Assembly: GCA_902827205.1 (NCBI GenBank)
Contig: LR792634.1
Location: 744,001 to 808,000 of the forward strand
Direction: 5' to 3'
DNA length: 64,000 nucleotides
Source: Methanocaldococcus lauensis
Lineage (GTDB): Archaea > AGJL01 > Methanococci > Methanococcales > Methanocaldococcaceae
The position numbers were made by a program, and so were the translations under genes. The first letter of the stretch is position 1. Every line of letters begins with the position of its first letter. Below the pieces are notes generated by a model that saw only the letters and a list, made by a program, of their open reading frames with translations, searched no databases and was not told the origin of the DNA. Below, piece by piece: positions 1-64,000 of the stretch.

Positions 1-1
1 T

Positions 2-808
2 TATATGACATTGGCTATTCCACAAAATGAATTAGAAAATCTTAAAGAAGAGGCTAAGAAATATAAAGGGAAGATAATAGAAACACCATTGGCTGGAACT
101 GAAATAGCAGTTGTAGCCCCAAGTTTGTCAAGGCATCATCTTCCCCATATTGCCTGTGATGTTTCTGAATACCTAAGAAGATTTGGAGCTAAGCCAAATA
201 TGATTGGCTTAGCAAGAGGAGTAGGGAAAGATATTGCTCAATTAAGAGAAAAAGAGAAAAGATTAATAGAAGAGCATGATTTGGCTGTTTATGTAATGGG
301 TAATTTTGAAGCGTGTATTAAAGATAAAACTCATTTATTTGATGTAGATATTCCAGTTGTAGTTACTGGAGGTCCTGAAAAGGTAGATATTCCTTATCCT
401 TATGTTGGTAATTTAGGAAGGAGAAGTCATAGATTGAGACATGGAGAAGAAATTAGAGCCTTAAGAAAAATGGTTGAAGTGATAACTGAACTTATAAATG
501 AAAAAAGAAAAGAATTGTCTTACGATCCTCCAATCGTTCCACCAGTAGTCGTTAAAGATGAAATTGAAAAGCAAGTTGATGAAATATATTCTATACTATC
601 CCCTATGCCTATAGTTACACAGTTGGATGGTCTGAGAGTTAAGTTAGATTATGATAAATTTGTTGATAATATAAAAGAAGTTAAAGTTAAAAATTACATT
701 TTGAAAGATATTGCAAACATTAAAAGAAGTGAAATGAAGAATTATATACTTATAAAGATAAAGCCAAAGTCAGAAGTAGAATTTGAAATGCACATTAAGA
801 ATGAATAA
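2..808 (+). CDS. Methanogenesis marker protein 7, 5'-truncated by window edge
   Basis: The frame is open to the window edge. An ATG lies at position 5, but family members as I remember them carry about 40 more N-terminal residues (a YxGGVYK-type start) before the segment seen here (LAIPQNEL...PLAGTEIAVVAPSL), so the true start is probably upstream. Conserved family blocks visible are HHLPHIACDVSEYLRRFGAK and NMIGLARGVGKDIAQL. No catalytic motif is recognisable. In Methanococcus this protein co-purified with a complex that activates methyl-coenzyme M reductase, so a cytoplasmic role in Mcr activation is likely. It sits 15 nt upstream of another small methanogen gene on the same strand. Family assignment is from remembered sequence. 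Confidence 0.8.
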   Translation, partial: YMTLAIPQNELENLKEEAKKYKGKIIETPLAGTEIAVVAPSLSRHHLPHIACDVSEYLRRFGAKPNMIGLARGVGKDIAQLREKEKRLIEEHDLAVYVMGNFEACIKDKTHLFDVDIPVVVTGGPEKVDIPYPYVGNLGRRSHRLRHGEEIRALRKMVEVITELINEKRKELSYDPPIVPPVVVKDEIEKQVDEIYSILSPMPIVTQLDGLRVKLDYDKFVDNIKEVKVKNYILKDIANIKRSEMKNYILIKIKPKSEVEFEMHIKNE

Positions 809-823
809 TTTGGGGGAAATATT

Positions 824-1252
824 ATGAATGACTTTGGATTTAAATGCTATGATATTGATGAAAAGGAATTAGTTCTTCCTCCAGGTTTGCCTCAGTCAAT
901 AATCGCCAGATTAATAGAACTATGTGATGTAAAATTTGATGTTAGAGAGGATGAATTTTATAATGTAAAATATCCTGTCTTAATTGGAAAAGAGGAACAG
1001 TTAAAAAAAGCAAAAGAGTATTTAAAATTACTCACTGAGGCAAAGTTAGCGTTGAGAGATATTGCAAGATTGGCAAGGAAGTTTAAGGTTAAAGCAAAGA
1101 TTTATACTGATGATGAAGAATTAAAATATATACTAAATGTTTTAAGCAATGATATTGCTAATAGAGATTATATTGAAATAGTTGAAGAGATGCCAGAAGG
1201 AGAAAAGGAAGTTATAGAAATCTTAGACAAAAAAATATATGTTGGAATTTAG
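824..1252 (+). CDS. Small conserved methanogen protein, possibly methanogenesis marker 17
   Basis: A 142-residue soluble protein starting after a GGGGGAAAT ribosome-binding site, 15 nt downstream of the marker-7 gene and surely co-transcribed with it. It has no signal peptide, membrane segment or cysteine cluster. It is a mixed alpha/beta protein rich in Lys and Glu. In M. jannaschii the gene after marker 7 is one I recall as marker 17, which was found in the same Mcr-activation complex. That is position-based inference, because I see no diagnostic motif. The coding call is firm and the name is tentative. Confidence 0.6.
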   Translation: MNDFGFKCYDIDEKELVLPPGLPQSIIARLIELCDVKFDVREDEFYNVKYPVLIGKEEQLKKAKEYLKLLTEAKLALRDIARLARKFKVKAKIYTDDEELKYILNVLSNDIANRDYIEIVEEMPEGEKEVIEILDKKIYVGI

Positions 1253-1259
1253 AATTATT

Positions 1260-2732
1260 TTAAATCACTTTACTTAGTAATGAAACAATATTCATAACTT
1301 CTATGTCTTTTTTTAAGTTATTTTCTTCTTTGTATTTTTTTAAGGAATCTTTTAAGTGATATTCGCAAAATGGACAAACTGTAATTACTGCATCTGCATT
1401 AGTATCATAAATCATCTTAGCCCTTCTTTTACCAATTAAGTATGCAATATCTGGCTTTCCACTTCTAACTCCTCCTCCAGCTCCACAACATCTCGCCTCC
1501 ATATCTATGAATTCAATTTCTGGAATACTCTTAATTATTTTTCTTGGTTGCTCATATATTCCTTGTCCCCTCTTTAAATGGCATGGATCGTGATAGGTTA
1601 CTCTAATTTTCAGTGGTTTGTATTTTAATAAGCCAACCTCAGTTAAAACCTCTGTAATATCCTTAACTTCAAACTCTCTTTCATTTTTATAATCATTTTT
1701 TAATGTTGAACCACAGCCAGCACATATAGTAACTATATAATCAACATCTAATTTATTAAATATCTCCAAATTTTTCTTTTTTAACTTTTCAGCGACATCT
1801 CTCTGTCCAGTTCTAAAAAATGGAGAACCACAGCAAACTTGCTCTTTTGGTATATATACAGAGACACCATGAGCATTTAAAACCTTTATAGCGTCTTTAC
1901 CAACATCTTGTAGTCTGAAATCTACCAAACAGCCAGTAAAAAACGCCACTCTTAACTTTTCATTTTCTGCTTCATAAATGTTATTTACTTGCTTTAATAG
2001 TGGTGTATCTTCCTCAACAACACTCCTATTGTATTTTAAAACATTCTCTCTAACTTTTAAGTGATTCTTTATTAAATAACCTTTACTAAATGATAATACC
2101 CTCAATTTTTCTATTGCATTATGAACTATGTCAATCTCTTTTGGACAAACCTCAACACACTTGGCACAGGTTGTGCAATTATAAATATTTTCAAAATATG
2201 CAGTTATCTCTCTATTGTCTTCATCTCTCCTATCAAAGGCAAACCTTGCAAGTTGCCTCATAAATGTTGGTCCAGGATAGTCACTTACTTCTCTTGCTGG
2301 ACAGATAGATAGGCAGGATAAACAGTCTATACATCCCCTTAAATCTTTATTTTCTTCAACATACTTTTGAGGAATTATCTCTAAATCTTTTGGATACTCT
2401 TTTCTTATCAAATAATTTTTTATATTTAATAATTTTTTGTAGTATGATTCCCTATCGACAATCAAATCTCTAATCACTTTAAATCCTTTCAGTGGTTCAA
2501 TAACCATATTATCTTTTACTTTAGTTTCACACGCCAATCTTGGCTCTCCATTTATAGTCATTGCACAAGAACCACACTGACCATTTCTACATGATGCTCT
2601 AAACAAAATATTCGCTCCATAGTTGTTATTTATGTATTCCAATGCCTCCAACACTGTTAAACCTTCTAGAACTTCATAACTTTCATAATAACTTTTTTTT
2701 CCATCACATCTTTTAATCTTTATTTTTACCAT
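1260..2732 (-). CDS. tfrB: Thiol:fumarate reductase subunit B (CoM/CoB-dependent)
   Basis: A 490-residue iron-sulfur protein with the complete TfrB architecture. Residues 1-75 form a plant-type 2Fe-2S ferredoxin domain (Cys48, Cys53, Cys56, Cys68). Two CX2CX2CX3C 4Fe-4S motifs follow (Cys134-144 and Cys186-196). The C-terminal half carries two CCG (heterodisulfide-reductase HdrB-like) modules, with CCGSPF, CAGCGS, DPCH and CCGAGGG motifs. With TfrA (not in this window) it reduces fumarate to succinate using coenzyme M and coenzyme B thiols, producing the heterodisulfide and feeding the reductive incomplete TCA branch in the cytoplasm. Its ATG overlaps the stop of the upstream exchanger gene by one base (TAATG), so the two are translationally coupled. 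Confidence 0.92.
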   Translation of the reverse strand: MVKIKIKRCDGKKSYYESYEVLEGLTVLEALEYINNNYGANILFRASCRNGQCGSCAMTINGEPRLACETKVKDNMVIEPLKGFKVIRDLIVDRESYYKKLLNIKNYLIRKEYPKDLEIIPQKYVEENKDLRGCIDCLSCLSICPAREVSDYPGPTFMRQLARFAFDRRDEDNREITAYFENIYNCTTCAKCVEVCPKEIDIVHNAIEKLRVLSFSKGYLIKNHLKVRENVLKYNRSVVEEDTPLLKQVNNIYEAENEKLRVAFFTGCLVDFRLQDVGKDAIKVLNAHGVSVYIPKEQVCCGSPFFRTGQRDVAEKLKKKNLEIFNKLDVDYIVTICAGCGSTLKNDYKNEREFEVKDITEVLTEVGLLKYKPLKIRVTYHDPCHLKRGQGIYEQPRKIIKSIPEIEFIDMEARCCGAGGGVRSGKPDIAYLIGKRRAKMIYDTNADAVITVCPFCEYHLKDSLKKYKEENNLKKDIEVMNIVSLLSKVI

Positions 2733-3658
2733 TATCCCATCCTTAATGTTGCTATTGAAATTATATAAATGATTAATAATATAAGTCCATGCAACCTATT
2801 AATCTTTCCAAATCTTGCAAATAGATATATTAAAAGACTCATAACTATTAAAATAACCATTTGGATGTTTGCCGAGGGTAAATTGGTAAATAGACAACTA
2901 ATAGCCAAAGCCCCTCCAATATCTGCCATATTACTACCAATAACATTTCCTAATATTATGCCACCTAAATTTCTCTTTGCCGCCGCTAATGAAACCATCA
3001 ACTCAGGAACAGAGGTTCCAAAAGCCACTAAGGTAAATCCAATAATTTTATCAGAGATATTTAAAGCAATAGCTATATTTTTTGCTCCATCAACAAATAG
3101 TTTTGCCCCTACTAAAACACCAATTAATCCAACAATTGATAAAACTAACGAAAAGGCTAAGGAAATATTATGTTTTTCAATATCTTTCTCTATTTCCTCT
3201 ATTTCTATGTTATCAATATATCCATTTTTTATTGTCCATCTTAAATATATTAAAAAAATTAGCAATAATATAACTCCATCAATCCAAGAAAATCCATTAA
3301 CTCCAAGGATTGCCGTAAGAATAACATACAAAAGATAAAAGAGTATATTACTTCTTAAATTATTGTTAATACTTAATGGCATTACAATAGCACTAAGTCC
3401 TAAAACTACTCCAATATTACAAATGCATGAACCGATAGCGTTTCCAATCGCTATTCCAGAAATATGAGTATAAGATGCATACACAGAAGTTAATATTTCT
3501 GGTAGAGATGTCCCCATAGCCACTACCGTAGCACCAATAACAAAATTAGATACATTAATATATTTTGCTAATCTCTCACTACCTAATACAAACCAATCAC
3601 TCCCATAATATAACAGTATAAGCCCTAATAAAAAATAAAATATTCCTAATATTAGCAT
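2732..3658 (-). CDS. Na+/Ca2+ exchanger of the NCX_Mj type
   Basis: About 308 residues with ten predicted membrane helices in two inverted halves. The two alpha-repeats carry the ion-coordinating motifs GTSLPE plus NAIGSC in the first half and GTSVPE plus NVIGSNMADIGG in the second. These match the Thr/Ser/Glu/Asn/Asp ligands of the crystallised M. jannaschii exchanger, and the C terminus (ATLRMG) is almost the same. It exchanges sodium for calcium across the cytoplasmic membrane. I chose the ATG at 3658 because GGGAGAT lies 4 nt before it; the upstream TTG would overlap that site. The pairing with tfrB is conserved in M. jannaschii as I recall, but a functional link is not obvious. Confidence 0.93.
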   Translation of the reverse strand: MLILGIFYFLLGLILLYYGSDWFVLGSERLAKYINVSNFVIGATVVAMGTSLPEILTSVYASYTHISGIAIGNAIGSCICNIGVVLGLSAIVMPLSINNNLRSNILFYLLYVILTAILGVNGFSWIDGVILLLIFLIYLRWTIKNGYIDNIEIEEIEKDIEKHNISLAFSLVLSIVGLIGVLVGAKLFVDGAKNIAIALNISDKIIGFTLVAFGTSVPELMVSLAAAKRNLGGIILGNVIGSNMADIGGALAISCLFTNLPSANIQMVILIVMSLLIYLFARFGKINRLHGLILLIIYIISIATLRMG

Positions 3659-3675
3659 TTTATCTCCCAAATTGC

Positions 3676-4893
3676 TTAATTACTAATTTCTTTTAATATA
3701 TAAACCCTATCTCCCTCTCTAACTAAGTGATTTAATTTAACTCCAACTCTATCTCCTTTTTTTGCAATATTAACATCTTTATGGTTTATTTGCATTGATG
3801 TAACTGTTTCTTCAACGCATCCAGTAGTTTTTCCTACTATTAATATAGTGTCTCCAATTTTTAAATCATCCCATAATTCAATCTCTGCCACACTAACTTT
3901 TTTATAGAAATTAACTACTCTTCCTATTTCTATTTTTCTATACTTTGAAGCATTACCCTCTATATCGTATTGGAAATCATGACTTTTATTAACATCTCTA
4001 AAGTAGAATCCAGTATCATATCCTCTATTATATACTTTTTGAAGTTCTTTTTTAAAGTAAGGGAGTTTTTCGTAGTAAGTTCCATCAAAAACACTATCTA
4101 TTGCCTCTCTATAAATTTTTGTTGTTCTCATAACATAATCAGCATTTTTAGATCTACCTTCAATTTTAAATGAATCAAAAACCTCCAATAATTCTGGAAT
4201 ATGCTCTATCATACATAAATCTTTTGGAGATAACAGATATTTTCCTTCACAAACTACTTCATAGGTTCCATCAAAATGCTCATTAATTAACTTCCATCTT
4301 CTCCTACATGGCTGTAAGCAGTCGCCACAGTTTGCATGCCTATTAAACAAATATGCACTTAAAAAGCATCTACCACTTATAGCAACACATAAGGCTCCAT
4401 GAACAAACCCTTCTAACTCTAAATCTACATTATCTTTTTTTAAATTTTTTCTAATCTCTCTTATTTGATTTAAAGTTAATTCTCTTGATAATATAGCTCT
4501 CTTAACAAATTTTGAATAAAATTTGGCTGTTAAAGAATTTGTTATATTACATTGAACACTTGCATGAACTCTTAAACCATACTCTTTTGCCAACTGCATA
4601 GTTCCAATGTCTGAAACAATAACTGCATCAACCTCAGCAGAATTTGCAAAGTCCAAAATTTCCTCAACTTTTTTTAAATCTTTCTCATAAACAACTGTAT
4701 TTGTGCAGAGATAAATTTTTTTATTGTTATCATGAGCATATTTAACTCCTTCAATTAACTCCTCTCTTGTAAAGTTCTTTGCGTTAGCTCTCATATTCAA
4801 CTCTTTTAAACCACAATAAACAGCATCAGCTCCATAATCAATAGCTGTTTTTAGACATATTATATCATTTGCAGGAGATAATAACTCTACCAT
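3676..4893 (-). CDS. Peptidase U32 family protein
   Basis: About 405 residues starting at the ATG at 4893, preceded by GTGATTATT. An upstream in-frame start would add 13 residues of no family resemblance. The N-terminal part is a TIM-barrel (ELLSPAND, ADAVYCG). The centre holds the U32 signature GFVHGALCVAISGRCFLSAY followed by a cysteine cluster (NCGDCLQPCRRRW), which in bacterial relatives binds a 4Fe-4S cluster. The C-terminal part is a beta-barrel-like domain. Members include RNA-hydroxylation and prenylated-cofactor hydroxylation proteins (RlhA, TrhP, UbiU/V) as well as supposed collagenases, so true protease activity is doubtful. It lies 17 nt upstream of the exchanger gene in the same direction. 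Confidence 0.85.
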   Translation of the reverse strand: MVELLSPANDIICLKTAIDYGADAVYCGLKELNMRANAKNFTREELIEGVKYAHDNNKKIYLCTNTVVYEKDLKKVEEILDFANSAEVDAVIVSDIGTMQLAKEYGLRVHASVQCNITNSLTAKFYSKFVKRAILSRELTLNQIREIRKNLKKDNVDLELEGFVHGALCVAISGRCFLSAYLFNRHANCGDCLQPCRRRWKLINEHFDGTYEVVCEGKYLLSPKDLCMIEHIPELLEVFDSFKIEGRSKNADYVMRTTKIYREAIDSVFDGTYYEKLPYFKKELQKVYNRGYDTGFYFRDVNKSHDFQYDIEGNASKYRKIEIGRVVNFYKKVSVAEIELWDDLKIGDTILIVGKTTGCVEETVTSMQINHKDVNIAKKGDRVGVKLNHLVREGDRVYILKEISN

Positions 4894-4996
4894 AATAATC
4901 ACTTTAAAAGTTTTTGTTAATATTATGGACAAAAAAGATCCAATGATTGAAGATTCTGTAAATTAAATTTGATTAAATAAATTTAAAATAGAAATT

Positions 4997-5740
4997 TTAC
5001 TTTTGATTAATTAAAAATTTCACAACTCTGTTAATTTCTGGAAGTTCAATATTTAGTTCTTCCCCTCTTAAACATAATTTTACTATATCTTTGTTTGTAG
5101 GAATTATAGCTATTACTTTATCTTTGTTAATATTTTCAAGAATTATGTCTTTTGTTTCATCATCTACCTTATTTACTATGAAATAAACTTTTTTACCAAG
5201 TTTTTCTCCAATTTCCTCTATTTTTTTTGCCAATCTTATAGACTCATAAGTTGGATCAACGATTCCAATAATTACATCACAGCCTCCCTCTACACCTCTA
5301 CCAAAATGCTCAATTCCAGCCTCAGTATCTACGATAACTATTTCATTATCTTTCAATTTTAAACTCTTTAATAGTTCTTTTAGTAAAACACCCATTGGAC
5401 ATGCACAACCTTCTCCAAAATCGTGGATCTTACCCATAGCTAAAAGCTTTATATTGTCTTTCTCAACTATGTAATCTTTTGGTAAATCGTCAATTGTCAT
5501 TTCATTAAATAAATCAACATTTTTTTTAGATTTTACCTTTTGCATGAAATTTTTTCTACCGCCTAAGTATTCTATAAAATCTTTTGGTTTATTCATCCCC
5601 AAAAATTTGTGCAAACTGATATTAGATTCATCTCCATCAATTACTAAAACATTGTAACCTTTTTTAGCGAATTCTTTTGCAATTAAAGAAGATATTGTAC
5701 TTTTTCCACATCCACCTTTTCCACATATAGAAATCTTCAT
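4997..5740 (-). CDS. CooC-type nickel-insertion ATPase (MinD/SIMIBI family)
   Basis: About 247 residues. A deviant Walker A motif, GKGGCGKST, starts at residue 7, followed by the switch segment VIDGDESN and VIVDTEAGIEHFGRGVEGG, typical of CooC. A CACPMG motif near the middle matches the CXC that binds metal at the CooC dimer interface. CooC proteins hydrolyse ATP to mature the nickel cluster of CO dehydrogenase, which here would be CODH/acetyl-CoA synthase. The start at 5740 is chosen because GGGGGTTATT precedes it; the ATG four codons upstream would overlap that site. The gene stands alone, with 103 nt to its downstream neighbour and a hairpin block upstream. Confidence 0.85.
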   Translation of the reverse strand: MKISICGKGGCGKSTISSLIAKEFAKKGYNVLVIDGDESNISLHKFLGMNKPKDFIEYLGGRKNFMQKVKSKKNVDLFNEMTIDDLPKDYIVEKDNIKLLAMGKIHDFGEGCACPMGVLLKELLKSLKLKDNEIVIVDTEAGIEHFGRGVEGGCDVIIGIVDPTYESIRLAKKIEEIGEKLGKKVYFIVNKVDDETKDIILENINKDKVIAIIPTNKDIVKLCLRGEELNIELPEINRVVKFLINQK

Positions 5741-5906
5741 AATAACCCCCATATGTTGTAATATTATTTAAAATACTATGTTTTTGGGTATAAATATGTT
5801 ATTGTGTTTCTTTTTATTTTAATATTTGGATAAAAAATTGATAAAAAATCTTTATCTTTTTTATATCCTTTTTGATTTCCATCCCCTTAAGGATCTGAGT
5901 TTTAAA

Positions 5907-5930
5907 CCCATAGGGCTCCGCCCTATTGGG
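5907..5930 (-). repeat. Hairpin element copy A (AATAGGG/CCCTAT family, minus orientation)
   Basis: Inverted repeat CCCATAGGGC (5907-5916), 3-nt loop, GCCCTATTGGG (5920-5930), with one bulged T. It is followed by ATACC. Read on the minus strand it is GGTATCCCAATAGGGC...CCCTATGGG, matching the copies at 6011-6040 and 10772-10800. Confidence 0.75.
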
Positions 5931-5941
5931 ATACCCGGGAT

Positions 5942-5969
5942 GCATTGCTTCGCTACCGCTCAGCAATGC
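5942..5969. repeat. Inverted repeat GCATTGCT/AGCAATGC
   Basis: A perfect 8-bp stem, GCATTGCT (5942-5949) with AGCAATGC (5962-5969), enclosing a 12-nt loop that is itself rich in CGCT/AGCG. It lies between hairpin copies A and B and could be the core of the same element or of a small RNA. Confidence 0.65.
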
Positions 5970-6010
5970 CTCTTAATTGTGGAGGGATAAAAAGGGCAAA
6001 TATTCGGGGG

Positions 6011-6040
6011 TATACCAATAGGGGGTGAAACCCCCTATGG
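6011..6040 (+). repeat. Hairpin element copy B
   Basis: CCAATAGGGGG (6015-6025), loop TGAAA, CCCCCTATGG (6031-6040), with one bulged A in the left arm and a preceding GGTATA. It is the strongest stem in the block (up to 10 bp with five G:C in a row), so it would fold even at high temperature. It is directly abutted by copy C. Confidence 0.78.
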
Positions 6041-6066
6041 AGCAATAGAGGGTCTCCCTCTATGCT
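6041..6066 (+). repeat. Hairpin element copy C, overlapping the argF stop codon
   Basis: AGCAATAGAGGG (6041-6052), 3-nt loop TCT, CCCTCTATGCT (6056-6066). The right arm contains the argF stop codon (6060-6062, minus strand), so the hairpin lies at the very end of the argF transcript and may act as its 3' end. Same AGCAATAG...CTATGCT ends as copy D at 10.8 kb. Confidence 0.75.
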
Positions 6067-6974
6067 TTAAATATAAATTTAAATACTCCTTTTTGAACAT
6101 GTAATCTATTTTCTGCCTCATCATAGACAACTGAATGTTCTCCATCAATTACATCGTCAGTTATTTCAAGTCCTCTATTTGCTGGAAGACAGTGCATAAC
6201 GATTGCATCATCTTTGGCATACTCTAATAATTTATTATTTATTTGGAATGGGGGAAATACTTTTAAAACTTCCTCCTTATTTTTCTCATCCCCCATACTT
6301 ACCCAAACATCAGTATATAGTATATCAGCATCTTTTACGGCATCTATTGGATCGTTAGTTAAAGTTAAAGAACCTTCTCCGTACTCTTCAATAATTTCTT
6401 TTGCCTTTAATACTACTTGGGCATTTGGCTCATAACCTTTTGGTGTTCCTACATATATATCCATTCCTACTAAGGCAGAACCTAAAATTAAAGAATTACA
6501 TACATTATTTCCATCTCCTAAGTAAGCAATTTTTAATCCTTTAAATTTTCCCTTATATTCTTTTATTGTCATTAAATCAGCCAATATCTGACAAGGATGT
6601 GCTAAATCACTTAGTGCATTTATAACTGGAACTGAGGAATACTTAGCTATCTCCTCTAAATCTCTATGCCTATAAACTCTTGCTACAATTGCATCTACAT
6701 ATCTACTCATAACCCTTGCAGTATCTTTTATTGACTCCTTCTTTCCTAAATGTATCTCATTTTGATTCATTATTAAAGGATGACCTCCTAACTCATAAAC
6801 AGCAATATCAAAACTCATTCTTGTTCTTGTTGAGGGCTTTTCAAATAATATTGCCACACTCTTACCATCTAAAACTTTTTCGTGTTTTTTTCTATTTTTT
6901 TTAAAATATATTCCATAGTCAATAATTTTCAATACATCCTCCCTACTCAAACAATCTAAGTCCAAAAGATGCAT
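6060..6974 (-). CDS. argF: Ornithine carbamoyltransferase
   Basis: A 304-residue protein of normal family length. It transfers the carbamoyl group of carbamoyl phosphate to ornithine, giving citrulline in arginine synthesis. The carbamoyl-phosphate motif STRTR is at residues 48-52, the HPCQ motif at 126-129, and the ornithine-loop HCLPA motif near residue 262. The start follows AGGTGAT with 4-nt spacing. It is a single gene, with no other arginine gene adjacent. The coding end runs into hairpin copy C, so its last codons lie inside the repeat arm (the final GCA TAG is part of the stem). Confidence 0.96.
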
Positions 6975-7119
6975 TATATCACCTAAGATAAAATATTACA
7001 TAACAAACTAAACATTATAAATGTGCTTAAATTAATTTATGTTTTATGGATTAAATTTTATTTATAATTGGAGATTAATATTTTAATTTAAACAAAGTTA
7101 TAAACATTTTGGTGATACA

Positions 7120-7719
7120 ATGCACTATTTCTCTGAACACCCTACTACAAAATCAGACATTAAAATTATTGAAGATATATTAAGAGGCAAAAAATTGAAA
7201 TTTAAAACTGACTCTGGCATTTTTTCTCATGGTAAGGTAGATAAAGGAACTAAAATTTTGATTGAAAATGTGGAAGTTAATAAAGATGATGATATCTTAG
7301 ATTTGGGTTGTGGTTATGGAGTTATTGGAATATCTTTGGCTGACGAAGTAAAGTCAGTTACGATGGTAGATATAAATAGAAGGGCTTTAAAATTGGCAAA
7401 GGAAAATATAAAGTTAAATAAATTAGAAAATCACAATATAAAAGTTATTTACAGTGACTTATATGAAAATATTAAAAACTGTAAGTTTGATAAAATTATA
7501 ACCAACCCTCCAATAAGGGCTGGGAAGGAAGTTCTTCACAGAATTGTTAAAGAAGGCAAGGAGATGTTAAAGGATAGAGGAGAGCTTTGGGTAGTTATAC
7601 AGACAAAACAAGGAGCTAAATCATTAGCAAAATTTATGGAAGAAGTTTTTGGGAATGTTGAAACTGTAACAATTAAAGGAGGTTATAGAGTTTTAAAATC
7701 TGTAAAGAATTTAAAGTAA
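7120..7719 (+). CDS. Class I SAM-dependent methyltransferase, RsmC-like (MJ0882 type)
   Basis: 199 residues. SAM-binding motif I is DLGCGYGVIGI near residues 67-77, an acidic motif II follows (TMVDINRRAL), and the catalytic NPP motif is in KIITNPPIRAGKE. The NPP motif points to methylation of an exocyclic amino group of a nucleobase, as in RsmC, which acts on 16S rRNA guanine. The M. jannaschii counterpart has a crystal structure but, as far as I know, no proven substrate. Start after TTTTGGTGATACA. It is divergent from argF (145-nt gap) and convergent with the DHH gene. Confidence 0.88.
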   Translation: MHYFSEHPTTKSDIKIIEDILRGKKLKFKTDSGIFSHGKVDKGTKILIENVEVNKDDDILDLGCGYGVIGISLADEVKSVTMVDINRRALKLAKENIKLNKLENHNIKVIYSDLYENIKNCKFDKIITNPPIRAGKEVLHRIVKEGKEMLKDRGELWVVIQTKQGAKSLAKFMEEVFGNVETVTIKGGYRVLKSVKNLK

Positions 7720-7731
7720 TTTATAATAATT

Positions 7732-9138
7732 TTATAATTTGTTTAAAGCTATATCAATATATCTTATAAATTCTTTTTTGTTATTGGGGATGTATGCACC
7801 AGAGGCAAATTTATGCCCCCCTCCACTACCGTCAACTTTTTCAGAAGCGTATTTTATTGCTTTAGCTAAATTTACATTATCTGCAAAACATAAAAGTCTT
7901 GGACATCTTGCAGAAACTTTATAACCATTTTCATCCTCTGTTATAGCAAATATTGGCTTCATCCAATCTACTTCTTCAATAGAATAGCTCATTCCAGCAA
8001 CTATTCCGACAATATTTGGCATAATCTTATCAGTTTCAAAGTATTGAAATTTATCTTTTTTAACTATTTCAACTTCATTTTTTACGTGTTCTAATGCCTC
8101 TCTTAAATTATTCCTATGTTTTCTCAAATTTGAAAGCATTCTACTATAATATTTTCCTCTATCTCCCATTAAGACATTTAAGGCAGTTTCATAATCACCA
8201 TATCTTGAGCAAGCATTTATGCATGTTGAGAATTCCTCTAAGTCTCTTAATGGAGAGCCAAATTCTTCAGATTTAAATTCATAAACCTCTCCAAATATAA
8301 CTTTTGGAACATATGGAGCCCAGTGATTTGGAACATAGTTTAAACATTTAATTAAAAGTTCATTTCCAATAATTTTTTTGTATTCAAAAGGTATTTCAGC
8401 CAATCTTATCGTTGGATCTATATTTATGTCGTATTTTTTATTTATATAATGAATGTATTTGATAATTCTTGAGTCATTATTTAATAAATCAGTCCTAATA
8501 TCGCTCCAATATCTCATAGAGACAAATAGAGGACGAGTTTGCCTACCATAAAATTGTAAATCCATATATTTTTTAATATCTCCAGCAAATATAGCATCTG
8601 CCAATATAATTTTATTTAACCCAGTTAATTTACCTTCAATGTTTTGTATATCTCCAACAGCCCCTAAAACTGCATATTTAGCCAAATCAATCCAGTTGTT
8701 GTTAATAGTTTTTGCAAATAAATATGAAACTCCTGCTCCACAAATTTCTCCCCCACACTTTCCTAAGGTTATTGGATTTATATGAATAATATTTTTAGGA
8801 ATCTTAACTTCTTCAGGTTGATGATGATCCAATATTATAATATTCTTTTTGTAGTTTATCTCTTCAATTTTCTCAGTAATCATTTTTAACTGCCCACTTC
8901 CCAAATCAGCAAAAATTACTAAGTCATAATCTTTAAATGGAATAGTATCGATAGTTTCTAATGTTATCTGCTTTAAAAACATAAAATCAGCATCTAGCTG
9001 CAATCTTTCAGATAGTTTTTGTAAAATAACCCTTGATGTAAGTCCATCAGTATCTATGTGGGTAACTATCAATATTTTGTTATGTCTATTTTGTTTTAAT
9101 ACTATAGATCCTTTCTTTAGTTCAACCCAATCTTTCAT
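7732..9138 (-). CDS. DHH/DHHA1 phosphoesterase, archaeal RecJ/GAN-like nuclease
   Basis: A 468-residue protein. The N-terminal DHH domain carries HIDTDGLTS near residue 27, [13 protein letters not shown] and GAVGDIQ, which together hold two Mn2+ ions. The C-terminal DHHA1 domain ends with the [12 protein letters not shown] substrate-binding motif. Archaeal members are single-strand exonucleases; one form (GAN) binds GINS in the replisome, and others trim RNA. The sequence alone does not decide which. Start after AGTGATACT. The neighbours are unrelated. Confidence 0.85.
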
Positions 9139-9225
9139 AGTATCACTGAAAAAGTAATTTTTCTGTAAATTTTAAAATCTCAAATAAATAAAAAAGAGTA
9201 AGAGTTAAGAGATTAAACTTTTAAT

Positions 9226-10410
9226 CTAAAATTTTTTAAACATCTCCTCAATAATTCTGGCAAACGCAGGTCTTGTTATAAATATTCCAATTAAAACTCC
9301 TGCAATTGTTGTTATAGCAAAACCTTTTAACATACCTACTCCAAGCACGAATAAAGGAAGCATTGCTGCTATTGATGTTGCCGCCGAGGCAAATATTATA
9401 AAGAACGCCCTCTTGATACTTGCTTTTATTTTTCTACCTTTTAATGTCTCATCTGTTATAACTATTTGGTTATCTACTCCGGTACCAACAGCCGCAATAA
9501 TACCTGCAATTGACGGAATATCTAATTTCCATTCAATTAATGATGCAAATCCTAATATTATAATTATCTCTGAGATACATGTTATTAAAATTGGAATGGC
9601 AATTTTTATCTGTCTATATCTTATACCGACTATTATTCCAACTGCAACAAATGCCAATAATAAGGCAATAAATGTTCCTTTTAAAAACTCTTTACCAAAT
9701 TCTGGAGAAACTACATAAGTATATTCAACATTTAATTTTACAGGTAAGGCTCCAGATTTTAATGCTGTATAGAGAACTGTTGCCTCATCCTCTACTTTCT
9801 TAGTAGGAGGATATTGCCCAAGAGTAATAACCTGCTGAGGATGTGGTCTTCCATCAGCCAATTCTGGGGCTAAAACTGGTGCAGAGATTAACTTTCCATC
9901 GAAGTATATATATACTTTGTGATAAGCCTTTCCTTTGGCAATTTCAGCAAATTTTTTAGCTGCATCCAAAGATAATTCAAACTGCACACCATAAGCCCAT
10001 CCAGATTCTGTAGGAACTTTAGTTGGAGGATATACATTTTTAACATCTTTCCCAGTATATACTGTTACATTGTCAATTTTTGCTATTAAAACCCCTTGAT
10101 GTTTAAGTATTTTAATTATTCTATCAGTATCTGAACTTTTAGGTATTATAACAACTATTTCATCATTACCTCTTGGATATACATCTACATTACCTAAACC
10201 ATTAGCATCCAATCTTTGTTTAATAATATTTACAGTTAATTGTATTTCTTGATCGTTCATAGGTCTATCTGACTTTAAAACAATAACTGTTCCACCACTT
10301 AAATCAACTCCAAACTGTAGCCCTTTAAATGCTATAAGAAATATTGAGATTGTAAGAGATAATATTAATAGTAGTATTTTTTTATCTTTCAGTAGTTTTT
10401 TAATATCCAT
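9226..10410 (-). CDS. secD: Protein-export membrane protein SecD
   Basis: About 394 residues. One N-terminal helix is followed by the SecD signature FGVDLSGGT near residue 35, a large external domain of about 200 residues, and five C-terminal membrane helices with the RND-type GTGVDNQIVITDE motif. It works with SecF to pull secreted proteins through SecYEG using the proton gradient. The ATG at 10410 is preferred because GGTGG precedes it; the GTG three codons earlier lies within that site. secF is usually the partner gene in archaea, but it is on neither side here, so secD seems to be transcribed alone or secF lies elsewhere. Confidence 0.92.
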   Translation of the reverse strand: MDIKKLLKDKKILLLILSLTISIFLIAFKGLQFGVDLSGGTVIVLKSDRPMNDQEIQLTVNIIKQRLDANGLGNVDVYPRGNDEIVVIIPKSSDTDRIIKILKHQGVLIAKIDNVTVYTGKDVKNVYPPTKVPTESGWAYGVQFELSLDAAKKFAEIAKGKAYHKVYIYFDGKLISAPVLAPELADGRPHPQQVITLGQYPPTKKVEDEATVLYTALKSGALPVKLNVEYTYVVSPEFGKEFLKGTFIALLLAFVAVGIIVGIRYRQIKIAIPILITCISEIIIILGFASLIEWKLDIPSIAGIIAAVGTGVDNQIVITDETLKGRKIKASIKRAFFIIFASAATSIAAMLPLFVLGVGMLKGFAITTIAGVLIGIFITRPAFARIIEEMFKKF

Positions 10411-10484
10411 TATTTCCACCTATCTTAAACTATATAACTGTAAGTTTTTATTTATATTCGGCTTATAAAATGATGGTGATAATT

Positions 10485-10769
10485 ATGGATAATTTTATTG
10501 ACATTTCAATTATTGGATACATTGCTGGAACTTTAACGACCTTTGCCTCTCTACCTCAACTAATAAAATCTTTGAAAGAGAAAGATATGAGTAACATCTC
10601 ATTGACATTTGTAATAACATTTACTACTGGATTATCTCTTTGGTTAGTGTATGGAATATTAAGAAATGATTATCCAATAATAGTATTTAACATTTTATCT
10701 TTAATGTTTTGGATACCTATAACTTATTTAAAAATAAAGGATACTCTGAAGAAACGAAAACTTAGTTAG
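10485..10769 (+). CDS. SemiSWEET/PQ-loop sugar transporter, altered C-terminal tail
   Basis: 94 residues with three predicted helices and the PQ motif at residues 24-25 (ASLPQ), the typical size of a half-SWEET that dimerises to move small sugars across the membrane. The ATG at 10485 follows GGTGATAATT. The C-terminal tail IPITYLKIKDTLKKRKLS is followed by a hairpin element, and then by a second out-of-frame copy of the tail reading IPITYLKIKDELKKRKKL and stop. The first tail may therefore be a diverged or replaced end. The protein is complete either way. Its substrate is unknown. Confidence 0.82.
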   Translation: MDNFIDISIIGYIAGTLTTFASLPQLIKSLKEKDMSNISLTFVITFTTGLSLWLVYGILRNDYPIIVFNILSLMFWIPITYLKIKDTLKKRKLS

Positions 10770-10770
10770 C

Positions 10771-10810
10771 AGGTATAGCAATAGGACGAAGTCCTATGCT
10801 TGAGATACCT
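10771..10810 (+). repeat. Hairpin element copy D
   Basis: Outer arms AGGTAT (10771-10776) and ATACCT (10805-10810) enclose AGCAATAGGAC (10777-10787), loop GAA, GTCCTATGCT (10791-10800). Same family as the block at 5.9-6.1 kb. It separates two copies of the SemiSWEET gene tail: 27 identical bases occur at 10712-10738 and 10804-10830. Confidence 0.78.
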
Positions 10811-10861
10811 ATAACTTATTTAAAAATAAAAGATGAACTTAAAAAAAGAAAAAAATTATGA
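10804..10861 (+). pseudogene. Orphan duplicate of the SemiSWEET gene 3' end
   Basis: Bases 10805-10861 read IPITYLKIKDELKKRKKL and a TGA stop, a copy of the last 18 residues of the upstream transporter (15 of 18 identical). The first 27 bases are identical to 10712-10738. The 92-nt offset puts it out of frame with the live gene and it has no start. It looks like the original gene end left behind when the hairpin element arrived. Confidence 0.75.
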
Positions 10862-10872
10862 GATGATAAGTT

Positions 10873-11637
10873 ATGAAATGGGATGAAATTGGAAAAAATA
10901 TTGCTAAGGAAATTGAAAGTTCAATATTAAGGTATTTTGGGAAAAAAGAAAAATCTTATGTTGTTGGAAAATCTCCGAGTGGTGATGATACAGAAATTTT
11001 TGATAAAATAAGTGAAGATATTGCCTTAAAGTTTTTGAAACCTTTGAATGTAAATATTGTTAGCGAGGAGATTGGAATTATAGACAATGGTAGTGAATGG
11101 ACTGTTGTTATAGACCCAGTAGATGGTTCATTCAATTTTATAAATGGAATTCCATTCTTTGCCTTTTGTTTTGGGGTTTATAAGAATAATAAACCTTACT
11201 ATGGATTAACATATGAATTTATAACTAAAAGCTTTTATGAGGCATATTATAAAAAAGGAAGTTATTTAAATGGAGAAAAAATTAAAGTTAAAGAATTCAA
11301 CCCTAACGACATAACTATAAGTTACTATCCTAATAATAAAACAGATATTAATAAATTAAGAGATAAAGTTAAAAGAGTTAGAATATTTGGGGCATTTGGT
11401 TTAGAGATGTGTTATGTGGCAAAAGGTTCCTTAGACGCTGTTTTAGATATAAGACCAAAAGTTAGATCTGTTGATATTGCCTCCTCATATATAATATGTA
11501 AGGAGGCAGGAGCATTAATAACTGACGAAAATGGAAAAGAACTTAAATTTAAATTAAATGCAACAGATAGATTAAATATTATTGTAGCAAATAGTAAGGA
11601 AATGTTAAATATGATATTGGAAACATTACAAAAATAA
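10873..11637 (+). CDS. suhB: Inositol monophosphatase / fructose-1,6-bisphosphatase (class IV)
   Basis: 254 residues, the length of the dual-function archaeal enzyme. Metal-binding motifs are SEEIG near residue 64, DPVDGSFNF near 80, and the late DIASSYI motif near 200. It dephosphorylates inositol-1-phosphate and fructose-1,6-bisphosphate, serving di-myo-inositol phosphate synthesis and gluconeogenesis. Start after GATGATAAGTT. It ends just before the convergent pyruvate kinase gene, a pairing I recall from M. jannaschii. Confidence 0.92.
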   Translation: MKWDEIGKNIAKEIESSILRYFGKKEKSYVVGKSPSGDDTEIFDKISEDIALKFLKPLNVNIVSEEIGIIDNGSEWTVVIDPVDGSFNFINGIPFFAFCFGVYKNNKPYYGLTYEFITKSFYEAYYKKGSYLNGEKIKVKEFNPNDITISYYPNNKTDINKLRDKVKRVRIFGAFGLEMCYVAKGSLDAVLDIRPKVRSVDIASSYIICKEAGALITDENGKELKFKLNATDRLNIIVANSKEMLNMILETLQK

Positions 11638-11643
11638 AATACT

Positions 11644-12993
11644 TTAGATATATTCAACTTTCACAGTGTTTGTTTTCTTCTTACCTATTGGATGTCCTAA
11701 GGTAACTATATAGATACCACTCTTAATTTCTCTTTTTGCAATATCTCTACAGGCATTTATTATGTTTTCTATATCGTTAAATTCTTCCATTAAACAACTA
11801 TTTACTCCCCAAACTAATCTTAGTTTTCTTATAGTTTTTAAGTTTGGAGTTGGAGCTATTATTTTACTATTTATTCTCAATTTTGATATAATCTTTGCAG
11901 ACCTTCCAGAATATGTGGGAGTTATAATTAATTTACAGTTTAACTTTTTATAGAGTTCATAAACAGCGTATGCTAAACCTTCATCAATGCTCTCAACTTC
12001 TAAGCAAACTCTATCCCCAAAATCTTCATAGTGTTTATCAGCAACTTCAGCCACTTTATTTAAAACTTTTATAGCCTCTATTGGATACTTTCCAATGGTA
12101 GTTTCATTAGACAGCATTAAGCAGTCAGTTCCATCATATATGGCATTAGCAATGTCTGTAACCTCAGCCCTCGTAGGATATGGATTGTGAATCATAGAAT
12201 CCAATATCTGCGTAGCAGTTATTGACAAAATTCCGTATTTATTGGCAATTCTTAAAATGTTTTTTTGTTCTATTGGAATTCTTTCTATTGGAACCTCAAC
12301 TCCTAAATCTCCTCTTGCTACCATCAATCCATCACTAACTTTTCCTATCTCTTTAACATTTTTTAAACCTTCCTTAGTTTCTATTTTTGATATTACTTCA
12401 CAATCTCCTTTATATTCCTCTATAATATCCTTTAACTCCTTAACATCATCCTTATTTCTAACAAATGATAAGGCGATATATTCAAAATTTTTTTCTACAG
12501 CAAATTTTATATTCCCCCTATCTTGTTTATCAATTATTGGCAATTCTATTTTTGTATCTGGAAGATTTACACCCATTCCCTCCTTAATCTCTCCACTAAC
12601 AATTACAACTGCAATTATCTTATCATTTTCATTTTTTTCTACTTTCAATTTAATTTTTCCATCGTTGATTAAAATAAAATGTCCTTCATCAATCGTATTT
12701 ATATTATAATTAAGCTCTATATCTCCATTTTTACCAATAACTACTTTATCCCCTTCTTTTAATATCTTATTTTTTAATCTAACTTTTTTTACTCTAATCT
12801 TTATTCCCTTCAAATCCATAACTTTGGCGATGTTATTTTTTTCCAATATATTCAAAAACTTTTCACAGTAGTCTTTTGTAGAGTGAGACATATTAAATCT
12901 AACTCCATCTATTAAATTTATTGCCTCATTTAATCTACTTTCTAAAGAAGGACCCATTGTTACTAAAATTTTAGTTTTCCTACAGTTTTGCAA
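11644..12993 (-). CDS. pyk: Pyruvate kinase
   Basis: About 449 residues. Visible motifs are the KTKILVTMGPS start, RFNMSH, the MDLKG segment, the catalytic IETKEGL and ARGDLGVEVP, then ATQILDSMI..PTRAEVTDIANAI and MLSNETTIGKYP. It makes ATP and pyruvate from phosphoenolpyruvate and ADP, the last step of glycolysis. The C-terminal regulatory domain is present. Start choice: the TTG at 12993 has GGTGA 6 nt upstream; a GTG four codons earlier (13005) is the alternative. It follows the ABC-transporter pair by about 23 nt and could be read from the same transcript. Confidence 0.93.
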   Translation of the reverse strand: MQNCRKTKILVTMGPSLESRLNEAINLIDGVRFNMSHSTKDYCEKFLNILEKNNIAKVMDLKGIKIRVKKVRLKNKILKEGDKVVIGKNGDIELNYNINTIDEGHFILINDGKIKLKVEKNENDKIIAVVIVSGEIKEGMGVNLPDTKIELPIIDKQDRGNIKFAVEKNFEYIALSFVRNKDDVKELKDIIEEYKGDCEVISKIETKEGLKNVKEIGKVSDGLMVARGDLGVEVPIERIPIEQKNILRIANKYGILSITATQILDSMIHNPYPTRAEVTDIANAIYDGTDCLMLSNETTIGKYPIEAIKVLNKVAEVADKHYEDFGDRVCLEVESIDEGLAYAVYELYKKLNCKLIITPTYSGRSAKIISKLRINSKIIAPTPNLKTIRKLRLVWGVNSCLMEEFNDIENIINACRDIAKREIKSGIYIVTLGHPIGKKKTNTVKVEYI

Positions 12994-13016
12994 GTTATTC
13001 ACCACATAAGTTTATT

Positions 13017-13691
13017 TTATTCATAAGATACTATCTTCCCATCTTTCATTTTTATAATTCTTGATGCATATTTAGCCAAATCTTTGTCGTGAGTTACCAT
13101 AATGATTGTAATTCCTTTTTCATTTAGTTCTTTTAGCAAATCCATAACAATTTTTCCACTTTTACTGTCCAGGTTTCCAGTTGGCTCATCAGCAAAAATT
13201 ATCTTTGGATTGTTTGCCAAAGCTCTTGCTATAGCCACTCTCTGCTGTTGCCCACCACTCAACTGGTTAGGATAATGATATATTCTCTCTGCCAATCCAA
13301 CCATTTCAAGTAGTTTTTTAGCCCTCTTTCTTCTATACTTCTTATCTTTCTCATCAAGAATCATTGGCAATTCCACATTTTCAAGGGCTGTTAGTGTTTT
13401 TATTAAATGAAACTGTTGAAATATAAATCCACTTATTTTCCTTCTAAAAATAGCTCTTTCATTCTCATTCATCAATGTAGTTTTTTTGCCTTTTATATAA
13501 ACCTCCCCCCTTGTAGGCACATCTAAAAGCCCTAATATGTTTAAAAGTGTGGATTTTCCACAACCACTTGGTCCCATTATTGCTACAAACTCTCCCTCGT
13601 TAATAGTTATATCTACACCTCTTAACGCGTAGGTTTTTGCCTCTCCACTCCCATAAATTTTCCAAATATTTCTTCCCTCTATTAATGCCAT
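13017..13691 (-). CDS. ABC transporter ATP-binding protein, LolD/MacB type
   Basis: 224 residues, a single nucleotide-binding domain. Walker A GPSGCGKST is near residue 40, the Q-loop follows, then the signature LSGGQQQRVAIARAL, Walker B IIFADEPTGNLDS and the switch His (VTHD). This subclass pairs with MacB/FtsX-like permeases and powers mechanical work on periplasmic or extracellular partners rather than a classic transport cycle. Its start codon shares one base with the permease stop (TAATG). Likely partners are the permease and the divergently encoded secreted protein. Confidence 0.93.
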   Translation of the reverse strand: MALIEGRNIWKIYGSGEAKTYALRGVDITINEGEFVAIMGPSGCGKSTLLNILGLLDVPTRGEVYIKGKKTTLMNENERAIFRRKISGFIFQQFHLIKTLTALENVELPMILDEKDKKYRRKRAKKLLEMVGLAERIYHYPNQLSGGQQQRVAIARALANNPKIIFADEPTGNLDSKSGKIVMDLLKELNEKGITIIMVTHDKDLAKYASRIIKMKDGKIVSYE

Positions 13692-14878
13692 TATTCTCCC
13701 CTCAATGTCTCAATTGGATTTAATTTTGCCCCACTTCTTGCTGGGAAATATCCGCTAATAACTCCAACAACAAAAGAGAATATTAAAACCCCAATAATTA
13801 ATTCCCAAGAAATCCAAGCATTAACCATTAAATAACCTTGCTTATGGGCTATAACTTCAACTATTTTTGCAAAAATAATCCCTAATATCAATCCAATGAT
13901 TCCTCCAAATAGTCCTAAAAATCCAGATTCAACGACAAAAATTGCTAATATATCTCCTGTTTCTGCCCCCAATGCCTTTAAAATTCCAATGTCCTTCCTT
14001 CTCTCTAAAATGCTCATGTGCATTGTATTTGAAATTCCAACAGCCCCCACAAGTAATGAAATTCCAGCAACTCCTGAAACAAATAAAGTAATAACTCCCA
14101 AAATTCCTCCAACTGTCTCTGCCAACTGTTCTGCTGTTAAAACAGAGAAATCTTCATCTCCAAGAGATTTTTTTAATGCTTCTTTAACATCTTCTGCGAC
14201 TTTATTTATATTTATTCCCTCTTTCACAGTAACCATAATAAAGTTATACTTATCTTTATTACCAAAAAGTTCCTCTCCAACTTTTAGAGGGATTATGACA
14301 CTATCATCATCCTGTTGATTACCTATCTGTTTCAATATTCCAACGACTTTAAACTTTTTCTCTTTAATCTTTATCGTATCTCCAACTTTAATTTCCCTAT
14401 CAAACATATTATGGGCAGTTCCATAACCAATAATGCACTTATATTTATCGTTATCACTTAACCATCTTCCAGATTCAAGGTCATATCCACTATCCAAATA
14501 AACTTCCTTTAAAGTTGATGGTTTAGAATAATAGCAAGAAACATATTTTTTCTCTCCATTAAATTCAATATCTACTCCCCCATACCAACCATATAAAACT
14601 TCTTTTACTCCCTTAATGTTTTTAATAGCCTTAACTTCTTTATCACTAAAATAGTGCGTTGGAGGAACACCAAACTGCTTAAATGGGAGAATTGTTAATT
14701 TATTTGCTCCCATTTTCATCATTTCCTCGTGGATGTAATTTTGAACACCATATCCTAAAGAAATTAAACTCACTATGGCCATTACTCCAATAACAATCCC
14801 TATTATTGTTAATAAACTTTGAGTTCTTTTTTGTTTCATATTTTTCCAAGCAAAGGATATAATATCAACTGTCTTCAT
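13691..14878 (-). CDS. MacB/FtsX-type ABC permease
   Basis: 395 residues. The N-terminal helix (TIIGIVIGVMAIVSLISLGYG) is followed by a large external MacB-PCD domain of about 200 residues, and then three helices containing the SILERRKDIGILKALGA motif that couples to the ATPase, ending with NPIETLRGE. This four-helix plan fits the mechanotransmission ABC class, not a channel. Start after GGTGAAAAATT. A direct repeat lies just upstream in the promoter shared with the secreted-protein gene. The cargo or target is unknown. Confidence 0.9.
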   Translation of the reverse strand: MKTVDIISFAWKNMKQKRTQSLLTIIGIVIGVMAIVSLISLGYGVQNYIHEEMMKMGANKLTILPFKQFGVPPTHYFSDKEVKAIKNIKGVKEVLYGWYGGVDIEFNGEKKYVSCYYSKPSTLKEVYLDSGYDLESGRWLSDNDKYKCIIGYGTAHNMFDREIKVGDTIKIKEKKFKVVGILKQIGNQQDDDSVIIPLKVGEELFGNKDKYNFIMVTVKEGININKVAEDVKEALKKSLGDEDFSVLTAEQLAETVGGILGVITLFVSGVAGISLLVGAVGISNTMHMSILERRKDIGILKALGAETGDILAIFVVESGFLGLFGGIIGLILGIIFAKIVEVIAHKQGYLMVNAWISWELIIGVLIFSFVVGVISGYFPARSGAKLNPIETLRGE

Positions 14879-14903
14879 AATTTTTCACCTAAAACAAACC
14901 ACA

Positions 14904-14948
14904 TTATAAAAATAATATATACTACGTTATAAAAATAATATATACTAC
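14904..14948. repeat. Tandem 22-bp direct repeat in a divergent promoter
   Basis: Two exact copies of a 22-base AT-rich sequence (14904-14925 and 14927-14948, one base apart) beginning TTATAAAAATA and ending ATATACTAC. They fill most of the 93-nt space between the permease gene and the secreted-protein gene. Each copy contains TATA-like sequence, so they may be twin promoters, or operators for a shared regulator. Confidence 0.75.
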
Positions 14949-14971
14949 TATTAAGAAATGAGGTGTTTTCA

Positions 14972-16162
14972 ATGAAATTAAAATATTTTTTCATACTAAT
15001 ATTTGGATTAATTTATTTATTATCTCCAATTAATTGCATTCAAATAGATAAACCTCAATATGAGCCATTAAAAATACATCCTGGAGATGATGTAGATTTA
15101 TGGATTAAAATAACTAACAATAATTATAATAATGAAGTTAAAAATATAATTGTTAAAATCTCACCTCATTATCCATTTGAGTTAAGACAAATACATCCTA
15201 CTATAGGAAAGGCAGAAATATCTCATTTAAATCCTGGTGAAAGTGATATTGTTTATTTCAAACTACATGTTAATGAAAATGCTCCTTCAGATAATTATAG
15301 GATTGATATTACTGTTAATTATGACGAAATTTATAATAAAGGTAGTGATGATGAGAGATTAATTCATTATAATATTACTAAAGTTTATTATTTGCCAGTT
15401 TATGGAATTGCAAAATTTCAAATCATAATAGATAATAATTCAATATCTCCTTCAAAATCAAAAACAATAATAATAAGATTAATAAATGAAGGAACTGGAA
15501 ATGCAAAATATGTAAGTATAAATTTTTTTGGAAATAACAAAATAAATGTTTTAGGAAGTGGAAATTATTATATTGGATTTTTAAAGGCAAAGTGTGAAAG
15601 AGATATTCCTATAACAATATATGCAGTTCCTGAAATTGAGAATGGAATTTATACAATATACGCAAATATCAATTGGATAGGTGATGAAGGAAACTTTTAC
15701 AATTTCTCAACACCAATAAACATAAAGGTTGTTAAAAAAATCTATAAAAATCAGCCATTTATATATTTAGATGATGTTGATTTTAAGGATGATATCTATG
15801 AAGTAACTATTGGTGTTGCTAATAGAGGAATGTCAAAAATGAGACACTGTGTTTTAACATTAAATGTGAATGGAAAAAACTACACAAAATATGTAGGAGA
15901 TTTGGATGAAGATGACTATGATACTTTAGTGTATACTCTATATGATGTAAATGGAACAGTTCCTTTAAATGTATTTTTAAATTATTTTGATGATTATCAA
16001 AATGAATATACAGTTTCAAAAACATTCATTGTAAATTTTGAGCATAAAGAAGTTAAAGAGAATAATTATTGGATAATTGGAATTCTTATAATCTTTGGCA
16101 TATTATTGATAATATATTATTTAAGAAAAAGAAGGAAAAGAGAAAGTTTTGAAGAATTATAA
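14972..16162 (+). CDS. Secreted, C-terminally anchored protein with CARDB/NEW3-like domains
   Basis: About 396 residues. The N terminus is a signal peptide (residues 1-23, hydrophobic core FFILIFGLIYLL, likely cut near INC/IQ). Two or three beta-sandwich stretches of the COG1361/CARDB type follow (HPGDDVDLWIKITNN, LNPGESDIVYFKL, SKTIIIRLINEGTGNA, VTIGVANRG). The C terminus has a membrane helix (IIGILIIFGILLIIYYL) and a positive tail, so the body is outside the cell. The ATG at 14972 follows GAGGTG. It is divergent from the MacB-like transporter and is its probable partner. Function is unknown. Confidence 0.75.
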   Translation: MKLKYFFILIFGLIYLLSPINCIQIDKPQYEPLKIHPGDDVDLWIKITNNNYNNEVKNIIVKISPHYPFELRQIHPTIGKAEISHLNPGESDIVYFKLHVNENAPSDNYRIDITVNYDEIYNKGSDDERLIHYNITKVYYLPVYGIAKFQIIIDNNSISPSKSKTIIIRLINEGTGNAKYVSINFFGNNKINVLGSGNYYIGFLKAKCERDIPITIYAVPEIENGIYTIYANINWIGDEGNFYNFSTPINIKVVKKIYKNQPFIYLDDVDFKDDIYEVTIGVANRGMSKMRHCVLTLNVNGKNYTKYVGDLDEDDYDTLVYTLYDVNGTVPLNVFLNYFDDYQNEYTVSKTFIVNFEHKEVKENNYWIIGILIIFGILLIIYYLRKRRKRESFEEL

Positions 16163-16314
16163 AATTAAAATATTTTTCTTATATTTTTCTAAGAATCACA
16201 AATCTTAAGATATATATACCTTTACCTTAATTTTATTGTTCTAAATAAGGAAAGTTGTCAAGATAGAAATTTAATAATAAGGATGTGTAAAAAATATAAA
16301 AATATGTGATTCCA

Positions 16315-17100
16315 ATGGTATTGAATAAAAGTAAAATAGAAGTTATTGAACAATTTATTTATATTTTAGAAATTTTAGATATGTATGCAAAAGAAGGGAG
16401 TGATGAAAAAGCAATTATAAGATTAATGTTAGATTATCTTGAAAAAGGGAATGTTTTAGATGAAGATATTCTTCCAATAAGTAATAAAATCTTAGAAATT
16501 GCTAAAAAAGTTGGAAGTTATGATTTAAAAAGAGAGATTAATTTATGGCTATTTGGCAAAAAGAAAAAACTAACAAAGTCACAAAAAAATAAAATAAAAA
16601 AACTAATTGAAATTTTGGAGTATTTAAAAAACTACATAGAAAAAAAACCTTACAAATCTTATGAAGATACCCATTTATTAAATTTGATTTATTTAAAAAT
16701 ATTAAGACTTGATGAAAATATAGTATCTGACTATAATTCAGAAGTTAGAAGTTTGTTAAATATTGCATTTAGAGCTGGAGATTATGAGTTAAAAAATGAA
16801 ATAGAACTTTTACTAACTGGAAGAAAAAGAAGGAAATTAACTGAGGAATTTATACAAAAGAGAATAACAATTATTGAAATCTTAGAAAAGGTTAAAGAGT
16901 TTATAGAAAAGAAAGAATTTAAATCATCTTTTGATTATGAGGCACTTTTTTTAATAAATCTGAAAATATATAGGATTGAACATGGAATTTTAAAGAGTTA
17001 CGATGAAGAGATAGACTCTATTTTAAAAATTGCAAGAAAAGTAGGAAATTATAAGTTAAGAGAAGAAATAATTTTATTAAAAGAGAGTATAAAAAATTAA
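16315..17100 (+). CDS. Uncharacterised protein made of three ~80-residue helical repeats
   Basis: About 261 residues, strongly helical and Lys/Glu-rich, with no cysteines, signal or membrane segment. It consists of three tandem repeats, roughly residues 5-90, 91-175 and 176-261. Each has the pattern IEILE.l..yi.kk, a run of acidic and Leu residues, then IA.k.G.Y.Lk.EI.Lll and a basic linker (GKKKKLT, GRKRRKLT). The ATG at 16315 follows GTGAT. It is convergent with thi4 by 3 nt. I do not recognise the family. The repeats suggest a scaffold or nucleic-acid-binding solenoid, but that is a guess. Confidence 0.6.
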   Translation: MVLNKSKIEVIEQFIYILEILDMYAKEGSDEKAIIRLMLDYLEKGNVLDEDILPISNKILEIAKKVGSYDLKREINLWLFGKKKKLTKSQKNKIKKLIEILEYLKNYIEKKPYKSYEDTHLLNLIYLKILRLDENIVSDYNSEVRSLLNIAFRAGDYELKNEIELLLTGRKRRKLTEEFIQKRITIIEILEKVKEFIEKKEFKSSFDYEALFLINLKIYRIEHGILKSYDEEIDSILKIARKVGNYKLREEIILLKESIKN

Positions 17101-17103
17101 ATA

Positions 17104-18938
<1,835 letters not shown>

Positions 18939-19023
18939 AAACTTCCCCCAAAAGTTATTATTTATTAAAAACTAAAAAACTAAAATAAAAATATTAAAAA
19001 TAAAAAATAAAACAAATATTTTA

Positions 19024-19452
19024 TTATTTTAATCCTTCTGTTTGCATATTTTCAATGTATTTTTCAATAACTTTTGGAGAAACTCTTGTTTGGATTCCTA
19101 ATCTCTCTAATATTATGTTGTTTAATATAGCTTTAAGTATCTCTTTACCTTCTTTTGATTCTGTAATTTCATTTAGTTTTCTCGTAGTTGCAGGAGATTT
19201 TAATTTTTTTAAAACTTGGGCTATCTCTTCCTCTGTAATTCTCCCTTTTTTCTTTTGAAAGATTTCATCTGCTATTTTGTAAAGTTTGTCAATATCAAAC
19301 GGTAAATATTCAACAATTTTGTTTAAAACAGTCTCATCTATCGATGCCAATAATCTCGCTATTTCAATATTTTCAGTATTTTCATCTATTTTTATTTTTT
19401 TTACTACAAACCAATTTTTATGTTTTGCTATAAATTCAATTTTATCCTCCAC
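19024..19452 (-). CDS. Conserved archaeal protein, DUF2666-like
   Basis: 142 residues with a GTG start preceded by GGTGAGA. The N-terminal stretch KIEFIAKHKNWFVVKKIKI, ARLLASIDETV and a helical C-terminal half resemble the DUF2666 family as I remember it. No catalytic motif, cysteine or membrane segment is seen. It is a soluble cytoplasmic protein. It lies 72 nt downstream of the ribosomal and Pcc1 cluster in the same direction, so a link to translation is possible but unproven. Confidence 0.6.
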   Translation of the reverse strand: MEDKIEFIAKHKNWFVVKKIKIDENTENIEIARLLASIDETVLNKIVEYLPFDIDKLYKIADEIFQKKKGRITEEEIAQVLKKLKSPATTRKLNEITESKEGKEILKAILNNIILERLGIQTRVSPKVIEKYIENMQTEGLK

Positions 19453-19524
19453 ACTCTCACCAAAATAAAACTTTTAAAATAGAGATAAAATAAAAGCAAA
19501 AATAATTAAAAAAATAAAAAAAGT

Positions 19525-19755
19525 TTAAGCAGTAATTAGTTTTTTTAATATTGGGTCAGTAACATCCTCAGGACTGATTTCTTCGATATTTAAAATCTTT
19601 ATTCTTGATCTTTTAACTTTGTATCTTCCACCAAATTCAGAGTATAGTATTTCTAAGGCATGTTCTGGTTTTAAAGCTCTATACTCCTTTCTAAATATCA
19701 TAGGCTCTCCTTTTTTTAAAAATATTTTTCCAGTTATTCTATATATTTTAGCCAA
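19525..19755 (-). CDS. rpl18a: Large ribosomal subunit protein LX (L18a/eL20)
   Basis: About 76 residues, the usual length. Conserved sequence is KIYRITGKIF near the start, then EYRALKPEHALEILYSEFGGRYKVKRSRIKI. The start is a TTG at 19755 with GGAGGTG 6 nt upstream; the in-frame ATG nine codons earlier precedes that site and would give an N terminus foreign to the family. It lies downstream of pcc1 in the ribosome-biogenesis cluster. Confidence 0.9.
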   Translation of the reverse strand: MAKIYRITGKIFLKKGEPMIFRKEYRALKPEHALEILYSEFGGRYKVKRSRIKILNIEEISPEDVTDPILKKLITA

Positions 19756-19785
19756 ATAACCCACCTCCAAATATTTATTCAACTC

Positions 19786-20028
19786 TTATTCTTTACAAAT
19801 ATTATAAATGTTTTGTGCTACTCCAATCCATCTTAAATATGAATAGATAGATGCCTTTAATATAGAAATGTCTTCTGCTTCAACATTTATTTTTATAACA
19901 TTTTTATTTATTTCCATTGTAGCCTTAGATTTTATTTGAGAAGATATATGTTCTAAAAATATAGATTTATAAATAATTTCTGCCTCTTCCTCTGAATCAA
20001 ACTCTAATATTAACTCAAAATAATTCAT
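19786..20028 (-). CDS. pcc1: KEOPS complex subunit Pcc1
   Basis: 80 residues, matching the small Pcc1/CTAG fold: an N-terminal strand (FELILEFDSEEEAEIIYKSI), central strands (KATMEINKNVIKINVEAED) and a long C-terminal helix (ILKASIYSYLRWIGVAQNIYNI). Pcc1 dimerises and bridges KEOPS, which makes the t6A modification at position 37 of ANN-decoding tRNAs. Placement between the Brix gene and rpl18a is the usual archaeal context for Pcc1. Confidence 0.82.
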   Translation of the reverse strand: MNYFELILEFDSEEEAEIIYKSIFLEHISSQIKSKATMEINKNVIKINVEAEDISILKASIYSYLRWIGVAQNIYNICKE

Positions 20029-20040
20029 AAAAATCCCTAA

Positions 20041-20556
20041 TTATTTATCATAGAGGCTATCAAATAATTTAATAGACTTTACTCTAATTAAAGGTCCTAT
20101 TTTTACTCTATCTTTGTAGAATTGAAGGGCAAACAAATATTTAGGATCTTTCTCTAACTTTAATGTTATGGTACTGTCTTCATCAATATTTAAGTGTTGA
20201 AATAAAAATTCATTATAGATTTCATAATATTTTTTAAAATCTTCATTATTTTGTAATTCCCTACTAACTTTTATTTTTATTCCATCGTTATTGTATATCT
20301 TTTCTCCACAAATCTCTCTCTGTAATTTAACAGAAATAAAACATGATAGCCTTCTATTATTTTCAACATCATAAACTATTAATGTCCCTGGATTCGCTTT
20401 AAATTCCCCAATTAACAAAATATGTTTATCCATTTCAAATAATTCTTTCAAAGAAAGTTTCCCTCTCTGAACATATGGTAGATTTAAAGTTCTTTCTAAA
20501 TCCCTAACGAAGCTTCTTGTTCTTTGAGAGGGTTTTCTTGAAGTTGTAATTATCAT
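20041..20556 (-). CDS. Brix-domain rRNA biogenesis protein (Imp4-like)
   Basis: 171 residues, the length of archaeal single-domain Brix proteins. The start [24 protein letters not shown] is the typical beginning of the family, and [15 protein letters not shown] follows. Eukaryotic relatives (Imp4, Rpf1 and others) bind pre-rRNA during ribosome assembly. The gene starts 1 nt after the rpoP stop and is co-transcribed with rpoP, rpl37ae and the SBDS gene. Start after GGCGAGATAAA. Confidence 0.88.
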
Positions 20557-20557
20557 T

Positions 20558-20698
20558 TTATCTCGCCTTTACACGTTTAACTACTTTTGGTCTAAGTTTA
20601 ACTAATATTTTATAACTACAATATGGACATCTCGCTCTGTTACCTAACTCTTCAAATTTAATAATTTTTTTACAGTTTAAACATTTATATTCTACCAT
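20558..20698 (-). CDS. rpoP: DNA-directed RNA polymerase subunit P
   Basis: 46 residues starting at the ATG at 20698 after GGGATGCGT. It is a zinc ribbon with two CX2C pairs (CLNC near residue 6, CPYC near 24), the archaeal equivalent of Rpb12. A 30-residue upstream in-frame extension is hydrophobic and lies before the ribosome-binding site, so it is rejected. Gene order rpl37ae-rpoP-Brix-pcc1 is typical of Euryarchaeota. Confidence 0.92.
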
Positions 20699-20765
20699 AC
20701 GCATCCCAGAAAAAATTATTATTTGTAATTTAGAAATAATTAGAAATAAAAATATTTTAGGGAAT

Positions 20766-21044
20766 TTATTCCTCTTTTCTATCAACAATTCTTCTTATTG
20801 CCTTCATAACTGCCTTACCTGCTCCTGTCTCTGGAGTATAAGCCCCTCCAGCTATTTTAGCCCCACATTTATCGCAAACCCATATTGATGTTGAGGCTCT
20901 CTTTAATTTTGGGAATCCACAAACTGGGCACTTATATTTCTTTTTTGCTTTAACTTCTACATCTCTAACTCTAACTCTTATCTTTAAACCATATCTTGGT
21001 CCAAATCTTCCTGCAGGTCCTACCTTCTTAGTGTGACTGAACAT
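20766..21044 (-). CDS. rpl37ae: Large ribosomal subunit protein eL43 (L37Ae)
   Basis: 92 residues. The N terminus [21 protein letters not shown] and the zinc ribbon [12 protein letters not shown]...WVCDKCG, followed by [13 protein letters not shown], are diagnostic. It has the normal length. Start after GGTGAAAAAAT. It lies between the SBDS gene and rpoP. Confidence 0.96.
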
Positions 21045-21061
21045 ATTTTTTCACCTCTCTA

Positions 21062-21769
21062 TTATTCACTGTATTTTTTAACTACTTTTGTTTGAACATT
21101 TCCTTTGGTTATTTTGTTTAGTTGAGCGTAAAACTCTGCCTCAATACCACTTGGTATTTCAATCAATACAATTAAAGAACCATCAGATAGCCATTCCTCC
21201 TGCTTAACAGCACCAAATTGATATAAAAAATTGTATGCCTTAGAAGCATATTCAGGAGGTATTTTAACAGCAATATCTCTTTTTTCAAACCTGATTGGTA
21301 AAAGTTTTTTAAGCTTTTTGACAATTTCAGGAACTTGCTCTTCAGCACTTTTGTAAATATCAATATTAATTTTCAATTCCTCCATAGCTTTTTCAATTCT
21401 ATGTGGAGGATGAGGAGTGTCAGTTTGTGGATTAATAGTGTTTCTACTAATTATATTAATAATTTGCCTTTTTTTCTGTTCTCTAAGTTCTTCTCTTTGT
21501 TTAGCAGTTAATTGAACATTACCTTTTAATATAATTTTCTTTGCAATTTCTTTAACATCAGTAGTTCCAAAGACTTTTGATAAAAGTTCTTCAGGAGCCT
21601 TTTCTCCCTTATTTGCATCTTTAAATATAACATCTATGGCTAAAAGTTCATCCATATCAACATTTTGACCTTCTTTAAGTTTAGCGGCCAAGTAAGGATC
21701 TACTAAAATTTCGAATTTTTCACCGTGTGATGTATATCTTGCAATAACTGCCTTTTCTAAGGACACCAT
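21062..21769 (-). CDS. Ribosome maturation protein SBDS (Sdo1)
   Basis: 235 residues with the three-domain SBDS plan. Domain I contains [16 protein letters not shown]. Domain II is helical and contains the family's [13 protein letters not shown] motif near residue 118. Domain III is a ferredoxin-like C-terminal part. With the GTPase EF-2/EFL1 it helps release the anti-association factor aIF6 from new large subunits. It leads the ribosome cluster, and its promoter lies in the 260-nt gap shared with pth2. Start after GGGGGATATT. Confidence 0.94.
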
Positions 21770-22027
21770 AATATCCCCCTCAACATTATATAAATGTTTC
21801 GGATTAGATATTTAGATTATTATATTATTGTTTATTATTATGTTGTGTTGTTTAAATTTGATAATAATATATACTATTTCAATGATAACTTTAAAAATAT
21901 TTTTATAATGTTTAAAGAATATAAAAATATGCATATCCCCATTAAAATGTGATGATTACAGGATATATTAGATTATACGATGTTTTAAATAGCAATCAAT
22001 ATGAATTTTTTTAATAATCGTGGGACT

Positions 22028-22375
22028 ATGAAAATGGTTGTAGTTATAAGAACTGACTTAGGAATGGGAAAGGGTAAAATGGTAGCACAAGGAGGGCATG
22101 CAATAATAGAGGCTTTTTTAGAAGCACAGAGAAAAAATCCTAAAGCGGTTGAAGAATGGTTAAGAGAAGGGCAAAAAAAGGTTGTGGTAAAAGTAAATTC
22201 AGAGAAAGAACTTATAGAAATTTACAATAAAGCGAAAAGTGAAAATTTACCTTGCTCAATAATTAGAGATGCAGGGCATACACAGTTAAAGCCAGGAACT
22301 TTAACAGCAGTTGCTATAGGGCCGGATAAAGATGAAAAAATTGATAAAATTACTGGACATTTAAAACTTCTGTAA
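22028..22375 (+). CDS. pth: Peptidyl-tRNA hydrolase, archaeal/eukaryotic type (Pth2)
   Basis: 115 residues beginning [24 protein letters not shown], with the catalytic and substrate motifs of Pth2 (GKMAAQ-like, [16 protein letters not shown]). It frees tRNA from peptidyl-tRNA dropped by the ribosome. The ATG at 22028 gives the usual length; an ATG nine codons upstream adds residues unlike the family. It converges with selU-N, with 17 nt between the stops. Confidence 0.94.
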
Positions 22376-22392
22376 ATTTTAATTTTTAGTTG

Positions 22393-23073
22393 TTATTTTT
22401 TAATTTTATCTTTTGCGTGTTTATATGCCTTAAATCCTCCTATTAATCTTTTTACATTAAATCCTAATAGTTGCAAAATTAAAGCCATTATTTGACTCCT
22501 CATTCCTCCTCTCGCACAAAAAACAACAATTAATTTATTTTTATCAAGTTTCTTAGCCTCATTTAAAATTCTAATCAATCTTTTTTTAAAGATTTCAATG
22601 CCTAAATCTATTGCCTTATCTTTTCCTTCCTCTTTATAAACTTTCCCTATTAAGGCATGTTCTTCATCTAAAAATAGAGGAATGTTTATTGCTCCTGGAA
22701 TTGTCTCATTTTTATATTCTCTTGGACTTCTAACATCAACTATAATTATATTTTCATTGTTATCAATTAATTTTAGAAGTTCATTAACAGTTATTGCATT
22801 TTTAACAAACTCACTTCCAATAGTTTTTAAAAACTTATTTATGTCTATTCTTTCAAAGTAAATATTATAATCTTTAAATTTTTTTACTCCTACTTTTTTA
22901 TCTTTTAAAAACTCCTTAGATTCCTTTAATATAAATGAAGCCAATTCTCCTTCAATTTTCCCTGCCAGTATTTTTTTACCATTTGTTATCATCTTTCTAC
23001 CGTCATTCAAAACTATACATAAAACAACATCATCTGTAAAAGTTATTAACCTCGCTAAAATCTCCTCGTCCAT
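22393..23073 (-). CDS. SelU N-terminal half: rhodanese subunit of split tRNA 2-selenouridine synthase
   Basis: 226 residues. About 95 residues of unknown fold precede a rhodanese domain whose active loop is [12 protein letters not shown], the same CxRGGxRSQ loop as bacterial SelU/Mnm[24 protein letters not shown] is also SelU-like. It would exchange sulfur for selenium at the wobble uridine of tRNA using selenophosphate. The next gene upstream encodes the P-loop half. A split SelU of this kind has been reported in methanococci. The presence of both halves implies selenium metabolism in this organism. Confidence 0.85.
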
Positions 23074-23081
23074 ATTTTCAC

Positions 23082-23738
23082 TTATATTATATTATGTTCT
23101 TTTAGTTTTTCTCTTATAAATTCATCTATAATCTTAGCTGATTTTTTTACATCTTCATTATATACAATTAAGTCTGGCTTTATTTTTTTTACATTTCTTA
23201 AATAATGCTCCCTATATAACTTTTCCTCAATCAATTTTGCCGCTTCAAAATATTCATCTTTTTTTATAAGTTCTATTATTTTTTCAATATTTTGAATCAT
23301 TTCGGGCTTTTTAAAACTATCCTTTAATATTAAAAACTTGTTTATTAAAATTTTTTTTTCTACATCATTTTTTGGTTTGTAAATTGACACCAATCTTTTT
23401 ATTTGGCAATCATAAGGGCAGTCAATTAATATTTTGTAAGTGTAATTATTAATATCTGCCAATAACTCTGGAATCTTTAATTTTCTCTCTCCCCCTATCT
23501 TTCTACCTTCGTATTCTACTACACAGTAACCAAATTTTTTAACCCTCTCTATCTCTCTATTTATCAATTCATCAAATTCCTCCTGACTTCTCATTTTTAA
23601 ATGATATAAATCTCCCAAAATACTACCTCTTGTTTTTGCAATTTCTTCAATATCTATTACTGGATGATATTTTTTCAATTCTTGTAAAATTTCTGTTTTT
23701 CCACAGCCAGTTTTTCCAAACAATCCAAAGATAATCAT
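23082..23738 (-). CDS. SelU C-terminal half: P-loop subunit of split tRNA 2-selenouridine synthase
   Basis: About 218 residues. Walker [10 protein letters not shown] is at residues 7-15. The next segment ([17 protein letters not shown]) and [21 protein letters not shown] match the C-terminal domain of bacterial SelU, which binds geranyl/tRNA substrates. The ATG at 23738 follows GGTGAAATT; an upstream in-frame start is rejected for lack of such a site. It lies 8 nt upstream of the rhodanese half, so gene order is the reverse of the domain order in the fused bacterial enzyme. Confidence 0.83.
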
Positions 23739-23821
23739 AATTTCACCAAAAAATATATTCAACATATGATAAAATAACATAGGATAAAATTTAGAAAAAT
23801 AACAAAAATTGATTTTAATAT

Positions 23822-25837
23822 TTATTTTTTAACTATCTCACAACCTCCTGGAGGAAGAGCTCTTAAAATATCTTCATCATCAACATCGTAATCTTTAAAT
23901 ATCTCTTTAAGTTCTTTAACAACTTTTCCTTTCTCTTTATTTCCGGGCTTTAATAAAACCCACTTAATAAAACTTTTTTGCAATGTTTTTGGTGGGGCAG
24001 TAGTTACTTTTAAATCATTATCATATTCAATAATTCCAATCCCTAATTCTAATGGAGTATTCCTGAAATAATTCTTTTTACCTCTAATAACAAATGCCCC
24101 TCTTTTTAGATACTCCCCACTTTCAGCAGTTTTTGATATTTGCTCTGGCTTAACCCAATATGTGTCCATAGCACCATATCCTAATTTCCAAGCCCTTGAA
24201 TGCGAAACTGAAAATTTAGCAACCTCCTCTAATGTTTCCCCATCAACCTCTCTACCGTTTGTTTTTATTACAGTGAATGGAGCCCCCTGTATGTCAGCGT
24301 GGAATACTATGTCATCCTTATCAGTATATTTTTTAATTATTATTTCATTTGTTATAGCATCTTTTCCAGCAATTACTAAAAATCCATTAATTACTGTCCA
24401 TTTAAATTTCTCATACCATTTTCTTTCTTTTCTTACTTTTTTCTTCATCTTTAAACTTTCTTTTTCTTTTAGTTCTTTATCACTCTTCTTTTTAAGTTCT
24501 TCTATCTTCTTCTTAGTTAGTTCAATTGCCTTCTCTATTCCCTCTATCTTACTTCTAAGTTTTTTAGATTTTTCATAATATCTCTCAGCATTTTCAAATG
24601 CATTCTTTCTTATATCTAAAGAAACTCTCTCCTCTATAACTTTATCATCAACTTCTGATTTCAATCTAAGAATTATCTCCCCAGAGTTTTCATTTACATT
24701 TTCAATTAAACCTAATATTGGATGATCTCTATTTTCTTTAATTATTTTCTTTATTCTTGCCCAGTCCATTTTTTCTCTTGCCATTTTTATAGTATTTAAT
24801 AACTCTTCAACAATTTGATAATTTGCATATATTAAATCCCCCTTAATTTGATTCTTTTCAGATTCTTCTTTATATTTATTTAAAGTTTCTAACTGTCTCT
24901 TTAATATATTCTCCTGTCTCTCAATTTCTCTCTCAATTTTTGATTTTTCTTTTTTAATTTCAACACTAAATAAAAATTTGGCAAAGTAGTCATCAACTGC
25001 TTCTAAAAAACTATTATAGTATTTTTTCTCTAAATCTTGATACTTTTTTAAATCAATTGGCACTACATCAAAATACTCCCCATCCTTTAAAACAATTTGT
25101 GGCTTTTTATTGTTAAAAATTTCATTAAATAAATTTTTAGATGTTTCAAAGAGTTTTTTAATCTCTTCTTCACTTAAATCTTTCTTTTTCTTATCAATTC
25201 CTGCCCTTTCACAAATTTCCTCTGCATATAATCCTCCAATTCCAAAAACTCTTGATATTAATCTAACACATTCAACATCTTTATTCTCTAAAAAGTAATC
25301 TTTAAACACTTCATAGGCAATAGAAAAATCTAAATTGTAAGGATTTAAAGGTTTTTGTGGAGGAAATTTATATTTTTCCTTAGGAACAATATTTCTCGTG
25401 CTCCATCTCTCAATTCTTAAAGGCAATATAATAGTATCTTCACTATTTAGTAAAATTATATTCCCTTCTCCAAACAACTCTGCAATTAACTTATAAACTT
25501 CTCCTTTAACTTCAAAGTGAAATATTACAATTCTATCAAAATTTACCTGCTCAATTTTAATCAATTTGGCATTTTTTAGATACTTTCTTAACAGCATTGC
25601 AAAAGATGGTGGTAGTTTTGGTTTTTCTCTCTCATAGTTAGTTAAAGTTATGTATTTATATTTACCAACGCTTATTACTACTTCTTTACTACCCCCTTCT
25701 GGAGTGTGTATTTTTAATATTAACTCTCTATTTTGCTCGTTGTCAATTAAAAATGCTTTATCTAATCTACCATTAGTTAGGTTTTGTAATTCATTTACAA
25801 TACAACATACATCTACATTAGTTATTTCAGTTTTCAT
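23822..25837 (-). CDS. rqcH: NFACT family ribosome quality-control protein (RqcH/Rqc2/NEMF homologue)
   Basis: 671 residues. NFACT-N is at about 1-190 (VDVCCIVNELQNL, ELFGEGNIILL, RNIVPKEKYKFPP). A helix-hairpin-helix-like region follows (GIGGLYAEEICERAGI), then a long coiled coil (about 270-450). The NFACT-R domain holds DIVFHADIQGAPFTVIK and SRAWKLGYGAMDTYWVKPEQISK, and a short acidic C-terminal segment ends the protein. It binds stalled 50S subunits with peptidyl-tRNA and, in bacteria and archaea, promotes alanine-tail degron synthesis. Start after GGTGATATT. Confidence 0.92.
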   Translation of the reverse strand: MKTEITNVDVCCIVNELQNLTNGRLDKAFLIDNEQNRELILKIHTPEGGSKEVVISVGKYKYITLTNYEREKPKLPPSFAMLLRKYLKNAKLIKIEQVNFDRIVIFHFEVKGEVYKLIAELFGEGNIILLNSEDTIILPLRIERWSTRNIVPKEKYKFPPQKPLNPYNLDFSIAYEVFKDYFLENKDVECVRLISRVFGIGGLYAEEICERAGIDKKKKDLSEEEIKKLFETSKNLFNEIFNNKKPQIVLKDGEYFDVVPIDLKKYQDLEKKYYNSFLEAVDDYFAKFLFSVEIKKEKSKIEREIERQENILKRQLETLNKYKEESEKNQIKGDLIYANYQIVEELLNTIKMAREKMDWARIKKIIKENRDHPILGLIENVNENSGEIILRLKSEVDDKVIEERVSLDIRKNAFENAERYYEKSKKLRSKIEGIEKAIELTKKKIEELKKKSDKELKEKESLKMKKKVRKERKWYEKFKWTVINGFLVIAGKDAITNEIIIKKYTDKDDIVFHADIQGAPFTVIKTNGREVDGETLEEVAKFSVSHSRAWKLGYGAMDTYWVKPEQISKTAESGEYLKRGAFVIRGKKNYFRNTPLELGIGIIEYDNDLKVTTAPPKTLQKSFIKWVLLKPGNKEKGKVVKELKEIFKDYDVDDEDILRALPPGGCEIVKK

Positions 25838-25933
25838 AATATCACCAATGATTTAATTATTTGAAAATAAAAAATCTTGAAATTGACTTTGTTTCAAATA
25901 AAATGAATCCAAGGAAATAATTCTTTGAATATT

Positions 25934-27021
25934 TTAATTTTCATTCTCAGTTTTTAAATAAACTGTGTATGTTGGAAATGCAAATTCTAAGATTTCCTTT
26001 TCAAACTCTCTTTTAATTTTTAAATTAATATCATCAACTGTCTCTATATATCTTTGATAACCATTGTATTTAGTATTTTTAATATAATAAACAACTTGAA
26101 TATTTAAACTCCAATCACCATACTCTTTAAAATAAACTGTTATTGGTTCATTTTCAACATTTGGATGTTACAATAGAATTTTTTTAATTATTTCCTTTGC
26201 TTCAATAATCTCATCCGCCGTTGTATTATAAGTTAGTCCAATAGTCATTGTAACCTTCCATTTATTTTTTGATGGAGTAGTTTGGATTATATCATCTATT
26301 AACTTAGAGTTTGGAACTACGATAATAGAGTTATCTACAGCTCTAATTTTTGTGCTTCTTATTCCAATATCTTCAACAATTCCCATTCCCCCGCTAAAAT
26401 TAATCCAATGCCCTATTTTAAAAGGTTTATCAGTTAATATTATCAATCCAGCAATTAAGTTTGAGACATAATTTTGTGATGCCCGTGCAAATGCTAAACC
26501 TCCAATACCTAAACCGGCAAGGAGTGTCTTTATGTCATATCCTAAATTACTCAAAATAAGCATTAATCCAATGAACCATATAAATAGTCGAATGGATTTT
26601 TTTATTAATATTATAACTTGCTCATCAACTTCCATCTTTGTTTTTTTAGAAATAGTATTTGCTAAGTATCTTTCAACTAATTCAGAGATAAATTTATCAA
26701 AGAAAATTACAACACATAATATAAATGCAACTAAAATTCCTCTATCAATATATAACTTTTAGATGGTGGTAAATAGATGAAAGATATTCCTAAATATAAT
26801 CCTGATAAAATAATACCAATGGCTATTGGTAAAGATAAAGCCCTTATAACGATTTCATCTAATTCTAATACTTTCTTCTTACTAAGTTTATCTGCAATTC
26901 TCTCAATTAAAGCTCCAATATACCTTCCAATAAGTAATGAAAAAAATATTGATAAAAAGCATAATACATAGTTTATAATAGAGTTATGTATTATTATATC
27001 ATTTATTATCTGAATTACCAT
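25934..27021 (-). pseudogene. Broken MscS-type mechanosensitive channel gene
   Basis: The region reads as one MscS family channel of about 360 residues but is interrupted twice. The N-terminal part (27021 to about 26750) encodes transmembrane helices. Near 26748-26755, in a TATATAT run, the frame shifts (IYLPPSKSYI to IDRGILVAFIL), consistent with two extra bases. The pore and beta domain follow (GLGIGGLAFARASQNYVSNLIAG, PFKIGHWINF, VPNSKLID). An in-frame TAA at 26168-26170 then cuts off HPNVENEPITVYFKEYGDW and the C-terminal domain, which stays open to 25934. Two independent lesions argue for a true pseudogene, though read errors cannot be excluded. Confidence 0.85.
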
Positions 27022-27138
27022 ATTTACAACCTAATATAGTACCTATAACATTCCGAAGATAATTACAATAATTTAGTATTTGAACCTTACTGTTAATATT
27101 ATAAAATAGAGTTGGTAAATTAAAATTTTAGTGATACT

Positions 27139-29217
27139 ATGGACAGAGAAGAATTTTTAAAGCATTTGAAAAGAGGAGAGTATAATAAATTAGCAAATCT
27201 TGTATGCAAGGATAAATATTATTTAACATATTTAGATGAAATTTTTATTAGTAATAACAAAGATGACATTAGAAGAGGGTTGTTAATTTTAAAACGACTA
27301 AATAATGAAGTAATTGAAAGATACTTATATTATATTCTTAGAGGATTAAACGATAAAAGAATGATAGCGAAAATTTCAGAGGAGATTTTAAAAAAATACA
27401 GTAATAAAGAAACCTTAGAGGAGGCATTATTAGAAATATCTAAGAAAAAACTAAGTGACAGAATAATATATTTATTTATTGAAAATATTGGGCAGAGTAT
27501 ATTTTTAAAATCTATTTTAAAATATACAAAAACTGACAGTATTGAAGAAAGTTTTAAAGTTTTACTAAAAAATTACGATTCAGAGGAGATTTTAAAAATA
27601 TTATGTAATAAACTTTATTCCCAAAATAGAAAGGAGAAGGAATTTGCTTTAAATATTTTATTAAATATTGTTGATTCATTGGATGAAAACCAAAGAAATA
27701 TTTTAAGAAAATATTTAAATATATTATTATTAGGAGATGACAGTAAAAAACTCTATAATAAATTTAAACAACTATTTGATAAGTTAAATATAGAAATTAA
27801 TCATAACAAAATAGATATAATGTCTCTTTTAAAGTCAGATGGAAAAAAGGCGTTAAATTTAATTTTGAGAGAGAATATAAAGATTCCCAGTAGTTTTTAC
27901 AATAGAGAATTTTTAAGAGAGTTTTTATATGGAAAAGATGAGGATAGACAATTTATTGGTGTTAAATTAATATCCTTAATGAACGATACAAAAAATAAGG
28001 TTGAATTACTCTTTAAATTTTTAAATTATGGTTATGGAAAGGCAAAAACAGCATCTATAAAAGAACTTAAAAAAATAGCCAAAAATGATGAAGATTTGAG
28101 GAATTTTATTGAAACTAAGGCATTAAAATATGCTAAAAAAATGGATTTAAGTTTAAAAATATCTTCTTTAAGGATTTTAAAAGAGTTTAGTAGGAGAGAT
28201 TACTTACCTTTTTTGATAAATGAGCATGGTAGGTTGAGAGATTTAATTCTTACATTGGATGAAGAAAAGTATATGGGCGGATTTAGGCATATGTTAATGA
28301 TAGAAAATGAAATAAAAAAATGTAAAATAGCAATGGATTTAATTGAAGAAATCGTGGCAGAGATTTGCCTAAAATATGAGATTCATTATAGTAGTTTAAG
28401 ATTGTCAGAAAAACTCGGCTATGAATTTTACAAAACTATTGCAAATATAGGATCTAAAAATTTAAATTTGATAAATATCTATGAACTTTTAAGAGACATT
28501 ATGTATAATGGAGAACTTATAGTTTATTTAACTGAAATTGTTTCCAACAATAGTAAAGAAATTGATGATAAATTATCTGAAGAAATATTAAAAGTCGTTG
28601 AAAATATAGAATTAGAAAATAAAGATGTTTTAAATGCTAATAAAATTATAATATATTCCTCATTAAATAGAATTGATAAAATTGGAGAAATAATAAATAT
28701 GGCTATTGGGTATTATTCAAAGTTGGCATTTATAACTGCAATAAAAAAACTTATTGAAAACAATATGCTAAATGATGAAAGAATTAAGTTAATAATTCCA
28801 AAAATTGCTGAGATGCTATATGACTCTAAGAAGTTAAGGTTAATGGCTTTAGAATTTTTTGAAAAGTATCCTAATAAAATCGTTATCCCAATAATTTTAA
28901 ATGAGATTGAAAAAAGTAAATGCAACAATAGAGAGTATAAATTGATGATGAACATTATAACAAACGCTATATTTAAATATCCTCATACAATTAATAAGTT
29001 GAAGAATCTACTAAATACTGATAAAAGAAATATATGCTTAAATATTATGCTAAAAGTTAGTGAAAAGATGCCAGAACTTTTAAGGGATTATATTTATATA
29101 TTAGCATCTCAATATACATTATCAGATGATGAAGACAAAAAACTGATAATAAAAATCTTAAAAAACATTACTACTGAGGATGAAAGGAAAATTTTAAGAC
29201 CAATAATAAAAATTTAA
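27139..29217 (+). CDS. Large HEAT-like helical repeat protein of unknown function
   Basis: 692 residues, almost wholly alpha-helical and rich in Leu/Ile/Lys, with repeating pairs of helices reminiscent of HEAT/ARM solenoids (for example EKEFALNILLNIVDSLDE and KMDLSLKISSLRILKEFSRRDYLP). It has no signal peptide, no membrane segment and no catalytic motif that I can see. Start after GTGATACT. The Toprim gene starts 12 nt later on the same strand, so the two proteins are co-expressed and may act together on nucleic acid. The first is probably the scaffold. I do not recognise the family. Confidence 0.7.
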   Translation: MDREEFLKHLKRGEYNKLANLVCKDKYYLTYLDEIFISNNKDDIRRGLLILKRLNNEVIERYLYYILRGLNDKRMIAKISEEILKKYSNKETLEEALLEISKKKLSDRIIYLFIENIGQSIFLKSILKYTKTDSIEESFKVLLKNYDSEEILKILCNKLYSQNRKEKEFALNILLNIVDSLDENQRNILRKYLNILLLGDDSKKLYNKFKQLFDKLNIEINHNKIDIMSLLKSDGKKALNLILRENIKIPSSFYNREFLREFLYGKDEDRQFIGVKLISLMNDTKNKVELLFKFLNYGYGKAKTASIKELKKIAKNDEDLRNFIETKALKYAKKMDLSLKISSLRILKEFSRRDYLPFLINEHGRLRDLILTLDEEKYMGGFRHMLMIENEIKKCKIAMDLIEEIVAEICLKYEIHYSSLRLSEKLGYEFYKTIANIGSKNLNLINIYELLRDIMYNGELIVYLTEIVSNNSKEIDDKLSEEILKVVENIELENKDVLNANKIIIYSSLNRIDKIGEIINMAIGYYSKLAFITAIKKLIENNMLNDERIKLIIPKIAEMLYDSKKLRLMALEFFEKYPNKIVIPIILNEIEKSKCNNREYKLMMNIITNAIFKYPHTINKLKNLLNTDKRNICLNIMLKVSEKMPELLRDYIYILASQYTLSDDEDKKLIIKILKNITTEDERKILRPIIKI

Positions 29218-29229
29218 AGAAAGATTGTT

Positions 29230-29619
29230 ATGAGAAGGGACGAATACTTTGAGAGGTTGTTGGAAGTCATAGAAGAGTTAAAGATAGAGGCAGAGGATAA
29301 ACCTATAATTGTAGAAGGAAAGAGAGATGTTGAAAGTTTAGAAAAGTTGGGAGTTGAGGGAACATTCATTGTAATAGCAAAAACTCCTATTTATTTAATA
29401 GCTGATGAACTTATAAGAAAGGGAATAAAGGAAGTTATCTTATTAACTGACTTTGATAGAAGAGGTAGGATGTTAGCTAAAGCCATAATTGAAGAGTTTA
29501 GATATAGAGGAATTAAGGTAAATACAAAAATTAGGCAAGAAATATTTATATATACAAATAGTGGTATTAGAGACATTGAAAGTTTATTCTCCTATGTAAA
29601 TAAAAGAAGTTTGTTTTAA
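29230..29619 (+). CDS. Small Toprim-domain protein (UPF0292-like)
   Basis: 129 residues. The Toprim fold is evident: PIIVEGKRDVESLEKLG near residue 24 holds the catalytic Glu, and LLTDFDRRGRML near 80 holds the DxD metal pair. Stand-alone Toprim proteins of this size occur across archaea, related to the DnaG/RNase M5 type, and may act as nucleases or nucleotidyl-transfer enzymes on RNA or DNA. It follows the HEAT-like gene and ends immediately against the stop of the convergent 2-phosphoglycerate kinase gene (29619/29620). Confidence 0.85.
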   Translation: MRRDEYFERLLEVIEELKIEAEDKPIIVEGKRDVESLEKLGVEGTFIVIAKTPIYLIADELIRKGIKEVILLTDFDRRGRMLAKAIIEEFRYRGIKVNTKIRQEIFIYTNSGIRDIESLFSYVNKRSLF

Positions 29620-30558
29620 TTATACACTCTCTAACATATCCTCTTCACTCAATCCTTCTAATTCAATCATATTTTTTAATCTTTCAGTTATGATGTTTAG
29701 GCATTTATCAACTGTTTCACTGATTTTTATATTCTCAATTACTGGTACTCCTTTCTTTTTTGCAGTTTCAACCATATATTCGTTTATTATCCTTATAATT
29801 TTAAAATATCTTAAATATCTTTCAGTAGGTCTGCTTGATACTCTACCTCTTGCATAAAATCTCATTTTGTGTAATTTCTCATCATAGATTGTTAGCATAA
29901 TAAAAATAATATGTGGATTTTCTAAATAATTATCTTTTAAAAGTGTTGGAACTAAGTGAGTCCCTTCAATAATTACACTCTGCCCTTCGAGTAAGCATCT
30001 ATTTATAACTCCCTCAACACCAGTTAATACAGCTTCAGAATGTCTCTCAAAACCTTTTATATATTTAGTTTTGTTATCTTCTTCATAATTATCTTTTAAA
30101 ACTTTCCAAGCTGTATAACTTGACTCGTAAAGTGTTGGTATTAAATCTCTTGAAATTACTTTTCTCATAACCTCTCTTATTGAATCTGTCCCTATTACAC
30201 TCGATATTCCTAATCTTGATGCTATTTCAAAGGCTATTGTAGAAGTTCCTACCCCACTAGCTCCGCCTATTAAAATAACTATTGGTCTTCTACCTAAAAC
30301 CATTCTCCAAAGTAAATATTTTTTAGCAACTTCATCATAATTTTTTGATATTAAATAGTAATAAACTCTCCTTCTAAGTTCTGCCTTATCAATAACTTTA
30401 ATATTCTCTTTTTTAAGCATTTCATATATGTCCCATGCTATTCTATATGCAATACTTGGTTTTAAACCTGCCGCCATTAAAGACCTTGCAAGGATACCCT
30501 TTGAAAATGGCATTTCATAGGATTTTCCTCTAACAACTATATCATTTTGCAAATCCAT
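29620..30558 (-). CDS. pgk2: 2-phosphoglycerate kinase
   Basis: About 312 residues. The N-terminal part resembles an ATP-cone ([22 protein letters not shown]), followed by a P-loop kinase domain with [10 protein letters not shown] near residue 100 and [10 protein letters not shown]. It phosphorylates 2-phosphoglycerate to 2,3-diphosphoglycerate, the first step to cyclic 2,3-diphosphoglycerate, a thermoprotective solute in methanogens. GGTGG is 4 nt before the ATG at 30558; the ATG at 30561 is an alternative. It is the last gene of a run with the DUF2100-like and cyclodeaminase genes. Confidence 0.9.
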
Positions 30559-30580
30559 CATTCCACCAAGTTACTCAAAT

Positions 30581-31231
30581 TTAATCTAAAATTTCATCAG
30601 CCTCTATTTTTTCAGCGTTGTAAAGTTTTTTAGCCCTTAAATATAATAATTCGTCTTTTTCATCATTAACTACTACATAAACTTTATTTATATTGTAATT
30701 TTTAATAAATCTCTCAATATTTTTCTTAGTAATTTCAATTTTTTTCTTTAATCCTTCTAACGCATTTTCTGGAATCCCTATTTTTCTCATATCTTCAATG
30801 TCTAACATTCCCTCAGTGCAAACAACCTTTAAATTAGGATTTTTATTTTTTAATTTTTTGAATAGTTTTTTATTTGAGACAATATATAATGCATCTTCAC
30901 TAATCTCTTTCTCCTCTAACTCAAACCCAAAGTTAGATAAAACTCTATTAAGATGTTCTTGACATTTTAGAATTAATTTACAGAATTCTTTTGCTTCATC
31001 TTCATTCAATTCATGCTTCGGAGCTTTTTTATATAAAAAATCATCCGCCTCCAATAGTTGATAAATTGCCTTTTTAAACTCTTCAACATTTATTTTTCCG
31101 GGTTTTACATCTTTGTAAGACATTTTTAGATCTGATTTTTTTTCAATTTTAACATTAACCTTCTCTTTTTTTAGTTTTGATATTGTGGATATTCCCTTTC
31201 TTATTAATTCTTTTGAGTATTTATCTCTCAT
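30581..31231 (-). CDS. Methanogen conserved protein, DUF2100-like
   Basis: 216 residues, basic and Lys-rich, with no membrane segment. The C-terminal half has alternating strands and helices ([54 protein letters not shown]) that suggest a Rossmann-like or Toprim-like fold, but no catalytic motif is clear. I recall a family of this type (DUF2100) confined to methanogens. Its ATGA start overlaps the cyclodeaminase stop by 4 nt, and pgk2 follows after 22 nt, so the three form an operon. Confidence 0.62.
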
Positions 31232-32499
31232 TGTCTCCCCTTATCTTTATCTTCTTTTTCTTTCTCTAATTTCTCCAACTCTTCAACTAACATTGGTAAA
31301 AAGACACCAATATCTGTAACTATTCCTAATGCCTGAGAAGTTCCTCTATCCATCAATTTTGTAACTACTGCTGGATTTATATCTACACAAATTGTCTTAA
31401 CCCAAGATGGTAGAAGGTTTCCAGTAGCAATTGAGTGTAGCATTGTAGAGAGCATTAAAACCATATCCTTTCCTTTTAAGAGTTCTCTCATTTTTTCTTG
31501 TGCCTTAACAACATCTGTAATTACATCTGGTAATGGACCATCATCTCTAATACTACCTGCCAATACATAGGGAACATTATTTTTTATACATTCATACATA
31601 ACTCCTCTATTTAAAATACCCTGCTCAACAGCATCTTTTATACTTCCTGCCCTCATTATAACATTTATAGCCCTTAAATGATGACTATGCCCTCCTGGAA
31701 CACTCTTTCCAGTTTTTAGATCTACTCCTAAGGAAGTTCCATACAATACACTCTCTATATCATGAGTTGCTAAGGCATTTCCAGCAAACAGTGCTTGAAC
31801 ATAACCCATTCTTATTAATTTAGCTAAAGCCCACCCAGCTCCTGTGTGTATAATTGCTGGGCCTCCAACTACTACTATTCCTCCTTTTCCTGTCTTTCTA
31901 TACTTTTCTCTAATTTCATACATTTCTTTTGCTATTCTCCTAATTATTGTCTCTTTTGGCTTTTCTGAAGAAGCTTCTGATTTCATAAATTCAAATAATC
32001 CGCCAGATTCTCTTGGCTTTTCTGGTGGAATTACTCTAACTCCTTTATGGCCAACAACAACTAAATCTCCTTTTTTAATATTTCTAATGGTTTTTACTTC
32101 TGCTCTCATTTTGTCAGGATAAACTACAATAGCCCCATCCATTTTTTGATTCTCTACCTCTATCCACTTTCCTCTAAATCTAATAAAGGTTTTGTGATTA
32201 GTTGTTGAATAAAAACCCTCTGGTAAAACCATATCTTTTTCAGCAGGCTGTAACTCAACTTCTTCAATTTCAGGAATCTCAGCCCCTAAATCCTTTAATT
32301 CACTTAAAATTTCATCTACATGTTTTTCGTCCTTACCAATAACCAATATTTTTGCATAACTTGGATCAGTTTTTCTCTTACCAATTTCAAATTCTAAAAC
32401 TTTGTAATCTCCGCCCATTTCTAAGATTTTATCAAAAACTTTAGGTAAAATTAAACTATCAATAATATGTCCCTTTAATTCAATTTCTCTCATAAACAT
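31228..32499 (-). CDS. Archaeal ornithine cyclodeaminase (LOR/SDH-domain type)
   Basis: 423 residues. The N-terminal domain ([18 protein letters not shown]) is the LOR/SDH bifunctional-enzyme conserved region. The C-terminal Rossmann-like domain contains [45 protein letters not shown] and [16 protein letters not shown] Methanococcus relative was characterised as an NAD-dependent ornithine cyclodeaminase giving proline and ammonia, unrelated to the bacterial type. The start at 32499 has GGGA 7 nt upstream; an ATG two codons in is possible. It leads an operon with the DUF2100-like gene and pgk2. Confidence 0.85.
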
Positions 32500-32634
32500 A
32501 ATAAATCCCTCTTGTTATTTTTTAAATTAATAAAAAGTAATTATTGTCAAACTAATATTTTAACCATCTGTTTTTATAGTTAAATCCAAATATTTAAATT
32601 ATTATATGATAAAAATTAATAAAAATAGAATTAA

Positions 32635-33930
32635 TTATAATAAAAATTCCTCTATTTTTTCTGATAGAGTATCAAATATCCAGTTAAATTTATTATCGTC
32701 CTTTTCTAATAAAGTTACTCTAAATCCGTTAAGTTGTGAGCAGAAAGATGTTAGAGGAACTACACAGATTCCAGTAGATGCTAATAAATAATATACAAAT
32801 TTTTTATCAATATTTACATTTTTTGTATAAGAATTTATAAATTCTTTCAATTTTTCATTTTTTATTTTTATTGAGTTGTTTCCATTTAAATACTTATCTT
32901 CGAACACTATAGACATATAAAATGCTCCATTTGCCTTATTTGCTATAATTCCATCAATGTCTTTTAATTTTTTATATGCAGTATTTGATCTCTTCTCATA
33001 AAATTTATTTCTCTCATTTATGTATTTTTTATAATTTTTATGACCCATAATTTTTGGAATAGCCATTTGTGGTAATGTGGTAGAACAAACTTCTATCAAT
33101 TTAGACCTATAAATACTATCAACATATTTTTTAAATTCCTCATCCTTGTCAGCGTTGTAAATTTCAATCCATCCACATCTCGCTCCAGGCCACGGGATTT
33201 CCTTAGATATTCCTTTTAAAGATATTCCACAAACATCGTCTATAATTTCGCATAATGAATAATGTTTTTTTCCATTATAAACTAAGTTACAGTATATTTC
33301 ATCGCAAATAATAAATAAATCATACTCATTTGCTAAATCAACTATATTATCTAAAATTTTCTTTGGATATACTGCTCCTGTTGGGTTATCAGGATTTATT
33401 ATTAAAATTCCACTAACTGCAGGATTATACTTAATCCTCTTCTCTAAATCGTCAATGTCTGGATACCAATAGTTGTAAGGGTCTAAAAAGTAAGTTACTG
33501 GTGGAGAGCCTGCATGAGAACCTTCAGCAGAGGAATGTGTTGAATATGATGGAGATGGGTTTATAACTCTAACCTGCCTCTTCAATAAACTATAAATCTT
33601 TGCTATAGCATCACCTAATCCATTAAAAAATATAATATCCTCTGCTGTAATTTGAACTCCTCCTTTTTTATTTGTCTGTTCTGCTAAGAATTCTCGTGTT
33701 TCTAATAACCCCTTAGTAGGACAGTATGCATAGGATTCATCATTTTTAACAATCTCCACTATAATATCTTTAATCCAATCTGGAATTTTCTCTCCTTTAG
33801 CTACAGGATCTCCAATGTTTTCCCATGTTATATTTATTCCAAACTTTTCTATTTTTTTTGCTATATCTACAATCTCTCTAATTTCATAACTTAACTCCTT
33901 AGCTCCTACATCTATTATTGGATTTCTCAT
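32635..33930 (-). CDS. Class I PLP-dependent aminotransferase
   Basis: 431 residues, fold type I. Visible are WENIGDPVAKGEKIP near the start, the glycine-rich FFNGLGDAIAKIY, NPSPSYSTHSSAEGS, INPDNPTGAVYP, ICDEIYCNLVY and the PLP-lysine region SLKGISKEIPWPGARCGW, with an Arg for the substrate carboxylate. It resembles the alanine/aspartate aminotransferase group and in M. jannaschii is a paralogue named as a putative aminotransferase. The substrate is not decided by sequence. It has its own promoter region, shared divergently with the tRNA thiolase gene. Confidence 0.88.
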   Translation of the reverse strand: MRNPIIDVGAKELSYEIREIVDIAKKIEKFGINITWENIGDPVAKGEKIPDWIKDIIVEIVKNDESYAYCPTKGLLETREFLAEQTNKKGGVQITAEDIIFFNGLGDAIAKIYSLLKRQVRVINPSPSYSTHSSAEGSHAGSPPVTYFLDPYNYWYPDIDDLEKRIKYNPAVSGILIINPDNPTGAVYPKKILDNIVDLANEYDLFIICDEIYCNLVYNGKKHYSLCEIIDDVCGISLKGISKEIPWPGARCGWIEIYNADKDEEFKKYVDSIYRSKLIEVCSTTLPQMAIPKIMGHKNYKKYINERNKFYEKRSNTAYKKLKDIDGIIANKANGAFYMSIVFEDKYLNGNNSIKIKNEKLKEFINSYTKNVNIDKKFVYYLLASTGICVVPLTSFCSQLNGFRVTLLEKDDNKFNWIFDTLSEKIEEFLL

Positions 33931-34111
33931 AGTTTCATCTCATAAAATGGAACTCTATTTTTTGTAAATTATTGGATGATTCTCCAATTTATAGTTTTGA
34001 TATATAAACTTTATCCTTAAAATAGAACTCCTTTTTTATAGAGTCAAATTAATATAAATAACTGTTTAAAATAAAATAAAGATTTAAGAATTTAATGATT
34101 GTGGTGAAATT

Positions 34112-35008
34112 ATGACTAAATGTAAATTTTGCGATAAGGAAAGTTATGTAAAATTAAAATCTCCAAAAATTCACTTATGTAAAGAGCATTTTATTGAATA
34201 TTTTGAAAATAAGGTTGAAAAGTCCATAAAAAAATATAATATGCTAAACAAAGATGAAAAAATTTTAGTATCTGTCTCTGGTGGAAAGGATGGACACGCG
34301 GCCGCGTGGGTTTTAAAAAAATTAGGATATAACATTGAATTATTTCATATAAATTTAGGAATTAAAGGATTTTCTGAAAGTTCTCTAAAGGCCGTTGAGG
34401 AGTTGGCAGAAAAGTTAAATGTTCCTTTACATATAATTAATTTAAAAGATATTACTGGAAAAACTTTAGAAGATATAAGAGGAAAAAAATGTTCAATATG
34501 TGGGATAACTAAAAGATATTTAATGAATAAATTTGGTTATGAACATGGATTTGATGTTATAGTTACAGGACATAATTTAGATGATGAAGTGTCATTTATT
34601 TTAAATAATATTTTAAATTGGAACATTAGATATTTAGGAAAACATGAGCCAGTTCTCCTAGCTCACAATAAGTTCTTAAAAAAGGTTAAAATATTTTTTG
34701 AGATAGAAGAGGATTTAATTTTAAAGTATGCTGAGGCAGAAAATATTCCATTTACAACAGTTAAATGTAGATTTGCAGAAAAGGCAATAACTTTAAAGCA
34801 TAGAGAATACTTCAATGAATTAGAAAAATTAAGACCTAATATAAAGTATCAATTTTTATCTGGTTATATGAAAAATAGACATATTTTTAAATGCGAAGAA
34901 GATGAGAATTTTGAATTTAGAGAGTGTGAAATTTGCGGAATGACTTCTGCTGGAAGAATCTGCTCATTCTGCAGAGTTTGGAAACTTTATAAGAAAAATA
35001 AAAAATAA
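34112..35008 (+). CDS. tRNA thiolation enzyme of the Ncs6/TtuA family
   Basis: 298 residues. An N-terminal zinc finger (CKFCDKES...HLCKEHF) precedes a PP-loop ATP pyrophosphatase, [12 protein letters not shown] near residue 55. A CSICG motif at about 131 and TGHNLDDE follow, as in TtuA/Ncs6, which bind a 4Fe-4S cluster for sulfur transfer. A C-terminal zinc finger (CEICGMTS...CSFC) closes the protein. These enzymes make 2-thiouridine at U34 or 5-methyl-2-thiouridine at U54; which one is not clear here. Start after GTGGTGAAATT. Confidence 0.88.
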
Positions 35009-35021
35009 TTGTTATTTTAAA

Positions 35022-35705
35022 TTATTTAAAAGCACTCATTAATGTCCAAGCCTCTTTTCCACTTATAAAAGCTCTATTAACTAATCTCTTAAAAATAATT
35101 TTACAAAGTTCTTTTTTATGCTCAGGAATTTTTTCATTTTTATCTATAAATTCATTAAACTTTTTTATTAACAATTCCTTATCTTCTTTTGAAGCCTCCC
35201 TCATTTTTATATCTAAAAATCTATTTTCAACTTTTTTTGTATAAATTTCATATAAGATAACTGCCACAGCGTGAGATAAATTCATTATTGGATATTTTTT
35301 AGATGTAGGAATAGAAACTAATAAGTCACATTTATCAATTTCTTCATTTCTTAATCCGTCATCTTCTCTACCAAAAACAATTCCTATATTTCCTTTTATA
35401 TTTAAAATTTTATCAGATAATTCTTTTGGAGTTATAGGAACTCTCTTTAAATTTCTATCTCCTCCTCTTGCTCCCGAAGTAGCAATAACAAAATCCAAAT
35501 CTTTTATTGCTTCATCAAAACTTTCATAAAATTTAGCATTGTCCAATATTTCTTTTGCATGAACAGCCATCATATATGCCTCATCATTTATAATATTTCT
35601 ATTTCCAACTATTCTAAGATCCTCAAAATCAAAATTCATCATAATTCTTGCAATACTTCCAACATTTCCACTGTATTTAGGATTTACTAATATAACTGAA
35701 ATCAT
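35022..35705 (-). CDS. TrmJ-family SPOUT RNA 2'-O-methyltransferase
   Basis: 227 residues. The N terminus ISVILVNPKYSGNVGSIARIMMNF and the knotted SAM site GIVFGREDDGLRNEEI...VSIPTSKKYPIMNLSHAVAVILYEI are those of the TrmJ/LasT group. The family methylates the ribose of residue 32 in tRNA. The N-terminal Asn (NVGS) and Arg (IARIM) used in catalysis are in place. It is followed at its start side by the HTH gene (6 nt) in an operon with nob1. Confidence 0.86.
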   Translation of the reverse strand: MISVILVNPKYSGNVGSIARIMMNFDFEDLRIVGNRNIINDEAYMMAVHAKEILDNAKFYESFDEAIKDLDFVIATSGARGGDRNLKRVPITPKELSDKILNIKGNIGIVFGREDDGLRNEEIDKCDLLVSIPTSKKYPIMNLSHAVAVILYEIYTKKVENRFLDIKMREASKEDKELLIKKFNEFIDKNEKIPEHKKELCKIIFKRLVNRAFISGKEAWTLMSAFK

Positions 35706-35711
35706 TTTATA

Positions 35712-36086
35712 TCACTTTATTGACTTTTTTAATTTATAATAGTGATATTCCACCGTTTTTAAATTTAACCCAGTAATTTTCGCAATTTCTTCTGGCTTTT
35801 TATCTAAATACTTTTTAACAATTTTATCTACATTTGTAGGCCTTCCAGTCTTTGGAGATATAGGAATTACTTCAACATCTACTCCTTCCAATGCCTTTAT
35901 AATTTTCTTAGAAGACCTCTTATACTTTGACTTTGGTAAATATATCTTTTTAGGCTCGCAATTCTCTAACAATGCTATTGCTACATCTCTATCTAACTCT
36001 AAATTAATATAAATTTCATCTACATTTTCACAGTTTTTAATTTTCTCAATTAGTTCTTCTTTTGTTTTAGCCCTTAACTCTTTCAT
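35712..36086 (-). CDS. Small HTH protein, DUF1699-like
   Basis: 124 residues. The N-terminal two-thirds (IYINLELDRDVAIALLENCEPKKIYLPKSKYKR) resemble DUF1699, and the C-terminal part (KKPEEIAKITGLNLKTVEYHYYKLKKS) is a clear helix-turn-helix. It is probably a DNA- or RNA-binding regulator. It lies between nob1 and trmJ in a tight operon (8 and 6 nt), which suggests a link to ribosome or tRNA maturation. The target is unknown. Confidence 0.7.
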   Translation of the reverse strand: MKELRAKTKEELIEKIKNCENVDEIYINLELDRDVAIALLENCEPKKIYLPKSKYKRSSKKIIKALEGVDVEVIPISPKTGRPTNVDKIVKKYLDKKPEEIAKITGLNLKTVEYHYYKLKKSIK

Positions 36087-36094
36087 AATTTATC

Positions 36095-36601
36095 CTATTT
36101 TTTCTTTTTTTTATTCTTTGATAATCTTGATTTTATCATTTTTCTTTTTAATGGACTTCCACAAATCTCACAGACATCTTCTTCAAAATCTATGGGATAC
36201 ATTTTTTTACAACCTTCACAAACCTTTCTCCAAACAAAATTTTTATTTGTTGGTTCGTAAATTATTCCTCTAACATCAATATTTAATTTTTTTGCCACAT
36301 TTTGAATTCCGTAATCGTCAGTATATAATATTCCCTTTAACTCCAACGCCAACGCTAAAATGCTAATATCTTCTTTAGATAAATTATCTCCTGTCTTTTT
36401 AACAGTATCTTCAACTATCTTTATATATTCTTTACTTGGAATTTTTATTTTTAGTTTTCCTAAATTTAAACTTTGGTCAACAATAACCTTCATTGACTCG
36501 ACTTCTTCCAAAACTTCTGGAGTTATATAATGCTCTCCTTCTTCTATAACTGGATTATATCCGTGAATTATTGCTGAGGCATCTAATACTTTAACTTTCA
36601 T
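36095..36601 (-). CDS. nob1: rRNA endonuclease Nob1 (PIN domain plus zinc ribbon)
   Basis: 168 residues. The PIN domain has conserved acids in LDASAIIHG near residue 6, ITPEVLEEVESM, SKEDISILALA and LYTDDYGIQNVA. A zinc ribbon (CEGCKKMY...CEICGSPL) and a Lys-rich tail follow. Nob1 cuts the 3' end of 16S rRNA from its precursor. The start is the ATG at 36601 after GTGG; an upstream ATG would add 12 hydrophobic residues and is rejected. It is divergent from trm5b. Confidence 0.92.
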   Translation of the reverse strand: MKVKVLDASAIIHGYNPVIEEGEHYITPEVLEEVESMKVIVDQSLNLGKLKIKIPSKEYIKIVEDTVKKTGDNLSKEDISILALALELKGILYTDDYGIQNVAKKLNIDVRGIIYEPTNKNFVWRKVCEGCKKMYPIDFEEDVCEICGSPLKRKMIKSRLSKNKKKKK

Positions 36602-36747
36602 GGTTCCACATTCTAAATAGCATAAAATAATACACACTTAAGCTATAATCTATATATAAAACTCAGCTATTGCATTATATAATAATATAATATAATTATT
36701 AAATTTATAAATAAAAAATAAATTATACATTAAAAAACGGTGAGAAA

Positions 36748-37761
36748 TTGGTTTTATGTGCAAAGGTCTATGCTAAAGAAGGAGAAAAAACAAGAAGATT
36801 ATTGTTAGAAAACAAATTGTTAAATAAAAATTACAAAATAGTAAAGGAGGGAGATTTTTTATATATTCCATTAAATGAAGAGAATTTAAAGAATATTAAT
36901 TTAAAAGATTTGATTCCAAATATTGAAATAGTTGAAAAAGATATAAAGAAAAAAGAGATTAAAAGAAAACCAAGTTTTAGAGAAGTTATATCAAAAAGAT
37001 TTAGAAAAGAGATTGATGAGGGATTAATTGCTTTATCTTATGATGTTATTGGTGATTTAGTAATTTTACAAATATCTGATAAAATTGATGAAAAAACGAG
37101 AAAGGAGATTGGAGAAATTGCATATAAATTAATTCCATGTAAAGGAGTTTTTAGAAGAAAAAGTGAAGTTAAGGGAGATTTTAGAGTTAGAGAGTTGGAG
37201 CATTTAGCGGGAGAGAATAGAACTCTAACACTACATAAAGAAAATGGCTATCGCTTATGGGTTGATATTGCGAAGGTTTATTTCTCTCCAAGATTAGGAG
37301 GGGAGAGGGCAAGAATTATGAAAAAAGTTTCTTTAGATGATGTGGTTGTTGATATGTTTGCAGGAGTTGGACCATTCTCAATTGCATGCAGAAACGCTAA
37401 AAAAATCTATGCCATAGATATAAATCCACATGCAATAGAGCTGTTAAAAAAGAATATAAAGTTAAATAAATTGGAGCATAAAATAATACCTATATTGAGT
37501 GATGTTAGAGAGGTTGATGTTAAAGGAAATAGAGTTATAATGAATTTGCCAAAATACTCCCATAAATTTATAGATAAAGCATTAGAAATAGTAAATGAGG
37601 GAGGAGTTATACATTACTACACCATTGGCTCTGACTTTAACGAGGCAATAAAGTTATTTGAAAAAAAATGTGATTGTAAAGTTTTAGAAAAGAGAATTGT
37701 CAAAAGTTATGCTCCAAGAGAGTATGTTTTAGCTTTAGACTTTAAAATTCTTAAAAAATAA
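36748..37761 (+). CDS. trm5b: tRNA (guanine-N1-)-methyltransferase Trm5b
   Basis: 337 residues starting with TTG at 36748, preceded by GGTGAGAAA. This matches the MPLCLK-type N terminus of the structurally solved M. jannaschii enzyme. Domain D1 is N-terminal; a D2 domain follows with FRKEIDEGLI and VFRRKSEVKGDFRVRELE; the class I SAM domain has VDMFAGVGPFSIA and catalytic MNLPKYSH (NLP). It makes m1G37 in tRNA with SAM, which prevents +1 frameshifting. rfcL follows 15 nt after its stop. Confidence 0.95.
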   Translation: MVLCAKVYAKEGEKTRRLLLENKLLNKNYKIVKEGDFLYIPLNEENLKNINLKDLIPNIEIVEKDIKKKEIKRKPSFREVISKRFRKEIDEGLIALSYDVIGDLVILQISDKIDEKTRKEIGEIAYKLIPCKGVFRRKSEVKGDFRVRELEHLAGENRTLTLHKENGYRLWVDIAKVYFSPRLGGERARIMKKVSLDDVVVDMFAGVGPFSIACRNAKKIYAIDINPHAIELLKKNIKLNKLEHKIIPILSDVREVDVKGNRVIMNLPKYSHKFIDKALEIVNEGGVIHYYTIGSDFNEAIKLFEKKCDCKVLEKRIVKSYAPREYVLALDFKILKK

Positions 37762-37776
37762 AGTTTAGGGATTTTT

Positions 37777-39258
37777 ATGTTAAGTTGGGTGGAAAAGTAT
37801 AGACCAAAATCATTAAAAGAAGTTGTTGGAAATGAAAAAGTTAAAGAAAAATTAAAAGGTTGGATTGAAAGTTATTTAAAAGGAGAAAAACCAAAACCAA
37901 TTTTGTTGGTAGGACCTCCAGGATGTGGAAAAACAACTTTAGCTTATGCTTTGGCAAATGATTATGGATTTGAAGTTATTGAATTAAATGCGAGTGATAA
38001 GAGAAATGCTTCAATTATAAAAAAGGTTGTAGGGCATGCGGCTACTTCATCTTCAATCTTTGGGAAGAAGTTTTTAATTATATTGGATGAGGTTGATGGT
38101 ATTTCAGGAAAAGAGGATGCTGGGGGAGTTTCTGAGCTAATAAAGGTTATAAAGAAGGCAAAGAATCCAATAATTTTAACTGCGAATGATGCCTATGCCA
38201 CATCAATAAGGAATCTTTTACCTTATGTTGAGATAATCCAATTAAACCCGTTAAATAAAACTTCTGTCTATAAAGTTCTAAAAAAGATAGCTGAAAAAGA
38301 GGGGCTTGATGTGGATGATAAGACATTAAAAATGATTGCTCAACATTCAGCTGGAGATTTGAGAAGTGCAATAAATGACTTAGAGGCTTTAGCTTTGTCT
38401 GGAGATTTGAGTTACGAAGCTGCCCAAAAACTTCCAGATAGAAAGAGAGAGGCAAATATATTTGATGCTTTGAGGATTATTTTAAAAACTACTCACTATG
38501 GGATAGCCACAACTGCATTGATGAATGTAGATGAAACACCAGATGTTATAATTGAATGGATTGCTGAAAATGTTCCAAAAGAGTATGAAAAGTTAGAAGA
38601 AGTGGAGAGGGCTTTTGAATATCTCTCAAAGGCAGATAGATATTTAGGTAGAGTGATGAGAAGGCAAAACTACGGCTTTTGGAAGTATGCAACGACATTA
38701 ATGACTGCTGGTGTTGCCCTATCAAAAGATGAAAAGTATAGAAAATGGACTCCATATAGTTATCCAAAGATTTTTAGGCTATTAACACAAACAAAGGCAG
38801 AGAGGGAGATATTAAATAAAATATTAAAGAAAATTGGTGAAAAAACACATACATCATCAAAGAGAGCAAGGTTTGACTTACAAATGCTAAAAGTAATTGC
38901 TAAAGAAAATCCATCTGTAGCTGCTGATTTAGTAGATTACTTTGAAATAAAGAAGGATGAGTTGAAAGTTTTAGTTGGTGATAGGTTAGCTTCTGAAATA
39001 TTAAAAATATTAAAAGAAAAGAAAAAATTAGAAAGAAAAAAGAAAAAAGAGAAAGAGAAATTAGAGAAAGAAAAGAAAAAAGAAGAAAAAGTTAAGGAAG
39101 AGCATCTAATTATACAACCTAAAGAAGTTAAAGAAAAAGAAAAAATAGATGAAAAACTAAAAGTTGAAGAAGAAAAAGAAACTAAAAAAGAGAATAAGAA
39201 AACTAAGAAAAAAGAAGAAAAAGGAAAACAACTAACTTTAGATGCTTTCTTCAAATAA
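37777..39258 (+). CDS. rfcL: Replication factor C large subunit
   Basis: 493 residues. N-terminal RFC box [15 protein letters not shown], Walker [10 protein letters not shown] near residue 46, Walker B LDEVDG, sensor 1 TAND. The collar domain lies at about 300-400. Residues after 410 are a long Lys/Glu-rich tail ending in [10 protein letters not shown], a PCNA-binding PIP box. RFC-L with RFC-S loads PCNA onto primed DNA. No intein is seen here, in contrast to polB nearby. The stop (39256-39258) directly abuts the stop of the decayed ATPase gene on the other strand. Confidence 0.95.
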
Positions 39259-40528
39259 CTATAACAGACACCATTTCCAAAGTGGAATAACTTTAACTTT
39301 AATATCTTCTTCAATAACATCATCTTCATAATCAAAAGTTATTAAAATTAAGTTATTACAATTTAATTTTTTTTCCAATTTTAACAAATTTTTTAACTTC
39401 TCTATCATAATTATCAAAGTTTAACTCATAACAAACATTTATTAAACATTTTATTTCTTCATCCTCTTTAATTAAAAATTTAATTAAAAAATCAACCTCT
39501 CCTATTGTGTCTTCGTAATAAAATATGTTTTCATTTTCAACAAAACCCCTCCTTCTCAGTTCAACGAAAACAGCATTTTCCAAATACTTTCCCTTAACCA
39601 TCGAATGTTTAATGTCAAAAATTCTAATAAATCCATTATCAATAATATATGGTTTAGATAAACTTTGATTTATCTCCTTCAAACTTTAAGAGAACTTTTT
39701 TAATGGAAAAACAAAATAACAATTATTGATACTCTAAATACTCATATAACGTATTTTTACTGACTTTTGTTCCTATTGATTTGAAATAATTAACTAACTT
39801 ATTTATAGAGACCTTTTTTGTATGATAGTTGATTAAAAATTTAATAAAAAGTTTCAATATTTGGATATTTTTATTTTATGTCTCTCTACAATATCCCTAA
39901 ATATGATTGTCCTTAAATACTCCCTCAGAATTTCTTCTCTATTTTCTTCTTCCATAACAACCTCTGGAAACCCCCCATAAGTTAAATAATCATCCAAATA
40001 CTTTAAAATTAACACCTTCTCTTGCTCAGTCAATATTTCATCAAACTCAAAGCCCATAAATCTTAAATATCCCTTAAATGATAAAGGAGATAACTCCACG
40101 CTTAAACTTCTACCTCTTAAAGCAATTTCCTTTGATAATAATTTAGAAGATGAACCAGTTAAATAAACATTATGTCCCTCCCTCTCAACTAATCTTTTTA
40201 TAACAATTTCCCAATTTTCAACTTCTTGTATTTCATCAAAAAAGAAGGTTATCTTTTCATTTGGATACATTTCTTTACCTACTTTTACAATTTCTTGGAG
40301 AGTTTTGATAGTTGGTGGAAAAATTCTATCATCATCTAATGGGAAGAATATGGATTTTTCAGTTTTTTTAAATAAATCAAAAAGTAATGATGTTTTTCCA
40401 GACCTTCTAATTCCAATAATAGATATTGCTTTATTAGTTTTAGGTAATTTTATATCTCTTGGAATCAGATGCATTTCTCTTTGTTGGTATTCTTTAATAA
40501 TCGCTTTTATGATGTCTCTTTCATCCAT
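39259..40528 (-). pseudogene. Decayed AAA ATPase gene (DUF4143 type)
   Basis: The minus strand encodes parts of one archaeal AAA+ATPase with a C-terminal DUF4143 nuclease-like domain. The first 224 codons (40528-39854) include Walker A GIRRSGKTS and FFFDEIQEVENW. After that, coding continues in other frames: ILKLFIKFLINYHTKKV (about 39860-39720), then a region near 39682-39356 (SKPYIIDNGFIRIFD, NIFYYEDTIGEVDFLIK), then LILITFDYEDDVIEE to the TAG at 39259-39261. That means at least three frameshifts, one in an A8 run near 39365, plus one in-frame stop. Such ATPases are often found decayed in Methanocaldococcus. Confidence 0.85.
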
Positions 40529-40530
40529 TC

Positions 40531-40550
40531 TTTCCCTATATATAGGGAAA
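40531..40550. promoter_or_regulatory. Perfect 20-bp palindrome with TATA core, just upstream of the decayed ATPase gene
   Basis: TTTCCCTATATATAGGGAAA, a perfect dyad ending 2 nt before the ATPase ATG at 40528. It includes a TATA-like core, and its right arm AGGGAAA can serve as the ribosome-binding site. It may be an autoregulatory operator or an RNA hairpin that hides the start. Confidence 0.6.
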
Positions 40551-40599
40551 GATATTTAATGTTTATGATTACCTACCGAACTGTTTAAAACCAAACATC

Positions 40600-43500
40600 T
40601 TATTTAAAAAACCTATCTAATGTTAATTGAGATCCTTCTTTCTTTAACTCATTTTTTGAAACTCCTACAGCCTCCATAATTCTCAAAACTGGAGGTAAAA
40701 TTTGGTTATCTATATAATAATTTACATCTACATCATCAATATCTACTTCTTCTGGAAGCTTTGCTCTCTCACTTATAGATTTAGTTCCTTTAACTATTAT
40801 ATAGCCAATAATGTCTCCGACTTTAATTCTCTTCCCTTCTCTCATCAATTTCTTAGCAATTTCAACATGTGGGGCTGTGGTTTTATACTCCTTAGGGTCT
40901 TTTGTTAGTTGAGTATAAATTATTAAATCTTCTTTTTTTATTTTTCCTTCTCTTAAATCTTTAATAACATCTTGAATTATTTTTTTTGCTTTTTTTATGT
41001 TACCTTCAACTAATAATGCCTCTAAAACCTTTTTTTGAGTTATCTTTGCTATGTTAGACCAATCTCTTCTAATATATTCAAGACCTTTAATTGTAATTTT
41101 CCCATTCTCATCAATTAGGGCGTATTTCTTTTTAGTAACAAAGATACCTCTTTTAAAGTAGCCCTCAAATTCTAACTCCATAGTTCCAGGCAGTTTTGAG
41201 TTTATATATTCAACAAATTCCAAAGCTTTTTTTATTAACTCATCTTTGCTAATTTTTTCTTTCCAAATTGCATAGAATCCATCAGTATTATGAACTAAAA
41301 TTCCATTTGCAAAGAATCTATGTGTTTCCTCAACTTCAATATCATAGACATAGTCATTGTAGTCAATTTCTTCCACTTTCTTAACATTAACTAAATCAAA
41401 ATCAAGACCAAAGAAAGTTGATTTATATCTACTGTTTGGTTTTAAATGGTCTATAAGTTTTTTCTGCTTTCTTTCAATTAAAAAACCTATTCTTTTAGCG
41501 AATAACCTCTTATTTTTAATGAATATATACATTAAATATGTCCCACTATCTTTAAATATGGAGTGTGAAATTCCTACAAGCCATAGAAGTTCTCTTATAC
41601 TTTTTAACAGTTCCTCATTAATGTTCGTTAGCCTAACATCCGGATTTCCTCTTTTTATTATTACTGTACCATCTGCACTGAAAAGACCTCTTAAAAATGC
41701 TTCAATATATCTTCTTCTTAATTTGTATAAAAACTTTGGAATTATCTTTCTACCACTCTCATCTTTAAATACTCTCATAAACTTTACTAATTTCTTGCTC
41801 AAAATTTTAATATCTCCCTTTCTATGTTTTTCAAAGTAATAATTTGTAATAACCCCTGCCTTTTTAAGAGGTTCTAATATTTTATTAACTATTTCATCTC
41901 TATCAAGTCCCACTGACAATTTTAAGTAATATTTTGCACTATTTGTATTCCCTTCCCAACTACCCTCTCCTATTAATAATCCAATTAATTCCCAAAACTT
42001 AACTCCTATATCTATAGCACAATCATTATCTTTTATTAAAGCCCCATTTAGAGTTATTAAAGACTTTACAGTTTTCCCAATTTCTCGTGGTTTAATTTCT
42101 ATAAACCTTTCTCCAATTTTTTTCACTTTTTTTATAGATTTTGTATTTAAGTAGCCAATTAGTGAATGGTCTTCAGTAACATCTATATACCAACTATTTG
42201 TAATCCATACTCTGTACATCTTTTTTCTTGCTAAATGTCTCATAACATATGGAACTTTTTTCCATACTAATCTACCATTATCATCTAATGTTAGTGCCTC
42301 AACATCTTGTAAAGTGCAATATTCTTTATCTCCAAGTTTATATTCAATATTCCTGAATAAATCTTTGATTTTTGTAAATTTTATTTCCCCTTTCTCTCTA
42401 ATTATTATTTCTGTATCTCCAGAAACGCTGTCTGCATAGATTACTTTAAATCCAAATTTTTCTGCCTCTTCTATTGTTTGTTGTATATACTTCCTACCTA
42501 AGTATGTAACAATTTCTGCACATTCTTTACTGTAAAATCTTGCTCTTGGATATGCTAAATAACCATAATGGCTATTGTGAGCATATATATTATTAACTAA
42601 AAAGTTTTCATTTTCTTTTACACTTAAATCATAAACATAGCCGTTATATTCAAACTCTTCAATACTTTTAACTTTATCGAGCATTAAATCTTTATCAAAT
42701 AGATAGTTGCGTGTATCTGAAGGGATTACAGTTAATCTATAACCTTTATTTTTAACTGGTGTAAATCTTGTAGGAATTCCCACTAAGTTGAATAACAACA
42801 TTAACTGATATAAATATTCTTCATCCTTAGCCATAAATGTTAATGGCTCTTTAAATTTGTTTTTCTTTGCTATAATGAAGCCCTCTATAAAACTTCTTAT
42901 AACACTTTCTTTAGCCAAAAATAACTCTTCTGGAATGCGTTTTTTAGTATCTTTTCTTTTATCTCCAAATTTAAAAATATACTTTAACAATAGATAAACT
43001 ATCTTTTTTTCCATCCTAACTTTATCTTTGGAGATACTACCAGAACCAAATGCTTCCCTAAATATCTCTAAAACCTTATCTTGATGCTCAGGAATCGATT
43101 TATAAACTGCCACTTCGTAAATAATGTAGTCATCTTGCATAATCTTGGACAACACCCCCCTTGGGATGAAAACTCCTAAGAACTTTGCCAATTTTTCATC
43201 TAACTTTAAAATCGCATCTATCTTTTCAGAGTATGCTCCAATTTCACAATCTTCAAATTCTTTGTCTGGTAAGTTTAATATGAAATCCTTTATTTTTAAA
43301 TAAGGAATTATTACATATTTTTTTCTAAAATTCCCATATTTTAAAAATGTCTCAACATACTTTTTATAAATGGCAAATTTCTTTTTATTTAAGATTTTGA
43401 TGGTAATTTTGTCAATCTTTGAATATTTTTTATATGTTTTATATGTAATTAAATTAAGTTCGTTTAAATATTTTAAACTGTCAGTATATACTTTATCAAA

Positions 43501-45561
43501 CTCTCTATTTTCTATACATTCAATGGTTTTTATTAATTTAATGAAAAACTCTTTATCTTTGTATTTCCATATGTGAATGTTTTTAATTTCTTCCTCATCA
43601 GCATCAACTAATCCTTTTGGGATGTTTATATATATCTCTTTATTGGCAGATTTTAATTTTTTTGGAACCACAATTAAATCTCCAACCTTTATTTCGTTAC
43701 CTTTAACGCATACAATTCTTCCATTTTCATATTTAAATAAACTATGACCTTCAGTTATTTTTATCGTTCTTCCAGACCTCAACTTTATTTTATATGCCTT
43801 CCCAGAATATTTATGCCTTATTAATGCTTTAACCTTGTTTATAGAACTTTCTTTACTTTCTATATTAAAGGAGAATGTTTTTAAGGTAATGGATTTTATA
43901 TTTGACAAATTTAGGATTCTACTATTTCCACGGACTTTAATTTTCCTTCTATATCTTTTGATAAGTTTATCTATATATTCTCCAATCTTTACAACTATGC
44001 ATTTCTCATCATTTTCTATAATAGTTAAATATTCATCTGGTAAGATACTATTAGCCAAAATCTTTAAGGATTGTTGCTCATAATTTAGTAATTTATATTC
44101 CTCATCTTCTTTATTTAGTTGTTTCATTTTTTTCTTAATATTTATTCTTCTCTCAATTAAATTCCTCAATGTTTTTGGAATTAAACCCTCTCTCTTTTTA
44201 CAGAACCAATGTCCTAATATTTTTTCACTTTCATCTTTACAACATTCACAGTCCAATGTATCAGGGCTTATATTATAGGAAATTATTATAGAAGGATACA
44301 AACTTCTGAAGTCCATTGATATTATATCCTCAAATATTCCCTTTTCTGGTTCTTTGACATAACCTCCTTCATATGTAGTTGATAAACGCCTTTTATATTC
44401 CTCTTCATCTGGCTTATTGGGGACTATCATATTTTCTTTAAATGCATTTTTCATTAATAAGTATTCAACCATCTGCCCAGAAGTCATTCTTGTAATTTCA
44501 AATGGTGTTTGATTAACTATTCTTGAAAACATCACTTCTAAGGGGAAGAAATAATCTCCTACTTTGTAGGTGTATTTAGCATCTTGTAAGGAATATACAA
44601 TTAATGTTTTATCATTATTTATCCAATAATTTGCAATATCTTTGTGTGAAATCTTTAACTTCTTAATTCCAAATAAATTATAGACAACATCTTCTAAGGA
44701 ATATTTTGTTAATTTTAGCAATCTTCTTGAAATTGGATATAAATCAATATGAACTCTTCCAGGAATATAACTTCTATATTCCATTCCCCCTCTTTTTATT
44801 TTTACTTCTTCATTTTCTCTTCCCAACTCAATTTTTATGTTGTATAATTTAGCCCTCTCTTTTAAGTAAGGAAAGTCAAAGTTATCTCCGTTGTAAGTGT
44901 AGATAATATCATATTTTTTTAAAGTTTCAATGATTTTTTTAATTAACATTTTTTCATTTTCAACAACTTCAATATTTGGATGGTCAAATTCTTTATAGGT
45001 AATAACTTTTCCTCCATTTTCATCCCAAAAACTTGCCATTAATATAGAATCTCTTTCTGGATCTGGCTCAGTGTCTCTATTATAAACTTCAATATCAAAA
45101 GCTACTGCTTTTAATTTAGGAATCTCTCTACATACTGGTTTATTATTTTCAAAATCCCAATATGTCATAGGAATAATATCTTTATCAATTAAATATCTCT
45201 TAGCAAAAGGAATATCGTGCTCGTAAATTTCTTTAACAATCTCACAATCTTTAACTTTTCTAAGTTTCGGAACTTTTTGTGGATGAGTGGCAATAATTTT
45301 TAAAATTTCTTTTTCTTTTTTAAATATCTTTTTTTTAACTACTTTAAAATCTTCAACAAATTTTAATAAATCATTTTTTAAAAGGAAATCTTTTATAGTT
45401 TCAATATCTTCATAATCTATCTTATCTTTATTCAATTCAACATAAAAGTATGGTTTAAAATCTCTATCTTTCAATATAGAATTAATTAAATAAAGGTAGA
45501 TTATTGCCCTATCATCAACAGTTTTGTATGTATTATCTATTAATGCCTCTATTTTTTCCAT
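40600..45561 (-). CDS. polB: DNA polymerase family B (replicative) with two inteins
   Basis: About 1653 residues, with two inteins of 492 and 381 residues interrupting a 780-residue polymerase. Exonuclease motifs are FDIEVYN, YNGDNFDFPYL and YSLQDAKYTY. Polymerase motif A is SMDFRSLYPSII. Motif B (LKILAN plus SHYGY) is split by intein 1, and motif C (YAD plus TDG) by intein 2. The C terminus QLTLDRFFK is a PCNA-binding box almost identical to that of rfcL. The ATG at 45561 is chosen because GGGGAGG lies 6 nt upstream; a longer frame would add 23 residues (KIKIILLLFKFYVK) unlike the family. It replicates the chromosome with PCNA and RFC. Confidence 0.95.
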   Translation of the reverse strand: MEKIEALIDNTYKTVDDRAIIYLYLINSILKDRDFKPYFYVELNKDKIDYEDIETIKDFLLKNDLLKFVEDFKVVKKKIFKKEKEILKIIATHPQKVPKLRKVKDCEIVKEIYEHDIPFAKRYLIDKDIIPMTYWDFENNKPVCREIPKLKAVAFDIEVYNRDTEPDPERDSILMASFWDENGGKVITYKEFDHPNIEVVENEKMLIKKIIETLKKYDIIYTYNGDNFDFPYLKERAKLYNIKIELGRENEEVKIKRGGMEYRSYIPGRVHIDLYPISRRLLKLTKYSLEDVVYNLFGIKKLKISHKDIANYWINNDKTLIVYSLQDAKYTYKVGDYFFPLEVMFSRIVNQTPFEITRMTSGQMVEYLLMKNAFKENMIVPNKPDEEEYKRRLSTTYEGGYVKEPEKGIFEDIISMDFRSLYPSIIISYNISPDTLDCECCKDESEKILGHWFCKKREGLIPKTLRNLIERRINIKKKMKQLNKEDEEYKLLNYEQQSLKILANSILPDEYLTIIENDEKCIVVKIGEYIDKLIKRYRRKIKVRGNSRILNLSNIKSITLKTFSFNIESKESSINKVKALIRHKYSGKAYKIKLRSGRTIKITEGHSLFKYENGRIVCVKGNEIKVGDLIVVPKKLKSANKEIYINIPKGLVDADEEEIKNIHIWKYKDKEFFIKLIKTIECIENREFDKVYTDSLKYLNELNLITYKTYKKYSKIDKITIKILNKKKFAIYKKYVETFLKYGNFRKKYVIIPYLKIKDFILNLPDKEFEDCEIGAYSEKIDAILKLDEKLAKFLGVFIPRGVLSKIMQDDYIIYEVAVYKSIPEHQDKVLEIFREAFGSGSISKDKVRMEKKIVYLLLKYIFKFGDKRKDTKKRIPEELFLAKESVIRSFIEGFIIAKKNKFKEPLTFMAKDEEYLYQLMLLFNLVGIPTRFTPVKNKGYRLTVIPSDTRNYLFDKDLMLDKVKSIEEFEYNGYVYDLSVKENENFLVNNIYAHNSHYGYLAYPRARFYSKECAEIVTYLGRKYIQQTIEEAEKFGFKVIYADSVSGDTEIIIREKGEIKFTKIKDLFRNIEYKLGDKEYCTLQDVEALTLDDNGRLVWKKVPYVMRHLARKKMYRVWITNSWYIDVTEDHSLIGYLNTKSIKKVKKIGERFIEIKPREIGKTVKSLITLNGALIKDNDCAIDIGVKFWELIGLLIGEGSWEGNTNSAKYYLKLSVGLDRDEIVNKILEPLKKAGVITNYYFEKHRKGDIKILSKKLVKFMRVFKDESGRKIIPKFLYKLRRRYIEAFLRGLFSADGTVIIKRGNPDVRLTNINEELLKSIRELLWLVGISHSIFKDSGTYLMYIFIKNKRLFAKRIGFLIERKQKKLIDHLKPNSRYKSTFFGLDFDLVNVKKVEEIDYNDYVYDIEVEETHRFFANGILVHNTDGFYAIWKEKISKDELIKKALEFVEYINSKLPGTMELEFEGYFKRGIFVTKKKYALIDENGKITIKGLEYIRRDWSNIAKITQKKVLEALLVEGNIKKAKKIIQDVIKDLREGKIKKEDLIIYTQLTKDPKEYKTTAPHVEIAKKLMREGKRIKVGDIIGYIIVKGTKSISERAKLPEEVDIDDVDVNYYIDNQILPPVLRIMEAVGVSKNELKKEGSQLTLDRFFK
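41287..42429 (-). other. Intein 2 in DNA polymerase motif C, intact LAGLIDADG endonuclease
   Basis: 381 residues (1045-1425 of the polB product). It starts SVSGDTEI and ends ILVHN before the extein Thr of TDG. Block B is TEDHSL and block F YVYDIEVEETHRFFANG. The LAGLIDADG motifs LIGLLIGEG and FLRGLFSADG keep their acidic residues, so DNA cleavage for homing is plausible. It splits the catalytic YxDTDG motif, so unspliced polymerase is inactive. Confidence 0.92.
42574..44049 (-). other. Intein 1 in DNA polymerase motif B, degenerate homing endonuclease
   Basis: 492 residues (505-996 of the polB product). It begins with Ser at SILPDEYLTI and ends with YAHN before the extein Ser of SHYGY. Splicing blocks are present: TEGHSL (block B His) and VYDLSVKENENFLV (block F). 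The LAGLIDADG motifs read FLGVFIPRG and FIEGFIIAKK, where the usual acidic residues are Arg and Lys. Splicing is expected to work, but homing is probably lost. The downstream nucleophile is Ser. Confidence 0.9.
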
Positions 45562-45663
45562 AACCATCCTCCCCACTTTGTATATTTTTACGTAAAATTT
45601 AAACAATAGGAGAATTATTTTTATCTTCATTAAATATGTTTAATACTCAAAACTATGAACCAT

Positions 45664-47529
45664 TTAATTTTCCCATATAATTTCTCCACAATTTTCTGGC
45701 TTTTCAAATGGCAATTTAACTTTTTTTAAACCCTCAATAAATTTCTTTACATCTTCATCATTAAACCTTTCCTTTCTAATTAAAAAATCATAATGCTCAT
45801 CTGCTAACTTTATAAATCTTAATCCATACTGTTCTGCAACTGTCTTTATCCCTAATCCAATATCTGCCTTTTTCATAGCCACTGCTGTTGCCACTGCTGA
45901 ATGAGTTTTTGCCTCTATGTTGTATCCTTTAATCTCTTTTGGATTAATTTTATTTTCTTTTAAAAACTTATCAAACAATATCCTCGTCCCAGAACCTTTA
46001 TTTCTATTTATAAACTCCAAATTATATATATTTTTCAAAATGTCCTCAATAGTTTTAAAGTTGAATTCTTTCCTAAACATAAAACCCTGCTCTCTAATAT
46101 ACCCCCTAACCAAAACTGCATCTTTAATTTTATATCTTTCTAAGAATGGAATATTATATTCGTTGGTTTTCTCATCCAATAAGTGGATTCCTGAAATATC
46201 TGACTCTCCTCTTTTTATTGCCAACAATCCTCCTAAGGAACCAACATTTATTGTCTTTGCCAATAAATTAGTTTCTTTTAAAATTAAGTCAATTCCTATA
46301 CAGTGACTACCAATAATATTTAGTCCAACTTTAACATCTCCAAATAAATATACATTAACTTCTTCATTCTCTAAGATTTCTTTATTCTCCTCTACAACAA
46401 TGTATCCATCCGCCTCTGATAGAGATGTTATTGCTCCACTACCCTTAGTTATAGGATATGCTGAATATCCATTTTTATGCTTAACTAAAATAACTGGTAA
46501 GTATTCAACTCTACCCATAGCAGACATGTATCTTAAAGGAAACTTCGCCTTTACAACATTTTTTTTGTCACCAAAGAGAACATCAAATATTGTTAAGCAA
46601 GATGTAGGATATCCTGGCAATCCGACAATTAATTTATTATCAATTTTTCCAATTATTGTTGGCTTTCCCGGTTTTATCTTTATTCCGTGAATTAAAATCT
46701 CTCCACCTAATTCTTTAATAGCAGTTTCAGTTAAATCTCCAACTCCTGCTGAAGTTCCTCCACTCAATAAAATTATGTCGCATTTTTTTAATGCCTTTTT
46801 AATTTTTTCTTTTAAATCTTCTACATCATCCTTAGATATTCCAAAAAATTCAAAATCATATCCAAGATTTTTTATATATGATGCCAATGTATATGTATTG
46901 ATATCATAAATTTTTCCAAATTTTAAAGGTTCTCCTGGACTTATAAGTTCGTTGCCAGTTGAGATAATTCCAAATTTTAATTTTTTATAAACTTTAACTT
47001 TGTTTCTACCAATTGCCGCTAAAACTCCTATATCTCTTGGAGTCAATTTAGTGTTTTTTCTTAAAACTAATTCACCAGTCATTATATCTGAGCCAGTGAA
47101 TTGAATATTTTCCATAGGAGGGACTGCCTTATATATTAAAACTTTGTTATCTTTTTTTTCTGTGTATTCAACCATTACAACTGCATTAGAACCCTTTGGA
47201 ATTACAGCCCCAGTTGCTATTTCTACACATTCTCCATTATTTATTTTTAGGTCTTTAATTTCTCCTGCCTTTAATGAGCCAATTATTTTCAATTCTATTG
47301 GATTATTTTCATCTGCCTCATAGGTGTCTTCTGCCTTAACTGCATATCCATCCATCTTTGCTCTATCGTAAGGTGGAATATCAACATCAGAAAATACATC
47401 TTCAGCCAAAACTCTACCAATGGCGTTAAATAAATCAACCTCTTCAATCTCATTTTTTAATGTATCTATATAATTATTTACTATAAATTTTGCTTCTTCA
47501 ATGTTATGTAATTTTAAATATCTCCTCAT
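45664..47529 (-). CDS. moeA: MoeA molybdopterin molybdenumtransferase fused to a periplasmic-binding-like domain
   Basis: 621 residues. The first about 400 form Moe[79 protein letters not shown]. The remaining about 220 residues are a LysR/ModA-type substrate-binding domain ([50 protein letters not shown]). MoeA inserts molybdate or tungstate into the pterin. The extra domain may sense or deliver the oxyanion. The fusion is known in archaea. It follows cofC with 1 nt between genes. Confidence 0.92.
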
Positions 47530-47530
47530 T

Positions 47531-48187
47531 TTACTCCCTCCTTATTATAAATCTGCCAGCAGATGAATGCTGTGGCTCCACAGTAATCCCTAAACTCTCT
47601 AAATATTTTTTTGTAAAAGAGGAATCTCCGTGTATAAATATCTCCCCCAAATCTTCTGGAGTATTAATATCTACAGAAATTAAAAAAGAGTCATAAATAT
47701 AATATTTTAAATTTCTCTTTTTTGCCTCTTCTAAGTGTTTTAAAAAGCTAAAACCCTCATATTTCATTTCAATCAAATTCTTAGATTTTAAATATAATAA
47801 ATTAGTTCCTCCTCCTCTCGATGGGGCTATAATTAAGTCATAATGTTTAGATAGATTTAATATATCTTCAATATGCTTTTTATTAATTAAAGGAACATCT
47901 GCGGGAATAATAATAACTTCCTCATCGTCTATTTCTTCAAATGCCTGCTTTATTGCATTATTTAATCCTTTATATTTTTCTTTTATAATTTGGGCGTTTA
48001 ACTCATTTTTAGCAAAATTTAGGATTTCCTCATCCTTACTAACAACTACTATGTCTAAACCTTCTAAGGCTCTTTTAATATCTTTGAGCATATTAAATAA
48101 TAAGTTTTTTCTCTCTTCGTCATTTAAAAATTCTGATAGTCTGGTTTTTAAAGAGTTTATTGGAGATATTGGAATTATAACTTTCAT
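47531..48187 (-). CDS. cofC: 2-phospho-L-lactate guanylyltransferase CofC
   Basis: About 218 residues. The nucleotidyltransferase start is [21 protein letters not shown], followed by [34 protein letters not shown] and [10 protein letters not shown]. It activates 2-phospholactate with GTP in coenzyme F420 synthesis. The ATG at 48187 is after GGGTGAG; a longer frame would start inside the upstream beta-lactamase gene. It forms an operon with moeA and the metallo-beta-lactamase. Confidence 0.92.
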
Positions 48188-48200
48188 TATTATCTCACCC

Positions 48201-48824
48201 TTACAAAAATAACTTAGCATAACTAAAAGCCATTCTATCCCCTACATCTCCATGCCCAGGATATATCTTATCTATATTTCTCTCATACACTATTCTTTCC
48301 AACTTATTTATAGAATCTCTCAACTCTATAATATTTCCAGTAGGTAAATCCCATCTTCCTACACCATAAGAAAAAATCGTATCTCCAGTTATTAAACTAT
48401 CTTTATATATTATTGAAATTGAGCCATAAGTATGTCCTGGAGTTCTTATAACTTCTAAATCATATTTTTTTAATTCTTCTTCAATTTCTGATAGAGGAAT
48501 TATCTCCTTTGGAGGTTTAAGGTCTCTTCCAAATAAAGATGAAACTGTAACTTTATCTCCACTTTTTAAATGTTTAACTTCTTTGTCCTCTATAACTGTT
48601 GGACAGTTAAAATATTCCTCAACTAAATAATCTGCGGATGTATGGTCATAATGACAGTGAGTATTTATAATTAAGTCAATATCTTTTATGCCATATCTTT
48701 TTAATTCATACATTAATATGCTAAAATTTTCTTCGATTCCTGGATCTATAAGAATATTTTTATTTTTAGTTTTTATTAAGTAAGAGTTTGAACTGTATCC
48801 ATATCCATTAAGTTTTAAAATCAC
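48201..48824 (-). CDS. Metallo-beta-lactamase-fold hydrolase
   Basis: 207 residues, glyoxalase-II-like. Metal ligands: THCHYDH (HxHxDH) near residue 56, then TPGHTYGS, ITGDTIFSYG, and the late YPGHGD. No lipid or membrane part. It could hydrolyse a thioester or similar substrate. It is 13 nt upstream of cofC on the same strand and is not known to be part of F420 synthesis. Start after GGTGGAAATGTG. Confidence 0.85.
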   Translation of the reverse strand: MILKLNGYGYSSNSYLIKTKNKNILIDPGIEENFSILMYELKRYGIKDIDLIINTHCHYDHTSADYLVEEYFNCPTVIEDKEVKHLKSGDKVTVSSLFGRDLKPPKEIIPLSEIEEELKKYDLEVIRTPGHTYGSISIIYKDSLITGDTIFSYGVGRWDLPTGNIIELRDSINKLERIVYERNIDKIYPGHGDVGDRMAFSYAKLFL

Positions 48825-48838
48825 ATTTCCACCGCTAA

Positions 48839-49195
48839 TTATTTAATTTTCTTAAGGATTTTAATTAAAATATATAAAGTTTCTGCGATTTCTTTAATTC
48901 TATTAATTTCATTTTCATTTTTTAGTCTCTCTCCCAAGTAATTTATTTTTTCTTTTATTATTTTTTCAATATTTACTTCTACTTTTTTATCCTCTTTATC
49001 TTTTTGAGTAGTTAATTCTTTTTCTTTATCCTTAGTTTTTATCTCTTCCTCTTTAATCCTTTCACATACAGGGCAGTATATTTTCCCATTCTTTTCAAAT
49101 AGAGGATAACCACATTTTTGACAATGTTTTGATAGCATTTTACTACCTTTCAATAATTCATTTGATAAGATTTTTATAAATTCATCTTCTTCCAT
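48839..49195 (-). CDS. UPF0148 / autoantigen-p27-like zinc-ribbon protein
   Basis: About 118 residues. The N-terminal zinc ribbon HCQKCGYPLFEKNGKIYCPVCE lies near residues 25-45, followed by a long charged segment predicted as a coiled coil. Start at the ATG at 49195 after GGTGAAAATT. It overlaps the stop of the radical SAM gene by 14 nt, so they are co-translated. Function is unknown; the ribbon may bind nucleic acid or another protein. Confidence 0.82.
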   Translation of the reverse strand: MEEDEFIKILSNELLKGSKMLSKHCQKCGYPLFEKNGKIYCPVCERIKEEEIKTKDKEKELTTQKDKEDKKVEVNIEKIIKEKINYLGERLKNENEINRIKEIAETLYILIKILKKIK

Positions 49196-50042
49196 AATTT
49201 TCACCAAATAGTTTCATTAAAAATTCTCTTGCAAAACATTGATTACTTTTTACCTTAGGTAATTCTATATTATCTTTATTTATATTTCCTAAGCATTTAA
49301 ACCCTTCCAATGTAGGGCATAAATAAACATCTCCATATTCATTAACAAATAGCAAATCTCCAGAGTTTAAATAGCAATATTTATTTTTATCTCTTTTTTG
49401 TAAATTTTTTATATAGATTGGATAACTTTTTAATTTATTTAGTAAGTTGTTAAATTCCTCAAAATTTGGCATTAACTTTAAATGCTCTTTTTTTGTTACC
49501 TTTAATAAGTCAAAGCTTATACTTTTTACGCCAAATGCAATTAGGTATTTAACAAAATCCTCCAAATATGGTAGATTTTTATTTGTAACAACTGTTGTTA
49601 TTCCAAAGGGAACATTATAAGATTTTAAAATATACATTCCTCTCAATGTGTCTAAGGTTGATGATTTTCCATCTTTATAAGGTCTCAAAATATCATTTAT
49701 CTCCAATCCATCAATACTAACTCCAACTTTTATATTAAGTTCCCTGATTTTTTCTGCTATTTCCTCAGTAATTAAAGTTCCATTGGTTTGAATTGCATAT
49801 TCAATTTTAAAGTCATTGTATTTGTTATTACAATATTCAACAACTTTTTCAATTAAATTAAAATTTAATAGGGGCTCTCCGCCAGTAAATTGTATTTTTA
49901 TCTTATTATCTAAATTTGTTAAATAGTTTATAGCGTTTTTGGCTGTTTTAAAATCCATGTTTTTATTATTTTTATTGTTAGCATAGCAGTAAATACACTT
50001 TAAATTACATCTATTCGTTACTTTCAATATCAAATACTTCAT
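49182..50042 (-). CDS. Radical SAM protein with SPASM-like C terminus
   Basis: 286 residues. The radical SAM cluster motif CNLKCIYCY is at residues 12-20, followed by the GGEPLL motif and SIDG. The C-terminal part has extra cysteines (YCYLN, VYLCPTLEGFKCLG) in the arrangement of a partial SPASM domain, suggesting a second cluster and a peptide or protein substrate. It may be a maturase; no obvious precursor peptide is seen within 300 nt. It is the first gene of a run with the UPF0148 gene, separated by 264 nt from the divergent archaellum operon. Start codon is ATG at 50042, after GGGATAT. Confidence 0.78.
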   Translation of the reverse strand: MKYLILKVTNRCNLKCIYCYANNKNNKNMDFKTAKNAINYLTNLDNKIKIQFTGGEPLLNFNLIEKVVEYCNNKYNDFKIEYAIQTNGTLITEEIAEKIRELNIKVGVSIDGLEINDILRPYKDGKSSTLDTLRGMYILKSYNVPFGITTVVTNKNLPYLEDFVKYLIAFGVKSISFDLLKVTKKEHLKLMPNFEEFNNLLNKLKSYPIYIKNLQKRDKNKYCYLNSGDLLFVNEYGDVYLCPTLEGFKCLGNINKDNIELPKVKSNQCFAREFLMKLFGENYGRR

Positions 50043-50145
50043 TATATCCCTATCTTAGTCAAATGTCCAATTAGAATATCATAAATGTAAATAAAATTTT
50101 AATAATTTTTTGTTATTAGTTTAAAATTATTTCGACAACTGCCTA

Positions 50146-50204
50146 TACGCACAAAATACCTACATAAATACAAATAAAAACGAATACACAAAAAAAATAT
50201 ATTT
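50146..50204 (+). promoter_or_regulatory. Archaellum operon promoter with TAC-type boxes
   Basis: A TATA-like AAATATATTT lies near 50195-50204. Upstream is a row of TACNNA-type hexamers: TACGCA 50146, TACCTA 50157, TACATA 50161, TACAAA 50169, TACACA 50185. The activator EarA of Methanococcus is reported to bind a TACATA consensus upstream of the fla promoter, and an EarA-like gene begins at 63746. The motif match is by eye and the TATA position is inferred. Confidence 0.6.
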
Positions 50205-50224
50205 GCCTAATAATACAAATTTAA

Positions 50225-50306
50225 AATGAGCCGAGGATCGTGTGGGGGAGTTGTAAAGGGGTTATTTTCAAAGTTTAGTATAATTAAATATTTTAGGTGA
50301 TAAGGG
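50225..50306 (+). promoter_or_regulatory. Long G-rich 5' leader of the archaellin operon
   Basis: The untranslated stretch before flaB1 holds an unusual G-rich segment (GCCGAGGATCGTG, GGGGGAG, AAGGGG at 50230-50262), then an AT-rich part and the ribosome-binding site TAGGTGAT before ATG 50307. It may be a structured or G-quadruplex-forming leader. Transcription start is inferred from the TATA position. Confidence 0.5.
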
Positions 50307-50945
50307 ATGAAAGTATATGAGTTTATAAAGGGTAAGAAGGGGGCAATAGGTATAGGAACCTTAATAATCTTCATAGCAATGGTATTAGTTGCCGCTGTAG
50401 CAGCAGCTGTCTTAATCAATACAAGCGGATTCCTCCAACAAAAAGCTATGGCTACCGGTAAGGAAAGTACTGAACAGGTCGCTAGTGGTTTAATGTGTAC
50501 AGGTGTAACTGGACATAAAAATAGCAATGGCTTAGATAGAATTGCAATATATATTACTCCAAATGCGGGAAGTGCTCCAATTGACTTAAAGCAGGTAAAG
50601 ATATTCTTAACATATGATGGTAAATCAGCTGTACTTAACTTTTCAAAAGTTACATCAGAAACCGAAGGTTCTGGAGATATATTTAATGTCAATGATTGGA
50701 ATAGTGCAGATAATAGCTCATTTGTTGTAGGAATTATTCAAGATGCTGATAAGTCCTTAGAAAGTGGGGTTATTAATAAAGGGGACATTGCTGTACTACT
50801 AGTGAATGTATCTGCAGTATTTGGGGGAGAAATTCCTACAAGAGAGGAAGTTACTGGAAAAGTCGTTCCAGAGTTTGGAGCTCCTGCTGTTATTGAATTC
50901 ACAACCCCTGCAGCATATACCGATGAGGTATTTGAATTACAATAA
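50307..50945 (+). CDS. flaB1: Archaellin (flagellin) B1
   Basis: 212 residues. It has a type IV pilin-like signal, with cleavage after Gly12 ([10 protein letters not shown]), then a long hydrophobic helix that forms the filament core. Glycosylation sequons include NSS and NVS. It is secreted through the FlaHIJ motor after cleavage by FlaK. The first 61 codons and their upstream 19 bases are identical to those of flaB2, and the C-terminal [17 protein letters not shown] is shared too. The middle differs. Start after TAGGTGATAAGGG. It is probably the first gene of the operon. Confidence 0.95.
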
Positions 50946-50973
50946 ATCTTAATGATATTTTAGGTGATAAGGG

Positions 50974-51693
50974 ATGAAAGTATATGAGTTTATAAAGGGT
51001 AAGAAGGGGGCAATAGGTATAGGAACCTTAATAATCTTCATAGCAATGGTATTAGTTGCCGCTGTAGCAGCAGCTGTCTTAATCAATACAAGCGGATTCC
51101 TCCAACAAAAAGCTATGGCTACCGGTAAGGAAAGTACTGAACAGGTCGCTAGTGGTTTGAAAATAATTGAAGTAAAAGGCTATCATGATGGTTCTAAAAT
51201 TAAGCAATTAGCAATCTTTATCTCACCAAATGCGGGAAGTACTCCAATTGACTTAAAGCAGGTAAAGGTTATGTTAAATAATGGAACTAAAAAGGTTGTT
51301 TTATCCTACAATAATACATATTACGAAGACGATACTTATGGGACAACTAATATCTTTAACTATAACGATATAGAAACTGCCACTACAGAAACATCTGATG
51401 CATGGGCATATAACAATGGTACTGGAGGAGTAAAATATTTACCAGCAAATAATTTCGGAATAATAGTGATTCAAGATGCTGATGGTTCATGCCAAAAGGA
51501 CACTCCTGTAATAAACAAAGGAGATATTGTCGCATTAACAGTAAATACAGGTATAGATGGTATACACTTAGGATTACCTGTAAGAACAAAAGTTACTGGA
51601 TCAGTCGTTCCAGAGTTTGGAGCTCCTGCTGTTATTGAATTCACAACCCCTGCAAGCTACTTAAGTTCTCAGTATGTTATCGAATTACAATAA
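50974..51693 (+). CDS. flaB2: Archaellin B2
   Basis: 239 residues, the longest of the four. Same 12-residue leader and N-terminal helix as flaB1; the DNA from 50955 to 51158 is identical to 50288-50491. Sequons include NGT and NNT. A unique insert (about residues 110-155, rich in Tyr, Thr and Asn) would form the outer surface of the filament. Starts 28 nt after flaB1. Confidence 0.95.
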
Positions 51694-51763
51694 ATTCTTA
51701 ACTTAATTAAAATTATTTTTAATTATCAATAATTTTCCAATCAACATATGTAGGTGATAAGGG

Positions 51764-52420
51764 ATGAAAGTATATGAGTTTATAAAGGGTAAGAAGGGGG
51801 CAATAGGTATAGGAACCTTAATAATCTTCATAGCAATGGTATTAGTTGCCGCTGTAGCAGCAGCTGTCTTAATCAATACAAGCGGATTCCTCCAACAAAA
51901 AGCTATGGCTACCGGTAGAGAAAGTACTGAACAGGTCGCTAGTGGTTTACAGACACTTCAAGTAGTAGGTATTCATAATAATAATAACATAACAAATCTT
52001 GCGATCCTTATCTCACCAAATGCGGGAAGTGCTCCAATTGACTTAAAGCAGGTAACAGTTATGCTAACAAATGGTAAGAAAAAATCTATATTAAGATATA
52101 ACGATACTAGAAAATTCAGTGATATAACATCAGGAGGAGATGTTTCAAATATATCATTATCTGCATGGAATGTTAGTGAGGGTCAGTTTGGAATAATAGT
52201 GATTCAAGATGCTGATGGTTCATGCCAAAATGATACCCCTGTAATAAACAAAGGAGATATTGTCGCATTAACAGTAAATGCAACAGCTAATGGATTAGGA
52301 TTAGAACCTAGAACAAAAGTTACTGGATCAGTCGTTCCAGAGTTTGGAGCTCCTGCTGTTATTGAATTCACAACCCCTGCAAGCTACTTAAGGACACAGA
52401 CAGTTATAGAACTTCAGTAA
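51764..52420 (+). CDS. flaB3: Archaellin B3
   Basis: 218 residues. Its first 61 codons are almost identical in DNA to flaB1 and flaB2 (198 bp from 51751, two mismatches, giving Lys to Arg). Leader cleavage after Gly12. Sequons NDT, NIS, NVS, NAT. The C-terminal part is close to flaB2 ([22 protein letters not shown]). An extended T-rich region follows the stop. Confidence 0.95.
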
Positions 52421-52456
52421 CTTTTTAAATTTTTAATTTTTTATAAATTTTTATAA
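52421..52456 (+). terminator. T-rich stretch after flaB3, possible terminator or attenuator
   Basis: CTTTTTAAATTTTTAATTTTTT and more Ts follow the flaB3 stop. Archaeal transcription ends at such oligo-T runs. It could lower transcription of flaB4 and the motor genes relative to the three first archaellins. A TATA-like TTTATAAAT follows. Confidence 0.5.
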
Positions 52457-52495
52457 ATATTTATTTAGTGTTATGGATTTTGAGGTGAATATACT

Positions 52496-53182
52496 ATGTT
52501 ATTACTAAAGTTCATAAATAAAAAAAGAGGAGCGATTGGTATAGGAACTCTTATTGTTTTTATTGCTTTAGTATTAGTTGCTGCAATAGCAGCAGCAGTC
52601 ATTATAAATACTGCAGGTAATCTACAACAAAAAGCATCAAGAGTGGGGGAGGAGAGTACGAAACAGGTTGCAAGTGGAGTTCAGGTATTAAAAGTTGAAG
52701 GATATGCTCCAAATAAAAGTGACATTGGGTGTTTGGCAATATTAGTAACCCCCAATATTGGAGATGAAATTGATTTATCCTCAACAATAGTTACCTTATC
52801 TAATGGACATAAAAAAGTTTCTTTAATATATTCAGGAGTATTAGCTGACTGTGCAAATAATGGGACTAAAGATTTATTTGGATCAGATAATTCAAATTTA
52901 AAAAATTTCTGGAGCTCGTTATCAGGTGCTCAATCTAACAATAATGTAACATTTGGAATTATAGTATTACAAGATGGCGATGGATCTTTAAATGACACAT
53001 TACATCCTACAATGAACTTTGGAGATAAAGTAGTAATAGCTATTAACTTATCAGCTATTGAAATGCCAATACATCCAAGAGAAAAAGTTTCTGGGGAAGT
53101 TATCCCAGAATACGGAGCTTCAGGAATTATTGAATTTATAGCACCATCATCATTTAATGAAAATGTTGTAGAGCTACAATAG
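52496..53182 (+). CDS. Archaellin B4, divergent
   Basis: 228 residues. It is a distinct archaellin: leader [16 protein letters not shown] with cleavage after Gly12, and hydrophobic segment [23 protein letters not shown]. It shares little DNA identity with the first three. Sequons NKS, NGT, NVT, NDT, NLS. C terminus [19 protein letters not shown]. Start after GAGGTGAATATACT. By position and divergence it matches the minor archaellin (FlaB3-type) that forms the hook-like base segment in Methanococcus; that role is inference. Confidence 0.92.
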
Positions 53183-53219
53183 TTATAAAGGCAATCATAT
53201 TTATAAAAAGGTGACATTT

Positions 53220-53803
53220 ATGGGTCTAAAAAATCTTTATGCTCCTATAAAAAATAAATTATCTAACCTTAAATTAAAAAAAAACACGATGAGTCTGTTA
53301 AAACTCTCGAAGAAGAATCTCTTGAAGAATTAAACGATGATAAGATTGATGAACTTGAGAGAAATTTGAAAGAGTTAGGAGAAACTGTTGAAAATTTAAT
53401 AGCAAAACTTAATGATATAGAATCTAAACTTCCAAAATTTGAATCTTCAATAAATAATTTGAGAAAAGAAAATGAAAACATAAGAGTAGAGCTTGATAAA
53501 ATTAATGAAAGCTTACAAGATATAATGGCTCTTTATGAAGTAGTATCTAATCAAATTAATCCATTTATCGGTGTTTCAAAGATAACAGCTACAAGTTTAG
53601 AAAAACTTGAAAGATTAGAATCTGAGTATAAACGATTAAAGAAAACGATTGATGAATTAACTAATGATTTGGTAATATTAGGTTCCTTATATTTAACTCA
53701 ACTAAATATAGATCTAGATAAAATTATTGAAGAGGTATTAGAAGAAGATATTATAAAGGCAATGTCCGGAGAGGATACCCATGATACAAAAAACAATGAA
53801 TGA
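53220..53803 (+). CDS. flaC: FlaC archaellum accessory protein, split by a -1 frameshift at an A-run
   Basis: The gene starts at ATG 53220 after GGTGACATTT and reads GLKNLYAPIKNKLSNLKLKK, then meets a stop at 53331 in this frame. The rest of FlaC (HDESVKTLEEESLEELND and onwards to 53803) is in the -1 frame and has no good start of its own. The join lies in a run of nine A. Downstream is a coiled coil with the C-terminal FlaC segment (SLYLTQLNIDLDKIIEEVL). Total length about 194 residues if joined. FlaC with FlaD/E forms the cytoplasmic switch coupling the motor to chemotaxis. Either frameshifting or loss of one A explains this; see findings. Confidence 0.8.
53279..53285 (+). promoter_or_regulatory. 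Slippery heptamer A AAA AAC in flaC
   Basis: In the start frame, codons are AAA (53280-53282) and AAC (53283-53285) preceded by A. This is the canonical X XXY YYZ heptamer A AAA AAC. A -1 slip gives AAA AAA then CAC, exactly the frame that encodes the rest of FlaC. A weak stem GAGT...ACTC lies about 6 nt downstream. Confidence 0.55.
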
Positions 53804-54767
53804 AACATCTCATTCATCAAATCCTGTATTTTCTGACGAGGATTTTCTCACAGAAGACGAAATTGAAGAATATTTAAACACTCTTAAACCACCATTACCT
53901 TCCTTTGTTGTAATATTAATAAAGAATAATCTAAGGGGAAAAAGAGTTACTAAAAGGCAGTTAGAAAAAATCGTTGAAAGAATTAGAGAGGTCCTATCTA
54001 AAGGAAGAGTAGATAAATCTGAAGAGCTAAATAAAAAACTTCAAACTCTTGAGCAGAAACTTGATACAATAATGAAACTCACCACCCGAGTATTTTCAAC
54101 TAAAGTTTCAGAAAAAATTGAAAACACTTCTAAAAAGTCTGATTTAATTACGATTGAAAAACCTAAAGAGAATTGGGAAATTAAAGAAGAGATTGATAAA
54201 ATTGAAGTAATAAAAAAACCTGTAAAAAAAGAAATTACAGAAAAAATTGACGAAACTAAAAAAGAAATATTAGAAAGTAAAAAAGAGGATATTAAAAAAG
54301 TTGAGGGGATATTTAAAGAAGATATTAAAGAAAAAGAGCAAAAACCATTAGAAATTCCTGAGGAGGGTGTTTATATGCAAGCCACTGTTGAAAAAGAAAA
54401 ATATTATAGATTAAATGATATTCCTGAAGATGCTGTCTCAACAACATTAGTTTTTAAATGGTTAGAATTTTTAATAAGCAAGTGTGGAATTACTAATTTA
54501 CCAGATATTTTAGATTATTATAATGAGATTGGATGGATATCTGATAAAGTTATATTAAAACTTTTGAGATTTGCTAAAAATATGAAAATAATAATAAATA
54601 CAGAAAATATAAAACCTAAAGATAAATTATCGCCAAGTGATCATATTATGTCACTATTATACATTGAAAAGCTTGCTGGTAGACCTGTAAATTCAGAAGT
54701 CCTTGAAATGTTGGAAATAGAAATTAGAAGAATAAAAAAATGGGCTGAGGGATTACAATTAATATAA
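53781..54767 (+). CDS. flaD: FlaD archaellum switch protein
   Basis: 328 residues. An N-terminal segment (LTEDEIEEYLNTLKPPLPSFVVILIKNNLRGK) is followed by a long Lys/Glu-rich coiled linker at about 90-195 and a C-terminal FlaD/E domain (about 210-328: LNDIPEDAVSTTLVFKWLEFLI, LPDILDYYNEIGWIS, SPSDHIMSLLYIEKLAG). It starts inside flaC (23-nt overlap) after GGAGAGG. With FlaC and FlaE it links the FlaJ/FlaI motor to the chemotaxis adaptor CheF. A strong internal start within it may give a second product. Confidence 0.92.
   Translation: MIQKTMNETSHSSNPVFSDEDFLTEDEIEEYLNTLKPPLPSFVVILIKNNLRGKRVTKRQLEKIVERIREVLSKGRVDKSEELNKKLQTLEQKLDTIMKLTTRVFSTKVSEKIENTSKKSDLITIEKPKENWEIKEEIDKIEVIKKPVKKEITEKIDETKKEILESKKEDIKKVEGIFKEDIKEKEQKPLEIPEEGVYMQATVEKEKYYRLNDIPEDAVSTTLVFKWLEFLISKCGITNLPDILDYYNEIGWISDKVILKLLRFAKNMKIIINTENIKPKDKLSPSDHIMSLLYIEKLAGRPVNSEVLEMLEIEIRRIKKWAEGLQLI
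54361..54377 (+). promoter_or_regulatory. Internal ribosome-binding site and ATG within flaD
   Basis: GAGGAGGGTG lies 5 nt before ATG 54375, which is in frame with flaD (codon 199). Translation from here would yield about 130 residues starting MQATVEKEKYYRLNDIP, equal to the FlaD/E domain and the size of FlaE. A truncated FlaD product has been reported in Methanococcus voltae. Confidence 0.65.
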
Positions 54768-54785
54768 ATAATGAGGTGAAATATT

Positions 54786-55187
54786 ATGGATTCAATGACT
54801 TCAATATTAGAAGTACACAAACCTACTAAGTTAGAAGATATTCCAGAAGAGGATTCTATTGCAATTATTTTGGCATTAAAGTGGTTAGAATACTTATGTG
54901 AAAGAATAGGTACTGAAAATGTTCCTGATGTGTTAGAATTCTACTATATGATAGGATGGTTAGGAGAAAAAGCATTATCTAAATTGTTAAAATTTTTAAA
55001 GGGAATTAAAGTTGATGAAGAAAATGTAATTGACAGATCTGGAAAACTAAATATAACAGACCATATTGTATCATTGTTATTTATTGAAAGGCTAAATGGA
55101 AAACAAATATCTATAGAGTTATTGGATAAAATTGAATGGGAACTAAGAAAAATTAAAAAGGGGGCTGAACAGTTCTATGGGATTTAG
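54786..55187 (+). CDS. flaE: FlaE archaellum switch protein
   Basis: 133 residues consisting of a single FlaD/E domain, homologous to the C terminus of flaD (LEDIPEEDSIAIILALKWLEYL, VPDVLEFYYMIGWLGEKAL, NITDHIVSLLFIERLNG). It partners FlaC in methanogens in the switch complex that connects archaellum rotation and chemotaxis. Start after GAGGTGAAATATT. Its end overlaps flaF by 11 nt. Confidence 0.92.
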   Translation: MDSMTSILEVHKPTKLEDIPEEDSIAIILALKWLEYLCERIGTENVPDVLEFYYMIGWLGEKALSKLLKFLKGIKVDEENVIDRSGKLNITDHIVSLLFIERLNGKQISIELLDKIEWELRKIKKGAEQFYGI

Positions 55188-55590
55188 TTCAGTTGTAGGT
55201 ACTACAATAATGATTATTGCATTGCTTATATGTGGAATGTACCTCTATACTACAATAGATAATCATTATGAAAGGATTTATGAATCGTATAATATTTATT
55301 ATTCCCATATACAAGACAAACTAAACGAGAAATTAATAATAACAAAAGTAGTAAGTTCAGAATATCAAACAAATATAACAATCTATAATAATGGGTCTGT
55401 AGTGGTTGAACCGCAAAAATTTACAATAATTTTTGATGGATTAGTAGTACCCAAAATAAATATTTCATACTTAAATTCAAAAAAATATCTTGAGCCGTTA
55501 GATAATATTACTATTATTGTAAATTGGTACTCTCCTAAAAGAATATGCATAGTATCTGACAATGGAAAGAAGTACTTTTACTTACAATGA
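55177..55590 (+). CDS. flaF: FlaF archaellum stator protein
   Basis: 137 residues. N-terminal membrane helix (VVGTTIMIIALLICGMYLYTTI) followed by an external beta-sandwich (NEKLIITKVVSSEYQTNITIYNNGSVVVEPQKFTII). It anchors the motor to the S-layer. Start inside the flaE end (overlap 11 nt). Confidence 0.92.
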   Translation: MGFSSVVGTTIMIIALLICGMYLYTTIDNHYERIYESYNIYYSHIQDKLNEKLIITKVVSSEYQTNITIYNNGSVVVEPQKFTIIFDGLVVPKINISYLNSKKYLEPLDNITIIVNWYSPKRICIVSDNGKKYFYLQ

Positions 55591-55677
55591 GATTAACTCA
55601 TTTAAAATTATTTATAATTAAATAATTAATCGTTATATTTAAAATTTCAAATTTATTTGAACTATAAGGTGATTTAG

Positions 55678-56133
55678 TTGGCATCTAGTGCATTATCTGA
55701 AATTATTATGTTTGTTGCAGTATTATTAATTGCTGCATTTGTTACTGGAATCTTAACAACATCCACCTATAAAATATCTATAGGAATTGACAAAAAAGGA
55801 GATGAACTGTCAACGAAATTATCCCAAGATTTTGAAATTATAAATGACCCTGGTAAAATTATTAGAAATTCAGAAAGTGGAATTACATATTTGTATATTA
55901 AAAATACGGGTAAAGATCCTATACTATTTACAAATGACTCATTTACTGTAGTTATTGATGGAAATATTGTAATTATTAATGATACAGAGCAATTAACAAC
56001 TCCTGGAAGTAATGTGTTATATCCCGGAGATGTTGGAGAGATCATAGTAAATTACAATGAAACTGGTTATCATAGGATAAAAATAATATCATATACAGGA
56101 ATATCAAGAATTATTAAAGGTTATATCTCTTAA
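55678..56133 (+). CDS. flaG: FlaG archaellum stator protein
   Basis: 151 residues with a TTG start preceded by GGTGATTTAG. N-terminal helix (ALSEIIMFVAVLLIAAFVTGIL) then an external beta-sandwich (SGITYLYIKNTGKDPILF, TPGSNVLYPGDVGEIIV). It pairs with FlaF; the complex contacts the S-layer outside the membrane. Eighty-seven bases separate it from flaF, long for this operon, with an AT-rich stretch that could hold an extra promoter. Confidence 0.92.
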   Translation: MASSALSEIIMFVAVLLIAAFVTGILTTSTYKISIGIDKKGDELSTKLSQDFEIINDPGKIIRNSESGITYLYIKNTGKDPILFTNDSFTVVIDGNIVIINDTEQLTTPGSNVLYPGDVGEIIVNYNETGYHRIKIISYTGISRIIKGYIS

Positions 56134-56152
56134 ATTATTTTGCGGTGGAATT

Positions 56153-56845
56153 ATGAAACTCGCAAGAATTGATTTAAGTAGAGACGATTTAGAAAAAAGA
56201 ATTGGGGGTGGTATTCCATATGGTAGTTTAATAATAATTGAAGGAGAAGAAAGTACAGGAAAATCTGTGTTATGTCAAAGACTTGCATATGGTTTTTTAC
56301 AAAATAGATGTTTAGTAACATATGTTTCTACACAACTTACAACCTTAGAATTTATAAAGCAAATGTCATCTTTAAATTACAATATTAACAAAAAATTGTT
56401 ATCAGGTGCTTTGTTGTATATTCCTGTTTATCCCTTGATTGCTGATAATAAAAAAAAGGATGGTTTTTTAAAAAAAGTTATGGAAACAAGAGCTTTTTAT
56501 GAAAAAGATGTCATTATATTTGATTCTCTCTCAGCATTAATAGCAAACGATGCCAGTGAAGTAAATGTTAACGATTTAATGGCTTTTTTTAAGAGAATTA
56601 CAGCTTTAAAGAAAATAATAATTTGCACAATAAATCCAAAAGAATTACCTGAATCAATTTTAACTATAATAAGAACATCATCTACAATGTTAATAAAAAC
56701 TGAATTATTTTCTTTTGCTGGAAGTTTAAAAAATGTAGCTAAAATATTAAAATATAATATGGCTCCTGGACCTTATCAAAAGAATATAGTGTTTAGAGTA
56801 GAACCTAAGATAGGAATAGCTGTTGAAATAGCATCCGTTGCATAA
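56153..56845 (+). CDS. flaH: FlaH archaellum ATP-binding protein (KaiC-like)
   Basis: 230 residues. Walker A GEESTGKSV near residue 31, Walker B VIIFDSLSAL near 124. RecA/KaiC fold with no second domain. It binds ATP and FlaI to regulate assembly and rotation. Start after GCGGTGGAATT. It ends 34 nt before flaI. Confidence 0.95.
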   Translation: MKLARIDLSRDDLEKRIGGGIPYGSLIIIEGEESTGKSVLCQRLAYGFLQNRCLVTYVSTQLTTLEFIKQMSSLNYNINKKLLSGALLYIPVYPLIADNKKKDGFLKKVMETRAFYEKDVIIFDSLSALIANDASEVNVNDLMAFFKRITALKKIIICTINPKELPESILTIIRTSSTMLIKTELFSFAGSLKNVAKILKYNMAPGPYQKNIVFRVEPKIGIAVEIASVA

Positions 56846-56879
56846 TAGTTATATATATTTTCAAGTTTTGGTGATAAAA

Positions 56880-58523
56880 ATGAGTGAAGCTGAGTTAAGA
56901 GAAGCCATGAACAGAAATCCACATTTACGAAAATATATCGAAAACTTTAAGAGAATCTATATGAAAATTCCTGATTTTATGGTGTCCCTATCAAGAGAGT
57001 TAAAAGAACTAAAATATCCTAATATTATATATCCAATTGGTGACCCTATATTTATACATATATTTGGAACTCCTGAAACTAAAACGAAATATATTGTTAT
57101 TGAGCCAAAATTAGAAACTCCTGAAGAAAAATTAAAGTATAAAATGATTTTAAATAGAATCTTAGAATTAGCCCCATACGAAAAAACTCCTAAAAGTGTT
57201 GAGGAATTTGAAGAAGTTTTAGTAAGATTGTTTGATGCTTCAACAAAGGTTACAGAAAACTTTAATGAAGGAGGATTTCTTAGGAGAATTTTTAAATTTG
57301 CAGACAACAAAATCAGAATCACTAAAGAAGAAAGAGAAAAATATCTTTACATCTTAAAAAGAGATTTAATAGGTTTAGGAAACTTAGAACCTATTGCAAG
57401 AGATCCATACTTAGAGGATATTCACGTTATTGGACCAAAAAATTGTCATGTTGTTCATAAAATTTTCGGAATGCTGCCTACCAATATAACATGGGAAGAT
57501 GAAATAGAGCTTGCTGATTATTTAAAGAATATAGGAGAACGAATGGGAAGGCCTGTATCAGATGCTCATCCAATAGTTGATGGTGCTTTACCAGACGGTT
57601 CAAGAATTAATATTGTTTACTCCACAGATGTTTCTCCAAAGGGGCCATCATTTACAATTAGGAAATTTACAGATGTTCCAATTAGTGTAACACAACTTAT
57701 TAGTTGGGGAACATTTTCTACAGAAATTGCCGCATATTTATGGTTATGTTTAGAGTATGGTATGAGTATATTTATCTGTGGAGAAACTGCATCTGGAAAA
57801 ACAACAACATTAAATGCAATATTACCATTTATAAAACCTGATTCAAAAATATTTTCATGTGAAGATACTCCAGAAGTTAAACCACCTCATCCTGTATGGC
57901 AACAGCTAATTACAAGAGAAAGAGGACCTGAAGAAAGTAGAGTTACATTGTTTGATCTGTTAAGAGCTGCATTAAGATCAAGGCCCAATTATATCATTGT
58001 TGGGGAAATTAGGAGTGTTGAAGCAGCAGTTGCATTTCAAGCTATGCAAACAGGACATCCAGTATTATCAACATTTCACGCTGCTAATGTTAGAAAGATG
58101 ATACAAAGATTAAATGGAGATCCAATTAATGTTCCACTAACATTTATGGACAACTTAAACGTTGCACTGTTCCAGTTGGCAGTTTATCAGAGAGGTAAAG
58201 TCTTGAGAAGAGTAGTTACAATTGAAGAGATTGAAGGATACTATAAAGAGGTAGATGGTGTAATTACAAGAGCTGTATTTCAATGGGAACCTGATAAAGA
58301 TAGGCACATATTTACAGGTAAAAACAATAGTTACATATTAGAAGAAAAGATTGCTAAGGCTGCAGGTTATGAAGATCCAAGAGACATATATAATGAGTTA
58401 GAATTAAGAGCAAGGATCTTAGAGGAGATGATTGCAAGAGAAATTTTTGATTATTATCAAGTTAGAGATATTATCTGGGCATTTTACGAGAAAGGTTTAG
58501 AAGGGCTTCCATTCCCAATCTGA
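56880..58523 (+). CDS. flaI: FlaI archaellum assembly and rotation ATPase
   Basis: 547 residues, a GspE/PilT-type secretion ATPase. Walker A GETASGKTTT near residue 305, an Asp-box and FSCEDTPEVK, Walker B YIIVGEIRS, and the His-box (STFHAANVRKMIQRL). It powers both export of archaellins and rotation. The ATG at 56880 follows GGTGATAAAA; an earlier start (56838) adds 14 residues that overlap flaH and have no ribosome-binding site. Confidence 0.96.
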   Translation: MSEAELREAMNRNPHLRKYIENFKRIYMKIPDFMVSLSRELKELKYPNIIYPIGDPIFIHIFGTPETKTKYIVIEPKLETPEEKLKYKMILNRILELAPYEKTPKSVEEFEEVLVRLFDASTKVTENFNEGGFLRRIFKFADNKIRITKEEREKYLYILKRDLIGLGNLEPIARDPYLEDIHVIGPKNCHVVHKIFGMLPTNITWEDEIELADYLKNIGERMGRPVSDAHPIVDGALPDGSRINIVYSTDVSPKGPSFTIRKFTDVPISVTQLISWGTFSTEIAAYLWLCLEYGMSIFICGETASGKTTTLNAILPFIKPDSKIFSCEDTPEVKPPHPVWQQLITRERGPEESRVTLFDLLRAALRSRPNYIIVGEIRSVEAAVAFQAMQTGHPVLSTFHAANVRKMIQRLNGDPINVPLTFMDNLNVALFQLAVYQRGKVLRRVVTIEEIEGYYKEVDGVITRAVFQWEPDKDRHIFTGKNNSYILEEKIAKAAGYEDPRDIYNELELRARILEEMIAREIFDYYQVRDIIWAFYEKGLEGLPFPI

Positions 58524-58533
58524 GGTGGTTATT

Positions 58534-60213
58534 GTGGTATTCGATTTATTACCAAGAATTGGGCTTAAGCCCAAAGATTATTTATTAAAAATTTTACTGC
58601 CCGCTATCATTATTTCCATAGTTTTAACTATAATTGGAATTGTATTTTTTAAAGGTATTATCTTATATTTATATTTACTTTTACCAATTATAATACTTTC
58701 AAGTGCAATTATATATCCTTACATTGTTTTAGATTCTCAAAAAAATAAAATAAATGAAAGATTACATATTTTCATAACAAAATTTGGTACTTTATCTATA
58801 ACAGACTTGAATAGAAAAGATTTATTAAAAATACTTTCAGAAGAGACAGAAGAACTTGGAGAATTAGCAAAAGAATCTAATAAACTGTATGTATTAACTG
58901 ACAAGTGGGGAAGATCATTAGCAGAAGCTTGTAGATTTTTATCTCAGAGAACTCCAAGTAGTGAATTTGCAGATTTCTTAGATAGATTAGCGTATGCTTT
59001 AGATAGTGGTGAAGAGCTTAAAGAATTTTTAATAAAGGAGCAAGATATAGTTATGGATGATTATGCAGCATTCTATAAAAGATGGTTATATTCTCTTGAT
59101 ATGTATAAAGAACTCTATGTTAGTGCAATGACATCTGTAGCGTTTTTTTTAGCTTTCTCCATATTAGTTCCATTCTTGCTACCTTATGATTTTGTTTTTA
59201 TGGCAACTATTTCCTTATTTACATTTTTTGGAATTGAGTTACTTATTCTTATTATCATAAAAAACAGCATAATATTTGATAGATTATGGCACACTGGAGA
59301 AAAACCTACAGATACTGATAAAAAGCTTAAAAAATGGTTAATTATATCTATAATTCTCACTATAATTTTGTTATCATTTTTAATATGGACTAAATTTATA
59401 ATTGGGCTATCACCATTTTGTAGAATACCCTATATGATATTAATAGCTTTAGGATTTACACCATTAGCCATAGTAGGAATTATTACATCAAAAGAAGAAA
59501 ACAAAGTTAAAAGAAAGGAATTTGTATTTCCAGATTTTTTAAGGTCTTTAGGAGATTCAGTAAGTGCCAAAGGAGGAGGAATGGTAGAATCCTTAGAGTA
59601 TTTATCAAATCACGATTTTGGACCTCTTACAGAAAACATTAAAAGACTATATAAAAGATTAGCTTTAAATATAGACTCTAATAAATCTTGGAGATTTTTT
59701 GGCTATGAATCTTGTAGCTACTTAATACAACTATTTTCAGATATATTTTCAAGGTGTATATACTTTGGAGGAGATCCAAAAATAGCAGCCAATATAATAA
59801 GTAACAATTTTAGAAAGATTGTTCAGTTGAGAAAATCTAAGTATCAAACAGTTCAACAATTTATTGGAATAATTTATGGTCTTGGTGGTGGTTTAGCTTT
59901 AGCATTATTTGCCTCATTAGGTGTAGCTAAGATGATTAATGAAATATACTCTTCATTAAGCATACCAGAAACGGTCGTCCAAATTTTACATGTAATTCCT
60001 ATCCAAAGTTCAGGGCTCCTTGAATATATAATATTTGGGTCACTCATAGTTTATTCTGCAATTTCAGGAATTTTGATCAAAATATTAGATGGTGGTCATA
60101 AGTATGCAGCATTGTTACACTTCGTTATTATTCTATGGATATGTGCTATAGTTGCATATGTAACAAAACTGTTAGTTTCACAGGTATTAGGAGCTTCCGT
60201 TCCGATTTACTAA
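58534..60213 (+). CDS. flaJ: FlaJ archaellum membrane platform protein
   Basis: About 559 residues, several membrane helices in two groups (about residues 20-70 and 200-260, 280-320, 470-550), with two cytoplasmic lobes homologous to TadC/PilC. It forms the membrane base for FlaI. Start is the GTG at 58534 with GAGGTGG 5 nt before. Three codons earlier is another GTG, which would lie within that site. Convergent with flaK, 13 nt apart. Confidence 0.93.
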   Translation: MVFDLLPRIGLKPKDYLLKILLPAIIISIVLTIIGIVFFKGIILYLYLLLPIIILSSAIIYPYIVLDSQKNKINERLHIFITKFGTLSITDLNRKDLLKILSEETEELGELAKESNKLYVLTDKWGRSLAEACRFLSQRTPSSEFADFLDRLAYALDSGEELKEFLIKEQDIVMDDYAAFYKRWLYSLDMYKELYVSAMTSVAFFLAFSILVPFLLPYDFVFMATISLFTFFGIELLILIIIKNSIIFDRLWHTGEKPTDTDKKLKKWLIISIILTIILLSFLIWTKFIIGLSPFCRIPYMILIALGFTPLAIVGIITSKEENKVKRKEFVFPDFLRSLGDSVSAKGGGMVESLEYLSNHDFGPLTENIKRLYKRLALNIDSNKSWRFFGYESCSYLIQLFSDIFSRCIYFGGDPKIAANIISNNFRKIVQLRKSKYQTVQQFIGIIYGLGGGLALALFASLGVAKMINEIYSSLSIPETVVQILHVIPIQSSGLLEYIIFGSLIVYSAISGILIKILDGGHKYAALLHFVIILWICAIVAYVTKLLVSQVLGASVPIY

Positions 60214-60226
60214 AAATAAATAATTT

Positions 60227-60934
60227 TTATAAATTTAAAATAGAAAGGAAAATTTCTATAATTTTATCTCCTATTATTGGTGTTAGTAGATATGATAAAA
60301 AAATAGGTACAACAAATGGGATAGATGGAGTTACCCAAACTTCCTCATTTTTATCATATTTTGAAATATCATAACTCTCTTCTACGCTTGGTAATAATTT
60401 TAAATTTTCTTGATTACCCAGAACTATCCTTTCTTTTTTTATAGCATCAGAAACCTTCATTTTTTCTCCAATAAACATACATATAATTTCTTTTTTTGTT
60501 CTTGGTTTATAACCTCTAATTATATTTTTTATAAATATAACAATTGGAATAATTATAGATAAAAATAACGCATTAATAAATACCATTATTGGAAATGAAG
60601 GAATATAAGGATTGTAATTTAAAAGTAAACCTAATGAAGAATATATTGGCATATAATACTTAGGTATTAACGCTCCAATACCCATAAACAATTTTCCATC
60701 ACCTCCTCCTGCTCCTAATAAGAACATAAAATAACCTAAAAAGAAACAAACTAAAAATCCAATAGCTGATTGACAAATAAACAGTAGATTATGTACTATT
60801 ATTGTTAAATAAATACTATATAAGAACCCAAAAATAGCCATTATTATCCAGATATAATCACTAATTTCTCTACTTTTTATATCCTGAATTGAGGCGATTA
60901 ACAATCCAACAACTCCTACAATATAATTTAGCAT
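60227..60934 (-). CDS. flaK: Prearchaellin peptidase FlaK
   Basis: 235 residues, a membrane aspartyl protease of the type IV prepilin family. Catalytic Asp18 (SIQDIKSREISD) and Asp79 (GGGDG, GxGD motif) are both at the positions known in Methanococcus FlaK. It removes the 12-residue leaders of the four archaellins. Predicted six membrane helices, with a soluble C-terminal part (about 150-195). It is transcribed opposite to the fla operon, from a promoter in the 190-nt gap before the next gene. Confidence 0.93.
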   Translation of the reverse strand: MLNYIVGVVGLLIASIQDIKSREISDYIWIIMAIFGFLYSIYLTIIVHNLLFICQSAIGFLVCFFLGYFMFLLGAGGGDGKLFMGIGALIPKYYMPIYSSLGLLLNYNPYIPSFPIMVFINALFLSIIIPIVIFIKNIIRGYKPRTKKEIICMFIGEKMKVSDAIKKERIVLGNQENLKLLPSVEESYDISKYDKNEEVWVTPSIPFVVPIFLSYLLTPIIGDKIIEIFLSILNL

Positions 60935-61124
60935 TATACCCCTCTAATAAATTTTTATTTATTGTCTTATTGTTATAATATAATTTTTATTTGTAGTATT
61001 ATAATTTCGATAATTGTAGAAATTAATTTAGGATAACTAATTTATATAATTTACATTAATAAAGATTATATAACAAAATTGTAATAAATTACTTTAATTA
61101 TAATTAAAATCTTAGGGGATTAGT

Positions 61125-63689
61125 ATGAAAAAGATTATATTAATATTTTTGTTACTATTAATATTACCTACAATATTTGCAGATGTTAAAGTTTATAAAA
61201 TATGGTCTCTCTACGATACTCCAAATTCTCCTATAATTCATATAGACATTAGTGAACAGGTTATATATTTAGGAATCGTAAATAGAGATGATTATGCCCA
61301 TAATGTAATAGTCGAAGCAGATTGTAATGGACATATATGGAAATCTGGATTGATTACTTTACCCCCTAATAGTCATATAGAAAAAATCGTAGAAGTTAGA
61401 GTTCCTGTATATGATGATAAAGAACACAATGTCAATATAAAGTTAATTGAAAATGGAAAAACTATCTCTTCTACGACAGTCAGAGTTAAATCTTATTTTC
61501 CAGTAGATGTTAAGAATGTAACTTGCGAGGATTCTTATAAAGAAGATAATTCTGAAGTTTGTTATAGTAATTGGTTTAATGTAATTTTAAAAAGCAATCC
61601 TATTGCTCAAAGTGATTACATTGCCAAAGTCTGGATAAATTTAAAAGATGGAAATAAAATACTTTACGATGGAATAAATGACACTAAAGCTGTATATATC
61701 CCATATAGAAAAGAAGTAAAAACTTCCTTTAAAGTACCTAAAATAGTTCTTAATAAAGATAAATTTACTATTGAAACTAATGTAGAAATTATGAATGTTA
61801 CTCACACTATAGATGGAATTGAAGAACTATCTGAAAAAAGGAGTAATAATGTAATATTTTATGAATATAAAACTAATGTAAAATACTTTAATTTACCAAT
61901 TATTATAAAAAATGTAGAACTTTACAGAAAGATTGATGAAAACACTTCAAATATCGTTAAGGAGTTTTACGATTCTGCAGGTATTTTAGATGATGAAATA
62001 TACAAAATATTATCAGATAAATATTTACAACAAAAAAATAATGATGTAATTCCAAGGTATTATATTGAAGGTGATCCAATACTATCTATTTTAAAAATTA
62101 CTGTAGAAAACAAATATAATAAAGATATTTTAGCAAGATTGTTCATAAATTATGGCAATAAAATTGTAAAAAATATAAAGCTTAATAAAACCAAAGATAA
62201 TATTCTATATATTCCAATATATACAACTAAAGGGACAAAAAATATAGAAGTAAAGATATATCCTATAGATGCTGATAAACTTATTTTTGAGAAAAATTAT
62301 TCTGTTAATATAAATCCAATACCTGTAGCTCCTGTAATTATTGAAAACGTTATTTTACCTAAAGATGACAATATAAATACTGATACAAATATTGGAGGAG
62401 ACGTTTTAGTAGGAAAAAAATACAATATAACAATAATACTAAAAAATATCTATAATAAAACATTATATGGTAAAATTACTATAGATGATAATTTTCCTAA
62501 AGGTGTAGCAAATTATACTAAAACAATAAACTTTAGCATATATCCTCATACAACTAAAAAAATAAATGTTCCAATAATATTTTATAGGGAAATTAATGGG
62601 GATTTAAAGATTACTGTTTCTGTTGATGGGGGATCTAAGGATTCCACATCTTTGGCACACTTTTGTGCAGTGCTACCAATAGATGTAATTAGAGTATATT
62701 ATAACAACACTTTACTATTGGGAAAAATAAATACAATAAACAAAAATGGAGGAATTTACATAAATAAACCTATTGCAGGCTTTAACAACACATGTGTAGT
62801 TGAACTTAGAAATAAATTAAATAAAGATATTGTATGCGATGTTTGGGTAGAAGTTATTGATGAAAATGGAACTATTAAAGCAAAAAGTAATTGCAAAACA
62901 GTTACTTTAAAAAAATTATCTACTACTGAAATATCATTTCCAATATTTTTTGATGAGGGATTTGAAGGATATACTATAGCGCATATTATTCCAAAATCCT
63001 TAGAAAATGTTGATATTACATATACTGAAGGTTATGGAATACATCCTGTTCTAATATCAAACTACTATGAAATTGGGAGATATTCAGCTATTGATCTCTT
63101 AGGTAATAAAGTAGCAACAGGGACACATGTAGTTACAGAAGTTATTTCTCCAGTGAATATTGAAAATATATCGTATAATGATAGTATATTGATTGCAAAA
63201 ATTAGAAATGACAAGTTTCCAGTAAATTTAACAATACAGTATTGGGCAGTTATTGAAAATAATTCAAAAATATATTATAAAAGTCCAACCTATCAGGAAG
63301 AAATCTATCCAAAATCTGAAAAGAGTTTGAAAATACCTATAGATACTAAAACTCTAAAATTTGGAAGATACAATGTAACATTATACATAAAAATTGATGA
63401 CTTTGCATTATACAATAATAAAAAAGTTCCAATAATTTTACAAAAATCAGTATCTCTTACAAATAATAAAAATATACTTAACGGACATCATAATAACCTT
63501 ACAGAACAATATAATATCACATCTAAAAATAAATCAGATATTATAAATACAAAAGGAAATTCTACCGAAATTTCAAGAAAAAATGCTATAAATAGGACTA
63601 AAAAAACCTCAGAACATAAAAACATATTAAGTAACTTTTCTGAGTTTTTAGAGGGAATAGTTTCTACAATTATTGGAATTTTTAGATAA
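61125..63689 (+). CDS. Large secreted beta-sandwich protein next to the archaellum locus
   Basis: 854 residues. Signal peptide 1-19 (KKIILIFLLLLILPTIFA/D). The body is a string of CARDB/Ig-like beta-sandwich domains (IYLGIVNRDDYAHNVIVEADC, ILKITVENKYNKDILARLF, NITIILKNIYNKTLYGKI, VVELRNKLNKDIVCDVW), with many NxS/T sequons. A hydrophobic C-terminal segment (FSEFLEGIVSTIIGIF) is short, so anchoring is uncertain. Separate promoter from flaK. It may be a surface protein, perhaps a filament or S-layer partner. Function unknown. M. jannaschii seems to have a similar gene at this place. Confidence 0.72.
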   Translation: MKKIILIFLLLLILPTIFADVKVYKIWSLYDTPNSPIIHIDISEQVIYLGIVNRDDYAHNVIVEADCNGHIWKSGLITLPPNSHIEKIVEVRVPVYDDKEHNVNIKLIENGKTISSTTVRVKSYFPVDVKNVTCEDSYKEDNSEVCYSNWFNVILKSNPIAQSDYIAKVWINLKDGNKILYDGINDTKAVYIPYRKEVKTSFKVPKIVLNKDKFTIETNVEIMNVTHTIDGIEELSEKRSNNVIFYEYKTNVKYFNLPIIIKNVELYRKIDENTSNIVKEFYDSAGILDDEIYKILSDKYLQQKNNDVIPRYYIEGDPILSILKITVENKYNKDILARLFINYGNKIVKNIKLNKTKDNILYIPIYTTKGTKNIEVKIYPIDADKLIFEKNYSVNINPIPVAPVIIENVILPKDDNINTDTNIGGDVLVGKKYNITIILKNIYNKTLYGKITIDDNFPKGVANYTKTINFSIYPHTTKKINVPIIFYREINGDLKITVSVDGGSKDSTSLAHFCAVLPIDVIRVYYNNTLLLGKINTINKNGGIYINKPIAGFNNTCVVELRNKLNKDIVCDVWVEVIDENGTIKAKSNCKTVTLKKLSTTEISFPIFFDEGFEGYTIAHIIPKSLENVDITYTEGYGIHPVLISNYYEIGRYSAIDLLGNKVATGTHVVTEVISPVNIENISYNDSILIAKIRNDKFPVNLTIQYWAVIENNSKIYYKSPTYQEEIYPKSEKSLKIPIDTKTLKFGRYNVTLYIKIDDFALYNNKKVPIILQKSVSLTNNKNILNGHHNNLTEQYNITSKNKSDIINTKGNSTEISRKNAINRTKKTSEHKNILSNFSEFLEGIVSTIIGIFR

Positions 63690-63745
63690 TTAATAAAATA
63701 AAAAATAATTAAATAAAAATTAATTTTGTGGGGAGGGGTAATATT

Positions 63746-64000
63746 ATGTGCTTAGTATTTATCGATCCAATGATCATTAGATCACTTAATAAAAGTAAAT
63801 TAAGAAAAAAAATATTATATCTTCTATATAAAATATATCCTAATGGCATTTACTTATCAGAAATTTCAAGAAGAGTAAGATCTGACCCCAGTAATGTTCT
63901 TGGATGTTTAAAAGGTTTAAATGGAAGGTATAATGGTAATTTTTCCCTAATTGAATTAGGATTGGTAGAATGCATTGAAGTGGGGGGAATGAAATTATAT
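63746..64000 (+). CDS. Winged-helix regulator, possible archaellum activator EarA (3' end outside window)
   Basis: The first 85 codons are open to the window edge. Start ATG 63746 after GGGGAGGGG. The sequence [42 protein letters not shown] is a winged-helix DNA-binding domain, and [12 protein letters not shown] is the wing. Its place beside the fla genes and the TACATA-like boxes upstream of flaB1 fit EarA, the reported activator of the fla operon in Methanococcus. The match is from memory, so the name is provisional. Confidence 0.6.

Follow-up and report, generated by a model that had tools for sequence, protein, structure and literature searches.

The GC-rich hairpin block between the cooC-like ATPase gene and argF of Methanocaldococcus lauensis is very probably (roughly 0.85) the scar that a lost CRISPR array has left at a rearrangement joint of argF and cooC. 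The core of the trailer remaining there is a mobile double-hairpin element, here called E, that duplicates a long target. Positions given below without a genome handle are those of the window, the whole stretch of 64,000 nucleotides that was analyzed. It lies in a genome of 1,479,331 bases in one contig (G000).

The hairpin block as the probable end of a lost CRISPR array

The block at 5883-6066 had drawn attention in a sequence-only reading because of its packed stems, all of which were found in place. Hairpin A (5908-5929, minus strand; arms CCATAGGGC/GCCCTATTGG) and hairpin B (5942-5969, minus strand; arms GCATTGCT/AGCAATGC) are the parts of element E. Hairpin A' (6015-6040; arms AATAGGGGGT/ACCCCCTAT) and hairpin C (6042-6065; arms GCAATAGAGGG/CCCTCTATGC) form a mosaic on the argF side, at about 5989-6066. 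The GC content was said to exceed that of the surroundings and the right end to cover the argF stop codon, and both statements are borne out. GC reaches 0.42-0.49 in 150-base windows over the block, compared with about 0.18-0.35 in adjacent DNA, and hairpin C overlaps the open reading frame of argF (ornithine carbamoyltransferase, 6060-6974, minus strand), supplying its last codon and stop.

The pattern CAATAGGGN{0,12}CCCTAT occurs twice in the window, where 0.01 matches are expected, and two matches were reached in 0 of 100 shuffles. A search of the genome for further copies had been proposed in the same reading, which was to fall if there were none beyond the two loci of the window and no transcript. 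Such copies exist: the A-type hairpin pattern AATAGGGN{0,10}CCCTAT matches the genome at 28 places and its reversed control at none; together with the shuffles of the window, these counts place the hairpin beyond chance. The RNA fold of 5876-6070 is also more stable than that of shuffled sequences on both strands (z -3.4 and -4.0).

A CRISPR repeat variant at 5876-5907, overlooked in the sequence-only reading, marks the block as an array end. On the minus strand it reads GTTTAAAACTCAGATCCTTAAGGGGATGGAAA, and the array consensus is GTCTAAAATCAGACCCCTAAGGGGATGGAAA. Next to it lies E at 5908-5973 (66 bp; hairpin B then A on the minus strand), which is matched by a covariance model at G000:749908-749973 with 92.4 bits. 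The double hairpin and the terminal repeat variant make up an orphan CRISPR trailer module at 5876-5978 (minus strand). A genome search with 5876-6070 as query gave 260 matches in G000, including eight other long copies of 5876-5978 with 90-98% identity. Seven of these eight close six CRISPR arrays on the leader-distal side, two of them at the array at 291949, and the eighth (9122) is an orphan as well, with one truncated repeat. At one array (G000 293383-293666), the entire trailer is duplicated in tandem, and a spacer-like stretch separates the two copies.

On the minus strand, the trailer consists of a truncated repeat GTCTAAAATCAGACCCCTAAGGGG, a short AT-rich stretch, hairpin B, hairpin A, and a complete repeat variant beginning GTTTAAAA. 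The trailer in the window retains both hairpins and the terminal repeat, without inner repeat, spacer or leader. A leader scan of G000 found nine leaders, none of them inside the window. Six of the nine leader-bearing arrays have the full E trailer, the array at 822227 has a partial trailer with hairpin B only, and at 65090 and 318331 the array stops at its last repeat, with no trailer. Compared with a CRISPR array, the block has the family repeat as one variant (5876-5907), a single copy in place of several spacer-separated repeats, and no leader. The left part of the block is the end of a CRISPR array, not an array itself.

Similar modules occur elsewhere in G000. At 1190960-1191300, 921240-921540 and 352500-352720, hairpin modules adjoin a second CRISPR-like repeat family (GTCCATTAAAACAAGGATGGAAAC), whose repeats, like those of the first family, start with GTTTA where the hairpin ends. 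At 1202600-1203050, a hairpin mosaic adjoins a tRNA-like gene, the 3' end of which is apparently duplicated (CGCCCCGG.CGGGATTC.AAC).

A dispersed element with long target duplications

Copies of E are dispersed throughout the genus Methanocaldococcus. The covariance model, built from 58 aligned copies, found E in 12 of the 14 Methanocaldococcus genomes, with 1 to 42 matches each (23 in G000). It gave no match in the remaining two (G003 and G008), nor in 20 genomes from three other genera of the order. In a second, related genus, both genomes examined contain E (3 and 38 matches); most copies fetched from them retain hairpin B together with another second hairpin, and 9 of 30 are located at CRISPR repeats. 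No transposase or carrier of E was found, and plasmid and phage collections (blastn) and IMG/VR (exact pattern) contained no copy of it. A pattern scan of named genome contigs returned 21 stretches, six in Methanocaldococcus or Methanocaldococcaceae records and one in an unplaced Euryarchaeota MAG. The remaining 14, in unrelated organisms, were taken as chance matches.

The covariation analysis proposed in the sequence-only reading shows that the stems covary strongly. Paired cells amount to 98.0%, 12 of 18 pairs are changed on both sides, and these values were reached by 0 of 500 shuffles. All 10 modelled helix pairs of hairpin B covary across the copies; the support is weaker for hairpin A, which varies little among copies whose collection relied on a partly fixed motif. 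The structured RNA suggested in that reading would be compatible with the covarying stems, but an Rfam search of the whole window yielded no family at the gathering threshold.

Flanking duplications were analyzed for 66 of the 68 detected elements, after one spurious match and one short-flank copy, both at locus L088, had been dropped. Eighteen were set aside as CRISPR-linked, leaving 48, although one of these (L238) was later seen to adjoin CRISPR repeats. Among the 48 non-CRISPR copies, 26 have a same-strand flank duplication with a score of 16 or more and 22 have none above this cut. In the controls, 1.1% of 539 mismatched flank pairs passed, and so did 32 (2.7%) of 1200 positions drawn at random within these loci. 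The duplications that adjoin E (n = 23) are 16-62 bp long, with a median of 41; the right copy begins 0-5 bp after E in 22 of the 23, and the left copy ends 0-26 bp before it. In all 22 protein-coding cases, the copy inside the gene lies on the hairpin-B side, either at the 3' end with the stop codon or at the 5' end with the start codon, and in two cases 10-13 bases of the other copy fall within a neighboring ORF as well. One gene, sampled in different species, apparently accounts for at least three of the 22 (L041, L212 and L235), so that not every case counts as independent. With L083, these loci show an apparently orthologous iron-sulfur-type protein gene with E at its 3' end in four genomes; at L041 and L235, its reading frame seems to continue into E.

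Empty sites in relatives contain a single target copy, followed by the sequence that is found after the right copy in the occupied allele. Such sites are clear at 7 of 10 loci, the best case being L202 compared with L246; L095 and L096 were uninformative, and L232 is common to E-bearing relatives. The left and right copies are about equally similar to the native sequence, as would be expected from duplication followed by later divergence. In the second genus, 12 of 30 copies have duplications, but the mismatched-pair control is also high (144 of 870), which makes this genus a weak independent test; single loci there, such as L274, L275 and L279, resemble real duplications. In the window, E has no inner repeat copy, and its own target duplication cannot be seen there. 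E is most probably a miniature, non-autonomous mobile element that inserts at CRISPR repeats as well as, usually, at gene ends; the flanking duplications in excess of the controls and the empty sites in relatives show that its insertion duplicates a long target of variable length.

In the ancestor of these arrays, E may have inserted at the last repeat, which would account for its position between two copies of the repeat, of which the inner is truncated. It would then have been carried along with array ends during array recombination. If a staggered insertion were primed by a nick and began in AT-rich DNA between genes, this would agree with three features: variable filler at one flank of E, a sharp joint at the opposite flank, and an orientation that is fixed with respect to genes. 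Target-primed, possibly RNA-templated insertion of E is conceivable.

These observations bear on two other explanations of the trailer. The hairpins could be a selected part of the CRISPR locus, such as a terminator, an insulator or a processing signal, and the dispersed copies could be captured trailers or terminators. This is unlikely, although the identical position at six of nine arrays, the strong stem covariation and the recurrence of the CRISPR-repeat association in the second genus are in its favor. Two arrays that have this leader show no hairpin after the last repeat, and most copies fetched across the genus are located away from CRISPR arrays, many at ordinary gene ends or starts with target duplications. 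Moreover, a terminator scan of 5600-6300 called no site, its patterns being bacterial and the host an archaeon. It is very improbable that E entered the arrays as a spacer through ordinary Cas1-Cas2 adaptation, without transposition. Its position between two CRISPR repeats is what a spacer would have, but the repeat-to-repeat distance is 105-106, compared with 66-74 for most units, the inner repeat is truncated with its ATGGAAA end gone, and duplications flank E at many non-CRISPR genes.

CRISPR arrays at rearrangement joints

The reading of the block as the scar of a lost array rests on comparison with G005, a genome labelled as the same species, and with G009. In G005, argF borders the leader of the array at 1272932, and the cooC-like gene (4997-5752 in the window, minus strand) borders the trailer of a different array, at 884856. 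argF is also the leader-side flank of an array in G009, where this array ends at a third partner flank. From the terminal repeat on into cooC, the DNA is nearly identical in G000 and G005, and in G005 this junction belongs to an array of 23 repeats. Against the scar reading, the trailer next to cooC in G005 carries another variant of E than the window; arrays have thus exchanged the trailer, at least in part.

For six joints of G000, both flanks could be traced in the fetched stretches of G005: argF/cooC, 892931, 822227, 258077, 137050 and 1234314. Only the last is unchanged between the two genomes. For the other G000 arrays, the fetched G005 stretches contain one of the two flanks or neither. 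The comparison shows that CRISPR arrays serve as chromosome rearrangement joints between two genomes of the same species. By this comparison, recombination between arrays probably produced the argF-cooC joint as well, and either arrangement may be the ancestral one. Leader, spacers and all repeats except the last would have been deleted afterwards at argF-cooC, leaving the trailer.

Two further features were observed in G005. A copy of the CRISPR leader (79%) is found on a second contig, possibly a plasmid (C2:335-561), and a TnpB-like ORF of 434 aa is located near the argF-side array (L123:3489-4793).

The putative junction of rearrangement and deletion is at 5977-5995, where 12-17 bases lie between the trailer and the argF-side hairpins. 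Outside their own locus, these bases (CCTTTTTATCCCTCCAC) gave matches of 11-13 bases only. A longer mosaic that adjoins argF in G005 begins with sequence homologous to 5989-6066; G009 has the same argF end, adjoining a simpler hairpin. The argF-side hairpins are members of a group of related dispersed hairpins. Downstream of argF in two other species (L102 in G004 and L103 in G013), the 3' end of argF is duplicated on either side of a hairpin-bearing insertion, suggesting that the argF end is a repeated insertion site.

The trailer and its terminal repeat might instead have been inserted between argF and cooC as a single mobile unit, with no array ever present there. The window has no leader, and G005 contains another orphan trailer (1241384), as such insertion would allow. 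However, the same terminal repeat-to-cooC junction is part of the 23-repeat array in G005, and argF borders a leader in both G005 and G009, so this course of events is very improbable. It is also very improbable that the block is the argF 3' UTR or a small structured RNA regulating argF or cooC: its stable fold and covarying stems are in favor, but copies adjoin unrelated genes, at both 3' and 5' ends, and the window has no Rfam match.

Relation to known elements and meaning

The trailer resembles other CRISPR trailers with a degenerate terminal repeat in its leader-distal position, its variant last repeat and its presence at several arrays of one genome. It differs from them in that the window trailer stands without an array and contains a dispersed mobile element. 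A 2006 paper by DeBoy et al. is reported, by its title, to connect CRISPR sequences to large inversions in Thermotogales, which are a different phylum.

Several known classes of elements share some features of E. Palindromic elements derived from IS200/IS605 insert without target duplication, and E, with its target duplications, was rejected as a member. REP elements have a RAYT transposase; a GTAG/CGTC tag is described for them. REP/BIME palindromes and mitochondrial double-hairpin elements are, like E, dispersed GC-rich hairpins in intergenic DNA. Neither is known to have long target duplications, which would set E apart.

Miniature inverted-repeat transposable elements (MITEs) of prokaryotes are typically flanked by a short target duplication of fixed size. 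E resembles them in being short, multicopy and non-coding and in duplicating its target. Unlike them, it has two internal hairpins and no terminal inverted repeats (in the alignment of copies, the ends AGAGGC...CCTATGG do not form an inverted repeat), and its duplications vary from 16 to 62 bp. Thus, E lacks two defining features of a classical MITE. The proposal of a mobile repeat or MITE remnant, made in the sequence-only reading, is therefore retained for the A+B double hairpin as a dispersed mobile element, but neither as a classical MITE nor for the block as a whole, which is most probably the end piece of a lost CRISPR array. A review of prokaryotic MITEs lists archaeal MITEs, with no Methanocaldococcus named in the passages concerned (PMC10969869). 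A literature search, with most subscription papers outside its reach, found no description of these elements in Methanocaldococcus.

Insertion with long target duplication has been published for restriction-modification genes in Helicobacter (Nobusato et al. 2000, as cited in PMC1643837 and PMC4978471). E shows the same long direct duplication flanking the insert and the same single copy in the empty allele of a relative; the published case, as cited there, concerns Helicobacter restriction-modification genes, whereas the insert here is a tiny archaeal hairpin element.

Tentatively, and with somewhat less than even odds, E may represent a distinct class of archaeal miniature mobile element. 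Members of this class would have a covarying double or modular hairpin and insert directionally, with one end joined to AT-rich DNA between genes and the opposite end lying tens of bases within the neighboring gene, and the 16-62 bp of copied target would keep the gene whole. They would target CRISPR repeats in two genera and ride along with recombining arrays.

An odd hairpin block is thus explained, in all probability, as what is left of an immune memory locus that has disappeared. The more interesting part of the finding is the mobile hairpin with long, one-sided target duplications. It would belong to a tiny mobile hairpin family of Methanocaldococcus and a related genus, in which the target duplications are unusually long and preserve the gene.
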